Source: an uncultured Eubacteriales bacterium (lineage in GTDB: Bacteria; Bacillota; Clostridia; Christensenellales; Aristaeellaceae). From it: a DNA stretch of 64,000 nt. The notes below the pieces were generated by a model. That model did no database searches, was not told where the DNA came from, and saw only the letters and a program-made list of their open reading frames with translations. Within the stretch, counting starts at the first letter, position 1. Each line of letters begins with the position of its first letter. Positions 1 through 64,000 of this stretch are shown one piece after another. Location of the stretch: positions 1 to 64,000 of the forward strand of contig CADBCY010000001.1 of the NCBI GenBank assembly GCA_902793325.1. The letters run 5' to 3'. Position numbers and translations under genes: made by a program.

Positions 1-2076
1 GCAGCCCAGCGCCGCCGCCGGCGCGGCGCGCAGCATCCGCTGCAGCCCGGCGTCGTCCAGCACGCCGCCGCGCACCGCCAGGCCCGGGAACAGCCCGCGC
101 ACCAGCGCGAACAGCGCGCCGGGGTGGCGCGCGCCGTCGTCCGTGCCGCTCAGCGGGCAGGACAGGCACAGGTAGTCCGAGGTCATGGAGACGGCGCTCT
201 TCAGGTAGAACCGGCGCATGCGCGACAGCCCCGCGGCGTCCAGCCCCAGGTAGGCGTGCGAGATCCGGGACAGCGCCTCCAGTTGGGCGGCGTTCAGCAG
301 GCCGTCCGGCTCGCCGCCCGCGCGGTCCGTCTCCCCCAGGATGAGCAGCGCCCGGCACGCCCGCGCGGTGATGCGGTCGCTGGTCTGGGCGTACACGGCG
401 TCGTCCGACTGGGGCAGCGGCTTCACCACCGCCGCCTCCAGGGATTCGGACAGCGTCTCGCGGAGCACCGCCGTCGGGCGCTTCTGCGCGCCCATCAGCC
501 CCGCCATCTGGTCCAGCGCGCCCACGAGGCGGTTCCACACCTGCCCTTCCTCGCCCGCCTGCTCCCGCAGCCCCGCGCCGATCAGCGCGTTCAGGCGCGC
601 CTCCAGCTTCGCCGGGGCCTGGGTATCCTCCAGGTAGGCGAACACCGCGGCGAGCTGATCCTTCAGGTCCTTCGCCGCGCGCAGGCGCTCGCGGAGCGCG
701 TTCACCGGGGCGGCGAAGCGCGCGCGCACCGGCTCCAGCGCCTGCTTTTCCGCCTCCGTGCCGCGCCGCAGGGGCGAGAGCAGCGCCCGCGCCCGCAGGC
801 CGTACTTCACCGCGAAGTTGGCCAGCCGGTCGGCCTCGTCCCCGTCTACGGCGGCGTAGCCCGTGCGCAGCAGCGCCAGGGCGTCCTCCGGCTGCGCGGA
901 CGCCTCCGCCAGCCGCAGGGCCGAGGTCACGCATTCCGCCAGCGGGTGGCGTGCCGCGGGGCGGCTCGAGGACAGGAACAGCGGCACGCCGTAGGCGCGG
1001 AAGGCCTCCTGCAGCGGCTGGCGGTAGGCGTCCACGTCCCGGCAGAGTATGAGCATGTCGTTCCAGCGGTAGCCGCGGGTCATGGCGAGCTGGCGGCACA
1101 GCGCCGCGGCGAAGCGGCACTCCTCCATGGGGTCGCGCAGGATCGCGGCCTGCACCCGCCGGGGCGGCCTTTCCGCGGCGGAGGGGTTCGCGGGGAAGGC
1201 GAACAGCTCGCGCGACAGCAGCGCCAGCTCCCCATGCTGGGCGGGCGCCTCCACGCGGATGCGCCCCGGGCCGTCCTCGCCCTCCAGGCCCACGCGCTCC
1301 ACCGGCGCGCCGGCGCGCCGGGCCGCCTCCCACAGCCGCCGGAGGCTGTGCTCCAGCGGCAGGAAGCAGTCGTAGTCCCGCGCGCCCGGGTCGTTCTCCA
1401 GCGGCAGGAACACGCCGGTCTCCGGGCAGGCCGCGCCCACCGCGCCCATCAGCCGGTGCAGCGTGGGCGGGGTGAGGTCGAAGCCGAAGAACCACACGTC
1501 CGCGCGGCGCAGGAAATCCGCGTCCTTCGCCAGCGCCGCCGCGCGCAGGAATTCCGACTCGCCGTCCTGGAAGCGCCCCTCGATCAGCGCCTCGTATTCC
1601 TCCAGGATCGCGGCCAGGTCGGAGAGCTTCATGGCGAGCTGGCCCGAAGTCTCCTCCGCGCAGAACCGCAGCCGCTCCGGGCCGAGCCCCGCCTGGCGGA
1701 TCAGCTCCAGCTGCCGGGCGCAGCGGTCCGCGAACCCCCGGCGGTGCAGCGCGTTCCGGTACAGCGTCAGCCGATCCTCCGCCGCCTCCACCGCCGCGCG
1801 CACCAGCATGACCCGGCCGCGCTCGTCCACCCGCACGCCGTCGGGCAGGCCCGCGGCCTCGAAGATGCGGCCGCACAGCCGCGCCGGGCTCAGGATCTGC
1901 AGCTCAAAGGAGCCCCTGAGGCCCAGGGCCTTCAGCAGCGCGCGCTCGGTCTGCAGCGTCAGTTGCTTCGGCACCACCACGAGGTGGGTCCCGCCGGAAC
2001 CCCCTTCCATGGCGGCGCGGAGCCGTTCCGTCAGCGCGGGGAACAGCAGCGGCATTCGCCCGGTGTAGATGCGCAT
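1..2076 (-). CDS. addB: AddB, ATP-dependent helicase/nuclease subunit B (5' part)
   Basis: Subunit B of the AddAB enzyme, which processes double-strand DNA ends for RecA loading in the cytoplasm. The 692 codons present are open from the ATG at 2076 to the window edge; the family is about 1,100 residues, so the C-terminal nuclease and Fe-S part lies outside. Recognisable stretches are VVVPKQLTLQTERALL near residue 34, matching the AddB motif VPxQxTxxxE, and SDYLCLSCPLSGTDDG near the left edge. The N-terminus reads TGRMPLLFP where classical AddB has a GRSGSGKT Walker A, so ATP binding at this site appears lost. A consensus-like promoter lies just upstream. Gene assignment is by motif reading; AddA is not in the window. 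Confidence 0.85.
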   Translation of the reverse strand, partial: MRIYTGRMPLLFPALTERLRAAMEGGSGGTHLVVVPKQLTLQTERALLKALGLRGSFELQILSPARLCGRIFEAAGLPDGVRVDERGRVMLVRAAVEAAEDRLTLYRNALHRRGFADRCARQLELIRQAGLGPERLRFCAEETSGQLAMKLSDLAAILEEYEALIEGRFQDGESEFLRAAALAKDADFLRRADVWFFGFDLTPPTLHRLMGAVGAACPETGVFLPLENDPGARDYDCFLPLEHSLRRLWEAARRAGAPVERVGLEGEDGPGRIRVEAPAQHGELALLSRELFAFPANPSAAERPPRRVQAAILRDPMEECRFAAALCRQLAMTRGYRWNDMLILCRDVDAYRQPLQEAFRAYGVPLFLSSSRPAARHPLAECVTSALRLAEASAQPEDALALLRTGYAAVDGDEADRLANFAVKYGLRARALLSPLRRGTEAEKQALEPVRARFAAPVNALRERLRAAKDLKDQLAAVFAYLEDTQAPAKLEARLNALIGAGLREQAGEEGQVWNRLVGALDQMAGLMGAQKRPTAVLRETLSESLEAAVVKPLPQSDDAVYAQTSDRITARACRALLILGETDRAGGEPDGLLNAAQLEALSRISHAYLGLDAAGLSRMRRFYLKSAVSMTSDYLCLSCPLSGTDDGARHPGALFALVRGLFPGLAVRGGVLDDAGLQRMLRAAPAAALGC

Positions 2077-2122
2077 GGTTCGCACTCCTTCGGCGCTTCC
2101 CTCATGGGATCGCCTATAAGCA

Positions 2123-2151
2123 AGCATAATGCTTTCCCCCGGGGATGTCAA
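2123..2151 (-). promoter_or_regulatory. Sigma-A type promoter for addB
   Basis: On the minus strand TTGACA (2151-2146) and TATGCT (2128-2123) are separated by 17 nt and sit about 50 nt upstream of the addB ATG. Confidence 0.65.
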
Positions 2152-2192
2152 CCGGTTTGGCCGCTACCGGGGGAGAATTCTGTCGTCCGGAC

Positions 2193-2213
2193 AAAAAACG
2201 GGGAGCCGCCCCG
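2193..2213 (-). terminator. Rho-independent terminator after znuB
   Basis: Minus-strand hairpin CGGGG-CGGCT-CCCCG (2213-2199) is followed at once by six T (2198-2193). It closes the leftward zur-znuACB operon. The stem is short (5 bp) but the T-tract is ideal. Confidence 0.65.
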
Positions 2214-2249
2214 GCCGCGTCGGGACAGCTCTCCGTCGAAAAGCCCGGC

Positions 2250-3080
2250 CTATTTCAGCCGCGCGACGAGGGCGAACAGGAAGTAGGCGACGATGTTCAC
2301 CGCCACGATGGTCGCGCCCACCGGCGTGCCGCCCACGATGGACACCAGCATGCCCGCCAGCGCGCACGCCACGGACACCGCCGCGGAGCACAGCGTGACG
2401 CCCAGGAAGCTCCGGAACAGCCGCATGGCGGAGAGCGCCGGGAAGATGATCAGCGCCGAGATCAGCAGCGAGCCCACCAGGTTCATCGCCAGCACGATGA
2501 TCACCGCCGTCACCACGGCGATCAGCAGGTTGCAGGCCTCCACGCGCGTGCCCACGGCGCGGCCGAAGTCCTCGTCGAAGGTCACGGCGAAGATGCGGTT
2601 GTAGAACAGCGCGAACAGCGCCACCACCGCCACCGACAGGCCCGCGCACAGCCACACCTCGGCCCTGGTCAGCGTCAGTATGGACGTGGAGCCGAACAGC
2701 GTGGAGCAAACGTCGCCGGAGACGTTCGTGGACGTGGAGAACAGGTTCAGCAGCAGGTAGCCCACCGCCATGGCCCCCACCGACAGCATGGCGATGGCGG
2801 CGTCGCCCTTCAGCTTTGCGCGCTTGCCCGCCCGCAGCAGCAGCACCGCGCACAGCACGGTCACCGGCATCACGAACAGCAGGCTGTTGGAAAGCCGCAG
2901 CACCGCCGCGATCGCCATGGCGCCGAAGGCCACGTGCGACAGGCCGTCACCGATGAACGAGAAGCGCTTCAGCACCAGCGTCACGCCCAGCAGCGACGAG
3001 CACAGCGCGATGAGCACGCCCACGATCAGCGCGTAGCGCACGAAGGGGAAGGACAGGTACTGTTGCAGCGTGGCGATCAT
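2250..3080 (-). CDS. znuB: Zinc/manganese ABC transporter permease
   Basis: Polytopic inner-membrane permease (276 aa) of the ABC-3 family (ZnuB/MntB type) that forms the metal channel driven by the adjacent ATPase. The protein is almost entirely hydrophobic helices from residue 12 onward and contains the family's GDGLSHVAFGA stretch near residue 45 and GTPVGATIVAVN near the C-terminus. Its ATG overlaps the stop of the ATPase gene by 4 nt (ATGA), indicating translational coupling. Metal specificity (Zn or Mn) cannot be fixed from the permease; zinc is favoured because a Zur-like regulator opens the operon. Confidence 0.88.
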   Translation of the reverse strand: MIATLQQYLSFPFVRYALIVGVLIALCSSLLGVTLVLKRFSFIGDGLSHVAFGAMAIAAVLRLSNSLLFVMPVTVLCAVLLLRAGKRAKLKGDAAIAMLSVGAMAVGYLLLNLFSTSTNVSGDVCSTLFGSTSILTLTRAEVWLCAGLSVAVVALFALFYNRIFAVTFDEDFGRAVGTRVEACNLLIAVVTAVIIVLAMNLVGSLLISALIIFPALSAMRLFRSFLGVTLCSAAVSVACALAGMLVSIVGGTPVGATIVAVNIVAYFLFALVARLK

Positions 3081-3805
3081 GCCTCCGCGCCTCCCTTCGC
3101 GCCGTCGGCGTCGGCGAGGAACCGCTGCCCGAGGGGGCTCTCCCGGTAGGCATCCGCGGTGCCGAAGAAGGTGCCCTTCCCGCCGATGTGCAGGATGTGG
3201 GTGGCGTACCGCGCCGCCGCGGCCACGTCGTGGGAGATCATGACCACCGTGACGCCGTCGCGCCGGTTCAGCCGCTCGATCAGCTCGTACATCTCCGCCG
3301 TCACGCGGGGGTCGAGCCCGGACACCGGCTCGTCCAGCAGCAGCAGCTTCTGCGTGGCGCACAGCGCCCGCGCCAGCAGCACCCGCTGCTGCTGCCCGCC
3401 GGAGAGCTCCCGGTAGCAGCGCCTGCGCAGCGGGGCGATGCCCATGCGCTCCAGGCTGCGCTCCGCCAGGGCGCGGTCGGCGCGGGTGTAGAAGGGGCGC
3501 CTCCCCAGGCGGCTCTGGCAGCCGGAGAGCACGATCTCCCACACCGTGGCGGGGAAGTCCCGCTGTACGGCGGTCTGCTGGGGCAGGTAGCCCAGCTCCT
3601 TCTCCCGCAGGCCGTCGCCGAAGGCGATGCTGCCGCGCATGGGCTTCTGCAGGCCCAGCATGGTGCGCATCAGGGTGGACTTGCCCGAGCCGTTTTCGCC
3701 CACGATGCACAGGTAGTCGCCTGCGTTCACGGAGAAACTCAGGCCCTCCAGTATGGCTTCGCCCTCGTAGCCGAGGGTCAGGTCTTGGCAGGTGATCAGG
3801 GACAT
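3077..3805 (-). CDS. znuC: Zinc/manganese ABC transporter ATP-binding protein
   Basis: Cytoplasmic ATPase (242 aa) energising metal import. It shows Walker A GENGSGKST (about residue 36), signature LSGGQQQRVLLARAL, Walker B LLLLDEPVSGLDP and a switch His in MISHD. I chose the ATG at 3805 because GGAGGG lies 9 nt upstream; an in-frame start at 3835 has no such site. The gene follows the binding-protein gene after 59 nt and overlaps the permease gene. Confidence 0.9.
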   Translation of the reverse strand: MSLITCQDLTLGYEGEAILEGLSFSVNAGDYLCIVGENGSGKSTLMRTMLGLQKPMRGSIAFGDGLREKELGYLPQQTAVQRDFPATVWEIVLSGCQSRLGRRPFYTRADRALAERSLERMGIAPLRRRCYRELSGGQQQRVLLARALCATQKLLLLDEPVSGLDPRVTAEMYELIERLNRRDGVTVVMISHDVAAAARYATHILHIGGKGTFFGTADAYRESPLGQRFLADADGAKGGAEA

Positions 3806-3864
3806 TTCGTCGGTTCCCTCCGGCAAGCGGTTCAAAGGGGGTCGCGCGTTCGCGGAGCGGCGCG

Positions 3865-4809
3865 TCAGTTCAGCGCCTTCCGCAGCACGCTCAGGTTATC
3901 CTCCATGATGCCCAGGTACGTCGCGCCGGATTCGATGTCGCGCGCGGTGGTGGCCTGCATGGAGTCGAGGGTCAGCACGGCGGGGCTGCCCTGGGCGGCC
4001 TGGGCGATGGTCTCGGCCACGCGGCGGTCGCTGTTCTCGATGGTCAGCACCGCGGGCAGGCCCAGCTCGTCCACCTTGCCCGCCAGGAACACGATGGTCT
4101 CGAAGCTGGCCTCCGTCTCCGCGGAGCAGCCGCTGAAGGCGGTGTAACAGGACAGGCCGTAGTCCTCCGCCAGGTAGCGGAAGGGGAAGCGGTCGCCGAA
4201 CAGCATCGTGTGGATGCGCGCGCCCGCCACGGCTTCGGCGTAGGCGTCGTCCAGCGCGGCGAGCCGTGCGGCGTAGGCTTCGGCGTTGGCGCGGTAGGCG
4301 TCGGCGTGGGCGGGGTCGAGCTGCGAAAAGGCGTCGGCGATGGTCGCGGTCAGCGCCCGGGCGTTGCGCAGCGAGAGCCAGATGTGCTCGTCGTATTCGG
4401 TTTCCTCCGGCGCGCACGCCTCCCCGGCCTGCATGCCCTCCACCGCTTCCTCCTCCATGGGGTCCTCCATCGCGTCCAGCAGGCTGAGCGCCGCCTGGTT
4501 CGGGTTGACGGCTTCCTTCAGCGCGTCCTCCACCCAGGCGTCGGACTCCCCGCCCACGTAGATGAACAGGTCGCAGCCGGCGATCTCCATGATGTCCTGG
4601 GCCGTGGGCTGGAAGCTGTGCAGGTCCACGCCGTTGTCCAGCAGCAGCGTCAGCTCGATCGCCTCCTGCCCCGCCACGGCGCGGGCCCAGTCGTACAGGG
4701 GGAAGATGGTGCACACCACGCGGGGCGTTCCCTCCGCCAGCGCGGGCGCGAACGGCGCGCACCCGGCCAGCAGGGCCAGGATCAGCGCCAGGCAAAACGT
4801 CTTTTTCAT
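3865..4809 (-). CDS. znuA: Metal ABC transporter substrate-binding lipoprotein
   Basis: Extracytoplasmic zinc/manganese-binding protein (314 aa) of cluster A-I. It starts with a lipoprotein signal peptide whose lipobox LLAGC places the lipidated Cys at residue 17. Metal-ligand candidates are the His in GVDLHSFQPT (after beta-1), the His in DEHIWLSL and the acidic C-terminal TIENSD region. A Glu-rich stretch (EEEAVEGMQAGEACAPEE) takes the place of the His-rich loop of many ZnuA proteins, which is unusual and could act as a low-affinity metal trap (inference). The gene begins 2 nt after the regulator stop codon, so the two are co-translated. Confidence 0.88.
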   Translation of the reverse strand: MKKTFCLALILALLAGCAPFAPALAEGTPRVVCTIFPLYDWARAVAGQEAIELTLLLDNGVDLHSFQPTAQDIMEIAGCDLFIYVGGESDAWVEDALKEAVNPNQAALSLLDAMEDPMEEEAVEGMQAGEACAPEETEYDEHIWLSLRNARALTATIADAFSQLDPAHADAYRANAEAYAARLAALDDAYAEAVAGARIHTMLFGDRFPFRYLAEDYGLSCYTAFSGCSAETEASFETIVFLAGKVDELGLPAVLTIENSDRRVAETIAQAAQGSPAVLTLDSMQATTARDIESGATYLGIMEDNLSVLRKALN

Positions 4810-4811
4810 GG

Positions 4812-5246
4812 TCAGTCTCCGTTGGCAATGGAATTTCGGCAGCGCGCGCACACGCCGTAGAACACCGTCTTCCCGGCGTTCCAGGCGAAGCCGTGCCCGT
4901 CGAGCAGGTGCTCGCGGATGGCCTGCAGCTCGTCGCAGTCCATGTGGATCAGCGCGCCGCAGCGCTCGCACTTGCAGTGGAAGTGGGCGGAGCACTCCGC
5001 GCGGGCGTCCGCGCCGACGTACTCGTAGCAGGCGCTGTCGCCCACGTCCAGCGTGTACCTGCGCACCAGGCCGTCCTGCACCAGGCGGTCCATGTGGCGG
5101 TACACGGTGGCCATGCCCAGCGGCGAGCCCGCGGCCTCGAAGTGGGCGCGGATCTGCGCGGCGGTCACGTGCACGCCCCGGTTCGCCTCCAGGTACCGCA
5201 TCAGCTCTTCGCCCTGTCGGGTATGGTACGGACCCTTCCCGGCCAT
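4812..5246 (-). CDS. zur: Fur-family metal regulator (Zur-like)
   Basis: Transcription factor (144 aa) with an N-terminal winged helix (ATVYRHMDRLVQDGLV recognition region, residues about 45-60) and a C-terminal dimerisation domain with two zinc cysteine pairs, CERC and CARC. The HFHCKCERC stretch supplies further ligands. It is the first gene of the znuACB operon. Two Fur-type 7-1-7 boxes overlap its promoter, so it very likely represses itself and the transporter when metal is plentiful. The transporter context favours Zur over Fur, PerR or Mur. Confidence 0.85.
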   Translation of the reverse strand: MAGKGPYHTRQGEELMRYLEANRGVHVTAAQIRAHFEAAGSPLGMATVYRHMDRLVQDGLVRRYTLDVGDSACYEYVGADARAECSAHFHCKCERCGALIHMDCDELQAIREHLLDGHGFAWNAGKTVFYGVCARCRNSIANGD

Positions 5247-5267
5247 GCCGCGCGCCCCCTTCCAATT

Positions 5268-5282
5268 TGAAAATCAAAATCA
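5268..5282 (-). promoter_or_regulatory. zur: Fur/Zur box 1
   Basis: The 15-mer TGAAAATCAAAATCA matches 11 of the 14 defined positions of the 7-1-7 Fur consensus (TGATAATnATTATCA). It abuts and overlaps the -10 element, an ideal repressor position. Confidence 0.6.
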
Positions 5283-5309
5283 TTTTACCACCGGACGCAC
5301 CGTTGTCAA
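5282..5309 (-). promoter_or_regulatory. Promoter of the zur-znuACB operon
   Basis: Minus-strand TTGACA (5309-5304), 16 nt, then TAAAAT (5287-5282) preceded by TGG, an extended -10. It starts transcription just upstream of the regulator gene. Confidence 0.75.
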
Positions 5310-5311
5310 TA

Positions 5312-5326
5312 TGAAAACCGTTCTCA
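5312..5326 (-). promoter_or_regulatory. zur: Fur/Zur box 2
   Basis: TGAAAACCGTTCTCA is a 7-1-7 inverted repeat with a single mismatch between arms (TGAAAAC/GTTCTCA) and lies directly upstream of the -35 hexamer. With box 1 it brackets the promoter. Confidence 0.6.
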
Positions 5327-5354
5327 AAATGATGAAATTTCGGTAAAGGCGCAC

Positions 5355-5387
5355 ATCGCAGGGGCGGCCGTCGGCCGCCCCTGCGAT
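5355..5387. repeat. GC-rich palindromic element, copy A
   Basis: Perfect 15-bp inverted repeat with a 3-nt loop between the helicase gene and the zur promoter. Its arms contain the CGCAGGGGCG/CGCCCCTGCG core shared with elements at 22482-22551 and 34162-34192. No T-tract follows on the minus strand, so it is a poor intrinsic terminator for the helicase gene. Confidence 0.75.
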
Positions 5388-5444
5388 GATAAAGGTCCTG
5401 TGCCTGAAGATCCCGGGGAAACGGAAACGGTCGCGCCGCCCTGC

Positions 5445-7712
5445 CTATCCTTCCCGCGCGTCCCCGGCGAGGTCGGGGTGCGCGAGCAGCGCGGCCTTCA
5501 GGCCCGGCGCGTCCAGGTGGTTGTACACGTAGGCCCGGCGGCGCAGGGCGTCGGGGACGAACGCGTCGTTGCGGTCCAGCGCGGCGGCGGGGGCGGCGGA
5601 CACCAGCGCCTCCGGCTCCAGCGCCTCCAGGCAGGCCCTCAGCCCCTCCAGGAAGCGCTTCTTCGGCAGCAGCGTCTCCACCAGCAGCGCCGTGCGGTCG
5701 CCCGCGGGCTTGACGGTCTGCACCGCCAGCCGGTTCGAGAAGCGGCCGCGCAGCAGCCAGGCCAGCGTGTCCAGCTTGCGCGTGCCCAGCCAGGGGTGCA
5801 GCAGCAGCCGCCCGTAGCCCAGCGGGGTGAACAGGCGGTCGAGCTCGTAGGTGCGCGCGGTCGCCCGGGCCTCCGCCAGCGCCCGCTTCGCGGCGGGGTG
5901 GAGGTAGGGGTATTCCGCGTCCGAGGCGAGGATATCCCGCAGCTTCGCCACGATCCGGTCGTGCACGCGCGCGCCGCCGCCCTGCCAGCCGCCGACGGAT
6001 TCCCCGCCGCCGCCCTGGCCCACGTACACCGCGCCGCGGGCCTCGTCCACGCCGGTGACCTGCCACACCCGGCCCGCCATGGTGAAGCTCTCGCCCACCC
6101 GCGGCAGGGCGTCGATGCTGCCGATCTCCCGGCCGCCCGCGATCACCCGGCAGCCGCCGCTGTCCTGGAACACCGACAGGAAGCGGTAGTCCCCCGCCAG
6201 GCGCTCGCCCTTCAGCCCGGGCAGCAGCGTGCCGGTCTCCGTCACCTCCACCAGGTCCTCGTCCAGCATATGCCGCAGCAGGGCCATGTAGTCCTCCGCC
6301 GGGATCTTCGCGAAGGCGGGCAGGGTGTGCACCGCCTTCGCCAGCGCGCGCGAGGTGCGCTCGCCGGCCATCAGCGCGGAGAGCAGTTGCTGCACCAGCA
6401 GGCTGTAGGGCAGGGGCTTTTCCTCGAAGGGCTCCACCCAGCGCTCCTCCAGGTACAGCTGCACCACCGCCACGGTGCGCAGCAGCTCCCAGGGAAGGTT
6501 GTCGAAGGGCGTGTCGCCCCGCCGCCGGGCGCGGGTCAGGAAGCGCATCACCGCGGGCTGGCCGCGCCGACCCGAGCGCCCGAGGCGCTGCACGAACCCG
6601 GCGCAGCTGTCCGCCGCGCCCAGCTGCACCACGCGGTCCAGCCTGCCGAGGTCGATGCCCAGCTCCAGCGTGCGCGTGGCCACCGCCGTCGCGGGGCCCT
6701 CGGCGGCCTTCATGGCCTCCTCCGCGTCCTGGCGGATGGCGGCGGACAGGCTGCCGTGGTGGGCGTGGAAGGCGTCCGGTTCACCCCGGCGCGCCGCCTC
6801 CGCGCGCAGCGCCGCCACCACGCTCTCGGTCTCCGCGCGGCTGTTGGTGAACACCAGGCAGCGGCGTCCCCGGACCAGTGCGTAGAGGTCCGCGTACAGG
6901 TCCTCCCGGCCGGGGACGGGGATCTCTTCCGCCGCCTCCGGCGCATCGTCCGCGGGCTTCCACGGCAGGATCCGGTCGAGGAGGGAGGGCTTCTTTGCCT
7001 CGTCCGGCGCCGGGTCGACGGCGTAGTTCTGCAGCGCCAGGTCGAGTTTGCGCCCGGATTCCCGGCTCTCCACCACGGCGGTCTCCCGGTCCGTGCCCGC
7101 GGAGAGCCACGCCTGCGCGGCGGCGTAGTCGGACACGGTGGCCGACAGGCCCACGCGCCGCGCGCCGCCTGGGGTCAGGCGGTCGATCCGGCACAGCTGG
7201 CACTGTAGCTGCAGCCCCCTGTCCGTGCCCATGAAGGCGTGCACCTCGTCGATCACGACGAACCGGAGCGCGCCGAACAGCCGCGCCGCCGTGCCGGGCT
7301 GGCGCATCAGCAGGCCCTCCAGCGCCTCGGGAGTGATCTGCAGCACCCCGCGCGGGTCGCGCTTCGCCCGCTTCTTCTCCGACTCCGGCCGGTCGCCGTG
7401 CCAGGCGTATACGGGGATGTCCGCTTCCTCCATGAGCGCGTCCAGGCGCTCGAACTGGTCGTTGATGAGCGCCTTCAGCGGGCCGATGTACAGCGCGCCG
7501 AAGCCGTCCGCGTCCGCCTGCGCCAGCCTCGTCAGGATGGGGAAGAAGGCTGCCTCCGTCTTGCCCGAGGCCGTGCCCGCGGCGATGAGCACGTGGTCGT
7601 CCCCGTCCAGGATCGCGTCGATGGCCCGCTCCTGCACGTCCCGCAGCGACGTCCAGCCGTGGTCGAACACGTACTCCCGGATGAATGGGGCCAGCCGGTC
7701 GTAGCCGCTCAC
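5445..7712 (-). CDS. Lhr/BrxHI-like DEAD/DEAH-box helicase
   Basis: Superfamily 2 helicase of 755 aa. Motifs in order: Walker A AAGTASGKTEAAFFP near residue 45, DEVH in VVIDEVHAFMG, and motif VI RLGRSGRRGQ. A Lhr-like C-terminal half follows. The start is a GTG at 7712 that overlaps the stop of the upstream ATPase gene (GTGA), so the two proteins are translationally coupled. The pairing of a BrxD-like ATPase with a Lhr-type helicase is the pairing known as brxD-brxHI in type 2 BREX defence loci. The other BREX genes (PglW, PglX, PglY, PglZ) are absent here. The most probable roles are DNA or RNA remodelling in defence or repair; which one cannot be told from sequence. Confidence 0.82.
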   Translation of the reverse strand: MSGYDRLAPFIREYVFDHGWTSLRDVQERAIDAILDGDDHVLIAAGTASGKTEAAFFPILTRLAQADADGFGALYIGPLKALINDQFERLDALMEEADIPVYAWHGDRPESEKKRAKRDPRGVLQITPEALEGLLMRQPGTAARLFGALRFVVIDEVHAFMGTDRGLQLQCQLCRIDRLTPGGARRVGLSATVSDYAAAQAWLSAGTDRETAVVESRESGRKLDLALQNYAVDPAPDEAKKPSLLDRILPWKPADDAPEAAEEIPVPGREDLYADLYALVRGRRCLVFTNSRAETESVVAALRAEAARRGEPDAFHAHHGSLSAAIRQDAEEAMKAAEGPATAVATRTLELGIDLGRLDRVVQLGAADSCAGFVQRLGRSGRRGQPAVMRFLTRARRRGDTPFDNLPWELLRTVAVVQLYLEERWVEPFEEKPLPYSLLVQQLLSALMAGERTSRALAKAVHTLPAFAKIPAEDYMALLRHMLDEDLVEVTETGTLLPGLKGERLAGDYRFLSVFQDSGGCRVIAGGREIGSIDALPRVGESFTMAGRVWQVTGVDEARGAVYVGQGGGGESVGGWQGGGARVHDRIVAKLRDILASDAEYPYLHPAAKRALAEARATARTYELDRLFTPLGYGRLLLHPWLGTRKLDTLAWLLRGRFSNRLAVQTVKPAGDRTALLVETLLPKKRFLEGLRACLEALEPEALVSAAPAAALDRNDAFVPDALRRRAYVYNHLDAPGLKAALLAHPDLAGDAREG

Positions 7713-9025
7713 AGGTCGTACACCGCCAGGCTGTCGTCGGCGGCGTCGGGGTCGTCCGCCGCGCCGCGCAGCGGCACCTGGGGCGAGCCCACCAGATCCT
7801 CGAAGCGGGCCTCGGGGTTCTGGAGCAGCAGGTTCATCAGGGCGATGAAGTCGCGCGTCACCTCGCGGGGCGTCAGCAGCGCGTCCGCGCCGATGCGCTC
7901 GGACACCTTCTGCATGAACGCCGCCAGCTGCTCCGCGCTCAGTATGGGTTCCTCCAGCCCGTGGTGGGCGCAGAACACGTCCATCAGCCGCTCCAGCAGC
8001 AGGAAGATCTCCTCGGGGGTCAGCGACTCCAGCCGCAGGATGGGCCCGGAATAGTCCGCCATGCCCTCCGGCAGCAGCGCGCTGCCCCGCAGCCTGGACT
8101 TGAGCGCGTCGTAGCTGAACAGCCCGCGCCGCTCGTCCTCCACGCTCTGGGGCGTGCCGCCCAGGTACAGCCCCAGCCACGGCGCGCGGCCCTGCATGAT
8201 GTCGTTGAACATCGCCAGCAGCTTTTCGTAGTTGTTCTCCCGGCTCACGCGGTTGGTGATCTTGTACAGGTTCACGGTCTCGTCGATGAGCACCAGCAGC
8301 CCGCGGTAGCCCAGTTGGCTGGCCAGCCGCGCCAGCAGCTTCACCGCGTCGTACCAGTTGTCGTCGGTGATGATCTGCCCCACGCCCAGCGGCTTGGCGT
8401 CGGCCTTCTTTTCGTATTCGCCCCGCAGCCAGCGCAGCGCGCGGCCCATGCCCTCGTCGTCCGCGGCGCGGTAGCCCTCCCAGTAGGCCAGCAGCACCCG
8501 GGCGAAGTCGTAGCCGAACACGAATTCCCGCAGCTCCCCGGCGGTGGCGCGGATGGCGGCGCTGACGGCGTCCCCGTCGGAGCCCTCGCCCAGGTCGCGG
8601 CAGATGTCGTTGATCCAGCGCTGCAGCAGGCTCTCCAGCGCGCCGCCCTCGGGCCGGGTCTTGGTGGACAGGCTGGCCATCAGCTCCCGGTACAGCTTGA
8701 GCCCCTGCCCCTTCGTGCCCGCGAGCCGGCGCTCGGGGGTCAGGTCGGCGTTCATCACCAGGTAGCCCCGCTCCATGGCGTTGTTCCGCGCCAGTTGCAG
8801 CAGGAAGCTCTTGCCGCTGCCGTAGCGGCCCTCGATGAGCCGGAACGCGCCGCCGCCGCCGGCGATGTCCTCCAGGTCGGACAGTATGGCCTCGATCTCG
8901 GCCCTGCGGCCCACGGCGATGTACTCCAGCCCGATGCCGGGTACCACGCCCGCGCCCATGGACTTCAGTATCGCCGTGGAGCAGCGGCGGGGGATCTTCG
9001 GAATGACGTGCACAGTGTTTTCCAT
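7709..9025 (-). CDS. BrxD-like P-loop ATPase (DUF2791 type)
   Basis: ATPase of 438 aa resembling the BREX protein BrxD. The Walker A GRYGSGKS covers residues 67-73 and a Walker B reads LLVLIDE before TVNLYK. A downstream segment with GGTPQSVEDERRG and a C-terminal helical lid follows the family pattern. A GGGAGG site lies 7 nt before the ATG. It opens a two-gene operon with the Lhr-like helicase. Its 5' region carries three tandem repeats, each with a minus-strand extended -10 element. Function unknown outside BREX; an ATP-driven loader or regulator for the helicase is my inference. Confidence 0.8.
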   Translation of the reverse strand: MENTVHVIPKIPRRCSTAILKSMGAGVVPGIGLEYIAVGRRAEIEAILSDLEDIAGGGGAFRLIEGRYGSGKSFLLQLARNNAMERGYLVMNADLTPERRLAGTKGQGLKLYRELMASLSTKTRPEGGALESLLQRWINDICRDLGEGSDGDAVSAAIRATAGELREFVFGYDFARVLLAYWEGYRAADDEGMGRALRWLRGEYEKKADAKPLGVGQIITDDNWYDAVKLLARLASQLGYRGLLVLIDETVNLYKITNRVSRENNYEKLLAMFNDIMQGRAPWLGLYLGGTPQSVEDERRGLFSYDALKSRLRGSALLPEGMADYSGPILRLESLTPEEIFLLLERLMDVFCAHHGLEEPILSAEQLAAFMQKVSERIGADALLTPREVTRDFIALMNLLLQNPEARFEDLVGSPQVPLRGAADDPDAADDSLAVYDL

Positions 9026-9062
9026 GGGGGTGCCTCCCTTTGGTAGAATGGAATCCGAATAT

Positions 9063-9147
9063 GATTGTCGGCGCGCTGCGCAACTCGCTTTGCTCCCTTG
9101 CGCGCCGACCCGGAAAACCTTCGGTTTTCCTAATCATATTATACCAC
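9063..9147 (-). repeat. Tandem promoter-hairpin repeat, unit 1
   Basis: An 85-bp unit next to the BrxD-like gene. On the minus strand it reads TGGTATAAT (TATAAT at 9143-9138), then hairpin GGAAAACCGAAGGTTTTCC, then a 10-bp stem GTCGGCGCGC/GCGCGCCGAC closing a 23-nt loop. It abuts unit 2 without spacer. Confidence 0.85.
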
Positions 9148-9230
9148 GATTGTCGGCGCGCTGCGCAACTCGCTTTGCTCCCTTGCGCGCCGACCCGGAA
9201 AACCTTCGGTTTTCCTAATCATTATACCAC
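9148..9230 (-). repeat. Tandem promoter-hairpin repeat, unit 2
   Basis: An 83-bp unit identical to unit 1 except for 2 nt missing next to the -10 region (TATAAT at 9226-9221). Both hairpins are preserved exactly. Confidence 0.85.
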
Positions 9231-9322
9231 GATTGTCGGCGCGCTGCGCAACTCGCTTTGCTCCCTTGCGCGCCGACCCGGAAAACCGCGCTTCGCGCCA
9301 ATTTTCCTAATCATTATACCAC
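9231..9322 (-). repeat. Tandem promoter-hairpin repeat, unit 3
   Basis: A 92-bp unit with TATAAT at 9318-9313. The small hairpin is enlarged by GCGC-TTC-GCGC inserted in the loop, so the stem is kept although the sequence changed. It is the unit farthest from the gene and so the first transcribed. Confidence 0.85.
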
Positions 9323-9326
9323 AAAT

Positions 9327-9340
9327 TTCCCGCGCGGGAA
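9327..9340. promoter_or_regulatory. 14-bp palindrome at the -35 position of repeat unit 3
   Basis: TTCCCGCGCGGGAA is a perfect palindrome located 8 nt upstream of the first TATAAT box. It is a candidate operator for the BrxD/helicase operon. No matching regulator is identified. Confidence 0.4.
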
Positions 9341-9341
9341 G

Positions 9342-9377
9342 AAAAAAGGGGACGAACGCGAAAATTCCGTTCGTCCC
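9342..9377 (-). terminator. Rho-independent terminator of the membrane exporter gene
   Basis: A 10-bp stem GGGACGAACG/CGTTCGTCCC (9377-9368 and 9358-9349) with a 9-nt loop, followed on the minus strand by C and six T (9347-9342). It insulates the repeat-driven operon from the upstream gene. Confidence 0.88.
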
Positions 9378-9413
9378 GGTGAATGATCCGGCAGGGGAGG
9401 CCCGGCCCGCGAC

Positions 9414-9983
9414 TCATCTCACGATGGCCGTCACGCCCGTCGCGGCCAGGGTCATGATCAGGCACGCGGTGGCGTTTCCGAGCAGGATCGCCGCGGCGCT
9501 CTTGCCGCGGGGCATGTTGAACAGCGTGGCGATGGCGCTGCCCGTCCACACGCCGGTGCCCGGCAGGGGCAGGGCCACGAACAGGTACAACCCGAAGAGC
9601 TCCGCCGTTTCCGCGGAGAAGTAGCGCCGGATGCCCTTCCTGCGATTCCGCTTCATGGCGCGGCGCTTTTTGGCGGTGTGGCGCTCCAGCCACGCGGCGA
9701 AGGCGCGCACCGGCTTGATGGGCAGCGTGTAGAACCAGTCCAGCACCGGCCGCAGCAGCAGCAGTATGAAGGGCACCGGGATGCTGCTGCATACCAGCGC
9801 CAGCAGGTAGGCGAACGCCGCGGGCAGGCCCATGCCGATGGCCACCGCCACGGCGTAGCGGCCCTCGAAGGTGGGCACCATGCTCAGCAGCGCGGCGGTG
9901 ACGATGCGCGCGGTGTCGGGCCGGGCGGCGACTTCCCCGGCGGCGGTCATCAGGGGGGCGAGGCGAAGCAGGTTTCGGGTCAT
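9414..9983 (-). CDS. Small multidrug export family membrane protein
   Basis: A 189-aa membrane protein resembling the small multi-drug export family (COG2426, Sm_multidrug_ex). It shows the stretch LSMVPTFEGRYAVAVAIGMG near the N-terminus, several hydrophobic helices, a basic loop (TAKKRRAMKRNRRKG) and LPLPGTGVWTGSAIATLF near residue 150. Actual drug export has rarely been shown for this family. The ATG at 9983 is preferred because GGAGG stands 6 nt before it; an ATG at 9989 touches that site. Monocistronic, with its own terminator. Confidence 0.75.
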   Translation of the reverse strand: MTRNLLRLAPLMTAAGEVAARPDTARIVTAALLSMVPTFEGRYAVAVAIGMGLPAAFAYLLALVCSSIPVPFILLLLRPVLDWFYTLPIKPVRAFAAWLERHTAKKRRAMKRNRRKGIRRYFSAETAELFGLYLFVALPLPGTGVWTGSAIATLFNMPRGKSAAAILLGNATACLIMTLAATGVTAIVR

Positions 9984-10091
9984 GGTCATCCTCCAGGGGG
10001 CGGGCGCCCGTTTCGTTATCCTCCCCATCATACCACGGCAATGTAAAGGGCGTGCGGTGGAGGGGATGTCGCCCCGGTGCGCGGGCATGGG

Positions 10092-10116
10092 AAAAGGGGC
10101 GCTTCATCGGCGCCCC
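10092..10116 (-). terminator. Terminator of the uronate operon
   Basis: Minus-strand stem GGGGCGC/GCGCCCC with 7-nt loop followed by TTTT (10095-10092), 34 nt past the uxaC stop codon. Confidence 0.75.
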
Positions 10117-10149
10117 TGAAGAACGGACTGTCCGCCGGTTCGGAAGAAG

Positions 10150-11553
10150 TTATTTCTCCGCGAATCCGAAGTATGCTTTGGCGTTGTCGTGGCTGATGCC
10201 GCGGACGATCTCCTTGAGGGTGTCCATGTCGTCCGGGAACATGCCCTCCTCGACCCACTCGCCGAGCACGCGGCACAGTATGCGCCGGAAGTACTCGTGC
10301 CGCGGATAGCTCAGGAAGGAGCGGCTGTCGGTCAGCATGCCCACGAAGCCCGCCAGGTAGCCCAGCGCGCCGAGGGACTTGATCTGCTCGACCATGCCGT
10401 CGAAGTGATCGTTGAACCACCAGGCGGAGCCGTGCTGGATCTTGCCCACCGCCTCGTCGCTCTGGAAGCAGCCCAGGATGGTGTCGATGGCGGCGTTGTC
10501 GTTGGTGTTCAGGCTGTAGAGGATGGTCCGGGGCAGCGTGCCCGCCTCCTCCAGCATGCCCAGGAAGGCCGCGGTGTCGGCGGAGGACGCGCCGTTGTCC
10601 ACGCAGTCGTAGCCGGTGTCCGGGCCGAGCCTGCGGAACATGGGGCCGTTGTTGTCCCGGCGGCAGCCGTAGTGAAGCTGCATCACCCAGCCGAGGCGCG
10701 CGTACTCGCCCGCCAGGAAGGCCATGGCCGCCGTCTTGAAGGCGTCCTCCTCCCGGCGCGAGGGCATCGCGCCAGCGAGCCGCGCGGCGAAGATGCGCTC
10801 GATCTCCGCCTCGGGGGCCGGGGCGTACATCACGTAATTCAGGCCGTGGTCGCTCAGGCGGCAGTTGTGCTCGTGGAAGAACGCCATGCGCGCCTTCAGC
10901 GCCTGCTTGAGCGCGGCGAAGCTGTCGATCTTCACGCCGGAGACGGCCTCGAGCTGGGCCAGGTAGTCCAGATAGGTCGCCTTCTCCAGGTTCATGGCCT
11001 TGTCCGGGCGCCAGGCGGGCAGCACGGCGGTCCGGAAGGTGGGGTCGGCGGCCAGCTTTTCGTGCCACTCCAGGCTGTCGACGGGGTCGTCGGTGGTGCA
11101 GATGGTCTCCACGTTGGACATGGCGATCAGCCCGCGCACGCTGTAGCCCGCGCTGCGCAGCTTCGCGTTGCACAGGTTCCAGACCTCCTCGGCGGTATCC
11201 CTGTTCAGGATGCCCTCGTAGCCGAAGAAGCGCCGCAGCTCCAGGTGGCTCCAGTGGTACAGCGGGTTGCCGACGGCCTTGCCCAGCACCTCGGCCCAGC
11301 GGAGGAACTTTTCGTGGGCGTCGGCGTCGCCGGTGACGTACTTCTCCGGCACGCCCGCCGAGCGCATCAGCCGCCACTTGTAGTGGTCGCCGCCCAGCCA
11401 GACCTGGGTGATGTTGTCGTAGCGCAGGTCCTCCCAGATCTCCCGGGGGCTGATGTGGCAGTGGTAGTCGATAATGGGGCACTTCTCCGCCGCCTCGTGG
11501 TACAGCGTGCGGGCGGCCTCGGTATTCAGAAGAAAGTCTTTGTCGAGAAACAT
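10150..11553 (-). CDS. uxaC: Glucuronate isomerase (uronate isomerase)
   Basis: Converts D-glucuronate to D-fructuronate and D-galacturonate to D-tagaturonate, the first cytoplasmic step of hexuronate catabolism. The 467-aa length is normal. The amidohydrolase-like metal motif HCH occurs in IIDYHCHISPREIW (about residues 27-40), and GGDHYKWRLMRSAGV is typical of UxaC. It is the last gene of the leftward operon with uxuB and uxuA, so the cluster covers the full glucuronate branch to 2-keto-3-deoxygluconate. Confidence 0.95.
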   Translation of the reverse strand: MFLDKDFLLNTEAARTLYHEAAEKCPIIDYHCHISPREIWEDLRYDNITQVWLGGDHYKWRLMRSAGVPEKYVTGDADAHEKFLRWAEVLGKAVGNPLYHWSHLELRRFFGYEGILNRDTAEEVWNLCNAKLRSAGYSVRGLIAMSNVETICTTDDPVDSLEWHEKLAADPTFRTAVLPAWRPDKAMNLEKATYLDYLAQLEAVSGVKIDSFAALKQALKARMAFFHEHNCRLSDHGLNYVMYAPAPEAEIERIFAARLAGAMPSRREEDAFKTAAMAFLAGEYARLGWVMQLHYGCRRDNNGPMFRRLGPDTGYDCVDNGASSADTAAFLGMLEEAGTLPRTILYSLNTNDNAAIDTILGCFQSDEAVGKIQHGSAWWFNDHFDGMVEQIKSLGALGYLAGFVGMLTDSRSFLSYPRHEYFRRILCRVLGEWVEEGMFPDDMDTLKEIVRGISHDNAKAYFGFAEK

Positions 11554-11586
11554 GGTGTTTCCTCCTTGTGGGTGTTCGCGGCGCCG

Positions 11587-13203
11587 TCAGGCGCCCAGGT
11601 GCCGCGCCAGCGTGGCGCGCACGGCGCCGGGGCCGGCCAGCTCCTCCCGGAAGAGGGCGGCGACCTTGTCCTTCAGGCCCGCCTCGACGAGGCTGACGCC
11701 GAACAGGTTTGCGTTGGCGAGGATGTCGTCCAGCCTGCCGTCGGCGGAGGCGGGATCGCCCGGCGTCACGCCGGCCAGCGCCTCGGTGAGCATGGGCAGC
11801 ATGGGGTCGGGGCTGACGGCCATTGCCTTTCCGGCGTCGTCCACGCCCAGCAGGTACCGCAGCCACCCGGCCAGCGCCAGGGGAATGGCCTCCAGCGCCG
11901 CGGGGTCGCGGTCGGGGTCGGCCATGTAGCTCTTGATGGTCTCGCCGAAGCGGATGGGGATTTTCTGGCTGGTGTCGCAGGCGATGCGCTGGGGCGTGTC
12001 GGGCATGAAGGGGTTGGGCAGGCGCTGCTCCACCACCTCGTCGATGAACGCCCGCGGGCTGAGGATCTTCGGGTCGGTGACCACCGGCAGGCCCTCGTCG
12101 TAGCCGATGCGCCGGACCAGCTTCACCAGCAGTTCGTCCCGCATCTCGTCGCAGATCTTCTCATAGCCCAGCAGGCACCCGTACACCGCCAGCGCCGTGT
12201 GCAGCGGGTTCAGGCAGGTGGTGACCTTCATGCGCTCGGTGTTGTTCACGGTGTCGCGGTCGGTCATGTACACCCCGGCCTTCTCCAGCGGCGGGCGGCC
12301 GTTGGGGAAGCGGTCCTCGATCACCAGGTACTGGGGGATCTCCGCGTTCACGAAGGGCGCGATGTAGGTGTGCTTCGCGGTGACGATGGCGTCCATGTCC
12401 TCGAAGCCCTGCGCGCGCAGCGCCTCGGCCACGGAGTCCGCGGGGCGCGGGGTGATCTTGTCGATCATCGACCAGGGGAAGGAGACCTTCGCCTCGTCCT
12501 CCAGCCAGGCGACGAAGGCGTCGGTCACGAAGCCCCTGTCCTGCCAGGCGCGCGCCATCTCGGTGACGCCTGCCTTCAGCTTTTCGCCGTTGTGGGAGCA
12601 GTTGTCCATGCTGACCACGGCGACGGGCGTCGCGCCGGCGTTGAAGCGCTCCCACAGCATGCCCGCCACGATGCCCATGGCGTGCTTCGGCATGGCGGGA
12701 CCCGCGGCCATGTCCGCGGCGGCGAGGGGCGAGAGGTCGCCCTTCATGTCCCGCAGCGCGTAGCCCTTCTCGGTGATGGTGAAGCTGACCATCTGCAGGG
12801 AGGGGTTGCGGAAGATGGCCTTCAGCGCCTCGCGCTGGGCGGGGTCGGCGGCCACCAGCCCCCGGGCGATGGAGGCGTTCACGGCCTTGTCGATGCCGCC
12901 GTCGGGGCGCAGGCTCACGGCCAGGGTCATGCTGTCGTGGGGGAGGTAGATCTTCTCGATGACCTCGTCGTCGAAGGTCTCCACGGCCACGATGCCCGCC
13001 TTCGCCTCGCCCGCGTCCAGCAGCGCCTGCATCAGGCCCGCGATGAACCCGCGGAAGATGTTGCCCGCGCCGAAGTGCACCCATACCGGGCGCTCGGCGG
13101 TCTCGGCGCACATGGCCTTCCAGTCCTGCTTCGGCAGGCGGACGCCCGCCGCTACCCAGGCGGCGCGGTCCATGAGGCCGTTATAGTTCAGTTGCATGGT
13201 CAT
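11587..13203 (-). CDS. uxuB: Fructuronate reductase (D-mannonate oxidoreductase)
   Basis: NAD-dependent reductase of the mannitol dehydrogenase family (538 aa) that reduces D-fructuronate to D-mannonate. The N-terminal Rossmann motif is VHFGAGNIFRGF (about residues 41-52); the catalytic-domain stretch TTCLNPLHTALAVYG follows near residue 337. Position between uxaC and uxuA favours UxuB over the tagaturonate reductase UxaB, and no altronate dehydratase gene is nearby. Confidence 0.9.
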   Translation of the reverse strand: MTMQLNYNGLMDRAAWVAAGVRLPKQDWKAMCAETAERPVWVHFGAGNIFRGFIAGLMQALLDAGEAKAGIVAVETFDDEVIEKIYLPHDSMTLAVSLRPDGGIDKAVNASIARGLVAADPAQREALKAIFRNPSLQMVSFTITEKGYALRDMKGDLSPLAAADMAAGPAMPKHAMGIVAGMLWERFNAGATPVAVVSMDNCSHNGEKLKAGVTEMARAWQDRGFVTDAFVAWLEDEAKVSFPWSMIDKITPRPADSVAEALRAQGFEDMDAIVTAKHTYIAPFVNAEIPQYLVIEDRFPNGRPPLEKAGVYMTDRDTVNNTERMKVTTCLNPLHTALAVYGCLLGYEKICDEMRDELLVKLVRRIGYDEGLPVVTDPKILSPRAFIDEVVEQRLPNPFMPDTPQRIACDTSQKIPIRFGETIKSYMADPDRDPAALEAIPLALAGWLRYLLGVDDAGKAMAVSPDPMLPMLTEALAGVTPGDPASADGRLDDILANANLFGVSLVEAGLKDKVAALFREELAGPGAVRATLARHLGA

Positions 13204-13281
13204 TCCTCCTAAGCAGAGCCGTCGGCTGCCGGCGACCGGCCGAACGGGCGGTTTGGCTGAAAGCCGGCGGCGGGTTGCTCT

Positions 13282-14352
13282 TTATCCGTTCTTTTCCAGC
13301 GCTTCCCACAGCCCGTTGAGGTACGCCGCGCCCAACGCGCGGTCGTAGAGGCCGTAGCCGGGCCGGCCGGTCTCGTCCCAGATCATGCGGCCGTGGTCGG
13401 GGCGCACGTAGGTGTCCGGGCAGGTGTCGTGCACGGCCTTCATGATCGCGTACAGGTCCAAGTCGCCCGTCGAGGACAGATGCGCCGCCTCGCGGAAGTG
13501 GTGGTGGCCCAGGTACTTCACGTTCCGCACGTGCATCGCGCCGATGCGGTCCATCTTGCCGAAGTGGCGAATGCAGGCCACCACGTCGTTGTCGGGGTTG
13601 GAGCCCAGGGAGCCGGTGCACAGGCACACGGTGTTGGCGGGGCTGTCGTGCAGGCGGATGATCCTGTCGAAGTCGTCCTGGCTGTGGGCGATCCGGGGCA
13701 GGCCGAAGATGGGCCAGGCGGGGTCGTCCGGGTGGCAGGCCATGCGCACGCCGACCTCCTCGCACACCGGGATCACGGCGTCCAGGAAGTACTTGTAGTT
13801 GCGGCGCAGGTCGTCGCCGGTCATGCCCTCGTACTGGCCGAGCGTGGTCTCCAGCAGCGCCAGCCGCTCGGGCTCCCAGCCGGGCAGGGTGAAGCCCTGG
13901 CTGCCCTCGGCGGTCTTTCGCACGATCTCCAGCGGGCCCATCTCGCCCAGATCCTTCTCGTCGAAGTACAGGCTGTTCGAGCCGTCCTCGGGGATCACCC
14001 GCGCCAGGTCGGTGCGCAGCCAGTCGAACACCGGCATGAAGTTGTACACGATCACCTTCACGCCGTTGCGGGCCAGCATGCGGATGGTAGACATGTAATT
14101 TTCGATGTATTCCTCGCGGCTGGGCAGGCCGAGCTTGATGTCCTCGTGGACGTTCACGCTCTCGATGACCTCCAGCTCCAGGCCGGCCTCGTGCACTTCC
14201 TTCACCAGCGCCCGGAACTCGTCCTCGGGCCAGTCCACGCCCGCGGGCTTGTCCAGCAGGCCCATCAGCCCCGTCATGCCGGGGATCTGCTTCACGTACT
14301 TCAGCGGGATCGGGTCGGCCTTGCTGCCGTACCAGCGGAATGTCATTTTCAT
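13282..14352 (-). CDS. uxuA: Mannonate dehydratase
   Basis: Dehydrates D-mannonate to 2-keto-3-deoxy-D-gluconate (356 aa, TIM-barrel, Mn/Fe dependent). Family signatures are MTFRWYG at the start, [19 protein letters not shown] near residue 97, [12 protein letters not shown] near residue 204 and [12 protein letters not shown] near the C-terminus. The ATG at 14352 is chosen because GGAG lies 8 nt upstream. It follows dctM in the same operon after about 75 nt containing a 9-bp GC hairpin. Confidence 0.95.
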
Positions 14353-14390
14353 GGGGATCACTCCGTTCTCATATGTGGAAGGATGGGTGG

Positions 14391-14418
14391 GCGGGGAGGC
14401 GGGGCGCGCCCTCCCCGC
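14391..14418 (-). other. Intercistronic hairpin dctM-uxuA
   Basis: GCGGGGAGG/CCTCCCCGC stem with a 10-nt loop between the transporter and enzyme halves of the operon and no T-tract. Likely affects mRNA processing or relative expression rather than ending transcription. Confidence 0.45.
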
Positions 14419-14428
14419 GGTCAGGATA

Positions 14429-15733
14429 TCACAGCCGCAGCGCGCCGGTGATGGTGGGCAGCCACAGGCTGATCTGCGGGATGAAGGTGATCAGCAGCAG
14501 GGCGATCAGCATGCAGATGTAGAAGGGGAGCGTCGCCTTGACGACCTTTTCCATCGGCAGCTTCGCCACCGCCGAGCCGATGAACAGCACCGCGCCCACG
14601 GGCGGCGTCAGCAGGCCGATGCCGCAGTTGAGCACGATCATGATGCCGAACTGCACCGGGTGGATGCCGATGGACTGGGCCACGGGCAGCAGGATCGGCG
14701 TGGCGATCAGGATGATGGGGGCCATGTCCATGATCATGCCCAGCACGAGCAGGATCAGGTTCAGCAGCAGCGCGATGACGATGGGGTTCGAGGAGATGCT
14801 GGTGATCAGGTTGGCCGCCTTCAGCGGCACGTGCAGCAGCGTCAGGCAGTTGCCGAAGGCCGCGGAGGTGGCAATCAGGATCAGCACGATGGCCAGCGTG
14901 TCGATGCAGCTCTCCAGCGCCTTCCACACGCCCTTCCAGTTCAGCCCCCTGTAGATGAACACCGACACGAACAGCGAGTAGATGACCGCGATGGCGGCGG
15001 ACTCGGTGGCGGTGAACACGCCGCCGACCACGCCGACGACCACGATCAGGATCGCCGCCAGCGCCCAGAAGGACGTGCCGAGCTGCTTGACGAAGTTCTT
15101 TATGGAGAACTTTTCACCCTTGGGATAGCTCCGCTTCACGGAGATGATATAGCTGCCCACCATCAGCGCGATGGCCAGGATCGCTCCGGGGATGTAGCCC
15201 GCCATGAACAGCGCGCCCACGGAGATGCCGCCGGCGGTGGTGGCGAAGATGACCATGTTGTGGCTCGGCGGCACCAGCAGGCCCTCGCAGGAGGAGGTGA
15301 TGGTGACCGCGGTGGAGAAGTCGGCGTCGTAGCCCTGGTCCACCATCATGGGGATGAGGATGGAGCCCAGCGAGGCGGTGTCCGCGGAGGCGGAGCCGGA
15401 GATGCCGCCGAAGAAGTAGGACGCCACGATGTTCACCATCGCAAGGCCGCCGCGCATCCAGCCGACGAGGGAGTTTGCGAGGGCGATCAGTTTGTCGGAA
15501 ATGCCGCCGGTGCCCATCAATACGCCCATCGTGATGAAGAAGGGCACGGCCATCAGGCTGAAGGACCACACGCCCTTCACCATCTGCTGCACCAGCGTGA
15601 CCAGCGGCTGCCCCATGGACAGCATGCATAACACCGTGGACAGGCCCACCGCGTAGGCGATGGGGAAGCGCAGGAAGATCATCAGCAGGAAGCTGCCCAG
15701 CAGGATGATCGTGGAAATCGTCTCGGCGCTCAT
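14429..15733 (-). CDS. dctM: TRAP transporter large permease
   Basis: The 12-helix ion-coupled permease (434 aa) of a tripartite ATP-independent transporter. Typical DctM stretches are [19 protein letters not shown] near residue 65, [18 protein letters not shown] near residue 108 and [15 protein letters not shown] near residue 155. The start overlaps the dctQ stop by 4 nt. Linkage with uxuA-uxuB-uxaC indicates a uronate substrate such as glucuronate or galacturonate (inference from context). Confidence 0.92.
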
Positions 15734-16269
15734 GCCTGCTTCGCCTCCTTTTCAGCGGGAACAAAGAATTCCTCGATGTGCTGGAAGATCTGCTCCAGCT
15801 CGAAGATGATCATGCTGCCGCCCGCCACGGGGATGGGCAGGTACTGCCACACCTTGCTCAGCTTGGGCAGGGACGCATACTTGCCCTTCGCGGCCAGCGG
15901 GGAGTTGCAGAACTTCACGCCCTGCACCAGCAGGATCACGCCCAGCGCCAGCACGGCCAGGTCCGCGAGCAGGTCCAGGCACAGTATGGCCTTCCGCGAG
16001 AGCTTGTTGTCGTAGATGGTCATGCGGATGTGGGCGCGGCGGCGGATGGCCAGCGTGGCGGACAGCACCGCCATGTAGGCCATGAGCGTCAGCACGATCT
16101 CCTCCGACCAGTGCGGGTCGCTGATGAAGGGCACGTAGCGGCCCAGCACCGCCCAACTGGTGATGATGATGTCGCCGATCAGCAGCAGCTTGCAGATGAA
16201 CAGTACGATTTTATATGTCCAGTCGTACAGCGGCCTGATCTTCTCCATCGTTTTGAAGAACGCGGGCAT
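15730..16269 (-). CDS. dctQ: TRAP transporter small permease
   Basis: Four-helix DctQ-family subunit (179 aa) that bridges the binding protein and the large permease. The family stretch SDPHWSEEIVLTLMAYMA lies near residue 50, and RRRAHIRMTIYD near residue 75. ATG at 16269 has GGAGG 8 nt upstream; longer in-frame extensions read through an intercistronic hairpin and are unlikely. Confidence 0.9.
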   Translation of the reverse strand: MPAFFKTMEKIRPLYDWTYKIVLFICKLLLIGDIIITSWAVLGRYVPFISDPHWSEEIVLTLMAYMAVLSATLAIRRRAHIRMTIYDNKLSRKAILCLDLLADLAVLALGVILLVQGVKFCNSPLAAKGKYASLPKLSKVWQYLPIPVAGGSMIIFELEQIFQHIEEFFVPAEKEAKQA

Positions 16270-16299
16270 GGGGAAAGCCTCCTTGCTTTTGGTTTGAAA

Positions 16300-16327
16300 G
16301 GGGCGCAGGGCTGACACCCTGCGCCCC
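16300..16327 (-). other. Strong intercistronic hairpin dctP-dctQ
   Basis: Perfect 11-bp stem GGGGCGCAGGG/CCCTGCGCCCC, 6-nt loop, followed by TTTC only. Its place between binding-protein and permease genes suits a 3' stabiliser or leaky terminator that lifts dctP mRNA above dctQM. Confidence 0.65.
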
Positions 16328-16347
16328 TTGAAAGGGTTGGCGACGGA

Positions 16348-17340
16348 TTATTTCGCCATGTCCAGGATCTGAGCGTACAGCTCGGCCTGGTCGGCGGTGT
16401 TGGCCTCGATGGTGGGCTGGCAGGCCTCGACCCAGGGCGTCTTGTCCTCGACGGGAATGACGGTGCAGCCGGCGTCGGCCAGCTTGGTGAAGGTCTCGGA
16501 CTCGACCTCGGCGACCTTGGCCTTGCAGACCTCGGAAGCATACGCGCCGGCCTCCATGATGGCGGCCTGCTGCTCCTCGCTCAGCTTTGCCCAGGCGCTG
16601 TCGGTGATGACGATCTGGATGGCGCCGAGGGTGTGGCCGTCCAGCATCAGGTAGGGAGCGACCTCCTGGAAGGCGTTGGAGAAGTAGTTGGCGGTGGGCT
16701 GCTCGGCGGCGTCCACGACGCCGGACTGCAGCGCGCTGTACAGCTCGGTGAAGGGAACGGTGGTGGCGGCCGCGCCCAGGTTCTCAACCATGCCGGTCAT
16801 GACCGGGTCGGAGGAGACGCGGATCTTCATGCCCTTCAGGTCCTCGATGCCGGCGACTTCGTTCTTGAAGAAGAAGTGGCGGAAGCCCTCCTCGCCGTAG
16901 CAGATGCCGCGCAGGGGCAGGCCCACTTCCTGCGGCTCGGCCAGGAACTCCTGGGCCAGGTCGGAAGCGGCGAACGCCCAGAAGTGATCCTCGCTCACGA
17001 AGGTGTAGGGGATGGACAGCAGCTTGGCCTTGTTGCAGCCGTACTGGGTCAGCGCGAAGGCGGAGATGCGGCTGATGTCGGTCACGTTGCCGCCGGCCAG
17101 CAGGTTGTCCAGGATCTGATCCTCGGAGCCCAGCACGCCGGAAGCCTGAATGTCGATCAGCACGGAACCGCCGGTCAGCTCTTCGACCTTCTCCTTGAAG
17201 GCGGTGGCGACGGCGCCGACGATGGTGCCCTCGAGGGGGTTCACTTCCGCATAGGTCAGGGTGATGGGCTCCTCGGCCAGGGCCGCGGCGCAGCTCAGCA
17301 GCATGACCAGCACGAGCGCGATGCTAAACAGCTTCTTCAT
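16348..17340 (-). CDS. dctP: TRAP transporter substrate-binding protein
   Basis: Extracytoplasmic receptor (330 aa) of the DctP family. A Sec signal peptide ends near AALAEEP; an LLSC stretch just before could be a lipobox, so anchoring by lipid is possible. The conserved ligand-binding Arg is probably the one in MKIRVSSDPVMTGMVE (about residue 150). GGAGG precedes the ATG at 17340 by 9 nt. First gene of the uronate uptake-catabolism operon, divergent from the AraC regulator. Confidence 0.9.
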   Translation of the reverse strand: MKKLFSIALVLVMLLSCAAALAEEPITLTYAEVNPLEGTIVGAVATAFKEKVEELTGGSVLIDIQASGVLGSEDQILDNLLAGGNVTDISRISAFALTQYGCNKAKLLSIPYTFVSEDHFWAFAASDLAQEFLAEPQEVGLPLRGICYGEEGFRHFFFKNEVAGIEDLKGMKIRVSSDPVMTGMVENLGAAATTVPFTELYSALQSGVVDAAEQPTANYFSNAFQEVAPYLMLDGHTLGAIQIVITDSAWAKLSEEQQAAIMEAGAYASEVCKAKVAEVESETFTKLADAGCTVIPVEDKTPWVEACQPTIEANTADQAELYAQILDMAK

Positions 17341-17471
17341 TGGGGGATTCCTCCTTTTTTCTTCCAAACGGATGTCCGCTTTGGATTTACGGCGGCACGC
17401 CCCTTTCGGCGGCGCGCACCGTGTTCATTGACATTGAAACACATTCCTCTATAAATGTCCATGGTTTTAAC

Positions 17472-17483
17472 ATGTAATTACAT
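17472..17483. promoter_or_regulatory. Palindrome in the dctP-araC divergent region
   Basis: ATGTAATTACAT is a perfect 12-bp palindrome in the AT-rich divergent region. It touches the -35 box of the regulator promoter. Candidate operator. Confidence 0.4.
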
Positions 17484-17511
17484 TGCAAAAAACATCAAAC
17501 ATTACTATAAT
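17483..17511 (+). promoter_or_regulatory. Promoter of the AraC regulator gene
   Basis: TTGCAA (17483-17488), 17 nt, TATAAT (17506-17511). The -10 lies inside the inverted repeat AAACATT-n5-AATGTTT (17497-17515), suggesting regulated access of RNA polymerase. Confidence 0.75.
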
Positions 17512-17555
17512 GTTTACAGGAAACATCCTACGGGACGATGACGGGAGGCGGGGAC

Positions 17556-18419
17556 ATGGCGCGGCGATTGCTGAATCCCTTCGATCAGCGGCAGGTGATG
17601 CAGAAGGAGAATCTCGAGATCTTCCACTACAACAACCCCGCCATCTGCACCTGCCCGCCGCACCAGCACGATTTCTTTGAGCTGTTCTGCCTGCTGAACG
17701 ATTCGGTGGACTACATCGCGGACGGCATGCGCTACACGCTGCACCCGGGCAACCTCATGCTGGTCGCGCCGGGGCAGCTCCACCGCCCGGACGTGGCCGG
17801 GCCGACGCGGGACATCGACCGGTTCGTGCTGTGGCTGAGCGTGGATTACGTGCGCTCGCTCACGGAGGCGCTGCCCCGCCTGCGCTACACGCTGCAGGGG
17901 GATCTCACGGGCCGCAACCTGATCCGGCTCGACGACGACACCGCCGCGCTGGCGCGCCAACTGCTGTTCGCGCTGCACCGCGAGGCCTCCGAAGAGGACG
18001 CCGACAGCGCGCAGCTGATCCGCAGCATCGTCTCCCAACTGCTCATCCACTGCTGCCGCTGCATCGCCCGCCTGCCGGAGGACGTGCCCCGCAGGGCGGA
18101 GCTGCGCTACCACGAGATCATGCGGGTGTACGAGTACGTGGTCACCCACCTGCGCGAGGATTTGAGCGTGACCGGGCTGGCGGAGATGTTCTTCATGGAC
18201 AAGAACACGCTGACCCGCCAGTTCAAGCGCCTGGTGGGCATGACGCCGGGCGAGTGCATCCGCCGCCACCGGCTGGAGGCCGCGCGGCAGTTGATCGGCC
18301 GCGGCGCGCCGATGCAGCAGGCCTGCGCCGAGTGCGGCTTCTCCGACTACAGCGCCTTCTACCGCGCCTTCCGACGCGCCTACGGCGTCAGCCCGAGCGC
18401 GCTGGCGGGAAGGGAATGA
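17556..18419 (+). CDS. AraC-family transcriptional regulator
   Basis: A 287-aa regulator with an N-terminal cupin sensor (HQHDFFELFCLL near residue 37) and a C-terminal pair of helix-turn-helix motifs. The second ends with ACAECGFSDYSAFYRAFRRAYG, the AraC signature. ATG at 17556 follows GGAGG by 7 nt. It is transcribed divergently from dctPQM-uxuA-uxuB-uxaC and is very probably the uronate-responsive regulator of that operon; the ligand is inferred from context. Confidence 0.88.
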   Translation: MARRLLNPFDQRQVMQKENLEIFHYNNPAICTCPPHQHDFFELFCLLNDSVDYIADGMRYTLHPGNLMLVAPGQLHRPDVAGPTRDIDRFVLWLSVDYVRSLTEALPRLRYTLQGDLTGRNLIRLDDDTAALARQLLFALHREASEEDADSAQLIRSIVSQLLIHCCRCIARLPEDVPRRAELRYHEIMRVYEYVVTHLREDLSVTGLAEMFFMDKNTLTRQFKRLVGMTPGECIRRHRLEAARQLIGRGAPMQQACAECGFSDYSAFYRAFRRAYGVSPSALAGRE

Positions 18420-18447
18420 CGGACAGATTCAATCGGGAGTATGAGAT

Positions 18448-18978
18448 ATGTCGGGCAATGAGATCGTCGTCCGCGTGAAGCTGGACGAGCGCACGTTCAA
18501 GCGGTTCTCCCGCTTCGACGCGCTGAAGCTGCGCAAGCGCTGGGTGCGCCCGGTAGCGTTCGCGGCCATACTCGCCGCCTTCGCCGCCGTGGCGCTGTTC
18601 ACGGGGAAGGAACAGGCGGGGCTCATCGCGGCGGTGCTGCTGGCGGTGGGGCTGGGGCTGCCGGCGGTGTACTTCGGCACGTTCTTCTCCCAGGTGAACC
18701 TGCAAGCCGTCCGGCAGAAGCTGAAGCCCGCCCGGCCGGTGTACACCGTGCGCCTGGACGGGAACGGCGTGCGCGTGACCAACGACCAGCGCGAGGAGGC
18801 GCCCGTGCGCCTGCGGTGGAGCGAGCTGCAGGCCGCCTTCCGCGCGAAGGGCTGCATCTACCTGTACGTCAACGCCGCCCGCGCCTTCCTGCTGCCCGAC
18901 GGCCAGGCCAACGTCTCCCCGGACGAGCTCTGGGCCTGCCTGCAGAAGCAGATGGGCGGGCGCGCGCGCCGGGCGTAA
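18448..18978 (+). CDS. YcxB-like membrane protein
   Basis: Membrane protein of 176 aa with two hydrophobic helices at about residues 35-52 and 58-76 and a C-terminal soluble domain. The pattern SELQAAFRAKGCIYLYVNAARAF resembles the YcxB-like C-terminal domain found in many Firmicutes. Function unknown. It follows the AraC gene after 28 nt and precedes two further small genes on the same strand. Confidence 0.65.
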   Translation: MSGNEIVVRVKLDERTFKRFSRFDALKLRKRWVRPVAFAAILAAFAAVALFTGKEQAGLIAAVLLAVGLGLPAVYFGTFFSQVNLQAVRQKLKPARPVYTVRLDGNGVRVTNDQREEAPVRLRWSELQAAFRAKGCIYLYVNAARAFLLPDGQANVSPDELWACLQKQMGGRARRA

Positions 18979-19006
18979 CGACCACGAGACAGCGAGGATA
19001 CGCAAT

Positions 19007-19771
19007 ATGAAGCATTGGAAGCCCAGGGCGGTGGCGATCGTGATCCTGATCGCCGCGCTGCTCACCGGCGCGCTGCGCGCCGTCAACGACGAGGGAACGG
19101 GCCGGGCGCAGGGCGAGGACGTGTTCGGCGGCGCCGCCACGGCGCTGAGCCGCCTGGTCGCCACGCTCACCGGCGGGCGCGTCCCGGCGGAGGAGGCCGC
19201 GACCGAGCCGTCGCCCCTGCCGGGGGACGCCGACGCCCCGGCATCTCCCCGCGGCGTGACCATCGGCATCGGCAGCGGGGATGCGCCCGACGCGCCAGAG
19301 GAGGCGCGGGCGGTCAACGTGGAGCCGAACCAGCGCATCGAGCGCGACTACCACGTGGAGAACAAGGGCGCGGCGGACGCCTTCGTGTTCATGACCGTCA
19401 CCCTGCCCTACGTGGTCATCGCCACGCAGGAGGACGACGGCGCCTACCACCCCGCCGCCGCCCGCCCGCTGTACACGTTCGAGGTGAACGCGGGCTGGAC
19501 GCTGCTGGAGGACAGCGTGGACGGCGACCGGGTCACCTACGTCTACGCCTGGGCCGACGGCCTCGGGCCGGACGCCATGACGCCGCTGGCCCCGGGCAGC
19601 GCCACCGCGCCGCTGTTCGACCGGCTGGTCACCGCCAACTACGTGGAGGGCCGGCTGGACGGCGTGGAGACGGAGATCTCGGTGCAGGCCTGCGCCGTGC
19701 AGGCGGAGAACCTGGGCCAGGGCAATACCCCCGCGGCCGTCTGGCAGATGGTCCGCAATCAGGGACAATGA
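19007..19771 (+). CDS. Exported hypothetical protein, camelysin/TasA-like pattern
   Basis: A 254-aa protein with an N-terminal signal or anchor helix (AVAIVILIAALLTGALRA), an Ala/Pro-rich linker (residues 60-100) and a beta-rich domain. The segment VEPNQRIERDYHVENKGAADAFVFMTVTLP recalls the beta-sandwich of camelysin/TasA-type secreted proteins, where a similar N-G-x-x-D-A-(Y/F)-V pattern occurs; the similarity is by eye only. No SipW-type peptidase is nearby. Function unknown. Confidence 0.5.
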   Translation: MKHWKPRAVAIVILIAALLTGALRAVNDEGTGRAQGEDVFGGAATALSRLVATLTGGRVPAEEAATEPSPLPGDADAPASPRGVTIGIGSGDAPDAPEEARAVNVEPNQRIERDYHVENKGAADAFVFMTVTLPYVVIATQEDDGAYHPAAARPLYTFEVNAGWTLLEDSVDGDRVTYVYAWADGLGPDAMTPLAPGSATAPLFDRLVTANYVEGRLDGVETEISVQACAVQAENLGQGNTPAAVWQMVRNQGQ

Positions 19772-19787
19772 CAGGGAGGACATCATC

Positions 19788-20126
19788 ATGCAAGCCAACA
19801 TCGTATTTCACAACGACGCCGCGCCGAACGACCTCGGGGGCGGGGTCTCCCGCCGCGTGCTGGCCTACAACGACCGGCTGATGATCGTGGAGGTCAGCTT
19901 CGAGACCGGCGCCACGGGCAGCGTGCACACCCATCCCCACAGCCAGAGCACCTACGTGCTGTCGGGCCGGTTCCGCTTCACCATCGACGGCGCGCCGGCG
20001 GAGGTGGGCGCGGGCGACACCATCGCCTTCCCGCCGGACATCCCCCACGGCACCGTGTGCCTGGAGGCCGGGACGCTGCTGGACATCTTCACCCCCATGC
20101 GCCGGGACTTCGTGGGGCTGGAATGA
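19788..20126 (+). CDS. Cupin protein, KdgF-like
   Basis: Single-domain cupin of 112 aa. Metal ligands are visible in VHTHPHSQSTYVLSG (His, His and downstream Gln/Glu position) and in IPHGTVCLE. The overall pattern RRVLAYNDRLMIVEVSFETG - HTHPHSQSTYVLSG - FTIDG resembles KdgF, which linearises 4,5-unsaturated uronates from pectin or alginate lyases to 5-keto-4-deoxyuronate. Location near the uronate operon and the presence of kduI at 29319 support this role, but generic cupins look similar. Confidence 0.65.
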   Translation: MQANIVFHNDAAPNDLGGGVSRRVLAYNDRLMIVEVSFETGATGSVHTHPHSQSTYVLSGRFRFTIDGAPAEVGAGDTIAFPPDIPHGTVCLEAGTLLDIFTPMRRDFVGLE

Positions 20127-20179
20127 CGGCGTTGCGCCCGCCTGATTATTAATTTATGAGGATATTTTTTACTTTCAGC

Positions 20180-20208
20180 TTTACATCCCCCAGCCCTTGG
20201 TGTACAAT
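20180..20208 (+). promoter_or_regulatory. Promoter of the PTS operon
   Basis: TTTACA (20180-20185), 17 nt, TACAAT (20203-20208), about 63 nt upstream of the EIIBCA start. Confidence 0.7.
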
Positions 20209-20230
20209 AAAAGCGTAACTGCGGGGCGAG

Positions 20231-20240
20231 GAGCGCTTTC
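20231..20240 (+). promoter_or_regulatory. Possible cre-like site downstream of the PTS promoter
   Basis: GGAAAGCGCTC read on the minus strand shares the AAAGCGCT core with CcpA catabolite-responsive elements, in roadblock position. Only the core matches, so this is tentative. Confidence 0.25.
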
Positions 20241-20270
20241 CGCGGAAGAAAGAATAAAGGGGAGAACACA

Positions 20271-22121
20271 ATGGCTCTGGACTATCGTAAATGCGCTGAG
20301 CAGATCGCGGCCAATATCGGCGGCGGTGCGAACGTCATCAGCGCGGCTCACTGTGCCACCCGACTCAGACTCGTTATTGCCGACAACAGCAAGGTTAACA
20401 AAGCGGTTCTCGAGAACATCGACGGCGTCAAGGGCATGTTCGAATCCAACGGTCAGTTGCAGCTGATCATCGGCACCGGCACCGTCAACAAGGTCTACGA
20501 GGAGTTCCTGGCCGTCACCGGCGCGTCCGCCGCCAGCAAGGCCGACGTCAAGGCCGCCGCGGCGAGCCGGATGCCCCTGTGGAAGAAGATCCTGAAGACC
20601 CCCGGCGACGTGTTCGTGCCCATCCTGCCCGCCATCGTGGCCTCCGGCCTGATGATGGGCCTGGTGGAAGCGCTGGCCAAGGCCATCCCCTCCTTCTCAG
20701 AGAGCGGCTGGTTCGGCTTCCTGGACCTGGTCGCCAACACCGCGTTCGCGCTGCTGCCCATCCTGGTGGCCGTATCCTCGGCCCGCGTGTTCGGCGGCAA
20801 CATCTTCCTGGGCGGCGTCATCGGCATGATGATGGTCCATCCCGGCCTGATGAACGCCTGGACCGTCACCCCCACCAACCAGCCCGCCGTGTGGGACCTG
20901 GGTCTCTTCAAAATCTCGCAGGTCGGCTATCAGGGCCACGTCATACCGGTCATACTGGCGGTCCTGCTGATGTCCACGGTTGAGAAGTGGCTGCACAAGA
21001 AGGTGCCGGAGATGATCGACCTGTTCGTCACCCCCCTGTGCACCGTGCTGATCACCGCCTTCGCCACCTTCGTGGTCATCGGCCCCATCTTCTCCATCCT
21101 GGAGAACTGGGTGCTGACCGGCGCCGAGTGGCTGGTCACCTCCACCGGCGGCATCGGCGCGCTGATCATGGGCGCGCTGTATCCCTGGACCGTGGTCATG
21201 GGCCTGCACCACATGTACAACGTCATTGAGGCGGGCATGCTATCAGGCAGCCTCGGGCTGAACATCTGGATGCCCATCGCCTCCGCCGCCAACTTCGCCC
21301 AGTTCGGCGCCTGCTTGGCCGTCGCCATCAAGTGCCGCAACGCCAAGCTGAAGTCCGTGGCCCTGCCCTCCTCGCTGTCCGCGTCCCTGGGCATCACCGA
21401 GCCGGCCATCTTCGGCGTCAACTTCCGCTTCATGAAGCCCTTCATCGCGGGCGTCATCGGCGGCGCGGTCGGCGCGCTGTTCGGATCGCTGACCCACCTG
21501 GGCGCCACCACCTACGGCGTCACCGGCATCCCCGGCCTGCTGGCCATCAACAACGTTCCCGTGTACTGCATCGAGCTCGTCATCGCCGCCGGCGTGGCCT
21601 TCGCCATCACCACGGTGATCTGGAAGGAAGAGCTTCCCCAGGCCGCGCCCGCGCCCGCCGAGGCACCCGCTCCGGCGCTCGAGGTGCCGACGACCTCCGT
21701 CATCCGCTGCGCCAACGGCACCGTGCTGCAGCCCGTGAAGGGCAACGTCATCCCCTACGACCAGATCCCGGACGACACCTTCGCCTCCGGCGTGCTGGGC
21801 GTGGGCGTGGGCGTGCAGCCGACCGACGAGGTCGTGGTCGCGCCGTTCGACGGCGAGATCAGCTCCGTGGCCGAGAGCAAGCACGCCGTGGGCATCTCCG
21901 CCAACGATATGGAGCTGCTGATCCACGTGGGCGTGGACACCGTGCAGATGAACGGCGACGGCTTCACCGCGCTGGTGAACGAGGGCGACAAGGTGAAGGC
22001 CGGCCAGCCGCTGATCCGCTTCAGCCGCGAAAAGATCAAGGCCGCCGGCTACAGCGACACCGTGGCGGTGCTGCTGACCAACTCCGACGACCTGGAAGGC
22101 GTGGAGTTCGGCGCGAAGTAA
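20271..22121 (+). CDS. PTS sugar transporter EIIBCA, glucose superfamily
   Basis: Three-domain phosphotransferase permease (616 aa) that imports and phosphorylates a sugar. EIIB comes first with catalytic Cys28 (AAHCATRLRLVI); EIIC spans about residues 100-450 (GITEPAIFGVNFRFMKP); EIIA ends the protein with His538 and the phospho-acceptor His552 (MELLIHVGVDTVQMNGDGF). Domain order B-C-A matches beta-glucoside, sucrose or trehalose permeases; the exact sugar cannot be told because no glycosidase or antiterminator gene adjoins. It heads a cluster with ptsH and ptsI, so all PTS components are linked. Confidence 0.92.
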   Translation: MALDYRKCAEQIAANIGGGANVISAAHCATRLRLVIADNSKVNKAVLENIDGVKGMFESNGQLQLIIGTGTVNKVYEEFLAVTGASAASKADVKAAAASRMPLWKKILKTPGDVFVPILPAIVASGLMMGLVEALAKAIPSFSESGWFGFLDLVANTAFALLPILVAVSSARVFGGNIFLGGVIGMMMVHPGLMNAWTVTPTNQPAVWDLGLFKISQVGYQGHVIPVILAVLLMSTVEKWLHKKVPEMIDLFVTPLCTVLITAFATFVVIGPIFSILENWVLTGAEWLVTSTGGIGALIMGALYPWTVVMGLHHMYNVIEAGMLSGSLGLNIWMPIASAANFAQFGACLAVAIKCRNAKLKSVALPSSLSASLGITEPAIFGVNFRFMKPFIAGVIGGAVGALFGSLTHLGATTYGVTGIPGLLAINNVPVYCIELVIAAGVAFAITTVIWKEELPQAAPAPAEAPAPALEVPTTSVIRCANGTVLQPVKGNVIPYDQIPDDTFASGVLGVGVGVQPTDEVVVAPFDGEISSVAESKHAVGISANDMELLIHVGVDTVQMNGDGFTALVNEGDKVKAGQPLIRFSREKIKAAGYSDTVAVLLTNSDDLEGVEFGAK

Positions 22122-22128
22122 GCGATCT

Positions 22129-22152
22129 GCCGTCCGCCCGCGGGCGGACGGC
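22129..22152 (+). other. Perfect 24-bp palindrome between EIIBCA and ptsH
   Basis: GCCGTCCGCCCG and its exact complement abut, forming a 12-bp stem with no T-tract. Probably an RNA processing or attenuation hairpin within the PTS operon. Confidence 0.55.
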
Positions 22153-22199
22153 ATGCCGCTCAAATGTGAATATTGAATATCATATAAGGAGGAACCCCC

Positions 22200-22457
22200 A
22201 TGAAGTCTTTTGAGTACGTCATCACCGATCCCGTAGGTATCCATGCCCGTCCCGCCGGCATCCTGGTCAAGGAGATCAAGAAATACGCCAGCACCGTGAC
22301 CGTGAACAAGGGCGAGAAGTCCGTGAACGCGCTGAAGCTGATGGCGCTGATGGGCATGGGCATCAAGCAGGGCGATACCGTGAAGGTGACCATCGAGGGC
22401 GCGGACGAGGATACCGCCGCCGCCGCCATCGAGGATTTCTTCAAAAACAACTTCTAA
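22200..22457 (+). CDS. ptsH: HPr phosphocarrier protein (no Ser46)
   Basis: Small cytoplasmic carrier (85 aa) passing phosphate from EI to EIIA. The active His15 is in GIHARPAG. Aligning with Bacillus subtilis HPr without gaps, position 46, normally the Ser phosphorylated by HPr kinase, is Lys (SVNALKLMALMGMGI). This HPr should therefore work in transport but not in P-Ser-HPr/CcpA catabolite repression. AAGGAGG lies 6 nt before the ATG. Neighbours are EIIBCA and ptsI. Confidence 0.93.
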   Translation: MKSFEYVITDPVGIHARPAGILVKEIKKYASTVTVNKGEKSVNALKLMALMGMGIKQGDTVKVTIEGADEDTAAAAIEDFFKNNF

Positions 22458-22481
22458 GCGGCTGCAGTCCGCGGCACACAG

Positions 22482-22551
22482 CGCAGGGGCGGCGATGCGC
22501 CGCCCGCCCGGACCCCATTTCCCGGGCGGGCGCCCATTGGGCGCCCCTGCG
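22482..22551. repeat. GC-rich palindromic element, copy B (composite)
   Basis: Outer 10-bp arms CGCAGGGGCG (22482-22491) and CGCCCCTGCG (22542-22551) enclose smaller hairpins, including GCCCGCCCGG/CCGGGCGGGC and GGGCGCCC-ATT-GGGCGCCC. It lies between ptsH and ptsI and shares its arms with the elements at 5355 and 34162. Confidence 0.7.
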
Positions 22552-22584
22552 GCGTTTGTATGGACCTTGAAAGGAGAGCCAGAC

Positions 22585-24241
22585 ATGATTTCGATTCAGG
22601 GCAAGGGCGTATCCACGGGCGTGGCCATGGGCCCCCTCTACTACTACCAGCGCGCCAAGAGCACCATCCGCCGCTTCGAGGTGGAGGACGTCGAGGCGGA
22701 GTGGAACCGCTTCAAGGCCGCCCAGGCCAAGGCCATCGAGCAGCTGGGCGAGCTGGCGGAGAAGGCCCGCGAGGAGGCGGGCGACGAGGCCGCCATGCTG
22801 TTTGAGACGCACCAGATGATGGCCGAGGACCTGGACTACGAGGAGGCCATCGAGGGCCTCATCAAGGAACAGAAGCTGAACGCCGAGGCCGCCGTCACCG
22901 ACACCGCCGCCCAGTTCGCGGACATGTTCGCCCAGATGGACGACGCCTACATGCAGGCCCGCGCCGCGGACGTGAAGGACGTGTCCGGCCGCATCGCAGG
23001 GCGGCATCGACAGCCCCGTGCCCGTGATCCTGGCCGCGGACGACCTGGCGCCCTCCGAGACCGTACAGCTGGACAAGAGCAAGATCCTGGGCTTCATCAC
23101 CGAGGGCGGCAGCGGCTCCAGCCACACCGCGATCCTGGCCCGCACCATGGGCATCCCCGCCATCATCGGCGTGGGCGACCAGCTCAAGCCCGAGTACGAG
23201 GGCCGCGAGGTCATCGTGGACGGCGGCACCGGCAACGTGGTGGTGGACGCCGACGAGGCCACGAAGGCCCGCCTGATGGCCAAGCGCGAGGAGCTCCTGA
23301 AGCGCCAGAAGCTGCTGGAGCAGTTGAAGGGCAAGGAGAACATCACCCGGGACGGCCAGAAGATCAAGGTGTTCTGCAACATCGGCAATCCCGAGGACGT
23401 GCCGGTGGTGCTGTCCAACGACGGCGGCGGCATCGGCCTGTTCCGCTCCGAGTTCCTGTACCTGAACTGCTCCGACTATCCCACCGAGGACTACCAGTTC
23501 GAGGCCTACAAGAAGGTCCTCTCCGACATGGACGGCCGCGAGGTGGTCATCCGCACGCTGGACATCGGCGCGGACAAGCAGATCGACTACTTCGACATGC
23601 CCAAGGAGGAGAACCCGGCGCTGGGCAACCGCGCGCTGCGCATCTGCCTGAACCGGCCCGAGATCTTCAAGACCCAGCTCCGCGCCCTGTACCGCGCCTC
23701 CGCCTTCGGCAAGCTGGGCATCATGTTCCCCATGGTCACCTCCGTCTGGGAGGTCAAGGAAGCCCGCAAGATGTGCGAGCTGGTCAAGAAGGAGCTCACC
23801 GAGGAGGGCAAGCCCTTCGCCGACGACGTGCAGATCGGCATTATGATCGAGACCCCCGCCGCGGCGGTGATGAGCGACCGGCTGGCCAAACTGGTGGACT
23901 TCTTCTCCTGCGGCACCAACGACCTGACCCAGTACACGCTGGCCTGCGACCGCCAGAACAACGACCTGGGCCGCTTCTTCAACCCCCACCATCCCGCCGT
24001 GCTGCGCCTTTTGAAGATGGTGTGCGACAACGCCCACAGGAACGGCGTGTGGGTGGGCATCTGCGGCGAGCTGGGCGCGGACCTGGAGCTGACGGAGACC
24101 TTCCTCTCCATCGGCATCGACGAGCTGTCCGTCTCCCCGCGCAGCGTGCTGCCCCTCCGCCAGAAGATCCTCGAGACCACCGTCTCCGACGTGAAGGAAA
24201 AGATCCTCGCCGACCTGCTGGGCGACGAGAACGCGCTGTAA
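22585..24241 (+). pseudogene. ptsI: PTS enzyme I, frameshifted
   Basis: Enzyme I takes phosphate from PEP and passes it to HPr. The N-terminal HPr-binding part runs in one frame from the ATG at 22585 to the Ile codon at 22993. The rest (QGGIDSPVPVILAADDLAPSET onward in family order) is in the +1 frame from 22997 to the stop at 24241. All expected motifs are present across the break: phospho-His in GGSGSSHTAILAR, CGTNDLTQYTLACDR and ICGELGADLELTE with the catalytic Cys. The parts add to 551 residues against about 570 usual, so a short deletion is likely. It is either a true inactivation or an assembly error. Confidence 0.88.
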
Positions 24242-24248
24242 CCCACCG

Positions 24249-24271
24249 GGGCCGCCTCCAAAGGGCGGCCC
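24249..24271 (+). terminator. Hairpin after ptsI
   Basis: GGGCCGCC/GGCGGCCC stem with 7-nt loop, 7 nt past the stop codon. The T-tract is interrupted, so termination is probable but not certain. Confidence 0.5.
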
Positions 24272-24307
24272 TTGCCATGTCATTTTTCCGGGAAAGGAGC
24301 GAAACCC

Positions 24308-24529
24308 ATGTCCCTGTTCAGGCGCAGGCGCGAGGAGATCCCCTTCGACCCCGCCCGGCAGCGGCCCGCGGTGCGGCGCAGCGTGTGCACGGGCGAGATG
24401 ACCGCGGGCTTCATCGACCGCGAGACCGGCAAATTCCAGGACATCATGCGCGTGGACGGCCGCGCGGGCCTGGAGGCCTTCTGCCGCGCCATCGGCGTCG
24501 CCCCGGAAGAGGTGGAGACGATCTACTGA
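24308..24529 (+). CDS. Conserved small hypothetical protein
   Basis: A 73-aa protein with a basic N-terminus (MSLFRRRREE) and a compact alpha/beta-looking core, SVCTGEMTAGFIDRETGKFQ. Similar tiny proteins are common in Clostridia without known function. AAAGGAG precedes the ATG at 24308. It sits between ptsI and bioY. Confidence 0.6.
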   Translation: MSLFRRRREEIPFDPARQRPAVRRSVCTGEMTAGFIDRETGKFQDIMRVDGRAGLEAFCRAIGVAPEEVETIY

Positions 24530-24570
24530 CCCGCCCCATCCTGCTGTGGTAGCATGGCGTCGCCCAGGGG

Positions 24571-24599
24571 TTGCGGCGCGCGGGTGCGTATGCTATAAT
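24571..24599 (+). promoter_or_regulatory. Promoter of bioY
   Basis: TTGCGG (24571-24576), 17 nt, TATAAT (24594-24599) with a TGC extended -10 motif. No BirA operator palindrome was recognised near it. Confidence 0.7.
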
Positions 24600-24666
24600 A
24601 GCCCCTGCGGCGCAGGGACGCCACGCATCCCCGCGCACCGCGACGAAGAGAAGGGAACGAGGCTCC

Positions 24667-25263
24667 ATGACCCATTCTGCCGGACGTCGCCTCAGCACGG
24701 TGGACATCGTGCGCTGCGGCCTGTTTACCGCGCTCATCGCCGTAGGCGCGTTCATCAAGATCGTGCTGCCCGTGGGGCCGTTCATGGTCACCGTGTCCAT
24801 GCAGGTCTTCTTTGCCACGCTGGCCGGGCTGCTGCTCGGCGGCCCGCTGGGGCTGTTCAGCGGCGTGGCGTACCTGGTGCTGGGGCTGGTGGGCGTGCCC
24901 ATCTTCGCCCACGGCGGCGGCCTGGGCTACCTGGCCCGGCCCACCTTCGGGTTCCTGATCGGCTTCGCGGCGGCGGCGTGGCTGTCCGGCACCGTGGCGG
25001 GCCGCCTGCGCCGGTTCGACTGGGGCCGGGGCGTGCGGGGCGATATCGTGGCGGCGCTGTGCGGCGTGGCGGCCTACTTCGCCTGCGGCCTGGCGTACTA
25101 CTACGTCGCCTTCAACTTCATACTGCCCAATACCGGCGGCATCGGCCTGCGCGAGCTGTTCGTCGTGTGGCTGCTGAGCACCATCGTGCCGGACAACGCG
25201 ATCGGCCTGCTGGCCGCCGTGCTGGCTTCCCGCCTCCGCCCGCTGCTGAAGGCGCGGCGCTGA
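24667..25263 (+). CDS. bioY: Biotin transporter BioY
   Basis: Membrane S component (198 aa) of an energy-coupling-factor transporter that captures biotin. Six hydrophobic helices are seen, with the family motif GPLGLFSGVAYLVLGLVGVP near residue 60 and GLGYLARPTFGFLIGF near residue 84, both typical of BioY. No ECF module (EcfA/A'/T) is adjacent, so it presumably shares one encoded elsewhere. Start at 24667; upstream in-frame codons overlap the promoter. Confidence 0.9.
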   Translation: MTHSAGRRLSTVDIVRCGLFTALIAVGAFIKIVLPVGPFMVTVSMQVFFATLAGLLLGGPLGLFSGVAYLVLGLVGVPIFAHGGGLGYLARPTFGFLIGFAAAAWLSGTVAGRLRRFDWGRGVRGDIVAALCGVAAYFACGLAYYYVAFNFILPNTGGIGLRELFVVWLLSTIVPDNAIGLLAAVLASRLRPLLKARR

Positions 25264-25276
25264 CCGGACCCAAAAA

Positions 25277-25318
25277 GCCGCCCCAAAGCGACCTTCGAAA
25301 TCGTCGCTTTGGGGCGGC
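25277..25318. terminator. Bidirectional terminator bioY / SpoU methyltransferase
   Basis: Perfect 16-bp stem with a 10-nt loop, flanked by five A on the left and TTTT on the right, so it works on both strands between convergent genes. Confidence 0.93.
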
Positions 25319-25338
25319 TTTTCACGTCCGGGGCGGCG

Positions 25339-26157
25339 TTAGTCCCGCTTCCTGCACACCCAGAACGCCACCGCGCCGGCGGCGGCCACGTTCAGCGAGT
25401 CCACGCCGTGCTGCATGGGGATCATGGCGGTGCAGTCGCAGCGGGCGACGGTGGCCGGGGCGAGGCCGTCGCCCTCCGCGCCGAGCACCAGCGCGAGCTT
25501 TTCCGCCGAAACGAGCCCGGGGTCGTCGATGGGAACGGCGCGCGCGTCCAGGGCCAGGGCCGCGGTCCGAAAGCCCAGCCGCCCCAGCAGCGCCAGCCCG
25601 CCCTCCGGCCAGTCGTCCAGCGTCGCCCAGGGGACCTGGAACACCGTGCCCATGCTCACCCGCACCGCGCGCCGGTTCAGCGGGTCGCAGCTGGTGGGGG
25701 TCAGCAGCACCGCGTCCATGCCCAGCGCCGCCGCCGAGCGGAAGATGGCCCCGATGTTCGTGGCGTCCACCACGTTCTCCAGCACCGCCACGCGGCGGGC
25801 GTTCGCCAGCACGTCCTCCGGCCGCCGCGGCGCGGGGCGGCGCATGGCGCACAGCACGCCGCGGGTCAGGGGATAGCCGGTGAGCTGTCGCAGCACGTCG
25901 CTCCCGGCCGTGTACACGGGCACGTCCCCGCAGCGTTCGATCAGCGCCGCCGCCTTGCCCTCGATGTGCCTGCGCTCCATCAGCAGCGAGGCGGGCGCGA
26001 TGCCCGCGTCCAGGGCGTAGCCGATCACCTTCGGGCTCTCGGCGATGAACAGCGCGTCCCCCGGGTGCAGCCGGTTCCGAAGCTGCGCCTCGGTCAGCCG
26101 AGCGTAGGCGTCCAGCGCCGGGTCGCGGGGATCGGTGATTTCGACGACGTTCGGCAT
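25339..26157 (-). CDS. TrmH/SpoU-family RNA 2'-O-methyltransferase
   Basis: SAM-dependent ribose methyltransferase (272 aa) with a trefoil-knot SPOUT fold. Motif 1 is ENVVDATNIGAIFRSAA (about residues 126-142), motif 2 LVLGAEGDGL and motif 3 IPMQHGVDSLNVAAAGAV near the C-terminus. An N-terminal substrate-binding domain of about 105 residues is present, as in rRNA-modifying members. The modified nucleotide is unknown. It follows the EamA gene with a 1-nt gap. Confidence 0.88.
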   Translation of the reverse strand: MPNVVEITDPRDPALDAYARLTEAQLRNRLHPGDALFIAESPKVIGYALDAGIAPASLLMERRHIEGKAAALIERCGDVPVYTAGSDVLRQLTGYPLTRGVLCAMRRPAPRRPEDVLANARRVAVLENVVDATNIGAIFRSAAALGMDAVLLTPTSCDPLNRRAVRVSMGTVFQVPWATLDDWPEGGLALLGRLGFRTAALALDARAVPIDDPGLVSAEKLALVLGAEGDGLAPATVARCDCTAMIPMQHGVDSLNVAAAGAVAFWVCRKRD

Positions 26158-26158
26158 G

Positions 26159-26980
26159 CTACTTCTCCCGGACGGCGTAGACCGTGGCCGACGCCAGCAC
26201 GATGATCGCGCCCAGCACCGTCAGCGGGCCGGGCTTTTCGCCCACGAACAGGAACACCCACACCGGGTTCAGGATGGGCTCCAGGTTGGCCAGCAGCGCC
26301 GCCGTGATGGGCGAGACCCGGTTCATGGATTTTGAAATGAAGAAATATCCCCCCGCCAGGCACAGCCCCAGCCCGCAGGCCAGCAGCCAGTGGACGGGGT
26401 TGAGCGTCATGTTGGGGTCGAAGAAGGCGTACAGCGACACCGGCGCGCAGAACAGCATGCCCAGGTAGGAGTAGTCCTGCGAGTTCGCCCCGGGCATCCG
26501 CGCGCAGAAGAACACCAGCGCGAAGGCCACGCCCGCCAGCACCGCCAGCGCGTCGCCCAGGGGGTTGCCCCCGGCCAGGCCGTCCCAGGAGCACAGCACC
26601 ACGCCCAGCATGATGCACGCCGCGATGACCAGGCTCAGCCCGCTGGGCCGCTGGTGGTAGAACAGCCAGCAGAACAGGATCACGAACGCCGGCATGGCGT
26701 ATTGCAGCACGATGGCGTTGGCGGCGGTGGTCAGCTTGGTGGCCGCCATGAACAGGAAGCCGCACAGCGCCACGCCCAGCGCGCCCAGCACGTTGCCCTT
26801 TGTGACGCGCACCTTCGCGCTGCCCCGGGCGAAGCCCAGCAGCACCGCCGCCACCAGCGAGCGGAAGCCGTTCTGCGTCAGCGCGTTCCAGGGCAGGGAC
26901 TTGCTGAATACCCCCGCGAACGACCAGCTGATCGCCGCCAGCGCCACTTCAATCGCGCCGATGCGCCTGTCTCGATTCAT
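26159..26980 (-). CDS. EamA/DMT-family transporter
   Basis: Ten-helix drug/metabolite transporter (273 aa) formed from two EamA repeats. The first begins EVALAAISWSFAGVFSK, the second GDALAVLAGVAFALVFF near residue 140, and PITAALLANLEPILNPVWVF near residue 222 is the typical end-of-repeat motif. Substrate unknown. ATG at 26980 is preferred, with GGAGG 10 nt upstream; the ATG at 26989 is only 1 nt from that site. Confidence 0.85.
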   Translation of the reverse strand: MNRDRRIGAIEVALAAISWSFAGVFSKSLPWNALTQNGFRSLVAAVLLGFARGSAKVRVTKGNVLGALGVALCGFLFMAATKLTTAANAIVLQYAMPAFVILFCWLFYHQRPSGLSLVIAACIMLGVVLCSWDGLAGGNPLGDALAVLAGVAFALVFFCARMPGANSQDYSYLGMLFCAPVSLYAFFDPNMTLNPVHWLLACGLGLCLAGGYFFISKSMNRVSPITAALLANLEPILNPVWVFLFVGEKPGPLTVLGAIIVLASATVYAVREK

Positions 26981-27090
26981 GGCAAGCATTCCTCCGGATG
27001 GGATCGTTCAGTTGCTTCGGGAAACCAATAGTACCATTCTACTCCTCGCCCCGTTAATTCTCAAGGCTTTTCTTTTTCTTTGCACTGTGC

Positions 27091-27096
27091 TATAAT
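27091..27096 (+). promoter_or_regulatory. Extended -10 promoter of helD
   Basis: TATAAT preceded by TGC (TGCTATAAT), 51 nt before the start codon. The -35 position is T-rich without a good hexamer. Confidence 0.6.
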
Positions 27097-27147
27097 AATG
27101 AAATTGACCGGGCAACGCCCGGGAGGATGAATCCGGAGGATACCGTC

Positions 27148-29271
27148 ATGTCCCATCTTGCAGACCTGCCCATGGAGCAGGCCTACGCCGCGCAGGTGCA
27201 GCAGGTGCTGCTGCAGACCGTCGAGCAGGCGCAGGCGCTGTCCGCGGAGCATCTGAAATCCATACAGGCCATCGTGGCCGACGCCTGGGAGGACCTGCGC
27301 GTGAAGCCCACCGCCCTGTCGGAGGAGGACCTGGAGCAGCTCTCCACCGAGGTGGACCGCTTCGCCGCCCGCCGGGACTTCGCCAAGGATACCGCCGAGC
27401 GCGCCCGCCGCATGCTGCTGAACCCCTTCTTCGCCCGCGTGGACTTCGCCGAGGCGGGGGAGAGCGACCCGGAGCGGATCGTCATCGGCCTGCACAGCGT
27501 CAAGGACGGCCAGGGCGGGCTGCTGGTGCACGACTGGCGCGCGCCGGTGTCCAGCCTCTACTACGACGCCATGCCCGGCCCCGCGTCCTACGACAGCCCC
27601 TCCGGCAGGATCGACGGCCGGCTCGCGCTGAAGCGGCAGTACCGCATGGAGAACGGCCGGCTCGTCTACTACGTGGACACCGCGCTGAGCATCGACGACG
27701 CGCTGCTGCTGGACATCCTGTCCGGCGCGGCCAGCCCCCGCATGCGGCAGATCGTGTCCACCATCCAGGCGGAGCAGAACGCCGCCATCCGCGTGGAGGG
27801 CGCGCGCGTGGTGTCCGTGGCGGGCTGCGCGGGCTCGGGCAAGACCTCCGTGGCCATGCACCGGGCGGCGTACCTGATGTACCGCCAGCGCGAGACCCTG
27901 TCCGCCAGCAAGCTGATGCTGCTCTCCCCCAGCACGGCCTTCTCGGAGTACGTGTCCGGGGTGCTGCCGGAGCTGGGCGAGGAGAACATCCGCGCCCGCA
28001 CGCTGCGCGACGTGGTGGAGGAGGCCCTGGGCGCGCGCGTGGAGCGGCCCTACCGCCAGCTGGAGGCGCTGCTCTCCGAGGGTGCGGACGGCCTCAGGCA
28101 CCGGTCGGTGGCCTGGAAGGGCGGGCCGGAATTCCTGAACCGCATCCGCCGCGCCGCCGGGGACTTCGCGCTGCTGGGCCCGGAGTTCCGGGACGTGGTG
28201 CTGGAGGACAAGCTGCTCGTCTCCGCCGATGAGCTGCGCGCGATGTACAAGGGCGAGCTCTCCCTGCTCACCCCCGCCCAGAAGCTGGAGCGCATGCGCG
28301 CGACGCTCGAGACCCGGCTCTCCGGCTGGGAGCAGCGGCTCTACCGCGAGTACGCCCGGAGCCTCGAGGGCCGCTACGGCCCGAGGGAGCTTCGGCAGGT
28401 GGCGAACCTCGCCGTGGCCCAGCGCATGCAGCCCGCCCGCGCCCAACTGCGCGCCATGCTGGACGCGAAGGGCGCGACGCTGATGGAGCGCGTGCTGCGG
28501 GAGGCGCCAAAACCCCTCCGCGACGCCTGGCGGGACAACCGCGCCGCGGGGCTGACCTGGTGGGAGGACGCCGTGGCGGAGGCCTACTTCGCCGTGCGGC
28601 TGGGCTTCGCCGCGCCGGACAAGCAGATCTACCACCTGCTGGTGGACGAGGCGCAGGACTACTCCGACGCCGCGCTGGCGCTGCTCGCGGCCTGCTTCCC
28701 CAACGCCAGGGTCACGCTGCTGGGCGACCCCCGCCAGCGCACCATGCCCGGCCTGCCGCCCTGCGACCCGGCCGCCTGGGGCGCGTGCTTCGGCGCGCCG
28801 GACGCCCCGGTGTTCCCGCTGACCAAGTGCTACCGCTCCTCGCGGCAGATCGCCGCGCTGCTGAGCCGCATCCTGCCGAACGAGCCGCCGCTGGAGGCCT
28901 TCGGGCGGGACGGCGAGCCGCCGCTGGTCGCGCCGTACTCCGAGGCGCTGCTGCGGCAGACCCTGGACCGCTTCCGCGCCGCGGGCCACCGCACCATCGC
29001 CGTGATCACCCGCACCCAGGCGCAGGCGGACAGCCTGTCCGCGAAGCTGACGGGCGTGTACCGGCTGGACGGCGGCGAGGACGACGCCCACTACGAGGCG
29101 GGCGACAACGTGGTGGCCTGCTATCACCTGACCAAGGGGCTGGAGTTCGACGCCGTGATCGCCGTCTGGCCCCGGGCGGAGTGGACCCCCGGCGAGCGCC
29201 GCCGCCTCTACACCGCCTGCTCCCGCGCGCTGCACGCCCTGGCCGTCCTCGGCGCGGAAGACATCCTGTGA
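27148..29271 (+). CDS. helD: HelD-like superfamily 1 helicase
   Basis: A 707-aa HelD/UvrD-type ATPase. In Firmicutes HelD frees stalled RNA polymerase from DNA. An N-terminal coiled coil precedes HSVKDGQGGLLVHDWRAPVSSLYY, a HelD hallmark. The Walker A is SVAGCAGSGKTSVAMHR (about residues 230-246) and the Walker B LLVDEAQDYSD near residue 500; the C-terminal GLEFDAVI motif is present. The ATG at 27148 has GGAGG 8 nt upstream. Confidence 0.88.
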   Translation: MSHLADLPMEQAYAAQVQQVLLQTVEQAQALSAEHLKSIQAIVADAWEDLRVKPTALSEEDLEQLSTEVDRFAARRDFAKDTAERARRMLLNPFFARVDFAEAGESDPERIVIGLHSVKDGQGGLLVHDWRAPVSSLYYDAMPGPASYDSPSGRIDGRLALKRQYRMENGRLVYYVDTALSIDDALLLDILSGAASPRMRQIVSTIQAEQNAAIRVEGARVVSVAGCAGSGKTSVAMHRAAYLMYRQRETLSASKLMLLSPSTAFSEYVSGVLPELGEENIRARTLRDVVEEALGARVERPYRQLEALLSEGADGLRHRSVAWKGGPEFLNRIRRAAGDFALLGPEFRDVVLEDKLLVSADELRAMYKGELSLLTPAQKLERMRATLETRLSGWEQRLYREYARSLEGRYGPRELRQVANLAVAQRMQPARAQLRAMLDAKGATLMERVLREAPKPLRDAWRDNRAAGLTWWEDAVAEAYFAVRLGFAAPDKQIYHLLVDEAQDYSDAALALLAACFPNARVTLLGDPRQRTMPGLPPCDPAAWGACFGAPDAPVFPLTKCYRSSRQIAALLSRILPNEPPLEAFGRDGEPPLVAPYSEALLRQTLDRFRAAGHRTIAVITRTQAQADSLSAKLTGVYRLDGGEDDAHYEAGDNVVACYHLTKGLEFDAVIAVWPRAEWTPGERRRLYTACSRALHALAVLGAEDIL

Positions 29272-29318
29272 TCCAATGCGCTGCATTCCCATGACCGACA
29301 AGACAAGGAGGCTCTCCC

Positions 29319-30161
29319 ATGGACATCCGTTATTCCTGCAACCAGCGCGACTTCAAGCGCTACACCACCGCCGAGACCCGCGCCGAGTTCCTGATCGAAA
29401 AGCTGTTCGCGCCCGACGAGGTCGTCGCCGTATACAGCCACGTGGACCGCATGGTCACCCTGGGCATCATGCCCGTGCGGGAGAAGGTGTCCATCGACAA
29501 GGGCATCGACGTGTGGCACAGCTTCGGCACCCACTTCTTCCTGGAGCGCCGCGAGTGCGGCATGTTCAACGTGGGCGGCGCCGGCAAAGTCACCGCCGAC
29601 GGCGAGGTCTACGCGCTGGGCTACAAGGACTGCCTGTACCTGACCCGCGGCGTGAAGGACGTCGTCTTTGAGAGCGATGACCCCGCCCATCCCGCCAAGT
29701 TCTACATCGTGTCTGCCCCGGCGCACACTTCCTGCGAGAGCCGGCTCATCCGGATCGCGGACGCGGCCAAGAAGCCCTGCGGCGCGGCGGAGACCAGCAA
29801 CAAGCGCGTCATCAACCAGTTCATCCACCCGGACGTGCTGAAGACCTGCCAGTTGTCCATGGGCATGACGGTGCTGGAGCCCGGCAGCGTGTGGAACACC
29901 ATGCCCGCCCACACCCACGAGCGCCGGATGGAGGTCTACTTCTACTTCGAGGTGCCGGAGAACGAGGTGGTGTTCCACTTTATGGGCGAGCCCGACGAGA
30001 CCCGCCACGTGGTCATGCAGAACGAGCAGGCCATCATCAGCCCCTCCTGGTCCATCCACGCTGGCGCGGGCACCAGCAACTATACCTTCATCTGGGCCAT
30101 GGGCGGCGAGAACCAGGCCTTCGACGACATGGACGGCATCCCGACGCCCGAGCTGAGGTGA
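29319..30161 (+). CDS. kduI: 5-keto-4-deoxyuronate isomerase
   Basis: Converts 5-keto-4-deoxyuronate to 2,5-diketo-3-deoxygluconate in pectin and glycosaminoglycan breakdown (280 aa, two-cupin fold). Zinc ligands are seen in PAHTHERRMEVYFYFE (His, His, Glu) near residue 195 and a His in SPSWSIHAGAGTSNY near residue 245. AAGGAGG stands upstream of the ATG. No kduD is adjacent; the KdgF-like cupin at 19788 would supply its substrate. Confidence 0.95.
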   Translation: MDIRYSCNQRDFKRYTTAETRAEFLIEKLFAPDEVVAVYSHVDRMVTLGIMPVREKVSIDKGIDVWHSFGTHFFLERRECGMFNVGGAGKVTADGEVYALGYKDCLYLTRGVKDVVFESDDPAHPAKFYIVSAPAHTSCESRLIRIADAAKKPCGAAETSNKRVINQFIHPDVLKTCQLSMGMTVLEPGSVWNTMPAHTHERRMEVYFYFEVPENEVVFHFMGEPDETRHVVMQNEQAIISPSWSIHAGAGTSNYTFIWAMGGENQAFDDMDGIPTPELR

Positions 30162-30167
30162 CCGGCC

Positions 30168-31667
30168 ATGACGCTTGCCGAAGCCAGGGCGACGCTCGCC
30201 TCGCTTGAAGAGGCGCTGCACGCCTACCGCCACGCCATGGGCGTGCTGAACATCGACGGGGAGACCGCCGCGCCGAAGCGCTCCTCGGCGGGGCGCGGCC
30301 AGACCCTGGCCGTGCTCGGCGGCGTGGTGCACGAGAAGCTCACCGCCCCGTCCACGCGGGAGTGCATCGACGCGCTGTACGCCCATCGGTCCGGGCTGAC
30401 CGCCGCCGAGCTCCGCCGCGCGGAGCTATTGAAGGAGCAGAGCGACGAGCTCGCCCTGGTGCCGGTCGGGGAGTACATGGCCTACCAGCGGCTGCTGGAG
30501 GAGGCCGGCGACGTCTGGCACGACGCCAAGCGCGCGAGCGACTTCCCCGCCTTCGCGCCCTACCTGGAGAAGATCGTCGACTACAACCGCCGGCTGGCGG
30601 CGCGCAAGGATGCCTCGAAGCCCGCCTACGACGTGCTGCTGGACCTGTACGAAAAGGGCGCCTCCGCCGCGACGCTCGATCCCTTCTTCGCCATGCTGCG
30701 CAGCGAGCTCACGCCGCTGATCCTGGCCGTGGGCGAAAAGCCCCGCCCGGACGCCTCGTTCCTGGCGGGCAGCTTCCCCGTCGACCGTCAGCGGGCCTTC
30801 ACCGACCGCGTGATGGCGCTGATGGGCATTGACCGCGAGGACTGCGCGGTGGCGGAGTCGGAGCACCCCTTCACCGACGGCTTCAACAACCACGACGTGC
30901 GCATCACCACCCACTACTACGAGGACGCCGTGCTGTCCAGCCTGTACAGCGTGATCCACGAGGGCGGCCACGCGATCTACGAGCTGGGCGTGGCGGAGGC
31001 GCTGCAGGGCACCTTCCTGGCCGGCGGCAGCAGCATGGGCGTGCACGAGAGCCAGAGCCGGTTCTACGAGAACTACATCGGCCGCAGCCTGCCCTTCTGC
31101 CGGGCGCTGCTGCCCGTCATGGCGGACTGCTTCCCCGGCCGGCTGGAGGGCGTGACGCCCGAAATGCTGTACCGCGCGGTGAACGCCGCCGGGCCGGGCC
31201 TGATCCGCATCGAGGCCGACGAGCTGACCTACGCCATGCACGTCATGGTGCGCTACGAGCTGGAGAAGGCGCTGATCGGCGGCGATCTGAAGGCGGCGGA
31301 CGTCCCCGGCGAGTGGAACGCCATGTACAAAAAATACCTGGGCGTGGACGTGCCCGACGACCGCCGCGGCGCGCTGCAGGACAGCCACTGGTCGGGCGGC
31401 GCCATCGGCTACTTCCCCAGCTACGCGCTGGGCAGCGCCTACGGCGCGCAGATGCTGGCCGCCATGGAGCGGGACATCGACGTCTGGGGGCCGGTGGCCG
31501 CGGGGGACCTCTCGCCCGTCACCGCCTGGCTGCGGGAGAAGATCCACCGCCACGGCCAGCTGCTCACGCCCGCCCGGCTGGTGGAAAACGCCTGCGGCGG
31601 CCCGTTCGACCCGTCGTACTACGTGGCGTACCTGAAGGACAAGTACACGGCGCTGTACGACCTCTGA
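30168..31667 (+). CDS. M32-family metallocarboxypeptidase
   Basis: Zinc carboxypeptidase (Taq type, 499 aa) that trims peptides from the C-terminus in the cytoplasm. The HExxH-like motif is HEGGH with His264, Glu265 and His268; the third ligand is the Glu in GVHESQSRFYENYIG. The conserved DVRITTHYYED lies shortly before. Length is normal for M32. It follows kduI by 6 nt, likely co-transcribed. Confidence 0.92.
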   Translation: MTLAEARATLASLEEALHAYRHAMGVLNIDGETAAPKRSSAGRGQTLAVLGGVVHEKLTAPSTRECIDALYAHRSGLTAAELRRAELLKEQSDELALVPVGEYMAYQRLLEEAGDVWHDAKRASDFPAFAPYLEKIVDYNRRLAARKDASKPAYDVLLDLYEKGASAATLDPFFAMLRSELTPLILAVGEKPRPDASFLAGSFPVDRQRAFTDRVMALMGIDREDCAVAESEHPFTDGFNNHDVRITTHYYEDAVLSSLYSVIHEGGHAIYELGVAEALQGTFLAGGSSMGVHESQSRFYENYIGRSLPFCRALLPVMADCFPGRLEGVTPEMLYRAVNAAGPGLIRIEADELTYAMHVMVRYELEKALIGGDLKAADVPGEWNAMYKKYLGVDVPDDRRGALQDSHWSGGAIGYFPSYALGSAYGAQMLAAMERDIDVWGPVAAGDLSPVTAWLREKIHRHGQLLTPARLVENACGGPFDPSYYVAYLKDKYTALYDL

Positions 31668-31710
31668 TCCCCTCCCGCAACCCGAATCCATCCAGGCAAG
31701 GAGCGCCATC

Positions 31711-33318
31711 ATGAAACTGCGCATATCCCAGCTTCGCCAGAAGCTGGACGATTACCGGCTGTCCCCCGCCGCGCTCGCGGCGCGGGCGCTTCGGCTGCGC
31801 GAGGCGGACATCCTCTCCGCGCGGGTAGCGCGCAGGTCCGTGGACGCGCGGGACAAGGGGGACGTCCACTTCGCCCTGACCCTGGACGTGGAGACCGCCC
31901 GGCCCGTGCGCCCGCTGCCCCGGAACGCGCAGGAGATCGTCGATCCCGCCCCGCGCCCCGCGCCCCGGCCCGCGCGCGCCTTCGCCCACCCGCCGCTGGT
32001 GGTGGGCATGGGCCCGGCGGGGCTGTTCGCCGCGCTGACGCTGGCCCGCGCGGGGCTTAGGCCGGTGGTGATCGAGCGCGGGAAGCGTGTGGAGGAGCGG
32101 GAGGAGGACGTGCGGGCGTTCTGGAACGGCGGCGCGTTCAACCCCGCCAGCAACGTGCAGTTCGGCGAGGGCGGCGCGGGCACCTTCTCCGACGGCAAGC
32201 TGAACAGCGGCATCAAGGACCCCCGCTGCCGCGCGGTGCTGGAGGAATTCTTCCGCGCGGGCGCGCCGGAGGAGATCCTGTACGAGGCCAAGCCCCACAT
32301 CGGCACCGACCGGCTGAAGACCGTGGTGCGCAGCCTCCGGGAGGAGATCCTGGCCCTGGGCGGCGACGTGCGCTTCCAGACCCGGCTCGCCGGGCTGGTC
32401 CTCGAGGGCGGGCGGGTCGCCGGGGCGCGGCTGGAGACCCCGCGGGGCGAGGCGGCGCTGGCGACGGAGGACGTGATCCTGGCCGTGGGCCACAGCGCGC
32501 GGGATACCTTCGCCATGCTCCATGCGCTGGGCGCGGCCATGAGCCGCAAGCCCTTCGCCGTCGGCGCGCGCATCGAGCACCGGCAGGACATGGTGAACCG
32601 CAGCCAGTACGGCCCCGCGGCGGGCCATCCCGCGCTGGGCGCCGCGGACTACAAGCTGAGCGTCCACCTGCCCGGCGGCCGGTCGGTCTACACCTTCTGC
32701 ATGTGCCCCGGCGGCACGGTGGTGGCGGCGGCCTCCGAGGCGGGCGGCGTGGTGGTCAACGGCATGAGCGCCTTCGCGCGGGACGGCGGGAACGCCAACA
32801 GCGCGCTGCTGGTGAACGTGCTGCCCGAGGACTTCGGCGGCGACGACCCGCTGGCGGGCGTGCGCTTCCAGCGCAGGTGGGAGGAGGCGGCCTTCCGCGC
32901 GGGCGGCGGCGACTATCGCGCCCCGGCGCAGAAGGTGGGCGATTTCCTGGCGGGGCGGCCCTCGACGGGGCCCGGCGGGGTGACGCCCAGCTACCTGCCC
33001 GGCGTGAAGTGGGGGAGCCTGGACGGCTGCCTGCCCGGCTTCGTGCTGGCGTCCATGCGGGAGGCGCTGCCGCTGCTGGACCGCAGGCTCCGCGGCTTTG
33101 CCCACCCCGACGCCGTGCTCACCGGCGTGGAGACGCGCTCGTCCTCCCCGGTGCGCATCGAGCGCGGGAAGGACTGCGTTTCCCTCACCATCCCCGGCCT
33201 CTACCCCTGCGGCGAGGGCGCGGGCTACGCGGGGGGCATCCTCTCCGCCGCGGTGGACGGCATCCGCTGCGCGGAGGCCGCGATGGGCGGGAACATACCG
33301 CAGGAGGCGATACCTTGA
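31711..33318 (+). CDS. COG2509-type FAD-dependent oxidoreductase
   Basis: Uncharacterised flavoprotein of 535 aa. An N-terminal ferredoxin-like domain of about 90 residues precedes the FAD-binding motif VVGMGPAGLFAALTLARAG. The family stretch NVQFGEGGAGTFSDGKLNSGIKD follows (about residues 148-170) and the C-terminal FAD motif is LYPCGEGAGYAGGI. The electron partner is unknown. It ends overlapping the next gene (TTGA), so the two are coupled. Confidence 0.88.
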   Translation: MKLRISQLRQKLDDYRLSPAALAARALRLREADILSARVARRSVDARDKGDVHFALTLDVETARPVRPLPRNAQEIVDPAPRPAPRPARAFAHPPLVVGMGPAGLFAALTLARAGLRPVVIERGKRVEEREEDVRAFWNGGAFNPASNVQFGEGGAGTFSDGKLNSGIKDPRCRAVLEEFFRAGAPEEILYEAKPHIGTDRLKTVVRSLREEILALGGDVRFQTRLAGLVLEGGRVAGARLETPRGEAALATEDVILAVGHSARDTFAMLHALGAAMSRKPFAVGARIEHRQDMVNRSQYGPAAGHPALGAADYKLSVHLPGGRSVYTFCMCPGGTVVAAASEAGGVVVNGMSAFARDGGNANSALLVNVLPEDFGGDDPLAGVRFQRRWEEAAFRAGGGDYRAPAQKVGDFLAGRPSTGPGGVTPSYLPGVKWGSLDGCLPGFVLASMREALPLLDRRLRGFAHPDAVLTGVETRSSSPVRIERGKDCVSLTIPGLYPCGEGAGYAGGILSAAVDGIRCAEAAMGGNIPQEAIP

Positions 33319-34151
33319 CGCGCGCGATGACCGAATCCCAGGCCATGGAACAGTGGCTGCTGACGGAGGGGCGCAAGACCCTCTGGCGGCCCTTCATGCA
33401 AGGCGTGCGGCGGTACGGGCTGCTCCGGCCCGGCGACCGGGTGGCGGTGTGCGTTTCCGGCGGCAAGGACTCCATGCTGCTGGCGGTGCTGATGGACGTC
33501 CTCCGGCGGCGGGGCGAGATTCCCTTCGAGGCCGTGAACCTGGCGATGGACCCCGGCTACAGCCCGGAGAACCGGCGTCGGCTCGAGGACAACCTCGCGC
33601 GGCTGGGGCTGGAGTACGAGCTGTTCGAGAGCGACGTGTTCGAGGTCGCCGCCGCCCAGCGGGAGCACACCTGCTTTCTGTGCGCGCGCATGCGCCGGGG
33701 CTGCCTGTACGGAAAGGCGCGGGAGCTGGGCTGCAACCGGATCGCGCTCGGCCACCACTACGACGACGTGATCGAAACCACGCTGATGGCCATGCTCCAC
33801 GGCGGGCAGATCCAGGGCATGCCGCCGATGCGCCGGGCGGAGCACTTTCCCGGCATGGCGCTGATCCGGCCGCTGTACCGGGTGCGGGAGGCGGACATAC
33901 TCGCCTGGCGGGACCGCTTCGGGCTGGAATTCCTGCAGTGCGCCTGCCGCTTCACCGAGGGCGCGGCGCGGCGGGAGACCGTCTCCCGCCGCCAGGGCGT
34001 GAAGGCGCTCATCGAGAAGCTCAGCGAGGACGACCCCAAGGTGCCCGCCAACCTGTTCAACAGCGTCCACCGCGTGGACCTGGATTCCCTGGTGGGCTGG
34101 AAGCGCCACGGCGAGCGCCACAGCTTTCTCGAGGACTTTCAGGAGGAATAG
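33315..34151 (+). CDS. TtcA-like PP-loop ATPase
   Basis: PP-loop protein (278 aa) of the TtcA/TilS superfamily that adenylates and thiolates a tRNA base. The PP-loop is VCVSGGKDSMLL (about residues 49-60), and CFLC (CxxC) with a later Cys in LQCACRF suit the Fe-S or persulfide chemistry of TtcA-type 2-thiolation. I chose the TTG at 33315 because GGAGG lies 7 nt before it and it overlaps the upstream stop; an ATG at 33327 is the alternative. TtcA is unusual in Gram-positives, so the target base is uncertain. Confidence 0.8.
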   Translation: MTRAMTESQAMEQWLLTEGRKTLWRPFMQGVRRYGLLRPGDRVAVCVSGGKDSMLLAVLMDVLRRRGEIPFEAVNLAMDPGYSPENRRRLEDNLARLGLEYELFESDVFEVAAAQREHTCFLCARMRRGCLYGKARELGCNRIALGHHYDDVIETTLMAMLHGGQIQGMPPMRRAEHFPGMALIRPLYRVREADILAWRDRFGLEFLQCACRFTEGAARRETVSRRQGVKALIEKLSEDDPKVPANLFNSVHRVDLDSLVGWKRHGERHSFLEDFQEE

Positions 34152-34161
34152 CGGATCATGA

Positions 34162-34192
34162 CCGCAGGGGCGCCCGACGGGCGCCCCTGCGG
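34162..34192. repeat. GC-rich palindromic element, copy C
   Basis: Perfect 14-bp stem with a GAC loop; contains the same CGCAGGGGCG/CGCCCCTGCG arms as the elements at 5355 and 22482. It lies 10 nt past the TtcA-like stop and is followed by cgccTTTT, so it may double as terminator. Confidence 0.75.
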
Positions 34193-34304
34193 CGCCTTTT
34201 GGGCTTGTGCGCGGTCGGGCAACCGGCCGCAGGGCTTCGCCGGAAATCGTTCAAAAAAGCTCGGGAACCTGAAATCCTTCAAGTTTCCTTTAAGCTTCGC
34301 CCCC

Positions 34305-34310
34305 TATAAT
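34305..34310 (+). promoter_or_regulatory. -10 element upstream of the beta-helix protein gene
   Basis: TATAAT 100 nt before the start codon, following an AT-rich stretch. The -35 is not convincing. Confidence 0.4.
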
Positions 34311-34410
34311 ACGGCCATCGACAGGGGAGCGGCGAACGCATTCGGACGTCGCGACCCGGCGGGGCGGCCAAAGCCCGGGAACGACGACCTGTGATTGGGA
34401 GGCTGTTTCC

Positions 34411-35949
34411 ATGAAAAACCTGATGAAGATTCTGAGCGCGATGCTCGCCGTAATGATGTTGTCCCTGCCCTTCGCCGCGCTGGCGGAGGACGCTTCCGCC
34501 GATTCCGCCCCCGAGGCCATGGGCCAGCCCCCGGAGGGCGGATTCCCCGGCGACGGCCAGCCGCCCGAAATGCCCGGCGGCATGGGCCAGCCCCCCGAGG
34601 GCGGCATGCCCGGCGGCATGGGCGGCCCCGGCGGCATGGGCGGTCCCGGCGGCGGCGCCTCGAAGCCCGAGCAGTTTGACGCGGTCGAGACCTACGACGG
34701 GGACGCCACGGTGACCGAGGATATCACCAGCACCGGCGCCGACGAGAACGCCGTGCTGGTGGAGGGCGGCAGCGTGAAGCTGGAGGGCATCACCCTCGTC
34801 CGCGATTCCGACGACTCCACCGGCGGCGACAGCAGCAGCTTCTACGGCGTGGGCGCGGCGGCGCTGGTCACCGGCGGCACCCTGACCGTGACGGACGCTT
34901 CCATCGAGACGGACGCCGCGGGCGGCGCGGGCGTGTTTGCCTACGGCGACGGCGTGGCCTACGTGTCCGACACCGCCATCCACACCGTGCAGGGCACCAG
35001 CGGCGGCATCCACGTGGCGGGCGGCGGCACGCTGTACGCCTCCAACCTGACCGTGACCACCGAGGGCGCTTCCTCCGCGGCCATTCGCTCCGACCGGGGC
35101 AGCGGCACCATGGTGGTGGACGGCGGCAGCTATACCGCCAATGGCAGCGGTTCCCCCGCCGTGTACGTCACCGCCGACATCACCATCCGCGACGCCGACC
35201 TGACCGCCACCGGCTCCGAGGCGCTGTGCCTGGAGGGCCTGAACGCCGTGCGGATGTACGACTGCAACCTGACCGGCGACATGCCCGACCTGGAGGCGAA
35301 CGACAACACCTGGACCGTGATCCTCTACCAGAGCATGTCCGGCGACGCCGAGGTGGGCGAGGGCAGCTTTGAGATGGACGGCGGCACGCTCACCAGCCTG
35401 AACGGCGGCGTGTTCTACACCACCAATACCGACAGCGTGTTCACCATCCGCAACGTGGCCATCACCCGGACGGACGACGACGGCTACTTCCTGCGCTGCA
35501 CCGGCAACGCCAACCAGCGCGGCTGGGGCGCCTCCGGCGCGAACGGCGCGAACTGCGTGTTCACCGCCCTGCAGCAGGACATGACCGGCGACATCGTCTG
35601 GGACAGCATCTCCAACCTGACCGTGTACGCCGCCGAGGGCAGCGTGTTCACCGGCGCGGTCATCGACGACGAATCCTGCGCCGGGGAGGGCGGCGACGGC
35701 GGCTGCACGCTGGTGATCGACGCCACCTCCACCTGGATCGTCACCGGCGACAGCACCCTCACCGCGCTGAACTGCGCCGGGACCGTCGTGGACGCCCAGG
35801 GCCGCACCGTGACCATCGAGGGCGCCGACGGCACCGTGTACGTCGAGGGCGACTCCGACTACACCGTCACCGTGGAGCGCTATTCGGACGAGGCGGACAC
35901 CTCCGCCATGGGCACGATCTCCGCCTGGGAGGAGCATGCGGCGGCGTAA
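34411..35949 (+). CDS. Secreted beta-helix protein with Gly/Pro/Met-rich linker
   Basis: A 512-aa exported protein. A Sec signal peptide ends at ALAED (residue about 26). Residues 35-85 form a Gly/Pro/Met-rich low-complexity linker built on PPEGG and PGGMGG units. The remainder is a long series of short Thr/Gly/Ser-rich strands with repeated GGxLTVTxxxI patterns, typical of a right-handed parallel beta-helix as in pectate-lyase-like or carbohydrate-binding proteins. No catalytic residues or sortase/anchor motif are recognised. GGGAGG precedes the ATG by 8 nt. Function unknown; binding of a plant or host glycan is a guess from the fold. Confidence 0.7.
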   Translation: MKNLMKILSAMLAVMMLSLPFAALAEDASADSAPEAMGQPPEGGFPGDGQPPEMPGGMGQPPEGGMPGGMGGPGGMGGPGGGASKPEQFDAVETYDGDATVTEDITSTGADENAVLVEGGSVKLEGITLVRDSDDSTGGDSSSFYGVGAAALVTGGTLTVTDASIETDAAGGAGVFAYGDGVAYVSDTAIHTVQGTSGGIHVAGGGTLYASNLTVTTEGASSAAIRSDRGSGTMVVDGGSYTANGSGSPAVYVTADITIRDADLTATGSEALCLEGLNAVRMYDCNLTGDMPDLEANDNTWTVILYQSMSGDAEVGEGSFEMDGGTLTSLNGGVFYTTNTDSVFTIRNVAITRTDDDGYFLRCTGNANQRGWGASGANGANCVFTALQQDMTGDIVWDSISNLTVYAAEGSVFTGAVIDDESCAGEGGDGGCTLVIDATSTWIVTGDSTLTALNCAGTVVDAQGRTVTIEGADGTVYVEGDSDYTVTVERYSDEADTSAMGTISAWEEHAAA

Positions 35950-35971
35950 CGCCGAGCCCCTGATATGCAGC

Positions 35972-36006
35972 AAAAACCGCCCGATTCATTGGAATCGGGC
36001 GGTTTT
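35972..36006. terminator. Bidirectional terminator beta-helix gene / gltX
   Basis: 11-bp stem CCGCCCGATTC/GAATCGGGCGG, ATTG loop, with five A before and four T after, between convergent genes. Confidence 0.93.
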
Positions 36007-36015
36007 GTCATGAGG

Positions 36016-37563
36016 TCATCCCAGCTTTTCCATGCTCTGCCGGAGTCGGCGGAGGGTCTCCTCCCGGCCCAGCAGGTAGGCGATTTCAAACGCGCCGCCG
36101 GGGGTGGACTGCTGGCCGGAGATGGCGATGCGCAGCGGCCACAGCGCCTGGCCGTTCTTCATGCCCATGCCGGGGATGGCTTCCATCACCCGGTCGTGGA
36201 GCTCGGCCTCGGTCCAGTCGGTCACGCCCTCCAGCACGGGCAGCAGCGCGCTCAGCGCCGCCTTCGCGCTCTCCGGCGTGGACTTCTGCTTCTTGTTCGC
36301 GTAGAAGTCGACGGGGAACTCGGGCAGCTCCGCCAGGAACCGCACCATGCCGGGCAGTTGGCTGAACACCTCGGTGCGGCCCTGCAGCAGCTCGCACAGC
36401 CGGGCGAAGTCGAACCGCGCCGGGTCGAGCACCTTCGCCAGCCACGGCGTCGCGATCTCCCGGTACGCCTCGGGGCTGAGCTTGCGGATGTACTCGGCGT
36501 TGAACCAGTTCAGCTTCTGCATGTCGAAGAAGGACGGGGACTTCGAGAGGCCCTCCAGGTCGAAGACCTCCTCCAGCTCCTTCAGCGTGAAGAACTCCCG
36601 CTCGCCGCGCGGGCTCCAGCCCAGCAGCACCAGGTAGTTGATCACCGCATCCACCAGGTAGCCCTCGGCCAGCAGGTCCTCGAAGGAGGGGTCGCCCTGG
36701 CTCTTGGACATCTTGCGCTTCACGATGGCCTTTACCGGGTTGCCCTCGGCGTCCAGCACGGGGTTGCCCTCGGCGTCCACGGCCATCTGGTACTCGCCGG
36801 TCTTCTTGTCGCGGTAGGTGCCCTCCACCATCACGGGGGTCAGGTGCACGTAGGTGGGCGGCGTCCAGCCCAGGGCCTCGTACAGGAGGTTGTACTTGGG
36901 CGCGCTGGACAGGTACTCGTTGCCGCGCATCACGTGGGTAATGCCCATCAGGTGGTCGTCGATGACGTTGGCGAAGTTGTAGGTGGGCAGGCCGTCGGCC
37001 TTGATGAGCACGTTGTCGTCCAGGGTGCTGCAATCCACCTCCACGTGGCCGTAGATCACGTCGTCGAAGCCCGCCTTGCCCTCGGTGGGGATGTTCTGGC
37101 GGATCACGAAGGGCACGCCGGCGTCCAGCTTCGCCCGGACCTCTTCCTTTGAAAGGGACAGGCAGTGCTTGTCGTACTTGAAGGTCTCGCCCCGGGCCTC
37201 GGCCGCCTTGCGGGCCTCCTCCAGCCGTTCCTCGGTGCAGAAGCAGTAGTAGGCGTGGCCGGACTCCACCAGTTGTTTGGCGAAGGGCATGTAGGTGTGC
37301 TTGCGCTGGGACTGCACGTAGGGGCCGCAGGGTCCGCCTACGTCCGGGCCCTCGTCGTGGGTCAGGCCCGCGGTCTTCATGGACTTGTAGATGATGTCCA
37401 CCGCGTCCTTGACCTCGCGCTTCTGGTCGGTGTCCTCGATGCGCAGTATGAACTTGCCGCCCATGCGCCGGGCGTACAGGTAGGTATACAGCGCCGTCCG
37501 CAGGTTGCCCAGGTGCATGTAACCCGTCGGGCTCGGCGCAAAGCGGGTGCGTACTTCCGTCAT
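36016..37563 (-). CDS. gltX: Glutamyl-tRNA synthetase
   Basis: Class Ib aminoacyl-tRNA synthetase (515 aa) charging tRNA-Glu (and probably tRNA-Gln in an organism using GatCAB). The HIGH-equivalent motif is PSPTGYMHLGN (residues 10-20) and the KMSKS motif is RKMSKSQGD. The ATG at 37563 gives the canonical RTRFAPSPTG start. The next gene upstream on the strand is galM. Confidence 0.96.
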   Translation of the reverse strand: MTEVRTRFAPSPTGYMHLGNLRTALYTYLYARRMGGKFILRIEDTDQKREVKDAVDIIYKSMKTAGLTHDEGPDVGGPCGPYVQSQRKHTYMPFAKQLVESGHAYYCFCTEERLEEARKAAEARGETFKYDKHCLSLSKEEVRAKLDAGVPFVIRQNIPTEGKAGFDDVIYGHVEVDCSTLDDNVLIKADGLPTYNFANVIDDHLMGITHVMRGNEYLSSAPKYNLLYEALGWTPPTYVHLTPVMVEGTYRDKKTGEYQMAVDAEGNPVLDAEGNPVKAIVKRKMSKSQGDPSFEDLLAEGYLVDAVINYLVLLGWSPRGEREFFTLKELEEVFDLEGLSKSPSFFDMQKLNWFNAEYIRKLSPEAYREIATPWLAKVLDPARFDFARLCELLQGRTEVFSQLPGMVRFLAELPEFPVDFYANKKQKSTPESAKAALSALLPVLEGVTDWTEAELHDRVMEAIPGMGMKNGQALWPLRIAISGQQSTPGGAFEIAYLLGREETLRRLRQSMEKLG

Positions 37564-37616
37564 GGCTTTGCCGTGCTCCTTTTGATGAGATATGGGCGTG
37601 AGCTGTCGACCCGGAT

Positions 37617-37650
37617 GCCGCCGCCGCGCGCGAACCCGCGCGGCGGCGGC
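37617..37650. other. GC hairpin between galM and gltX
   Basis: Perfect 14-bp stem GCCGCCGCCGCGCG and its complement, 6-nt loop, directly after the galM stop in the direction of transcription; no T-tract. Confidence 0.6.
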
Positions 37651-37673
37651 CATCGGGCCGATCGCCGTCGGTT

Positions 37674-38756
37674 TTACGCCTCCGCGTCGGCGATGTCGAA
37701 GGCGAAGATGGTGGTGAAGTCGTACTTCTCGCCGGCGTGCAGCACGCTGTCGATGAACTCGGGGTGGTTGATGGAATCCGGGGCGAACTGCGTCTCCAGG
37801 CAGAAGCCCTCGCGCTTGCCGTACACGCGGCCGGAGCTGCCGGGATGGATGCCCTCCAGGCAGTTGCCGCAGTAGAGCTGCACGGCGGGCATGTCGGTGA
37901 ACACGTCCATCACGCGGCCGCTGTCGGGATCGGTGACCTCCGCGGTGAAGCGCAGGCCGGCCTCGAAGTCGTTGATGTTGAAGTTGTGGTCGATGCCCTG
38001 GCCGAAGCCCAGCTGCTCGTCCCGGTCGGTCAGCGCCAGGCTGTCGCCCACGCGCTTCGGCTCGCGCAGGTCGAAGGGCGTGCCGGTCACGTCCCGCTGC
38101 TCGCCGGTGGGGATGCAGCGCGCGTCCACCACGGTGAAGGTGTCGCAGTTCATCTCAAACACGTGGTCCTCGATGGTCTTGCCGCCCGCCTCGCCGTTGA
38201 GGTTGAAGTAGGTGTGGTTGGTCAGGTTGCACAGGGTGTCCTGGTCGGACAGCGCCTCGTAGCGCACGATCAGCTCGTTCTCGTCGGTCCAGGTGTAGGT
38301 CACCAGCACGCGCAGGGTGCCGGGATAGCCCTCCTCGCCGTCGGGGCTGGTGTACTTCAAAATCAGGCTGTCCTCGCAGATGCCCTCGATGGGGGTCACG
38401 TCCCAGATCTTCTCGTTGAAGCCCACGTTGCCGCCGTGCAGGTGGGTGACGCCGCCCTCGTTCTTCGCCAGGGTGAGCTTCTTGCCGTTCAGCTCGCACT
38501 CGCCGTTGGCGATGCGGTTGCCCACGCGGCCGATCAGCGCGCCCAGGTAGCCGCAGGTGGGCACGTAGCCGCTCACGTCGTTGTAGCCCAGCACCACGTT
38601 GCCCAGCCTGCCCGCCTTGTCGGGCACGTTGATGGCGCGGATGATGCCGCCGTAGTTGGAGATTTCCACCGACGCGCCGGAGGCGTTGGTCAGGATGTAC
38701 AGGTCGGCCCGGCGGCCGTCCGCCAGCGCCCCGAAGCTCTTCTTTGCAATGCTCAT
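37674..38756 (-). CDS. galM: Aldose 1-epimerase (mutarotase)
   Basis: Interconverts alpha and beta anomers of glucose, galactose and related aldoses (360 aa). Catalytic residues are found in NHTYFNLNGEAGG (His) and in the C-terminal GFCLETQFAPDSINHPEF (Glu); the substrate-binding RVGNRIANGE lies near residue 77. It stands alone between gltX and the LTA-synthase-like genes, with its own promoter. Confidence 0.93.
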   Translation of the reverse strand: MSIAKKSFGALADGRRADLYILTNASGASVEISNYGGIIRAINVPDKAGRLGNVVLGYNDVSGYVPTCGYLGALIGRVGNRIANGECELNGKKLTLAKNEGGVTHLHGGNVGFNEKIWDVTPIEGICEDSLILKYTSPDGEEGYPGTLRVLVTYTWTDENELIVRYEALSDQDTLCNLTNHTYFNLNGEAGGKTIEDHVFEMNCDTFTVVDARCIPTGEQRDVTGTPFDLREPKRVGDSLALTDRDEQLGFGQGIDHNFNINDFEAGLRFTAEVTDPDSGRVMDVFTDMPAVQLYCGNCLEGIHPGSSGRVYGKREGFCLETQFAPDSINHPEFIDSVLHAGEKYDFTTIFAFDIADAEA

Positions 38757-38814
38757 GATGATACCCGCCTTTCATGTCGTGGAAGCGCGGCGCGCGCCGC
38801 ACCCTTGCCATCCT

Positions 38815-38843
38815 ATCATACATCCTTTGCGCCGGGAATTCAA
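38815..38843 (-). promoter_or_regulatory. Promoter of galM
   Basis: Minus-strand TTGAAT (38843-38838), 17 nt, TATGAT (38820-38815), 59 nt before the galM start. Confidence 0.65.
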
Positions 38844-38878
38844 GGGGGTTCGGGTAAACACGCGCGGGGTTGGCGCAG

Positions 38879-38925
38879 AAAAACCGGGCGCCCGCAGAGC
38901 AGATGGTGTTCTGCAGGCGCCCGGT
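38879..38925 (-). terminator. Terminator after the LTA-synthase-like pair
   Basis: Minus-strand stem ACCGGGCGCC/GGCGCCCGGT, extended inside by TGCAGA-type pairing, then TTTTT (38883-38879). Confidence 0.88.
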
Positions 38926-38936
38926 GATAAGCGGAA

Positions 38937-40850
38937 CTATTCCGCGCTGCCGACGAACAGGCTCTCGTCCAGGTTGTGGCGGAACATGTTGGCGTACTGG
39001 AAGATGCGGTAGTCGGCCAGCGCATCGCCGATGCCTTCGCTCTTGAAGTGGAACACGCCTTCCTCCAGGTAGCCGTTGGTGCTGAGGGAGGGCACCGTCT
39101 GGCTGAGCTCGTTCAGGAAGTTGAAGTAGGGGGCGCTGTCCAGCCCGATCTCCTTCAGCACGCGGGGCATCAGGAAGTTGATGCTGGTCAGCGGCACCTC
39201 TTCCACCTTCTGGTCGTAGTTGTTCCAGATGACGAAGGGCACGATGTGGCGCCGCAGCCGGCCGTCCAGGCCCAGCTCCTCCGCGAACTCGGTGGGGAGG
39301 ATGGGCTGGTGGTCGCCGAAGAACACGATCTGCACCTTTTCGTCGGTGTTGCGGAAGTATTCCACCAGCTCCCGCATGGCGTCGTCGCTCAGCTTGATCA
39401 GGCTCAGGAACTGGTCGATCTCGGGGTAGTCCCGGGAGAGCCCGACGGCGTGCACGTCGGCGACGAAGTCCTCGTACTCATAGCCGCCGTGGTCCTGCAT
39501 GGTCACGCCGAAGAAGAACAGGGGCTGGTCCTTGGGCCGCTCCTCGAACACCTGGATCAGCTTGTGCACGAAGGCGCTGTCGGACACGAATTTGCGCACG
39601 TAGCCGTCCCAGTCGCTGTCCTCCAGGAAGCAGGTCTCGTCGAAGCCGAAGGCGGGGTACACGGTGTTGCGGTGCCAGCCGTTGGCGTAGTACGGGTGCA
39701 TGGCCACGGTGTGGTACCCGGCGTTCTCAAACACCTTCACCACGGAATTCTCGTCGCCGGACATATACTGGCCGTAGGGCATGCAGCCGGAGGGCATGAA
39801 GGCCATGGAGTTGCCGGTGAGGAATTCCCACTCGGAGCGCGCCGTGCCGCCGCTGATGGTGGAGGACGCCACCCAGCCGTGGATGGACTCGTCGGCGATG
39901 CTGTGGGTGAAGGGCAGGTAGTCCGCGTCGACCTGGAAGTCGCCCAGCACCGACAGGTCGGTGAAGGATTCCACCATCACGGCGATCACGTGGGGCTTTT
40001 CCGACGCCGTCTCCGCCGCGGGCGTCCCGGCGTTCTCCGCGCTCAGCGCGCGGACGCGGTCGTCGCTGTAGCCCTTCGGCGGGGTGATGAAGCTGTCCAT
40101 CAGCTCGGTGATGAATTCGCCGAGCAGGCCGTTGTAGATGATGCCCTTGCCGCGGAACATCCTGGGCTTTTTACGGGGGTAATAATAAAAGCAGAACGCG
40201 CCGCAGGCCAGCGCGCACACCAGCGCCGTCAGCCGCAGCGGCAGCCGGCGCAGGTTCGCGCGGGGCGCGCGCAGCCGCAGCACCGCCAGCAGCGCCGCCA
40301 GGTACAGCAGCACGGCCAGCACGATGCAGGGGGTGATTTTGAGGTGGTACTGGGCGGCCACGCTGATGGCGGTGTTGATGTTGTTGAAGTCGCTGAGGGT
40401 GATGAGGTTGCCCCTGAACTGCACCACGGCGCAGTCGATGATGCCGAAGATCAGGCACACCGTCATCCAGAGGATGCCGAAGATTTTCACGTCGGCGGTG
40501 GCGGCGGTGAGCAGGCACAGCAGCGCCATCACCAGTATGGAGTCGGTGATCACGCTCTTCGTCATCGGCACGAGCTCCCAGAAGTACATGGGCATGCACA
40601 GTATAAACACGCTGCAGCCCGCGATGGCGCCGTTCGCCAGCACCAGGCCCCACCAGGAGCGCACCTCGATGCGATACAGCAGCGGCAGCGCCACCAGCGC
40701 GCCGACGCCCAGCGAAAAGGGCACGATGATGTGCGGCTGCCGGCGGAACTGCGTGCGCAGCATCAGCGCCAGGAAGAGCGCGGCGCAGACTGCGCCCAGC
40801 GCGATGGCCAGCGCGCGGCGGCGGCGGTCTTGGGTCAGCTCAAAACGCAT
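38937..40850 (-). CDS. LTA-synthase-like sulfatase (paralogue 1)
   Basis: Membrane phosphoglycerol transferase-type protein (637 aa). About five N-terminal helices (residues 13-220) are followed by an extracellular alkaline-phosphatase/sulfatase domain. The metal and nucleophile motif is VMVESFTDLS, then SGGTARSEWEFLTGNS with the probable catalytic Thr. HPYYANGWHRNTVYP and FFGDHQPILP complete the family set. LtaS makes lipoteichoic acid; other members transfer phosphoglycerol to glycolipids or glycans. It follows a 46%-looking paralogue by 19 nt in one operon (similarity judged by eye). Confidence 0.88.
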   Translation of the reverse strand: MRFELTQDRRRRALAIALGAVCAALFLALMLRTQFRRQPHIIVPFSLGVGALVALPLLYRIEVRSWWGLVLANGAIAGCSVFILCMPMYFWELVPMTKSVITDSILVMALLCLLTAATADVKIFGILWMTVCLIFGIIDCAVVQFRGNLITLSDFNNINTAISVAAQYHLKITPCIVLAVLLYLAALLAVLRLRAPRANLRRLPLRLTALVCALACGAFCFYYYPRKKPRMFRGKGIIYNGLLGEFITELMDSFITPPKGYSDDRVRALSAENAGTPAAETASEKPHVIAVMVESFTDLSVLGDFQVDADYLPFTHSIADESIHGWVASSTISGGTARSEWEFLTGNSMAFMPSGCMPYGQYMSGDENSVVKVFENAGYHTVAMHPYYANGWHRNTVYPAFGFDETCFLEDSDWDGYVRKFVSDSAFVHKLIQVFEERPKDQPLFFFGVTMQDHGGYEYEDFVADVHAVGLSRDYPEIDQFLSLIKLSDDAMRELVEYFRNTDEKVQIVFFGDHQPILPTEFAEELGLDGRLRRHIVPFVIWNNYDQKVEEVPLTSINFLMPRVLKEIGLDSAPYFNFLNELSQTVPSLSTNGYLEEGVFHFKSEGIGDALADYRIFQYANMFRHNLDESLFVGSAE

Positions 40851-40869
40851 GGGGATTCCTTCTTTCCGG

Positions 40870-42774
40870 TCAGTCGGCGCCGCCGCCCACGAACAGGCTG
40901 TCGTCCATGTCGCGGCAGAACATGTTGGCGTACTGGAAGTACCGGTACTCGCGCAGCAGGCCGTCGGGGTCGTCGTTCAGGGCGTGGTACTTGCCGTCCG
41001 CCAGGTAGCCGGTGGCGCTCACGGAGGGGACCTTCTCCCGGAGGGCGTTGAGGAAGTTGAAGTAGGGCGCGCCGGTATAGCCGATCTCCTGCAGCACCCG
41101 GGGCATGAGGAAGTTGATGCTGGTCATCTCCACTTCCTCCACCTTCCGGTCGTAGTTGTTCCAGATGACGAAGGGCACGATGTGGCGCACGGGCTCGTCC
41201 GCCTCCAGGCCCATGTCGTCCAGGAAGTTGTCCGGGAGGCTGGGCTGGTGGTCGCCGAAGAACACGATCTGCACCTTTTCGTCGCAGGCGCGGAAGTAGT
41301 CGATCATCTCCCGGATGGCGTCGTCGCTCAGCCGGGTCAGGGAGAGGTACTGCTCCAGGCTGGGGTAATCGCCCGCGGGCTCCAGCACGCGCACGGTGGA
41401 TTGGTATTCCAGGTCCACGTAGCTGCCGTGGTTCTGCATGGTGATGCCGAAGAAGAACAGCGGCCGGTCCTTGGGCCGTTCCTCAAACACGCGGATCAGC
41501 TGGTGCACGAAGGCGCTGTCGGACACGTACTTCCGCACGCATTCGTCCCACTCCAGGTCCTCGAGGAAGTAGATGTCGTCGAAGCCCAGCATGGGGTAGA
41601 TGGAATCGCGATTCCAGCCGTTGGAGTAGTAGGGGTGCATGGCCACGGTGTGGTACCCCGCCCGCTTGAACAGCTTTACCACGGAGTTCTCCCCCTCCGA
41701 CACGTACTGGCCGTAGGGCATGCTGCCCTCGGGGGTGAAGGCCATGGAGTTGCCGGTGAGGAACTCCCACTCGGTGCGGGCGGTGCCGTTGCTGACGGTG
41801 GAGGCCATCGCCCAGCCGTGGATGGATTCGTCCGCCAGGGAGTGGATAAAGGGCGTGCAGTCGACGTCGAGCTTCAGGTCGCCCAGCACCGACAGGTCGC
41901 TGAGGGATTCCACCATCACGGCGATCACGTGCGGCGACTCGGTTTCGGCGGCGGGCGCGGTGTACTCGGCGCACAGCGCCTCGACCTCCTGCTCCGAGAA
42001 GTCCTTCGGGGGCCGGATAACGCTGTCCTGGTATTCCAGGATCAGCTCGCCGATGATGCCGTTGAAGCGCAGGCTGCGGCCCCGGTAGTACTGCACGGAC
42101 CGGCTGCTCAGGAACCACCAGGAATAGCCGAAGCAGACCACCGCCAGCGCCAGCGCCGCCAGCCGCACCGGCAGCTTCTTCAGCGACGGGCGAACCTGCT
42201 TCGCGCGCAGCAGCGTCACCAGGCCGATGGCGGTGATGATCGCCGCGATGACCATGGTGGCGTAGATTTCGAGCCGGTACTGGGCGAGCACGTTCATGGC
42301 CGCGCCCATGGCGAAGATGTCGCTGTGGCGGATCAGGTTGCCGGTGAACTGCACCACGGCGCAGTCGATGATGCCGAAGGCCAGGCAGAACAACAGGTAC
42401 ACCGTGCCGAGGATCTTCACATCGGCGGTGAGGGCCGTGAACAGCAGCAGCGGGATCAGCGACATGGCGCCGTTGCGCAGCGGTATGGTGGTCACCGTCA
42501 CCTGCCGCCAGTGGTACAGCGGCGCGTGCATGGCGAGTATGCCGATCTCGGCGACGAAGGCGTTGGCCAGCGCCATGCCCCACCAGGAGCGGATCTCTAC
42601 GCGGAACAGCAGCGAAAAACAGGCCAGCGCGCCGATGGCGATCGAGAACAGCGTGCTCTTGATCGCGTCGAACGGGGTGAAAACGCACAGTATGCGGATG
42701 GCGACGGCCACCGCGACGCCGACAACCACCGCCGCGATGCGCCCGCGGCGGCTCTCAGTCCTCTGTAATTTCAT
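40870..42774 (-). CDS. LTA-synthase-like sulfatase (paralogue 2)
   Basis: A 634-aa protein with the same layout as its downstream neighbour: five membrane helices, VMVESLSDLS, SNGTARTEWEFLTGNS with the likely nucleophile Thr, HPYYSNGWNRDSIYP and FFGDHQPSLP. The two proteins share long identical runs and clearly arose by tandem duplication. The ATG at 42774 follows AAGGAG; a longer frame begins in the promoter region. First gene of the two-gene operon. Confidence 0.88.
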   Translation of the reverse strand: MKLQRTESRRGRIAAVVVGVAVAVAIRILCVFTPFDAIKSTLFSIAIGALACFSLLFRVEIRSWWGMALANAFVAEIGILAMHAPLYHWRQVTVTTIPLRNGAMSLIPLLLFTALTADVKILGTVYLLFCLAFGIIDCAVVQFTGNLIRHSDIFAMGAAMNVLAQYRLEIYATMVIAAIITAIGLVTLLRAKQVRPSLKKLPVRLAALALAVVCFGYSWWFLSSRSVQYYRGRSLRFNGIIGELILEYQDSVIRPPKDFSEQEVEALCAEYTAPAAETESPHVIAVMVESLSDLSVLGDLKLDVDCTPFIHSLADESIHGWAMASTVSNGTARTEWEFLTGNSMAFTPEGSMPYGQYVSEGENSVVKLFKRAGYHTVAMHPYYSNGWNRDSIYPMLGFDDIYFLEDLEWDECVRKYVSDSAFVHQLIRVFEERPKDRPLFFFGITMQNHGSYVDLEYQSTVRVLEPAGDYPSLEQYLSLTRLSDDAIREMIDYFRACDEKVQIVFFGDHQPSLPDNFLDDMGLEADEPVRHIVPFVIWNNYDRKVEEVEMTSINFLMPRVLQEIGYTGAPYFNFLNALREKVPSVSATGYLADGKYHALNDDPDGLLREYRYFQYANMFCRDMDDSLFVGGGAD

Positions 42775-42864
42775 GGATACTCCTTCATATGGCGCGGCGC
42801 GCCGAAGCCCGCCGCTCGGGGCCGCAGGCAAAGAGCCGTGCGCCTGCAGCGTAAACAACACCTT

Positions 42865-42893
42865 ATTATAGTCGGGCCGCCGCGTTAAATCAA
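42865..42893 (-). promoter_or_regulatory. Promoter of the LTA-synthase-like operon
   Basis: Minus-strand TTGATT (42893-42888), 17 nt, TATAAT (42870-42865). Confidence 0.75.
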
Positions 42894-42977
42894 CGGCCTT
42901 ACTGTTATTTTACGCAAACCCGCCCCCGGGCCCGCCGCCGCGGGCGCTTCCCCCGCGCCCGGGCGGGGGCGCATCCC

Positions 42978-43006
42978 TTGACAATCCCCCGGCCGGCTTA
43001 TATAAT
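42978..43006 (+). promoter_or_regulatory. Full-consensus sigma-A promoter
   Basis: TTGACA (42978-42983), 17 nt, TATAAT (43001-43006): an exact consensus, implying strong constitutive transcription of the gene at 43074. Confidence 0.88.
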
Positions 43007-43073
43007 GAAGAAACCGGGCCGGCGGCGCCTGCCCCGGGAGGAATGTGCCCGCGAGGCACGGGGAAGTGATACG

Positions 43074-43688
43074 ATGAACGGCAAACAACGCAATCAGACG
43101 GGGCGCGCGTCCTACACCACCAGCGTGGAGCGCCCCTCCGGCGGCAGGCTGGTGGGGCTTCGCGGCGTGCTGACGCTGCTGCTGGTGCTGGTCCTGCCCC
43201 CGGTGGGGCTGCTGGTGATGTGGGGCCGCGGCGTGTTCCGCGCCCGGGGCCGGGCGGTGCTGACCACGCTGGCCACCGTGGAGATGGCGGTGGCGCTGGT
43301 GCTGCTGACGCCCAAGCAGCAGTTGCCCACCCAGCAGCCGGTGCCCGCCGCTCCCGCGGCGGTGACCGTCGCGCCCACGGACGACAGCCTGGACGCCCTG
43401 TACAATATCGAGGAGCTGATCTACCAGCAGCAGTTGGCCGAGGTGGTCGCCCAGGGCGGCACCGAGCGCGACCTGATGACCGAGGAGCAGAAGCTGAACG
43501 AGGCCAACGAGGCCAACGAGGCGATCCTGGACACGGTGGTGTACAGCGTGTTCAACCACGCAAAGTACTACCACGCGGAGAAGGTGTGCCAGCACCAGAC
43601 CAACGGCCGCACGCTCACCGTGCGCGAGGCCATGAAGGAATCGCTGGCGCCCTGCCCCAACTGCAACCCGCCGATCCCGTCGGCCTGA
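43074..43688 (+). CDS. Membrane protein with C-terminal His/Cys metal motif
   Basis: A 204-aa protein with two hydrophobic helices (about residues 44-61 and 72-87), a Pro/Gln/Ala linker and an acidic Gln/Glu-rich helix (residues 100-150). The C-terminus has YHAEKVC then PCPNCNPP: His167, Cys172, Cys194 and Cys197, matching the widespread small YHxxxC...PCxxCxP metal-binding motif found at the ends of secreted or DNA-related proteins. Function unknown. It is read from a full-consensus promoter. Confidence 0.7.
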   Translation: MNGKQRNQTGRASYTTSVERPSGGRLVGLRGVLTLLLVLVLPPVGLLVMWGRGVFRARGRAVLTTLATVEMAVALVLLTPKQQLPTQQPVPAAPAAVTVAPTDDSLDALYNIEELIYQQQLAEVVAQGGTERDLMTEEQKLNEANEANEAILDTVVYSVFNHAKYYHAEKVCQHQTNGRTLTVREAMKESLAPCPNCNPPIPSA

Positions 43689-43782
43689 TCCCACGGCCGA
43701 CGGCCTGCGCGGGGGTGAAATGGGACAAATCTGGATAAAAATACCTAATTAATGTCATAATAATAACCTTGCTTTCAAGTAT

Positions 43783-43813
43783 GAACCATTCTATCATTAC
43801 AATAGAATGGTTC
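43783..43813. promoter_or_regulatory. 12-bp inverted repeat in an AT-rich island
   Basis: GAACCATTCTAT and ATAGAATGGTTC are perfectly complementary, 7 nt apart, inside a markedly AT-rich stretch (about 43731-43815) of an otherwise GC-rich region. No T-tract, so an operator or structured leader is likelier than a terminator. Confidence 0.55.
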
Positions 43814-43967
43814 TATTCAGTGGAGTCTGCCCAAATGCGCCCGTCGCGGGCGGGGGCAGTCGTCCCGGATGGAGCCGCCGGAAAGCCTGATTCCACGGGC
43901 GTCCCGGCGGCTTCGGCGCGCCTGCGGCCCTTTGTCGCGGGCAATCCCAGGAAAAGGAGGCCAGCTC

Positions 43968-45593
43968 ATGTTTTGCTCCAAATGCGGCAAAACCCTGACG
44001 ATCGAGGATCGCCAGTGTCCGTACTGCGGCAGCCCCGTGGGGGAGAGCCGCTTCGCGGGCGCGGGCTATACTTCGGCCCAGGCCAATATACTGTCGGACG
44101 CTCCGGCGGAGGCGGCGGCAGCCTATACCAAGACCACCTACACCACCATGACCGAGGAGGAGAAGCAGGAGGGCGCGGTGGACAGCCGCACCACCTATCG
44201 CCCGGTCTACGAGGGCGGCTCCGCCCCCGAGGAGGTGCGCAAGGACATGCGCGCCGCCGTGGAAGCGGTGGACAGCGAGGCCGCCGCGGCCGAGGAGGCC
44301 GAGAAGCCCCAGGCCACGCTGGAGAACCTGTCCGAGGAAGCGCTCAACACGCTGAACGCCGTGGACGAGGAGCTCCAGATGGAACAGGTGGATACCTCCG
44401 ACCTGCGCGCCCAGCCCATCGAATCCACCGGCCGCGCCGGCATCAGCGCGGGCGTCGAGGAATACGTCCAGCGCCTGGAGGCCAGCCAGACCCGCCGCGA
44501 GGGACGCCGCCGCCGGCGCTCCGCCGTGGTGCCCATCGAGCCCGGCCGTGCCGCCGCGGACGAGGAGCCCCTGCCCGGGGACGAGGCGCCCTACGAGGCG
44601 TACCCGGCCGCGGAGGAGGAGGGCTACGAGCCCGTCGAAAACTACGACGCCGTCGACGAGGACGAGTACGACGAAATCAACTACGGCCGCACCATCGGCG
44701 TCAAGGAAGTGCTGAAGGTGGCCGCCATCATGGCGCTGGCCGCGGCGCTGATCGTCGTGGGCGTGCTGGTGTTCCGCAACCTGCCCGGCAAGGTGTCCTC
44801 CGCGCCCATCGAGGGCGTGACCGAGGCGCTGTACGACCAGGGCCTGGCCGCCGTGAAGGCCCACGCCGAGAGCAGCTACGTCAACGAGCTCATCAACGTC
44901 TACCGCGCGGAGAGCATCACCGGCTTTACCCAGCGCATCACCGAGGACAGCGCCGCCATCGACGCGCTGCTGCCCGCGGAGCCCGCGGCGAACGACGGGC
45001 TGTTCGTCTCCGCGCTGCAGGCCATACAGTCCAACATCGGCAACGCCATCCTGATGGACGCCGTGGAGTCCGAACAGGGCACCGGCACCGACACCAGCGA
45101 GGGCAGCGCGTCCCGCTGGGCCATCGTCAACAACGCCATCAGCCAGCTCGAGGCCGCCTCCACGGCCCAGGAGCTGACCGCGATCCTGAACGGCGAGCAG
45201 ATCACCACCGTCTCCACGGTCCAGTCCACGCCCGAACCCACGCCGCAGGCCACCTACGCCACCCTGGTGAAGGATGACAAGAGCGAAGCGGTGCTGGAGA
45301 TGCAGAACCGGCTGTACATCCTGGGCTTCCTGCTCGACGACCGCGACGGCCAGTTCGGCAACAAGACCCAGACGGCGGTGAAGGCGTTCCAGCAGGCCGC
45401 GGGCCTGCCGGTGACGGGCATCGCCGACAACGAGACCCTGACCCTGCTCTATTCCGAGGACGCGCCGCGCACCGAGTACGCGCAGGTGACGCCCGCGCCC
45501 AAATCCGCCGCCACGCCCACGCCCGAGCCGGAGGCCGCGGCGGAGACCGGCGACGAAGCGGCGGACGCGGACGCTCCCGCCGACGCCGCCTGA
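43968..45593 (+). CDS. Zinc-ribbon, single-pass membrane protein with peptidoglycan-binding domain
   Basis: A 541-aa protein of unusual layout. An N-terminal zinc ribbon CSKCG...CPYCG (residues 3-20) is followed by an acidic, probably disordered region to residue 240, a single helix (VAAIMALAAALIVVGVLVF, about 247-265) and an extracytoplasmic part ending in a PG_binding_1 repeat (LEMQNRLYILGFL...GNKTQTAVKAFQQAAGLP). The layout implies a sensor or tether joining the cytoplasm to the cell wall; this is inference. ATG at 43968 follows GGAGG. Confidence 0.75.
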   Translation: MFCSKCGKTLTIEDRQCPYCGSPVGESRFAGAGYTSAQANILSDAPAEAAAAYTKTTYTTMTEEEKQEGAVDSRTTYRPVYEGGSAPEEVRKDMRAAVEAVDSEAAAAEEAEKPQATLENLSEEALNTLNAVDEELQMEQVDTSDLRAQPIESTGRAGISAGVEEYVQRLEASQTRREGRRRRRSAVVPIEPGRAAADEEPLPGDEAPYEAYPAAEEEGYEPVENYDAVDEDEYDEINYGRTIGVKEVLKVAAIMALAAALIVVGVLVFRNLPGKVSSAPIEGVTEALYDQGLAAVKAHAESSYVNELINVYRAESITGFTQRITEDSAAIDALLPAEPAANDGLFVSALQAIQSNIGNAILMDAVESEQGTGTDTSEGSASRWAIVNNAISQLEAASTAQELTAILNGEQITTVSTVQSTPEPTPQATYATLVKDDKSEAVLEMQNRLYILGFLLDDRDGQFGNKTQTAVKAFQQAAGLPVTGIADNETLTLLYSEDAPRTEYAQVTPAPKSAATPTPEPEAAAETGDEAADADAPADAA

Positions 45594-45640
45594 TATCGCC
45601 TGCCTGCGCGGCCCGTCCGCGCATCCGCGAGGAGACTGCC

Positions 45641-46549
45641 ATGAACACCCCCATCGTCGCGCTGATCTACGACTTTGACAAGACGCTTTCCCCCAGGGAC
45701 ATGGAGGAGTATTCCTTCCTGCCCGGCATCAACGTGGAGCCGGACGCCTTCTGGGGCAAGTGCGGCGAGTTTGCCCGCGAGCACGACATGGACGGCATCC
45801 TCACCTACATGTACCTGATGAAGAAGATGTCCGCCGGGGCGATGGACCTGACCCGGGAAAAGCTCACCGCGCTGGGGCGGGACGTGGAATTCTTCCCCGG
45901 CGTGGAGACCTGGTTCGACCGCATCAACGCCATCGGCCGCGAGGCCGGCGTGGCGGTGGAGCACTACATCATCTCCTCGGGCCTGACGGAGATCATCCGC
46001 GGCTCGGCCATCGGCAGACACTTCAAGGCGATCTTTGCCGCGTCCTTCTGCTACGACGGCGACGGGCATGCCGTGTGGCCCTCGACCGCCGTGAACTACA
46101 CCAGCAAGACCCAGTACCTGTTCCGCATCAACAAGGGCATCCTGGACGTGACCAACGACCGGGACCTGAACGCCTTCACACCGGAATACATGCGCCGCGT
46201 GCCCTTCTCCAACATGATCTATGTCGGGGATGGGCTTACAGACGTGCCCTGCATGAAGATGACCAAGCAGAAGGGCGGCTATTCCATCGCCGTGCACGCC
46301 CCCGGGCAGACCGAGCTGGCCGACGACATGCTGCTGCAGGGCCGGGTGGATTTCTCCGTGGAGGCCGACTACCGCCCCGGCAGCGAGATCGAGCAGGTGG
46401 CGGCCATGCTGATGCGCCGCATCCGCGCCTCCCACGAGCTGAGCCTGCGCCACGCGGAGCAGGTGCAGCGCGCCCATCGCCGCCGGGGCAAGTACGTGCC
46501 CCTGGACATCCCCATGCGCGGCGGCCTGGAGGGCGACGACGCGGAATGA
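45641..46549 (+). CDS. HAD-superfamily phosphatase
   Basis: Haloacid dehalogenase-fold hydrolase of 302 aa in the phosphoserine-phosphatase-like group. Motif I is IYDFDKTLSPRD (nucleophile Asp11 and Asp13), motif II is the Ser-Ser of YIISSGLTEII, and motif IV is IYVGDGLTDVPCM. A helical cap lies between motifs I and II. Substrate unknown. Lies 47 nt after the zinc-ribbon/PG-binding gene. Confidence 0.85.
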   Translation: MNTPIVALIYDFDKTLSPRDMEEYSFLPGINVEPDAFWGKCGEFAREHDMDGILTYMYLMKKMSAGAMDLTREKLTALGRDVEFFPGVETWFDRINAIGREAGVAVEHYIISSGLTEIIRGSAIGRHFKAIFAASFCYDGDGHAVWPSTAVNYTSKTQYLFRINKGILDVTNDRDLNAFTPEYMRRVPFSNMIYVGDGLTDVPCMKMTKQKGGYSIAVHAPGQTELADDMLLQGRVDFSVEADYRPGSEIEQVAAMLMRRIRASHELSLRHAEQVQRAHRRRGKYVPLDIPMRGGLEGDDAE

Positions 46550-46600
46550 CATGGGGGAGATCCGCGATCAGCGATCTGCGATTATCGGAGGTGATTTTCC

Positions 46601-47695
46601 TTGCCCGACGTTCTGAACTACAAGTGCCCGTGCTGCAGCGCGCCGCTGCGGTATGACGGCGGCAGCGGCCAACTGTCCTGCGCGGCGTGCGGCAACACCT
46701 TCCCGCTGGACGCCGTACAGCAGGCCCAGCAGGTGGAGGACGCCGCCCAGGAGCAGGGCATCCAGTGGGATACCGAGCGCGACGACCAGTGGCGCCCCGA
46801 GGAGGCCCAGCAGCTAAAGACCTATAGCTGCCCGTCCTGCGGCGCGGAGATCGTGGTGGACGACACCACCGCGGCCACCGAATGCGTGTACTGCGGCAAC
46901 GCTTCCATCATGCCCGGCGCGGTCAGCGGCAGCTTCCGCCCCGACGCCGTGCTGCCCTTCGTCAAGACCAAGGAGGACGCCGTGGCGGCCTACCTGGAGC
47001 TGATCAAGGGCAAAAAGCTGCTGCCCAGGGCGTTCGCCAGCAAAAAGCACGTCGACAAGATCACCGGTGTGTACGTGCCCTTCTGGCTGTTCCAGTGCCG
47101 GGCGGACTGCGACCTGGCCTTCCGCGCGGAGCGGTCGCACACCCACACCCGGGGCCGGGACCGCATCACCGAGACGGAGCACTTCCTGGTGCAGCGCGGC
47201 GGCACGCTGGACTTCGACGGCGTGCCCGTGGACGGCTCGTCCAAGTTCGACGATACGCTGATGGAGGCCATCGAGCCCTTCGATTACTCCAAGATGCAGG
47301 ATTTCGACGTGGCCTACCTGCCCGGCTACCAGGCGGAGCGCTACGACGTGGACGCCCAGGACGCCCAAGGCCGCGCCAACGAGCGCATCCGCACCTCCAC
47401 GGTGGAGGCCTTCGCCGCCACGGTGGTGGGCTATACCTCGGTGGTGCCGCAGTCCGTGAACGTGCGCCTGCAGCACGGCCAGGTGGTCAACGTGCTCGCC
47501 CCGGTGTGGATGCTGAACACCAAGTGGAACGACAAGACCTACACCTTCGCCATGAACGGCCAGACCGGCCGGCTGGTGGGCGACCTTCCTGTGGACAGCG
47601 GCGCGGCGTGGAAGTACCGGCTCCGGATCTTCCTGGGCACGCTGGCGGGCGTGGTGGGCATCGCCGCCCTGCTGGGCTTTCTGGGGGTGATATGA
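46601..47695 (+). CDS. YdjG-like TFIIB-type zinc-ribbon membrane protein
   Basis: A 364-aa protein with two N-terminal zinc ribbons (CPCC...CAAC near residues 9-30 and CPSC...CVYC near residues 77-97), a middle domain containing GVYVPFWLFQCRADCDLAF, and a C-terminal helix. It matches B. subtilis YdjG, which with YdjH and YdjI binds the phage-shock protein PspA at membrane-stress sites. TTG start at 46601, backed by a long Shine-Dalgarno GGAGGTGA. Overlaps the TPM gene (ATGA). Confidence 0.75.
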   Translation: MPDVLNYKCPCCSAPLRYDGGSGQLSCAACGNTFPLDAVQQAQQVEDAAQEQGIQWDTERDDQWRPEEAQQLKTYSCPSCGAEIVVDDTTAATECVYCGNASIMPGAVSGSFRPDAVLPFVKTKEDAVAAYLELIKGKKLLPRAFASKKHVDKITGVYVPFWLFQCRADCDLAFRAERSHTHTRGRDRITETEHFLVQRGGTLDFDGVPVDGSSKFDDTLMEAIEPFDYSKMQDFDVAYLPGYQAERYDVDAQDAQGRANERIRTSTVEAFAATVVGYTSVVPQSVNVRLQHGQVVNVLAPVWMLNTKWNDKTYTFAMNGQTGRLVGDLPVDSGAAWKYRLRIFLGTLAGVVGIAALLGFLGVI

Positions 47696-48510
47696 TGACG
47701 CGCAGGATTCTGGCGCTGTTGTGCGCCCTCATGCTGATGCTGTTGCCCGCGGCCCTGGCCGACGGGGATTACAACCTGGTGCTGGACAACGCGGGGCTGC
47801 TGACCGAGGCGGAATACCAAGACCTGGAAGCCAAGGCGTGGGAGGTCTCCAACGCCCACGGCATGGAGGTCGTCGTCCTGACGGAGCGCGGCCTGGGCGG
47901 CAAGTCCATTCGCGATTACGCCGCCGACTACTGGGACGAGGCCGGCTACGGCGTCGGCACCGCCCACGACGGCGTGATGCTGACGCTGGACATGGCCGAG
48001 CGGGACTGGTACATCCTCACCACCGGCAAGACCGTCGGGTACTACACCGACTACGGCATCCAGACCATCGGCAATGAGATCAAGCCCTACCTCGCCAAGG
48101 GCAACTACGCCATGGCCTTCGACCGGTTCCTGGACCTGGCCGGGTCCTTCGCCGCGGAGGCGGAGAACGGGCAGGCCTTCGACACCAACCACGAGTACAA
48201 GGGCGAGCCGGAAACCATGGCCCGGAAGCTGGGCAAGGCGCTGCCCGTGGGGCTCATCGCCTCGCTGCTGGCCACGCTGCTGGGCATGGGCGGCATGAAG
48301 AGGGGCATGCACACCGCCAAGAAGAAGCACGGCGCGGCGCAGTACGCCCGCAAGGACAGCATGCAGCTCAACCGCAGCATGGACATTTTCCTCTACCACA
48401 CCCGGCACGTCGAGCGCATGCCCGAGCCCAGCCGCGGCGGCGGCGGCGGAAGCAGCACGTTCACGTCCAGCTCCGGCACCACCCACGGCGGCGGCGGCGG
48501 AAAGTTTTAG
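47692..48510 (+). CDS. YdjH-like TPM-domain membrane protein
   Basis: A 272-aa exported protein: signal peptide (ending LPAALADGD), an extracytoplasmic TPM domain (VLDNAGLLTEAEYQDLEAKA, then DYWDEAGYGVGTAHDGVMLT), one helix (ALPVGLIASLLATLLGMGG, about residues 181-199) and a Gly/Ser-rich tail ending GGGGGKF. The tail resembles those of YgcG-like proteins. Middle member of the YdjGHI-like operon. Confidence 0.85.
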   Translation: MMTRRILALLCALMLMLLPAALADGDYNLVLDNAGLLTEAEYQDLEAKAWEVSNAHGMEVVVLTERGLGGKSIRDYAADYWDEAGYGVGTAHDGVMLTLDMAERDWYILTTGKTVGYYTDYGIQTIGNEIKPYLAKGNYAMAFDRFLDLAGSFAAEAENGQAFDTNHEYKGEPETMARKLGKALPVGLIASLLATLLGMGGMKRGMHTAKKKHGAAQYARKDSMQLNRSMDIFLYHTRHVERMPEPSRGGGGGSSTFTSSSGTTHGGGGGKF

Positions 48511-48600
48511 GGAATGGGGCACTGGGAATCAATCTGATTCCGACGCCTGCCTTCTGTTTTGAAGAATAAAACCACGCGACACAGAAAGGGGATAATCATT

Positions 48601-49926
48601 ATGGGACTGCTTCAGGCGGGTATCGGCGCGCTCTCCGGCGTGCTCTCTGACCAGTGGCGCGACTACTTTGTGGCGGACGCGCTGGAGGACAACGTGCTGG
48701 CCGTTCGGGCCAAGAAGCGCGTGAGAGGCACCTTCGGCGGCACCAAGTACGAGGACAGCAACGTCATCTCCAACGGCAGCATCATCTCCGTGGCCGAGGG
48801 CCAGTGCATGATCCTGCTGGACCAGGGCAAGATCACCGAGATCTGCGCCGAGGCCGGCGAGTTCGTGTACGACATGTCCTCCGAGCCCAGCATCTTCTAC
48901 GGCGGGCTGAACCTGGCCAACATCAAGGCCGTGCTCGGCACCATGGTGGAGCGCCTGACCTTCGGCGGCGTGGCCCCCAAGGATCAGCGGGTCTACTACA
49001 TCAACATCCGCGAGATGATGGGCAACAAGTACGGCACGCCCAATCCCGTGCCCTTCCGCGTGGTGGACGCCCGCATCGGCTTGGACATCGACGTGTCCAT
49101 CCGCTGCTTCGGCGAGTACTCCTACCAGATCACCAACCCGGTGCAGTTCTTCGCCAAGGTCTGCGGCAACGTGCAGGACGCCTACACCCGCGACCGGCTG
49201 GACAGCCAGCTCAAGACCGAGCTGCTCACCGCGCTCCAGCCCGCCTTCGCCAGGATCTCCGAGCAGGGCATCCGCTACAGCGCGCTGCCCGGCCACACCA
49301 TCGAGATCGCCAACGCCCTGAACGAGGTGCTCTCCGAGAGCTGGGGCCAGAAGCGCGGCATCGAGATCGTGGCCTTCGGCGTCAGCTCCGTCACGGCCAA
49401 CCCCGAGGACGAGGCCATGATCAAGGAGCTGCAGCGCAACGCGGCCCTGTCCAACCCGACCCTCGCGGCGGGCCACCTGGTGGGCGCTCAGGCCCAGGCC
49501 ATGCAGGATGCGGCCAAGAACCAGGGCGGCGCGTTCACCGGCTTCATGGGCCTGAACATGGCCCAGCAGTCCGGCGGCATCAACGCCCAGAGCCTGTTCC
49601 AGATGGGCCAGCAGCAGGCCGCGCAGGCCGCGCCCCAGGCCGCCCCGGCGGACGGCTGGAAGTGCGCCTGCGGCGCCGTGAACACCGGCAAGTTCTGCGC
49701 CCAGTGCGGCGCGAAGAAGCCCGAGGACCCCGCGGGCTGGACCTGCCCCGCCTGCGGCGCGGTGAACAAGGGCAAGTTCTGCGCGGAGTGCGGCGCCAAA
49801 AAGCCCGCCGGCGCGAAGCTGTACAAGTGCGACAAGTGCGGCTGGGAGCCCGAGGACCCCGCCAACCCGCCCAAGTTCTGCCCCGAGTGCGGCGATCCGT
49901 TCGACGAGAACGACGTGCAGGGCTGA
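48601..49926 (+). CDS. YdjI-like SPFH-domain protein with zinc ribbons
   Basis: A 441-aa cytoplasmic protein of the COG4260 group, a stomatin/prohibitin-like SPFH domain (residues about 40-310) followed by three C-terminal zinc-ribbon segments (CACG...CAQCG, CPACG...CAECG, CDKCG...CPECG). B. subtilis YdjI docks PspA to the membrane complex. Here no pspA gene lies in the neighbourhood. ATG at 48601 follows AAAGGGG; a longer frame from 48559 lacks such a site. Confidence 0.85.
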   Translation: MGLLQAGIGALSGVLSDQWRDYFVADALEDNVLAVRAKKRVRGTFGGTKYEDSNVISNGSIISVAEGQCMILLDQGKITEICAEAGEFVYDMSSEPSIFYGGLNLANIKAVLGTMVERLTFGGVAPKDQRVYYINIREMMGNKYGTPNPVPFRVVDARIGLDIDVSIRCFGEYSYQITNPVQFFAKVCGNVQDAYTRDRLDSQLKTELLTALQPAFARISEQGIRYSALPGHTIEIANALNEVLSESWGQKRGIEIVAFGVSSVTANPEDEAMIKELQRNAALSNPTLAAGHLVGAQAQAMQDAAKNQGGAFTGFMGLNMAQQSGGINAQSLFQMGQQQAAQAAPQAAPADGWKCACGAVNTGKFCAQCGAKKPEDPAGWTCPACGAVNKGKFCAECGAKKPAGAKLYKCDKCGWEPEDPANPPKFCPECGDPFDENDVQG

Positions 49927-49980
49927 GCGCCGACGCGGACCGGCTGTCCGCGCGAGAATCACGACAACCACAATGACAAC

Positions 49981-50012
49981 CGCCCTCCCGCACCTCCGTG
50001 CGCGGGAGGGCG
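49981..50012 (+). terminator. Probable terminator of the YdjGHI-like operon
   Basis: 11-bp stem CGCCCTCCCGC/GCGGGAGGGCG, 10-nt loop; the T-tract is weak (TATTCTGT). Confidence 0.5.
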
Positions 50013-50109
50013 TATTCTGTGCCGGGACGATGCGCGCCTTTTCCGGCCCGGCGTTGCCCCGCCGCGCCAATGATGTCAGAAATTCACATCATTATAATAT
50101 CCCCGCCAT

Positions 50110-50137
50110 TTGACTTCTTTACACTGGAGCGTATAAT
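50110..50137 (+). promoter_or_regulatory. Promoter of the nucleotide-sugar dehydratase gene
   Basis: TTGACT (50110-50115), 16 nt, TATAAT (50132-50137). Confidence 0.7.
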
Positions 50138-50205
50138 AGTATATTGGGTGTATATGAATCCGCGTATGCCGATTCGGTTCCGAGATCGATGCGGGAGTTT
50201 GAAAT

Positions 50206-52074
50206 ATGAAGGCAATTTTCTACGGGAGTACGGGCAAGTGGGTGCGGCGCGGCGTGCTGTTCGTCGTCGACCTCCTCCTGGTGTTCCTGGCGCTGCAACT
50301 GGCCGTGCAGATGCGCTATGACGGCGCGGTAAGCCGCCGCATGTACGGCCGCATCATGGGCGTGACGCCCTTCATCATGCTCTGCTACGCCGCGTGCAGC
50401 GTGGTGGGCGGCGTGTACGATATGATCTGGCGCTATGCCTCCGGCCGCGAGATCCTGCGCCTGGCAGCGGTGTACGCCGTGGCCGGCGCGCTGACGCTGG
50501 CGCTGAACCGCGCGCTGGGCTGGACCGTGTCCCGCCCCATACTGGGCATGACGGCCATACTGATGCTGGTCATGGTGGTGGCCGTGCGCTTTACCTGGAA
50601 GCAGCTTCGGGAGAACCTGGTCCACAGGAAGCAGGCCCGCCGGGCCCGCATACTCATCGTGGGCGCGGGGGAGGGCGGCGCCTACGCCGTGCGCATCTGC
50701 CAGCAGAACCGCGCCAACCTCGGCACGCCCGTCTGCTTTGCCGACGACGATCCGCTCAAGCGGCGCATGCGCATCAGCGGCGTGCCCGTCTGCGGCACCA
50801 TCGACGAGATCCCGGAGATCGTCAAGGAAAAGAACATCGACGAGATCATCGTGGCCGTGCCGGGCACCCACGGCGAGCGCCTGACGGAGATCGTCAGCAT
50901 CTGCCAGTCCACCCGCTGCCGCGTGCGCATGCTCTCCGACCCCGGCGACGTGGGCAAGCAGGACACCGCGCCCGCCTTCCGCGAGCTGAACACCTCCGAC
51001 TTCCTCTCCCGCGCCGAGGTGGCGCTGGACATGGAGATGATCCGCGGCTACCTGTCCGGCAAGGTGGTGCTGGTCACCGGCGGCGGCGGCAGCATCGGCA
51101 GCGAGATCTGCCGGCAGATCATGCGCTTCGACCCGCAACTGCTGCTGATCTTCGACATCTACGAAAACTGCGCCTACGAGCTGGAGATGGAGCTGAAGCA
51201 GAAGTACGGCCGCGACTGCCCGGTGAAGGTGCTCGTGGGCTCCATCCGCGACAAGCGCCGCCTGGACGACGTGTTCGAGGAGTGGAAGCCCACCGTGGTG
51301 TTCCACGCCGCCGCCCACAAGCACGTGCCCCTCATGGAGGTGAGCCCCGGCGAGGCGGTGAAGAACAACATCTTCGGCACGCGGAACCTGCTGGCCTCCG
51401 CCAGCGAGCACGGCGTGGAGCGCTTCGTGCAGCTGTCCACCGACAAGGCCGTGAACCCCACCAACGTCATGGGCGCCACCAAGCGCGTGACGGAAATGCT
51501 GCTCCAGGCCTACGCCCGCAGCACCCCGATGAAGTGCATGGCGGTGCGCTTCGGCAACGTGCTGGGCAGCCACGGCAGCGTGATCCCGCTGTTCGAGGCC
51601 CAGATTCGCAAGGGCGGGCCCGTCACGCTGACCCACCCGGACATCACCCGCTACTTCATGACCATCCCCGAGGCGGCTCAGTTGGTGCTGCAGGCGGGCG
51701 GCCTGGCCAACTCCGGCGCCATCTACGTGCTGGACATGGGCGAGCCGGTGAAGATCATGGACCTGGCGAAGAAGCTGATCCGCTTCTACGGCTACGAGCC
51801 CGGCGTGGACATGGAAATCAAGATCATCGGCCTGCGCCCCGGCGAAAAGCTGTACGAGGAGCTGATGATGGACAAGGAGAGCGCGGGCGTCACCAAGACC
51901 GCCCACGACAAGATCTTCGTGGCGCCGCCCATCAGCTTCAGCGAGGACGAGCTGGAGGCCCAGTTGGGGAAGCTCCAGCAGGCGGTTTCCGCGGACGACG
52001 ACCAGGCCGTCGTGGACGGACTCATGGAAATCGTCACCACCTACAGGCCGAATCGGGGCATGCTGGCCGGCTGA
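50206..52074 (+). CDS. Nucleoside-diphosphate-sugar 4,6-dehydratase/epimerase (membrane, FlaA1/CapD-like)
   Basis: A 622-aa enzyme of the WbpM/CapD type. Four N-terminal helices (residues 12-130) anchor it, a first Rossmann-like domain follows (ILIVGAGEGGAYAVRIC), and the C-terminal SDR domain starts VLVTGGGGSIGSEICRQI near residue 287. The active region is TDKAVNPTNVMGATKRVTE, with Met replacing the Tyr of YxxxK as in this subfamily. It makes modified UDP-sugars for capsule or cell-surface glycans. No other glycan genes adjoin. Confidence 0.88.
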   Translation: MKAIFYGSTGKWVRRGVLFVVDLLLVFLALQLAVQMRYDGAVSRRMYGRIMGVTPFIMLCYAACSVVGGVYDMIWRYASGREILRLAAVYAVAGALTLALNRALGWTVSRPILGMTAILMLVMVVAVRFTWKQLRENLVHRKQARRARILIVGAGEGGAYAVRICQQNRANLGTPVCFADDDPLKRRMRISGVPVCGTIDEIPEIVKEKNIDEIIVAVPGTHGERLTEIVSICQSTRCRVRMLSDPGDVGKQDTAPAFRELNTSDFLSRAEVALDMEMIRGYLSGKVVLVTGGGGSIGSEICRQIMRFDPQLLLIFDIYENCAYELEMELKQKYGRDCPVKVLVGSIRDKRRLDDVFEEWKPTVVFHAAAHKHVPLMEVSPGEAVKNNIFGTRNLLASASEHGVERFVQLSTDKAVNPTNVMGATKRVTEMLLQAYARSTPMKCMAVRFGNVLGSHGSVIPLFEAQIRKGGPVTLTHPDITRYFMTIPEAAQLVLQAGGLANSGAIYVLDMGEPVKIMDLAKKLIRFYGYEPGVDMEIKIIGLRPGEKLYEELMMDKESAGVTKTAHDKIFVAPPISFSEDELEAQLGKLQQAVSADDDQAVVDGLMEIVTTYRPNRGMLAG

Positions 52075-52415
52075 TCCGACCCCCCGACCCGTCCGGCCGG
52101 GTTAAACACAAGCGTTACATCGCGCAGATGTGCCGTGACGGGCCGCGCCTTCCGAATTCACCGGGAGGTGCGGTCATCTGTTGCGAAAATTACGAAAACT
52201 ATAATTAGTCAGATTTTTAACATTCCCGCCACAGAATTTCACCGCAAATCAATGGCTTTTTTGCCGAAAAGCCACGCTTTTCCGCCGAAGGATATTACGA
52301 ATTGTTGACAAACTATTGCTTTTTGTGGTAGAATAATACCGGTCTATCAAGAATTTCCATTGTTATGACAATGATACGACGACGGCTTTAGCGTTCCCCT
52401 TCGGAGGTTTGTAAT
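52075..52415 (+). other. AT-rich intergenic region before the Big_2/NlpC gene
   Basis: 341 nt without a gene. It holds a hairpin TGGCTTTT-TTGCCG-AAAAGCCA (52253-52274), the promoter at 52305-52334 and a small hairpin CATTGT-TATG-ACAATG (52357-52372) in the leader. No known riboswitch core was recognised. Confidence 0.5.
52305..52334 (+). promoter_or_regulatory. Promoter of the Big_2/NlpC wall protein gene
   Basis: TTGACA (52305-52310), 18 nt, TAGAAT (52329-52334) preceded by TGG. Confidence 0.65.
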
Positions 52416-55313
52416 ATGAAACGATGTCTAGGCGCCCTGCTCGCACTGATCATGTTCTGTGCGTACCTGCCCGCCCCGGCGGCGTTGGCGGAGGCGGACG
52501 CGGCGATAGCCGCGGAGGAAGCACAGGTCGTGGAAGCGGACGGCTTCGGGGAAGACAGCGAACGGAGCGAGGCTCTGTCCGGCGGGGAGGTCCAGACATT
52601 TGTTGACATAGAGGCCGCGGAGGCTGCCGGGTCTACGGGCAGCGCCGGGCTGGTGATGGATCTTGGCGACGCCACCGTGGACGATGTGGCGGAGAGCAAT
52701 TCCTGGGAGGACGACGACGCTGCGCTGAACGAGGCCACGGTGCCCGGCGCGGTGACCGATTACGATTACAGCCGTGTGAACGGCGACGGCGCGCCGGTGT
52801 ACGACGGCGCGGAGGACAATGAAATCATGGCCCGCGTGGGCGGCGGCGCGGTGGTGCTGCTGACCGGCGCGTTCTCCGGCGAGCGCGCGGGCGTGGTGTT
52901 CAACACCGACAACGGCGTCGTGACTGGCTGGATGAACGATTCCGACCTCACCCTGCTGACCGACGCGGAAAAGCTCGCGTACCTGGAAGCCGCCGCCGCC
53001 GTCGGCGCGGACTTCTACGAGGAGGATACCAGCGCGCTGCTGATGCCGGTGGCCTGCGCCTATCCCGACGGCGAGGACTTCGACGACGCGCCCGACGGCG
53101 AGGAAACGGAAGACGATTCCGGCGAAGACGAGGAAGACGACGCGGACGGCGAGCCCGAGGCGCAGGCGCCCGCGGAGGAAGAGGATCCCGACGCCCACGG
53201 CGAGTACGACGACGCCGAAGAGGCGGCGGACGAGCTGGCGTACCTGCAGAACGCCGCGCAGGCCGTGGGCGAGGCGGAGAACCGCATCATCCCGTCCTTT
53301 GCGCAGGCGCAGATGGCCGTCGGCGCGACCCGTACCATCGAAGTCAGGGACGTCTCCCTGACCCGCCTGCCCGCCGACCTGCTGACCTTCGCCAGCAGCG
53401 ATCCCGCCGTCGCCACCGTGGACGGCGAGGGCGTCGTGACGGGCGTCGCCCTGGGCGAAGCTTACATCACCGTTACCTATGCCGAGAGCCAGCTCTCCTG
53501 CACCGTGTGGGTGCAGGTGGTCGGGGCGCCCTACAGCCTCACCGCCAGCCCCGCCGCCCGCACCGTGGGCGTGGGCGAGCGCTACTGCGACCTGCGCCCG
53601 GTGTTCCCCGTGGGCACCGCCGCGGAAGTGACCTACGCCAGCAGCGACCCGGAGGTCGCCAAGGTCGACAGCGCCACCGGCGTCATCATCGGCAAGAAGA
53701 CCGGCAAGGCCATCATCACCCTGACCGCCTCCAACGGGCTGACGGCCGAGTGCGAGATCACCGTCATGAAGGCCCCCAGCAAGGTCACGCTGAACGCGGA
53801 GTCCGCGACCCTGGCCGAGGGCGGCCGCACCTGCCAGCTCAGCGTGTCGGTGCCCAAGGACACCACCGCGGGCGTGCTGGCCTGGAGCAGCGACAACCCC
53901 GACGTCGCCACCGTGGACGACACCGGCCTGGTGACCTCCGTCGAGCCCGGCGAGGCCACGATTACCGTAAAGACCTACAACGGCGTGGGCAGCAATGCCA
54001 TCGCCGAGACCTGCTCGGTCAACGTCACCGCCGCGCCCGCGCGCGCCTACTTCAACGACACCAACATGGACCTGCTGGTGAAGGACACCGCGACGCCCGA
54101 GTACACCGTGCTGGACGCCAGCGGCGCGCCTGCCGCGGGCGATCCCACCTTCAGGGTCGTCTCCGCCTCCCCGGCGGGCTGCGTCAGCGTGAACGCCGCC
54201 ACCGGCGCGGTGAAGGGCCTCGAGGCCGGTTCCGCGGTGATCGCGTTCTCTACTTATAATGATATGGCCGCCGAGAACACCGTGCAGGTGACCGTGCGGA
54301 AGGCCGTCAAGAAGATCAAGCTCAAGGCCGTGGACCTGCCCACCACCGGCTACCTGGCCGTGGGCCAGCGCTACGACGGCTGGAAGGTGAGCCTGTCCCC
54401 CGCCAACGCCTACGAGAACGTCACCTTTACCAGCAGCAAGCCCTCCGTGCTGAAGGTCGTGAACGCCAAGACCGGCGTGGTCGAGGGCGTCAAGCCCGGC
54501 ACGGCCACCATCACCGTCAAGTCGCACAACGGCAAGAAGTCCAAGGTCAAGGTCGTGGTCCGGAAGGCCCCCACCCGGGTGGCCATCAGCCCCGCCAAGG
54601 CCGTGCTGAAGCTGGGCAAGACCGGCAAGTACAGCGTGAACCTGTACGGCGCGGGCGGCAGCTACAGCATTGAGAGCAGCGATCCCTCCGTGGCCACCGT
54701 CTCCGCCGACGGCAAGGTGACCACGAAGAGCGAGGGCACGACCACCATCACCGTGCGCACCGAGCCCAGCGGCAAGGTGGCGACCTCCACGCTGATCGTG
54801 CGCCAGGCCGTGGTGCCCGGCCTGCCCGCGGCGCTCTACTCCAACACCACTGCCACCACCAAGGGCAGCTCCAACGCGGACAAGCTGGAGTACGTGATCT
54901 TCAAGGGCCAAAGCAAGGCGGGCTGCAAGTACGTCTACGGCGGCGGCTACGGCAATACCAACGCCTCCACCTTCGATTGCAGCGGCTTTACCTACTGGTG
55001 CTTCCGGAACATCGGCGTCACCCTGGGCGCCAGCGCCTACAAGCAGGGCAACGACAGCCGGTACCAGAAGATTCCCACCATCGGCGAGCTGAAGCGCGGC
55101 GACGTGGTGTGCTTCCACCGGGACATCGGCAAGGGCAAGACCGCCACGGAGGCCCAGAAGAAGGAAGTCAGCCACGTGGGCATCTACCTGGGGAGCGGCT
55201 ACTTCATCCACGCCTCCTCCTCCGGCAAGAAGGTCATGGTCAGCCAGTTCAAGACCAAGACCACCGACTACTACCAGCGCTGCTTCAGTTGGGGCCGCAG
55301 GATCCTCAACTAA
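52416..55313 (+). CDS. Secreted Big_2-repeat protein with NlpC/P60 peptidase domain
   Basis: A 965-aa exported cell-wall protein. Signal peptide to about residue 25 (PAALAEA); an SH3-like stretch near residues 120-180; a highly acidic segment (about 215-275); then about six Ig-like Big_2 repeats (290-810), each ending with a pattern like GVVTGVALGEAYITV. The C-terminal NlpC/P60 domain has the triad Cys855 (FDCSGF), His920 (SHVGIYLG) and His932 (FIHASS) and should cut peptidoglycan stem peptides. No anchor motif is seen; the Big_2 repeats may hold it to the wall. Confidence 0.9.
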   Translation: MKRCLGALLALIMFCAYLPAPAALAEADAAIAAEEAQVVEADGFGEDSERSEALSGGEVQTFVDIEAAEAAGSTGSAGLVMDLGDATVDDVAESNSWEDDDAALNEATVPGAVTDYDYSRVNGDGAPVYDGAEDNEIMARVGGGAVVLLTGAFSGERAGVVFNTDNGVVTGWMNDSDLTLLTDAEKLAYLEAAAAVGADFYEEDTSALLMPVACAYPDGEDFDDAPDGEETEDDSGEDEEDDADGEPEAQAPAEEEDPDAHGEYDDAEEAADELAYLQNAAQAVGEAENRIIPSFAQAQMAVGATRTIEVRDVSLTRLPADLLTFASSDPAVATVDGEGVVTGVALGEAYITVTYAESQLSCTVWVQVVGAPYSLTASPAARTVGVGERYCDLRPVFPVGTAAEVTYASSDPEVAKVDSATGVIIGKKTGKAIITLTASNGLTAECEITVMKAPSKVTLNAESATLAEGGRTCQLSVSVPKDTTAGVLAWSSDNPDVATVDDTGLVTSVEPGEATITVKTYNGVGSNAIAETCSVNVTAAPARAYFNDTNMDLLVKDTATPEYTVLDASGAPAAGDPTFRVVSASPAGCVSVNAATGAVKGLEAGSAVIAFSTYNDMAAENTVQVTVRKAVKKIKLKAVDLPTTGYLAVGQRYDGWKVSLSPANAYENVTFTSSKPSVLKVVNAKTGVVEGVKPGTATITVKSHNGKKSKVKVVVRKAPTRVAISPAKAVLKLGKTGKYSVNLYGAGGSYSIESSDPSVATVSADGKVTTKSEGTTTITVRTEPSGKVATSTLIVRQAVVPGLPAALYSNTTATTKGSSNADKLEYVIFKGQSKAGCKYVYGGGYGNTNASTFDCSGFTYWCFRNIGVTLGASAYKQGNDSRYQKIPTIGELKRGDVVCFHRDIGKGKTATEAQKKEVSHVGIYLGSGYFIHASSSGKKVMVSQFKTKTTDYYQRCFSWGRRILN

Positions 55314-55338
55314 GTGATACCGCAGGATCCTCAACTAA
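55295..55338 (+). repeat. 19-bp direct repeat spanning a stop codon
   Basis: CCGCAGGATCCTCAACTAA occurs at 55295-55313, forming the last codons and stop of the NlpC gene, and again at 55320-55338, 6 nt later. A short tandem duplication (25-bp period). Confidence 0.8.
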
Positions 55339-55344
55339 TCATAT

Positions 55345-55380
55345 CAAAGGGCCGTCCCCCATCCGGGGGACGGCCCTTTG
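55345..55380. terminator. Terminator hairpin between convergent genes
   Basis: Perfect 16-bp stem beginning CAAAGGGCCGTCCCCC with a 4-nt loop. The outer AAA/TTT pairs supply short U-tracts for both directions (NlpC gene and BMP-family gene). Confidence 0.8.
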
Positions 55381-55398
55381 TCGTGGGCAAGCGGCGGT

Positions 55399-56379
55399 TT
55401 ACCGCGGCGGGATCGGCGTGAGCGCGCCGTCGATGATGGCGTCTGCGGCCTCGCGGCAGGCGTCGAGCACCGCGTCGGTGAGCACGGCCGCGTTGCGCCC
55501 CTCCGCCGAGTCGGTGATGTAATGCGCGCCGATGGCCCCCGACGCCAAGTCCAGCACCGTCAGCCCGGGCTCGAGCGTGCCGGCGTAGAAGTTGTCAATG
55601 GCGATGGCCGCGGCCACGCCGGTGTTCTTCAACTGGCCGGTGAGCCGCCACGGGCTGTCCGCGCCCGCGCCCTGCCCGGCGAAGTAGAGGGGCGTGCCCC
55701 GCTGCGCCAGCGCCCGCGCCGCGTCGGCCAGGCCCGCTTCCCCCGCGCCCGGGCCGCAGAAGATGAATTCGCAGCCCTCCGCCCGCAGCGCCACGGCGCG
55801 GTCGCGCGCGGCGTCGTCGCTCGCGGCCAGGGCAAAGCGAACCTCCGCCCCCGGCAGCAGGCGCCGCACGCCCGCCTCGAAGCCCAGGCGGATGCGTTCG
55901 GCGGTCGCGTCCCCGTCGCCGCACAGGCAGCCGAACAGCGCGTCCTCCGGGAACGCTGCGGCGGCCATGACGCCGATCAGGCAGGCGGACTGTTCCTCGG
56001 GGTAGCTGTAGGAGGCCACGTATTCGCTGTCCGCGTCGGCGTCGATCACGGCGAAGGCGGTGCGCTCGCGGTGCGCCTCCGCCAGCGGCGCGGCCTGCCC
56101 GGCGGCCTGCCCGCCCACGCCCAGGATCAGGTCGTATGCCTGCGCCGCGGCGCGGGCGTAGCCCTCCGACCACCGGTCGCCGTCCGCGCACTCCAGCAGC
56201 GTGAGCTCGTAGCCGAACACGTCCCGCAGCGCCTCGGCCTTTTCGGCCACCTGGGCGGCGCCGGGATTGTCCGCCAGCGGGCCGCAGATCACCGCGATGC
56301 GCTCGCCCTCCGCCAGCGCGGCGGGCCACAGCGCCAGGGCCAGGGCGCACGCGAGCGCCCGGATCCATTGTCGATTCAT
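55399..56379 (-). CDS. BMP/PnrA-family substrate-binding protein
   Basis: Exported binding protein (326 aa) resembling basic membrane proteins that bind nucleosides. Signal peptide ends near PAALAEG; there is no Cys in lipobox position, unlike typical PnrA lipoproteins. The fold signature is IAVICGPLADNPGAAQVAEKAE, then YDLILGVGGQAAG, and IFCGPGAGEAG in the second lobe. No ABC permease or ATPase gene is adjacent. ATG at 56379 has AAAGGAG 10 nt upstream. Confidence 0.7.
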   Translation of the reverse strand: MNRQWIRALACALALALWPAALAEGERIAVICGPLADNPGAAQVAEKAEALRDVFGYELTLLECADGDRWSEGYARAAAQAYDLILGVGGQAAGQAAPLAEAHRERTAFAVIDADADSEYVASYSYPEEQSACLIGVMAAAAFPEDALFGCLCGDGDATAERIRLGFEAGVRRLLPGAEVRFALAASDDAARDRAVALRAEGCEFIFCGPGAGEAGLADAARALAQRGTPLYFAGQGAGADSPWRLTGQLKNTGVAAAIAIDNFYAGTLEPGLTVLDLASGAIGAHYITDSAEGRNAAVLTDAVLDACREAADAIIDGALTPIPPR

Positions 56380-56401
56380 GCGCGCACAGCTCCTTTGCAT
56401 A

Positions 56402-56444
56402 GGCTTGACTTCATTCTAGCGAATCCACGGGTCGCTGTCAAGCC
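56402..56444 (-). promoter_or_regulatory. Promoter of the BMP-family gene, flanked by an inverted repeat
   Basis: Minus-strand TTGACA (56441-56436), 17 nt, TAGAAT (56418-56413). An 8-bp inverted repeat GGCTTGAC/GTCAAGCC (56402-56409 and 56437-56444) brackets the promoter. Confidence 0.7.
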
Positions 56445-56496
56445 GCCGCGGCTCGGGACATTTTTCCGACATTTCACCCGCGGCCCGCGGCATTGA

Positions 56497-56525
56497 TTGA
56501 CGATGGCGGGCAGGCGTGCTATAAT
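56497..56525 (+). promoter_or_regulatory. Distal promoter of nfeD-floA
   Basis: TTGACG (56497-56502), 17 nt, TATAAT (56520-56525). The region 56526-56640 behind it holds palindrome CCGGAATTCCGG and GC-rich inverted repeats. Confidence 0.65.
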
Positions 56526-56643
56526 TCCAGCAGTCCACCGGAATTCCGGCCCGCCGCGGCGGCGTCGGTCCCCGGAGCGGACATTTCGGGCCCCAAAACG
56601 CATCTTTCGGCGCTCCGGTGTTTTCTTTCGGAGCGGGGCGTGG

Positions 56644-56649
56644 TATAAT
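56644..56649 (+). promoter_or_regulatory. Proximal extended -10 promoter of nfeD-floA
   Basis: TGGTATAAT, 44 nt before the nfeD-like start; the -35 position (TTTTCT) is weak. Two promoters suggest dual control. Confidence 0.55.
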
Positions 56650-56692
56650 AACCCCATCACGGAAACCCATCGACCTGAAGGGAGGAACGACC

Positions 56693-57196
56693 ATGGGCAG
56701 TCTCGGAGCGCTGCTGCTGGCGAACATACCGCTTCTGATTCTGATGCTGGTGGGCGTGGTGCTGCTGGTGGTGGAGATGTACATTCCCGGCTTCGGCGTG
56801 CCCGGCATACTGGGCATCGCCTCGCTGGTGCTCAGCTTTATACTGCTGCACCCCACCATGGAGCAGGGGCTGGTGCTGCTGGCCATACTGGGCGCGATCC
56901 TGTGCGTCGCGCTGTCCGTATGCCTGTTTACCGCGTCCCGGGGCCGGCTGAACAAGTCGAAGCTGGTGCTGAACGACGTGGCCGTGCCCGCCGACGCCGC
57001 CGAGAACAACGATCTCAACTACTTCATCGGCAAGACCGGGTCCGCCCACACCGCGCTGCGGCCCGCCGGCATCGGCGAGTTCGACGGCGTGAAGCTGAAC
57101 GTGGTGAGCGACGGCGAGTTCATCTCCGCCGGCCGGCCCATCCGCGTGCAATCCGTCGCGGGGAACCGCATCGTGGTTTCGGAGATCAAGGATTGA
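56693..57196 (+). CDS. NfeD-family membrane protein
   Basis: A short NfeD protein (167 aa) lacking the protease domain of long NfeD. Three to four hydrophobic helices (residues 8-80, with VVEMYIPGFGVPGILGIASL) precede a C-terminal OB-fold (FIGKTGSAHTALRPAGIGEFDGVKLNVVSDGEFI). It partners with flotillin-like FloA in membrane microdomains (B. subtilis YqeZ-YqfA arrangement). floA begins 112 nt downstream. Confidence 0.88.
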   Translation: MGSLGALLLANIPLLILMLVGVVLLVVEMYIPGFGVPGILGIASLVLSFILLHPTMEQGLVLLAILGAILCVALSVCLFTASRGRLNKSKLVLNDVAVPADAAENNDLNYFIGKTGSAHTALRPAGIGEFDGVKLNVVSDGEFISAGRPIRVQSVAGNRIVVSEIKD

Positions 57197-57307
57197 TCGG
57201 CGGTTTCCGCCGTCCCCGCATTTTGTGTCCGTTTCAACCGCCCGGAGGACCGGCGAAAAACGCATCGCCGGATCCGACGGCGTCCAACCAAGAGGAGGAG
57301 GTTAACC

Positions 57308-58280
57308 ATGAGTAGCGTAATGTATTATTCTTCGAGCATTCCGTCCATCGCCGTGGCCATCGTCATCGTGGTGCTGGTGATCGCGCTGTTCTCGCTGTTC
57401 CCGCTGGGGCTGTGGTTCTCGGCGCTGATGAGCGGCGTGCCCATCAACATCTTTAACCTGGTGGGCATGAAGTTCCGCCGCGTGAACCCGCGGCGCATCG
57501 TGCCGCCGATGATCAAGGCCCACAAGGCAGGCATCAAGGTCAGCATGAACGAGCTGGAAACGCTGTACATGGCCGGCGGTAACGTGGACCGCGTGGTGGA
57601 CGCGCTGATCGCCGCCCAGTCCGCCCAGATCCCGCTGGCGTTCGACCAGTCCAAGGCCATCGACCTGGCCGGCCGCAACGTGCTGGAGGCCGTGAAGATG
57701 TCCGTCAACCCCAAGGTCATCGAGACTCCGGTCATCGCCGCCATCGCCAAGGACGGCATCGAGCTCAGGGCCAAGGCCCGGGTCACCGTGCGGGCCAATA
57801 TCTCCCGCCTGGTGGGCGGCGCCGGCGAGGAGACCATCATCGCCCGCGTCGGCGAGGGCATCGTCACCACCGTCGGCTCCTCCGAGAGCCACAAGGACGT
57901 GCTGCCTGGACGCCGGCACCGCGTTTGAGATCCTCTCCATCGACATCGCCGACGTGGACGTGGGCCGCAACGTGGGCGCGCAGCTCCAGATGGACCAGGC
58001 CGAGGCCGACCGCAGGATCGCCCAGGCCAAGGCCGAGGAGCGCCGCGCCATGGCCGTCGCCCACGAGCAGGAGATGAAGGCCAGCGTGCAGGAGATGCGC
58101 GCGAAGGTCGTCGAGGCCGAGGCCGAGGTGCCGAAGGCCATGGCCGCCGCGCTGCGCGAGGGCAAGCTGGGCGTGATGGATTACTACAACATGCAGAACG
58201 TGCAGTCCGACACCCGCATGCGCGACGCCATCGCCGGCGAGGGCGCGCCCGCCCCGGCGACGGAGCCCGCAAAGAAGTGA
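57308..58280 (+). pseudogene. floA: Flotillin-like protein FloA, frameshifted
   Basis: FloA organises functional membrane microdomains. The N-terminal membrane hairpin and SPFH part run in frame from 57308 to Leu199 at 57904 ([10 protein letters not shown]). The remainder, [20 protein letters not shown] through the helical [21 protein letters not shown] region, is in another frame from 57906 to 58280. About 14 residues normally found between VL and [10 protein letters not shown] are missing, so the break is a small deletion that is not a multiple of three. The parts sum to 323 residues against about 330 usual. True mutation or assembly error. Confidence 0.88.
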
Positions 58281-58315
58281 GCGCCGCCGACAGCGCGGAG
58301 AAAGGGGGATGACGC

Positions 58316-58864
58316 TTGGAAGGCCTGATCTTTTTACTGATCGTCATTTTCCTGATCGCCAACAGCAACAGCAAGAAGAAAAAGACGCGGCAGGCCGCGA
58401 AGAACCTTCCTCCCTCGCAGCTTTCGGAGGCGCAGGTGCAGCTCATGGCCGCCCAGGCCAGGGCCGCGGAGAAGGCTTCGCAGCCCCCGGCCGGCAAGCT
58501 GAGCCCGGAGGAAAGGGCCGAGCGCATCCGGCAGTTGAAGGAAAAGCAGCGCGCCCGCAGGCAGGCGTCCGCGGAGACGGCCCCGGAGCCGCACGCGGCG
58601 CCCGCCCCGGCGCCGGTGATCCAGGGCGCCAGCGCCCTCGACGACGAGGGCTGCCTGGGCGGCTCGCTGTCCCACGACCACACCGAGGGCGAGAGCCGGG
58701 CCGAGCACGCCGCGCACATGGCGGCCATGCGGGCCCGGGACGCGGAGGAGGCCGCCGTGGCGGAACCCCGCGGCCTGGCGGATTTCGACCCCAGGGACCT
58801 GCGCCGCGCCGTGGTGATCTCGGAGATCCTCGGCAAGCCCAAGGCGCTGCGCCGCAGGGCCTGA
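58316..58864 (+). CDS. Hypothetical membrane-anchored protein downstream of floA
   Basis: A 182-aa protein with one N-terminal helix (LIFLLIVIFLIANS), a Lys-rich patch, an Ala/Glu/Arg-rich charged helix (residues 45-85), a Pro/Ala linker and a C-terminal acidic-then-basic segment (FDPRDLRRAVVISEILGKPKALRRR). Start TTG at 58316 with GGGGG upstream. The SEILGKPKALR ending is common in small Clostridial proteins of unknown role. Likely in the nfeD-floA operon. Confidence 0.65.
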   Translation: MEGLIFLLIVIFLIANSNSKKKKTRQAAKNLPPSQLSEAQVQLMAAQARAAEKASQPPAGKLSPEERAERIRQLKEKQRARRQASAETAPEPHAAPAPAPVIQGASALDDEGCLGGSLSHDHTEGESRAEHAAHMAAMRARDAEEAAVAEPRGLADFDPRDLRRAVVISEILGKPKALRRRA

Positions 58865-58994
58865 CGGGCAGAGCGCCGGCGCGTCCGGCGGGAACCGATC
58901 CAATTCCCCCGCGGGGCGGGGGCCGACACGGGTTTGACAAGGGACGGCAGCGTCGCGATGCGGCGCTGCCTTTGGAAGGTCACGGAGGTTTTGC

Positions 58995-59744
58995 ATGGAG
59001 CCCATTACAATACTGATCGCCGACGACGACCCCGGCATGCGCACGGTGATGCGCCGCCTGGTGGAGAAAGCGGAGGACTACCGGCTGCTGGGCGAGGCGG
59101 CGGACGGCGAGGCGCTGCTGCGCCTCTACGACGAGCTCGGCCCCGAGGTGGTGCTGATGGACGTGGAGATGCCGGGCAAGACGGGCATTGAGTGCGCCCG
59201 CGCCATCCAGGACCGCAATCCCCGCACGGTGCTGGTGTTCGCCACTGCCCACGAGGAGTACATGAAGAACGCCTTCGAGGTATACGCCTTCGACTACCTG
59301 GTGAAGCCCTTCAGGCTGGAGCGCGCGCTGGAGACCCTCTCCCGCATCCGCGACCGCCTGCGCGCGCCGCTGCCGGCGCCGGTGGCCGCCCCCGCGCCCA
59401 GCCTGCCGCCGGTGCCCGGCCGCATGATGCTCAAGCACCGCGACGGCGTGGCCGTGCTGGACATGGCGCAGATCGCCATGGTGATCCGCGAGAACCGCAG
59501 CACCGTCGTCGTCATGGCCGACGGCGCGCGCTACGTGGTGCCCGACGGCATGGCGGAGCTGGACGAGCGCCTGCCCGACGAGCTGTTCTTCCGCACCCAC
59601 AAGAGCTACATTGTGAACCTGAACCTCATCGAATCCATACAGCCCTACGGGCGCTGGACCTACGTGGTCAAGCTCCGCGGCCTCAGGGACGACGCCCTGA
59701 TCACCCACGAGCGGTTCGAGGAGCTGCAGAAGCGCTATGCGTGA
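58995..59744 (+). CDS. LytTR-family response regulator
   Basis: A 249-aa two-component regulator. Receiver domain residues: acidic pocket Asp10-Asp11, phospho-acceptor Asp56 (VVLMDVEMPGKTG), Thr in FATAHEE and Lys104 (YLVKPF). A Pro/Ala linker (about 120-140) leads to a LytTR DNA-binding domain (FFRTHKSYIVNLNLIESI). No sensor kinase is adjacent, so its partner lies elsewhere. It precedes ilvB by 15 nt and may be co-transcribed with it. Confidence 0.9.
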   Translation: MEPITILIADDDPGMRTVMRRLVEKAEDYRLLGEAADGEALLRLYDELGPEVVLMDVEMPGKTGIECARAIQDRNPRTVLVFATAHEEYMKNAFEVYAFDYLVKPFRLERALETLSRIRDRLRAPLPAPVAAPAPSLPPVPGRMMLKHRDGVAVLDMAQIAMVIRENRSTVVVMADGARYVVPDGMAELDERLPDELFFRTHKSYIVNLNLIESIQPYGRWTYVVKLRGLRDDALITHERFEELQKRYA

Positions 59745-59759
59745 AAGGAGGGCGCGCCC

Positions 59760-61466
59760 ATGCGCATGACCGGCGCCAGGATATTGATGGAGTGCCTGCT
59801 GGAGCAGGGGGTGACCACCGTGTTCGGTTACCCCGGCGCTACCATCCTGAACGTGTACGACGAGCTGTACCGCTATAAGGACCGCATCCGCCACATCCTC
59901 ACCGCCCACGAGCAGGGCGCTTGTCACGCGGCGGACGGCTACGCCCGCTCCACCGGGCAGGTGGGCGTGTGCTTCGCTACCTCCGGCCCCGGGGCCACCA
60001 ACCTGGTCACGGGCATCGCCACCGCCTACATGGATTCCTCCCCCGTGGTGTGCATCACCTGCAACGTGGACCTGCCGCTGCTGGGCAAGGACTCCTTCCA
60101 GGAGGTGGACATCACCGGCGTCACCATGCCCGTCACCAAGTGCAACTACCTGGTGCGCGGCGTGGACGAGCTGGCCGACACCCTGCGCGAGGCCTTCGCC
60201 ATCGCCCGCAGCGGCCGCCCCGGCCCGGTGCTGGTGGACATCGCCCGGAACGCCACCCTGGAGGAGGCGGACTACGCGCCGCTGTACCGGCAGAAGCACG
60301 GCACCAGCGGGCACCTGGCCCAGTTGATGAAGCGCTCCTCCCAGGATTTCCGCGCGCCCGAGCCCGACCACCGGGACATCGACAGGCTGGTGGAGATGAT
60401 CCTGGCGTCCGAGAAGCCGCTGCTGATCTGCGGCGGCGGCGTGGTGCGCAGCCGCGCGGACTGGGAGTTCGAGGAGCTGGCGAACCGCATCGACGCGCCG
60501 GTGGGCATCACCGTGATGGGCGCGGGCGGCTTCCGCGGCCTGAACCGGCTGGCCACGGGGCTGGTGGGCATGCACGGCAGCCAGGCCAGCAACATGGCCG
60601 TGGACGCCTGCGACCTGCTCATCGCCGTGGGCTGCCGCTTTTCCGACCGCGTGGCGCTGAAGCCCGACAGCTTCGCCCGCAACGCCCGGGTGGTGCAGAT
60701 CGACATCGACCGCTCGGAGATCAACAAGAACGTACAGACGGCCCACCACATCATCGGCGACGCCAAGCGCGTGCTGCAACTGCTGAACGAGCGGCTCCCG
60801 CAGCTGGACCACGCGCCGTGGAAGGAGTACGTGTTCTCCTTCAAGACCCAGACCGAGTACGACGAGGCGGAGGACCGCATGACGCCCGGCCAGGTGCTGG
60901 ACGCCATCGCGCGCGTCGTGCCGCGGGACGCCGTCTACGCCACCGACGTGGGCCAGCACCAGATGTGGGCCATACAGCATTTGCACTTCGAGTATTCCGG
61001 CCAGCTGGTCACCTCCGGCGGCTTCGGCACCATGGGCTTCGGCCTGGGCGCGGCCATCGGGGCGCAGGTGGGCAACCCGGACAAGCTGGTCATCCACATC
61101 ACCGGCGACGGCAGCTTCCGCATGAACCTGACGGAGCTGGCCACGGTGGAGCACTACGGCCTGCCCATCGTCACCGTGCTGTTCAACAACGGCACGCTGG
61201 GCATGGTGCGCCAGTGGCAGACGCTGACGCTGGAGGGCCGCCACAGCGAGACGACCCTGGACCGCGGCCCGGACTTCGTGAAGGTCGCGGAGGCCTACGG
61301 GCTGGCGGGAAGGCGGGTGACCCGCGCCGAGGACTTCGAAGATGCGCTGCGCGAGGCCATCGCCTCGGGCCGCGCGGCGGTGATCGAGTGCGCCATCGAC
61401 ATCGACGAGATGGTGCGCCCCATGGTGGGCGGCGGGCGGCACATCACCCAGTTCATGATCGATTAG
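59760..61466 (+). CDS. ilvB: Acetolactate synthase large subunit
   Basis: TPP- and FAD-dependent enzyme (568 aa) making acetolactate or acetohydroxybutyrate in branched-chain amino acid synthesis. The catalytic Glu is in AHEQGACHAADGYARSTG, the FAD region GCRFSDRVALKP marks the anabolic form, and the TPP motif is GDGSFRMNLTEL...FNNGTLGM. The small subunit gene follows after 12 nt. Confidence 0.95.
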   Translation: MRMTGARILMECLLEQGVTTVFGYPGATILNVYDELYRYKDRIRHILTAHEQGACHAADGYARSTGQVGVCFATSGPGATNLVTGIATAYMDSSPVVCITCNVDLPLLGKDSFQEVDITGVTMPVTKCNYLVRGVDELADTLREAFAIARSGRPGPVLVDIARNATLEEADYAPLYRQKHGTSGHLAQLMKRSSQDFRAPEPDHRDIDRLVEMILASEKPLLICGGGVVRSRADWEFEELANRIDAPVGITVMGAGGFRGLNRLATGLVGMHGSQASNMAVDACDLLIAVGCRFSDRVALKPDSFARNARVVQIDIDRSEINKNVQTAHHIIGDAKRVLQLLNERLPQLDHAPWKEYVFSFKTQTEYDEAEDRMTPGQVLDAIARVVPRDAVYATDVGQHQMWAIQHLHFEYSGQLVTSGGFGTMGFGLGAAIGAQVGNPDKLVIHITGDGSFRMNLTELATVEHYGLPIVTVLFNNGTLGMVRQWQTLTLEGRHSETTLDRGPDFVKVAEAYGLAGRRVTRAEDFEDALREAIASGRAAVIECAIDIDEMVRPMVGGGRHITQFMID

Positions 61467-61478
61467 GAGGGTATGGCG

Positions 61479-62030
61479 ATGAATGAAGTGAAGCGGCATA
61501 CCCTTGCCGTGCTGGTGGACAACGAGGCGGGCGTGCTGAGCCGCGTGGCCCGGCTGTTCTCCGGCAAGGGCTACAACATCGAATCCCTGGCGGTGGGCAC
61601 CACCCACGACCCCGCCGTGTCCCGCATCACCATCGAGCTGATCGCCGACGAGCGCTCCGCCCGGCTGGTGAGCATGCAGCTCAGGAAGCTGATCTGCGTC
61701 CACTCCGTCAAGCGCCTGGATCCGGAGCGCTCCATCCGCCGGGAGCTGGTGCTGTTCAAGGTGAGCGCCCCCAGCCACGAGGCGCGCAACGAGATCATCC
61801 AGATCGCCAACATCTTCCGCGCCTCCATCATCGACGTGTCCACCGGCACCATCACGCTGGCGGTGATCGGCGACGAGAGCAAGGCGGAGGCCATCCAGAA
61901 CCTGCTGGGCGAGTTCGGCATCCTGGAGCTGGTGCGCACCGGCATGGTGGCCCTGGAGCGCGGCCAGTACACCATCGACGAGCAGACGAAGGAGAAGGGC
62001 GAGTTCGATTACGGGAAAAACGTATTGTAA
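61479..62030 (+). CDS. ilvN: Acetolactate synthase small (regulatory) subunit
   Basis: Regulatory subunit (183 aa) giving valine feedback control. The N-terminal ACT domain reads HTLAVLVDNEAGVLSRVARLFSGKGYNIESL, and a C-terminal ACT-like domain follows. ATG at 61479 is preferred, with AGGAGG 8 nt upstream; an ATG at 61473 is only 2 nt from it. Confidence 0.93.
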   Translation: MNEVKRHTLAVLVDNEAGVLSRVARLFSGKGYNIESLAVGTTHDPAVSRITIELIADERSARLVSMQLRKLICVHSVKRLDPERSIRRELVLFKVSAPSHEARNEIIQIANIFRASIIDVSTGTITLAVIGDESKAEAIQNLLGEFGILELVRTGMVALERGQYTIDEQTKEKGEFDYGKNVL

Positions 62031-62104
62031 TGCGACGTGCGTGTATCGGGAACGGTACGCGCCGGCAGGGCGGGGGAGCGCGCTCCCCCGCCGCGGTCGC
62101 TCCA

Positions 62105-62134
62105 CGGGTCGCTGCGGAGGCGGCCCGGTTTTTT
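62105..62134 (+). terminator. Terminator of ilvBN
   Basis: 8-bp stem CGGGTCGC/GCGGCCCG with one G-T pair, 7-nt loop, then G and six T. An extra GC hairpin (GCGGGGGAGC/GCTCCCCCGC) lies upstream. Confidence 0.8.
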
Positions 62135-62169
62135 GTTACAGATTCTTGCAATAATGTGTCGGCAAATGT

Positions 62170-62188
62170 CACAATTGTGCGGTATAAT
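62170..62188 (+). promoter_or_regulatory. Promoter with palindrome upstream of the HAD-TMK gene
   Basis: TATAAT (62183-62188) lies 3 nt after the palindrome CACAATTGTG (62170-62179), in spacer position where a repressor could sit. The -35 hexamer is unclear. Confidence 0.5.
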
Positions 62189-62273
62189 AGATAATAAATG
62201 TAATACTGGGCGAAGTGTGCGGGGGCGAAAGCCCCGCGCGGATTCCAGAATCAGGACAAAGAGGTTGAAGCCC

Positions 62274-63563
62274 TTGAAATACAACTGCTATCTCTTCGAC
62301 TTTGACGGCACCGTGGCGGACACCGGCGAGGGCATTCGCCGCAGCGTGGCCTACGCGCTGGAGAAGCTGGGCCGGCCCGCGCTGGGCGAGGACGTGCTGA
62401 ACCGCTTCATCGGCCCGCCGCTGCACGACAGCTTCGTGACCTACGCGCACATGACCGACGAGGAGGCCGAGGACGCCATCCGCGTGTACCGGGAGCGCTA
62501 CGTGGACGTGGGGCTGTACGAGTCGCGGGTCTACCCGGGCATGGCCCGGCTGCTGCGCGCGCTGCACGGGCGGGGCGCCTACGTGGCCATCGCCTCCGCC
62601 AAGCCCCAGTTCATGCTGGAGCGCGTGACGGAGCACTTCGGCCTCAGGGACTGCTTCGACGCCATCGTGGGCACCGGGCTGGGACGCCACTCCGCGGACA
62701 AGCGGGACCTGCTGCTGGCGGCGCTGCCCGAGGGCGCGGATCGGAGCCGGGCCTGCATGGTGGGCGACCGCTGCTTCGATATCGAGGCCGCCAGGGCCCT
62801 GGGCATGGCCGCCGTCGGCGCGGACTTCGGCTACAGCCTGCCCGGCGAGCTGGCCGGGGCGGGGGCCGACGTGGTCTTTTCCGGCGTCGGGGAGATGTCC
62901 GAATGGCTGCTGGACGGCGCGATGCCCCGGGGGCTGTTCGTGTCGCTGGAGGGCAGCGACGGCTGCGGCAAGTCCACCCAGATCGCCATGCTCCGCGACT
63001 GGCTGGAGGCGCGCGGCTACGAGGTGACGCTCAGCCGCGAACCGGGCGGCTGCCCCATCTCCGAGCGCATCCGCGAGATCATACTGAGCCTGGATTCCAG
63101 GGGCATGTCCGCCGAGTGCGAGGCGCTGCTGTACGCCGCCAGCCGGGTGGAGCACGTCCGGGAAGTCATCGAGCCCGCGCTGAAAATGGGCAAAATTGTG
63201 ATCTGCGATCGATTTTTGGATTCCAGCATCGCCTATCAGGCCTACGGGCGTGAACTTGGCGAGGCCTTCATACGTCAAATAAACGCGCCGGCCGTAAAGG
63301 CCGTGACGCCGGACGTGACCCTGCTGCTGGAGGTCGACCGCGCCGCCGCGCGGGCGCGCATGGCGCAGGGCGCGCCGCTGGACCGCCTGGAGCTGGAGAA
63401 GGAGGACTTCTTCGCGCGGGTGCAGCGGGGCTACGATCGGCTGGCCCAGGCCGAGCCCGGGCGCGTCGTGCGCATCGACGCGAGCCGGAGCATCGGGGAA
63501 GTGTTCGCCCAGGTCCGTTCCGCCGTGGACGCGGCGCTGGGAAGATTGAGCGAATCGCTCTAA
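62274..63563 (+). CDS. Fused HAD phosphatase - thymidylate kinase
   Basis: One continuous 429-aa frame. Residues 1-216 are a HAD-superfamily phosphatase of the Gph/nucleotidase type (LFDFDGTVADT with Asp9 and Asp11; Lys in ASAKPQFML; MVGDRCFDIEAAR). Residues about 217-429 are a complete thymidylate kinase (Walker A EGSDGCGKST at 226-235; DRFLDSSIAYQAYGR; lid with LDRLELEKEDFF), the enzyme making dTDP from dTMP. There is no stop and no ribosome site before the kinase half. Start TTG at 62274 with GAGG 9 nt upstream. A kinase and phosphatase on one chain could set deoxynucleotide levels; that role is inference. Confidence 0.88.
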   Translation: MKYNCYLFDFDGTVADTGEGIRRSVAYALEKLGRPALGEDVLNRFIGPPLHDSFVTYAHMTDEEAEDAIRVYRERYVDVGLYESRVYPGMARLLRALHGRGAYVAIASAKPQFMLERVTEHFGLRDCFDAIVGTGLGRHSADKRDLLLAALPEGADRSRACMVGDRCFDIEAARALGMAAVGADFGYSLPGELAGAGADVVFSGVGEMSEWLLDGAMPRGLFVSLEGSDGCGKSTQIAMLRDWLEARGYEVTLSREPGGCPISERIREIILSLDSRGMSAECEALLYAASRVEHVREVIEPALKMGKIVICDRFLDSSIAYQAYGRELGEAFIRQINAPAVKAVTPDVTLLLEVDRAAARARMAQGAPLDRLELEKEDFFARVQRGYDRLAQAEPGRVVRIDASRSIGEVFAQVRSAVDAALGRLSESL

Positions 63564-63593
63564 CCGTCATCGCTCATTGAGGGAGTGAATTCC

Positions 63594-64000
63594 ATGGCAT
63601 ACGAAAACCTCTGCATGTATTGCTTTGAGGATATGGAGGGCAAGAGTGTCTGCCCCCACTGCGGCAGGGATTCCCGCGCCGCGGTGCCGCAGATCCAGAT
63701 GCTGCCCGGCGCCCAGGTGTACCACGACCGGTTCCTGATCGGCCGCGCGCTGGGCCAGGACGCCAGCGGCATCGTGTACTCCGCCTTCGATACCAAGCGG
63801 GAGAACAAGCTGCGCATCCGCGAGTACCTGCCCCGCGACTGCGCCGAGCGCCTGAACGACGGCTCGGTGGTGCCCATCGCGGGCCGCGAGGACCAGTTTG
63901 AAACGGGAATGCGCCGCCTGCGCGCCACCGTCGAGGGCGTGGAGGACCCGCGCAAGCGCCACTTCTACTTCGAGGAGAACGGCACGGCCTACATCGCCCA
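63594..64000 (+). CDS. Zinc-ribbon protein-kinase-like protein (5' part)
   Basis: 135 codons, cut by the window. An N-terminal zinc ribbon CMYC...CPHC (Cys7, 10, 20, 23) leads into a Hanks-type kinase N-lobe: glycine loop IGRALGQDASGIVYSA and LRIREYLPRDCAERL, where the family has VAIKEY. The ATP-anchoring Lys is replaced by Arg76 and the middle loop Gly by Asp/Ala, so it may be a pseudokinase. GGGAG precedes the ATG. It follows the HAD-TMK gene by 30 nt. Confidence 0.7.
   Translation, partial: MAYENLCMYCFEDMEGKSVCPHCGRDSRAAVPQIQMLPGAQVYHDRFLIGRALGQDASGIVYSAFDTKRENKLRIREYLPRDCAERLNDGSVVPIAGREDQFETGMRRLRATVEGVEDPRKRHFYFEENGTAYIA

Follow-up and report, generated by a model that had tools for sequence, protein, structure and literature searches.

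The array and its neighbouring genes

The window, the whole stretch of 64,000 nucleotides that was analysed, carries on its minus strand, at 5445–9025, two adjacent genes with similarity to SngB and SngC from the Shango defence system. The first of these was described in the original prediction as BrxD-like; a match to the BrxC/BrxD family is indeed present, but SngB of Shango is matched far better. No SngA was found among 13 neighbouring frames given to PADLOC. The gene in front of the pair matches a small multidrug export family. At 9063–9322, upstream of the SngB-like gene, three units lie head to tail on the minus strand, each with a TATAAT box and two hairpins, their sequence and spacing being as originally described. 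The features are listed below, where bit scores are those of R1, a covariance model made from 12 units.

5445–7712, minus strand: SngC-like helicase, the next gene after the SngB-like gene and in the same direction (PADLOC SngC, E 1.4e-223)
7709–9025, minus strand: SngB-like (Shango) ATPase of the BrxC/BrxD family (PADLOC SngB, E 4.9e-161, BrxD, 4e-40; Pfam BrxC_BrxD, E 1.5e-141)
9062–9136, minus strand: unit core C (R1, 41.6 bits); end helix 9132–9136 with 9062–9066, hairpin 1 9112–9130, hairpin 2 9067–9109
9138–9143, minus strand: third TATAAT, in the spacer of cores B and C; its distance from the core exceeds that of the other boxes by 2 nt (read from the sequence)
9147–9221, minus strand: unit core B (R1, 39.6 bits); end helix 9217–9221 with 9147–9151, hairpin 1 9197–9215, hairpin 2 9152–9194
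9221–9226, minus strand: second TATAAT, between cores A and B (read from the sequence)
9230–9313, minus strand: unit core A, first in the gene sense (R1, 52.8 bits; a row in alignments A3 and A4); end helix 9309–9313 with 9230–9234, hairpin 1 9280–9307, hairpin 2 9235–9277 (limits by eye)
9313–9318, minus strand: first -10 box, TATAAT (TGGTATAAT; read from the sequence)

Tandem Repeats Finder reports a period of 85 with 2.7 copies and 98% matches at 9063–9287. On the minus strand, the order within a unit is TATAAT, GATTAGG, a small hairpin, GG, a longer hairpin and GACAATC(A/G), with GATTAGG sitting 2 nt later in the last unit of the array. The structured core of each unit runs from TGATT to AATC(A/G), and the TATAAT boxes are located ahead of the first core and within the 8–10 nt between cores. 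A third helix, missed in the original prediction, pairs the two ends of each core (TGATT with AATCA in the window units). The small hairpin of core A, noted then as altered yet still pairing, does pair when inspected by eye; it is longer, changed and contains two G.U pairs. Folded as RNA, the 310-nt region of the array is 6.1 standard deviations better than its own shuffles. The array ends 36 nt before the ATG of the SngB-like gene (at 9025), and its first TATAAT would, by analogy with the empty yicC and tkt sites described below, be the original host promoter box. No Rfam 15 family matches at E ≤ 1 in 8900–9500, which rules out a known Rfam RNA as the identity of the unit and agrees with the earlier statement that no element of such form has been described.

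Copies in the same genome

A BLAST search with the array against this genome gives 32 matches, the array itself included. Model R1 finds 59 units at E ≤ 0.001, and two more were added by hand (C29:36858, and C2:136398 with 23.9 bits), giving 61 units in 30 arrays of one to four units each. Random scatter of many copies elsewhere in the genome had been named beforehand as an observation against a dedicated cassette; the many copies exist, but they are not placed at random, as most sit behind -10 boxes. A perfect TATAAT is located directly ahead of 22 of the 30 arrays, in keeping with the promoter box that was originally made part of the unit, and one with a single mismatch ahead of two more, while random 12-mers of the same loci contain a perfect TATAAT in 0.14% of cases and one with a mismatch in 0.6%. 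One further array (L025) is behind a -10 box by eye.

Genes were called with our own caller, with a codon-position filter against antisense open frames. A same-strand start codon is present 7–164 nt downstream of 29 of the 30 arrays, and for the thirtieth, where the caller had taken a spurious short frame, a same-strand start was found by eye. Seventeen arrays have neighbouring genes that both run the same way, and every one of these arrays is oriented with them; none of the 30 was called between convergent genes. This strict orientation could come from selection after insertion. The genes behind the arrays, named by eye, include yicC, transketolase, hisZ, yhbY, acylphosphatase, acetyltransferases and a Y-family polymerase, among others, and have no evident common function. 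Three copies (L028:449-673, L026:3086-3233 and L013:2726-2800) start at a stop codon inside apparent operons, with no TATAAT in front and with the hairpins kept. Another array (L020:3031-3085, on C50) contains a run of N, so that array lengths may be understated in this assembly.

The proposed link to brxD-like genes did not hold, since only one of the 30 arrays precedes such a gene. Of the 28 genomes of the genus, only this one and G164 gave a match to the SngB-like gene, and the repeat is absent from the 330 nt upstream both of the G164 copy and of a paralogue with 50% identity that this genome carries (L279). With these two genes and the 30 arrays before unrelated genes, an element specific to brxD or Shango was rejected.

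Distribution in relatives

In a BLAST search with two window units as queries, 22 of the 24 other species searched in the genus proved to have copies, and none of 16 genomes from other families of the order did. With R1, at least 15 of 150 genomes and at least 7 of 50 genera of the family contain the element, and with a broader model, R2, at least 6 of 396 genomes of the order do, including G299, a genome of another family, with one copy; both scans undercount, the family scan because of stricter filters and the order scan because 12 candidates were scored per genome. The single copy in G299 (L321) has the same architecture, with an end helix that appears to be GAATT/AATTC. An exact 24-base junction pattern is present in 19 genome_contigs stretches, all from assemblies of uncultured Clostridiales or Clostridia, with a ruminant gut sample (roe deer, goat) named for two. 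A phage origin was rejected, one 24-base junction pattern having no exact match in viral_contigs. In G002, seven copies (L218, L219, L221–L224 and L227) lie inside a larger intergenic repeat of about 250 bp that contains further shared modules.

Predicted fold and covariation

One strand of the unit is predicted to fold as a closed three-way junction, made up of the end helix P1 (TGATT/AATCA) and hairpins P2 and P3. That structure is under selection, as had been suggested from the altered hairpin, is borne out by covariation of both hairpins among 132 distinct units. Two-sided changes occur at 20 of the 28 proposed pairs in 88 distinct units from this genome and close relatives, and at 26 of 28 in the 132 units, which come from several genera. 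In this larger set, 96.9% of cells are paired, compared with 74.6% after shuffling and at most 55.4% in slid versions, in alignments (A3 and A4) whose fitting to the model tilts them in its favour. The end helix, which is also plain in raw, unaligned units, shows two-sided changes at all five of its pairs, with the outermost pair unpaired in 40 of the 132 units. Its versions include TGATT/AATCA in this genome, TGTTT/AAACA in G069, TGATG/CATCA and TGACG/CGTCA in G131, TAACG/CGTTA in G142 (L102), and CGATT/AATCG and AGATT/AATCT in G002.

A C-GNA-G loop closes hairpin 1 in 105 of 166 units; loops of this type are described as forming very stable DNA mini-hairpins (PMC4686876). When the units are folded singly, all three helices are present in the optimal structure of 86 of 132 units with DNA energies and of 24 with RNA energies (counted at 80% or more of the P1 pairs and 60% or more of the P2 and P3 pairs), and on the complementary strand in 84 and 22, respectively. 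Nearly all of this gap resides in the end helix, where 85% versus 24% of pairs form; hairpin 1 is slightly better as RNA than as DNA. Because the DNA energies reproduce the covarying fold more often, the predictions favour a fold at the DNA level, with energy sets that differ in their multiloop and loop penalties. Compared with shuffles, three sequences folded singly as DNA are 3.2 to 5.2 standard deviations better and four folded as RNA 1.6 to 5.1, the value for one unit of this genome as RNA being just 1.6. At paired positions, 54 G.U combinations are found versus 34 of their A.C mirror images, an excess that leans weakly towards RNA.

Empty and filled sites

The yicC gene is present in all 28 genomes of the genus, and its promoter is empty in 24 and filled in four. 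All 24 empty sites have an uninterrupted promoter with TGnTATAAT, and in the four filled ones (this genome, G000, and G016, G019 and G186) the element begins 0–1 nt behind the same -10 box, the first copy being truncated in G000. When the close pair G010 (empty) and G016 (filled) are compared, they differ, besides point differences, by one 63-nt unit and 8 nt: the filled site reads TGGTATAA[TGATT...AATCA]TGGTATAA, the empty one TGGTATAA. In a tree of the yicC gene (one gene, no branch support), the four filled species are not sisters and each is placed among empty ones, which amounts to four gains if losses are not invoked. With what look like four independent hits within a single genus, the yicC promoter provides a ready natural experiment.

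Of 19 genomes with a close tkt orthologue, 17 are empty, all with TGnTATAAT, and two (G000 and G019) contain two units each behind TGnTATAAT; this comparison left out seven genomes with distant homologues (33–38% identity) and two without a homologue. In front of hisZ, one of 26 genomes is filled, behind the distal of two promoters, and by eye 16 of the 25 unfilled genomes have a TATAAT at roughly the same position. In the filled hisZ site the host -10 box is kept, with no TATAAT behind the far end. G002 also has, upstream of its distal hisZ promoter, a palindrome (L336), both ends of which resemble the right end of the element (TGATTGTCGGGG...CCCCGACAATCA) and which is perhaps a derivative of it. 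In the gap between obgE and yhbY, compared in 26 genomes, G000 has three sense units without TATAAT and G014 one antisense unit, so -10 boxes are preferred rather than required. Insertion of a dispersed, structured element behind -10 boxes is thus documented, and the first TATAAT at yicC and tkt, judged from the aligned sites, is that of the host promoter and older than the insertion.

Ends of the element, target duplication and growth of arrays

In G016, eleven loci of a near-identical subfamily (L235–L245) have no TATAAT directly at either end. The mobile part is therefore taken to be TGATT...AATCA, and TATAAT as part of the element itself was set aside. Most of these loci have a common left flank like TTGGCTTGTGCA, and the few that were read closely seem to have the end of a gene of the opposite strand on one side and a terminator-like hairpin on the other. 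Candidate ends of the element are TGATTAGG and CGACAATCA, and recent copies are present in G016 and G069.

Of 98 arrays in eight genomes, 61 start behind a -10 box with up to one mismatch and 37 do not, L025 being counted among the latter because its BLAST interval already includes the box seen by eye. TATAAT is found again at the right end of 36 of the 61. A perfect 8-bp direct repeat flanks four of 30 single-unit copies behind a -10 box, and eight of 53 promoter-type arrays against none of 43 others; a clean 8-bp target duplication at all copies was thus not found. Left and right 8-mers agree at 4.83 of 8 positions in promoter-type arrays versus 4.43 when shuffled (p 0.001), and at 2.51 versus 2.14 in non-promoter arrays (p 0.028). 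From this genome, 19 arrays were typed as promoter type and four as non-promoter, leaving out L020, L025, L027 and L090–L093. Alignment A4, the 8-mer comparison and the 98-array count leave out L233 and L239–L244 of G016 and L219, L221–L224 and L227 of G002, 13 loci that resemble the included ones and of which L233 is the sole one at a -10 box. Nine right ends were flagged for antisense -10 boxes (one mismatch at most); eight are, by eye, sense TATAAT or ATATAA read against a near-palindrome, and the ninth (L211) reads TATGATTAT.

Arrays hold near-identical units and also quite different ones (L010, L011, L012 and L215). The former suggest duplication, and the presence of unlike units within one array suggests repeated insertion as well.

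Nature of the unit and alternative explanations

Our preferred reading, which we consider probable, is that the unit is a non-autonomous, non-coding mobile DNA repeat of the MITE/REP kind, with a core of about 60–85 nt, inserted directly 3' of existing -10 boxes. If instead it were a functional promoter and structured-RNA cassette, a leader element or small RNA kept to regulate the gene behind it, the strong covariation, the sense orientation before start codons and the slight excess of G.U over A.C would be expected, as would the loosely Shine-Dalgarno-like stretch that 11 arrays without a -10 box have at most 16 nt from their right end. Most orthologous promoters are empty, though (24 of 28 for yicC, 17 of 19 for tkt, 25 of 26 for hisZ), and the genes behind the units share no evident function. 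In addition, in copies behind a -10 box the 5' arm of the end helix is located at about -7 to -3, so RNA started at the unit's own -10 box would lack it, and yet the helix covaries, which is better explained by a role in DNA or in read-through RNA; the cassette is on balance unlikely.

Spread by slippage and gene conversion alone between TATAAT promoters, as for a minisatellite with no transposition-like step, would account for units within an array being often near-identical and locus-specific, and for spacers that often copy the left flank, odd insertions included (L215, L027). Against it stand single units at new loci, such as yicC of G016, where no flanking homology to other loci is seen beyond the -10 box, and the many near-identical copies of G016 at non-promoter sites, and we regard it as very unlikely. 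Still more improbable is a regulon in which the palindrome AATCAT-N6-ATGATT across unit junctions would serve a dedicated repressor as its operator, overlying the -10 box, the hairpins being secondary. The palindrome or a near version of it is present at many junctions by eye and its arms covary; single-unit copies, on the other hand, carry just half a palindrome at each end, the targets are unrelated and differ between species, and the covarying hairpins are left unexplained.

Relation to known repeats

Correia elements of Neisseria and BrickBuilt elements of Porphyromonas gingivalis are described as short, dispersed, intergenic MITEs that can bring promoter sequences, BrickBuilt having tandem repeats inside and being discussed as a possible putative mobile promoter (PMC10969869, PMC4596501). 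The present element is likewise short, dispersed and intergenic and can bring promoter sequences; it differs in its end repeats of about 5 bp, its two internal covarying hairpins, its usual position directly behind an existing -10 box in one orientation, and a target duplication that is not general. Both its dispersal and its inverted, covarying ends (TGATT/AATCA) are those of a MITE, with 5-bp repeats that are shorter than usual for this class. BOX elements of Streptococcus pneumoniae are reported as dispersed, intergenic and probably parasitic, with variable tandem modules and a predicted RNA fold (PMC3049150). Dispersed intergenic positions, a variable number of tandem modules and a predicted RNA fold are shared, but BOX repeats the inner boxB alone between boxA and boxC, while here whole units are repeated, usually linked by TATAAT, and by eye no separate end modules in a boxA-boxB(n)-boxC order are present in the arrays.

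REP and REPIN sequences are described as hairpin repeats that are non-autonomous and, as single-stranded DNA or as RNA, able to fold (PMC3733652, PMC8049555), with REPs mainly downstream of genes and an unpaired GTAG or CGTC tag beside the hairpin (PMC3733652). Our element is also a non-autonomous hairpin repeat, but it is located before genes, and no Y1 (RAYT) transposase match was found in this genome. In units of this genome hairpin 1 is preceded by TTAGG and hairpin 2 by GGGTC, the GTAG/CGTC tag not being present unpaired by eye; units of G131 and G142 read CCGTC at the latter place, partly paired. Given the dispersal and inverted ends of a MITE and the lack of a RAYT match here, the element is filed with MITE/REP-type repeats. 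The position directly behind a -10 box is an unusual target choice for a mobile element, and none inserting there is announced in the titles and opening abstracts of the open-access literature searched.

Proposed insertion mechanism

On the preferred reading of a mobile repeat, copies have inserted directly 3' of the -10 hexamer of pre-existing promoters, in one orientation and with the host box intact, often leaving a second TATAAT at the far end (seen at yicC and tkt, not at hisZ). As the unit sequences suggest, this regenerated TATAAT could be hit again, or be duplicated with the unit, giving arrays of like and unlike units. The spacing of a -10 box to its start site puts the RNA start at about the start of hairpin 1, and from this spacing the gene's mRNA would begin within about 1 nt of hairpin 1, while an array would line up several -10 boxes one behind the other. 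Hairpins at the 5' end act as stabilisers of mRNA. We infer folded single-stranded DNA as the moving form, as we do any effect on expression. A mobile element preferring -10 boxes would rewire the starts of genes whose promoters it leaves in place, and might reveal how transcription steers insertion; for a family of mostly uncultured gut bacteria, it also provides a structured repeat for typing and testing.

A strict orientation behind the -10 box is expected if one particular strand is used, and the element might, as a doubtful though possible route, move as a folded single DNA strand into the non-template strand of the RNA polymerase transcription bubble at the -10 box. If true, this would explain the -10 target, the orientation with transcription and the DNA-favoured fold with its GNA mini-hairpin loops; it would also explain the end helix, which a transcript of that promoter would be unable to form. 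Spread by Y1/RAYT transposases was rejected, as Pfam Y1_Tnp (PF01797) has no match in this genome (95% complete) and none in the copy-rich G019, G020, G021 and G024 either. Such transposases are present in 16 of the 28 genomes of the genus, and in G018 (L112, on C53) a broken Y1 transposase gene neighbours a copy and seems to have been inserted into the beginning of a second unit.
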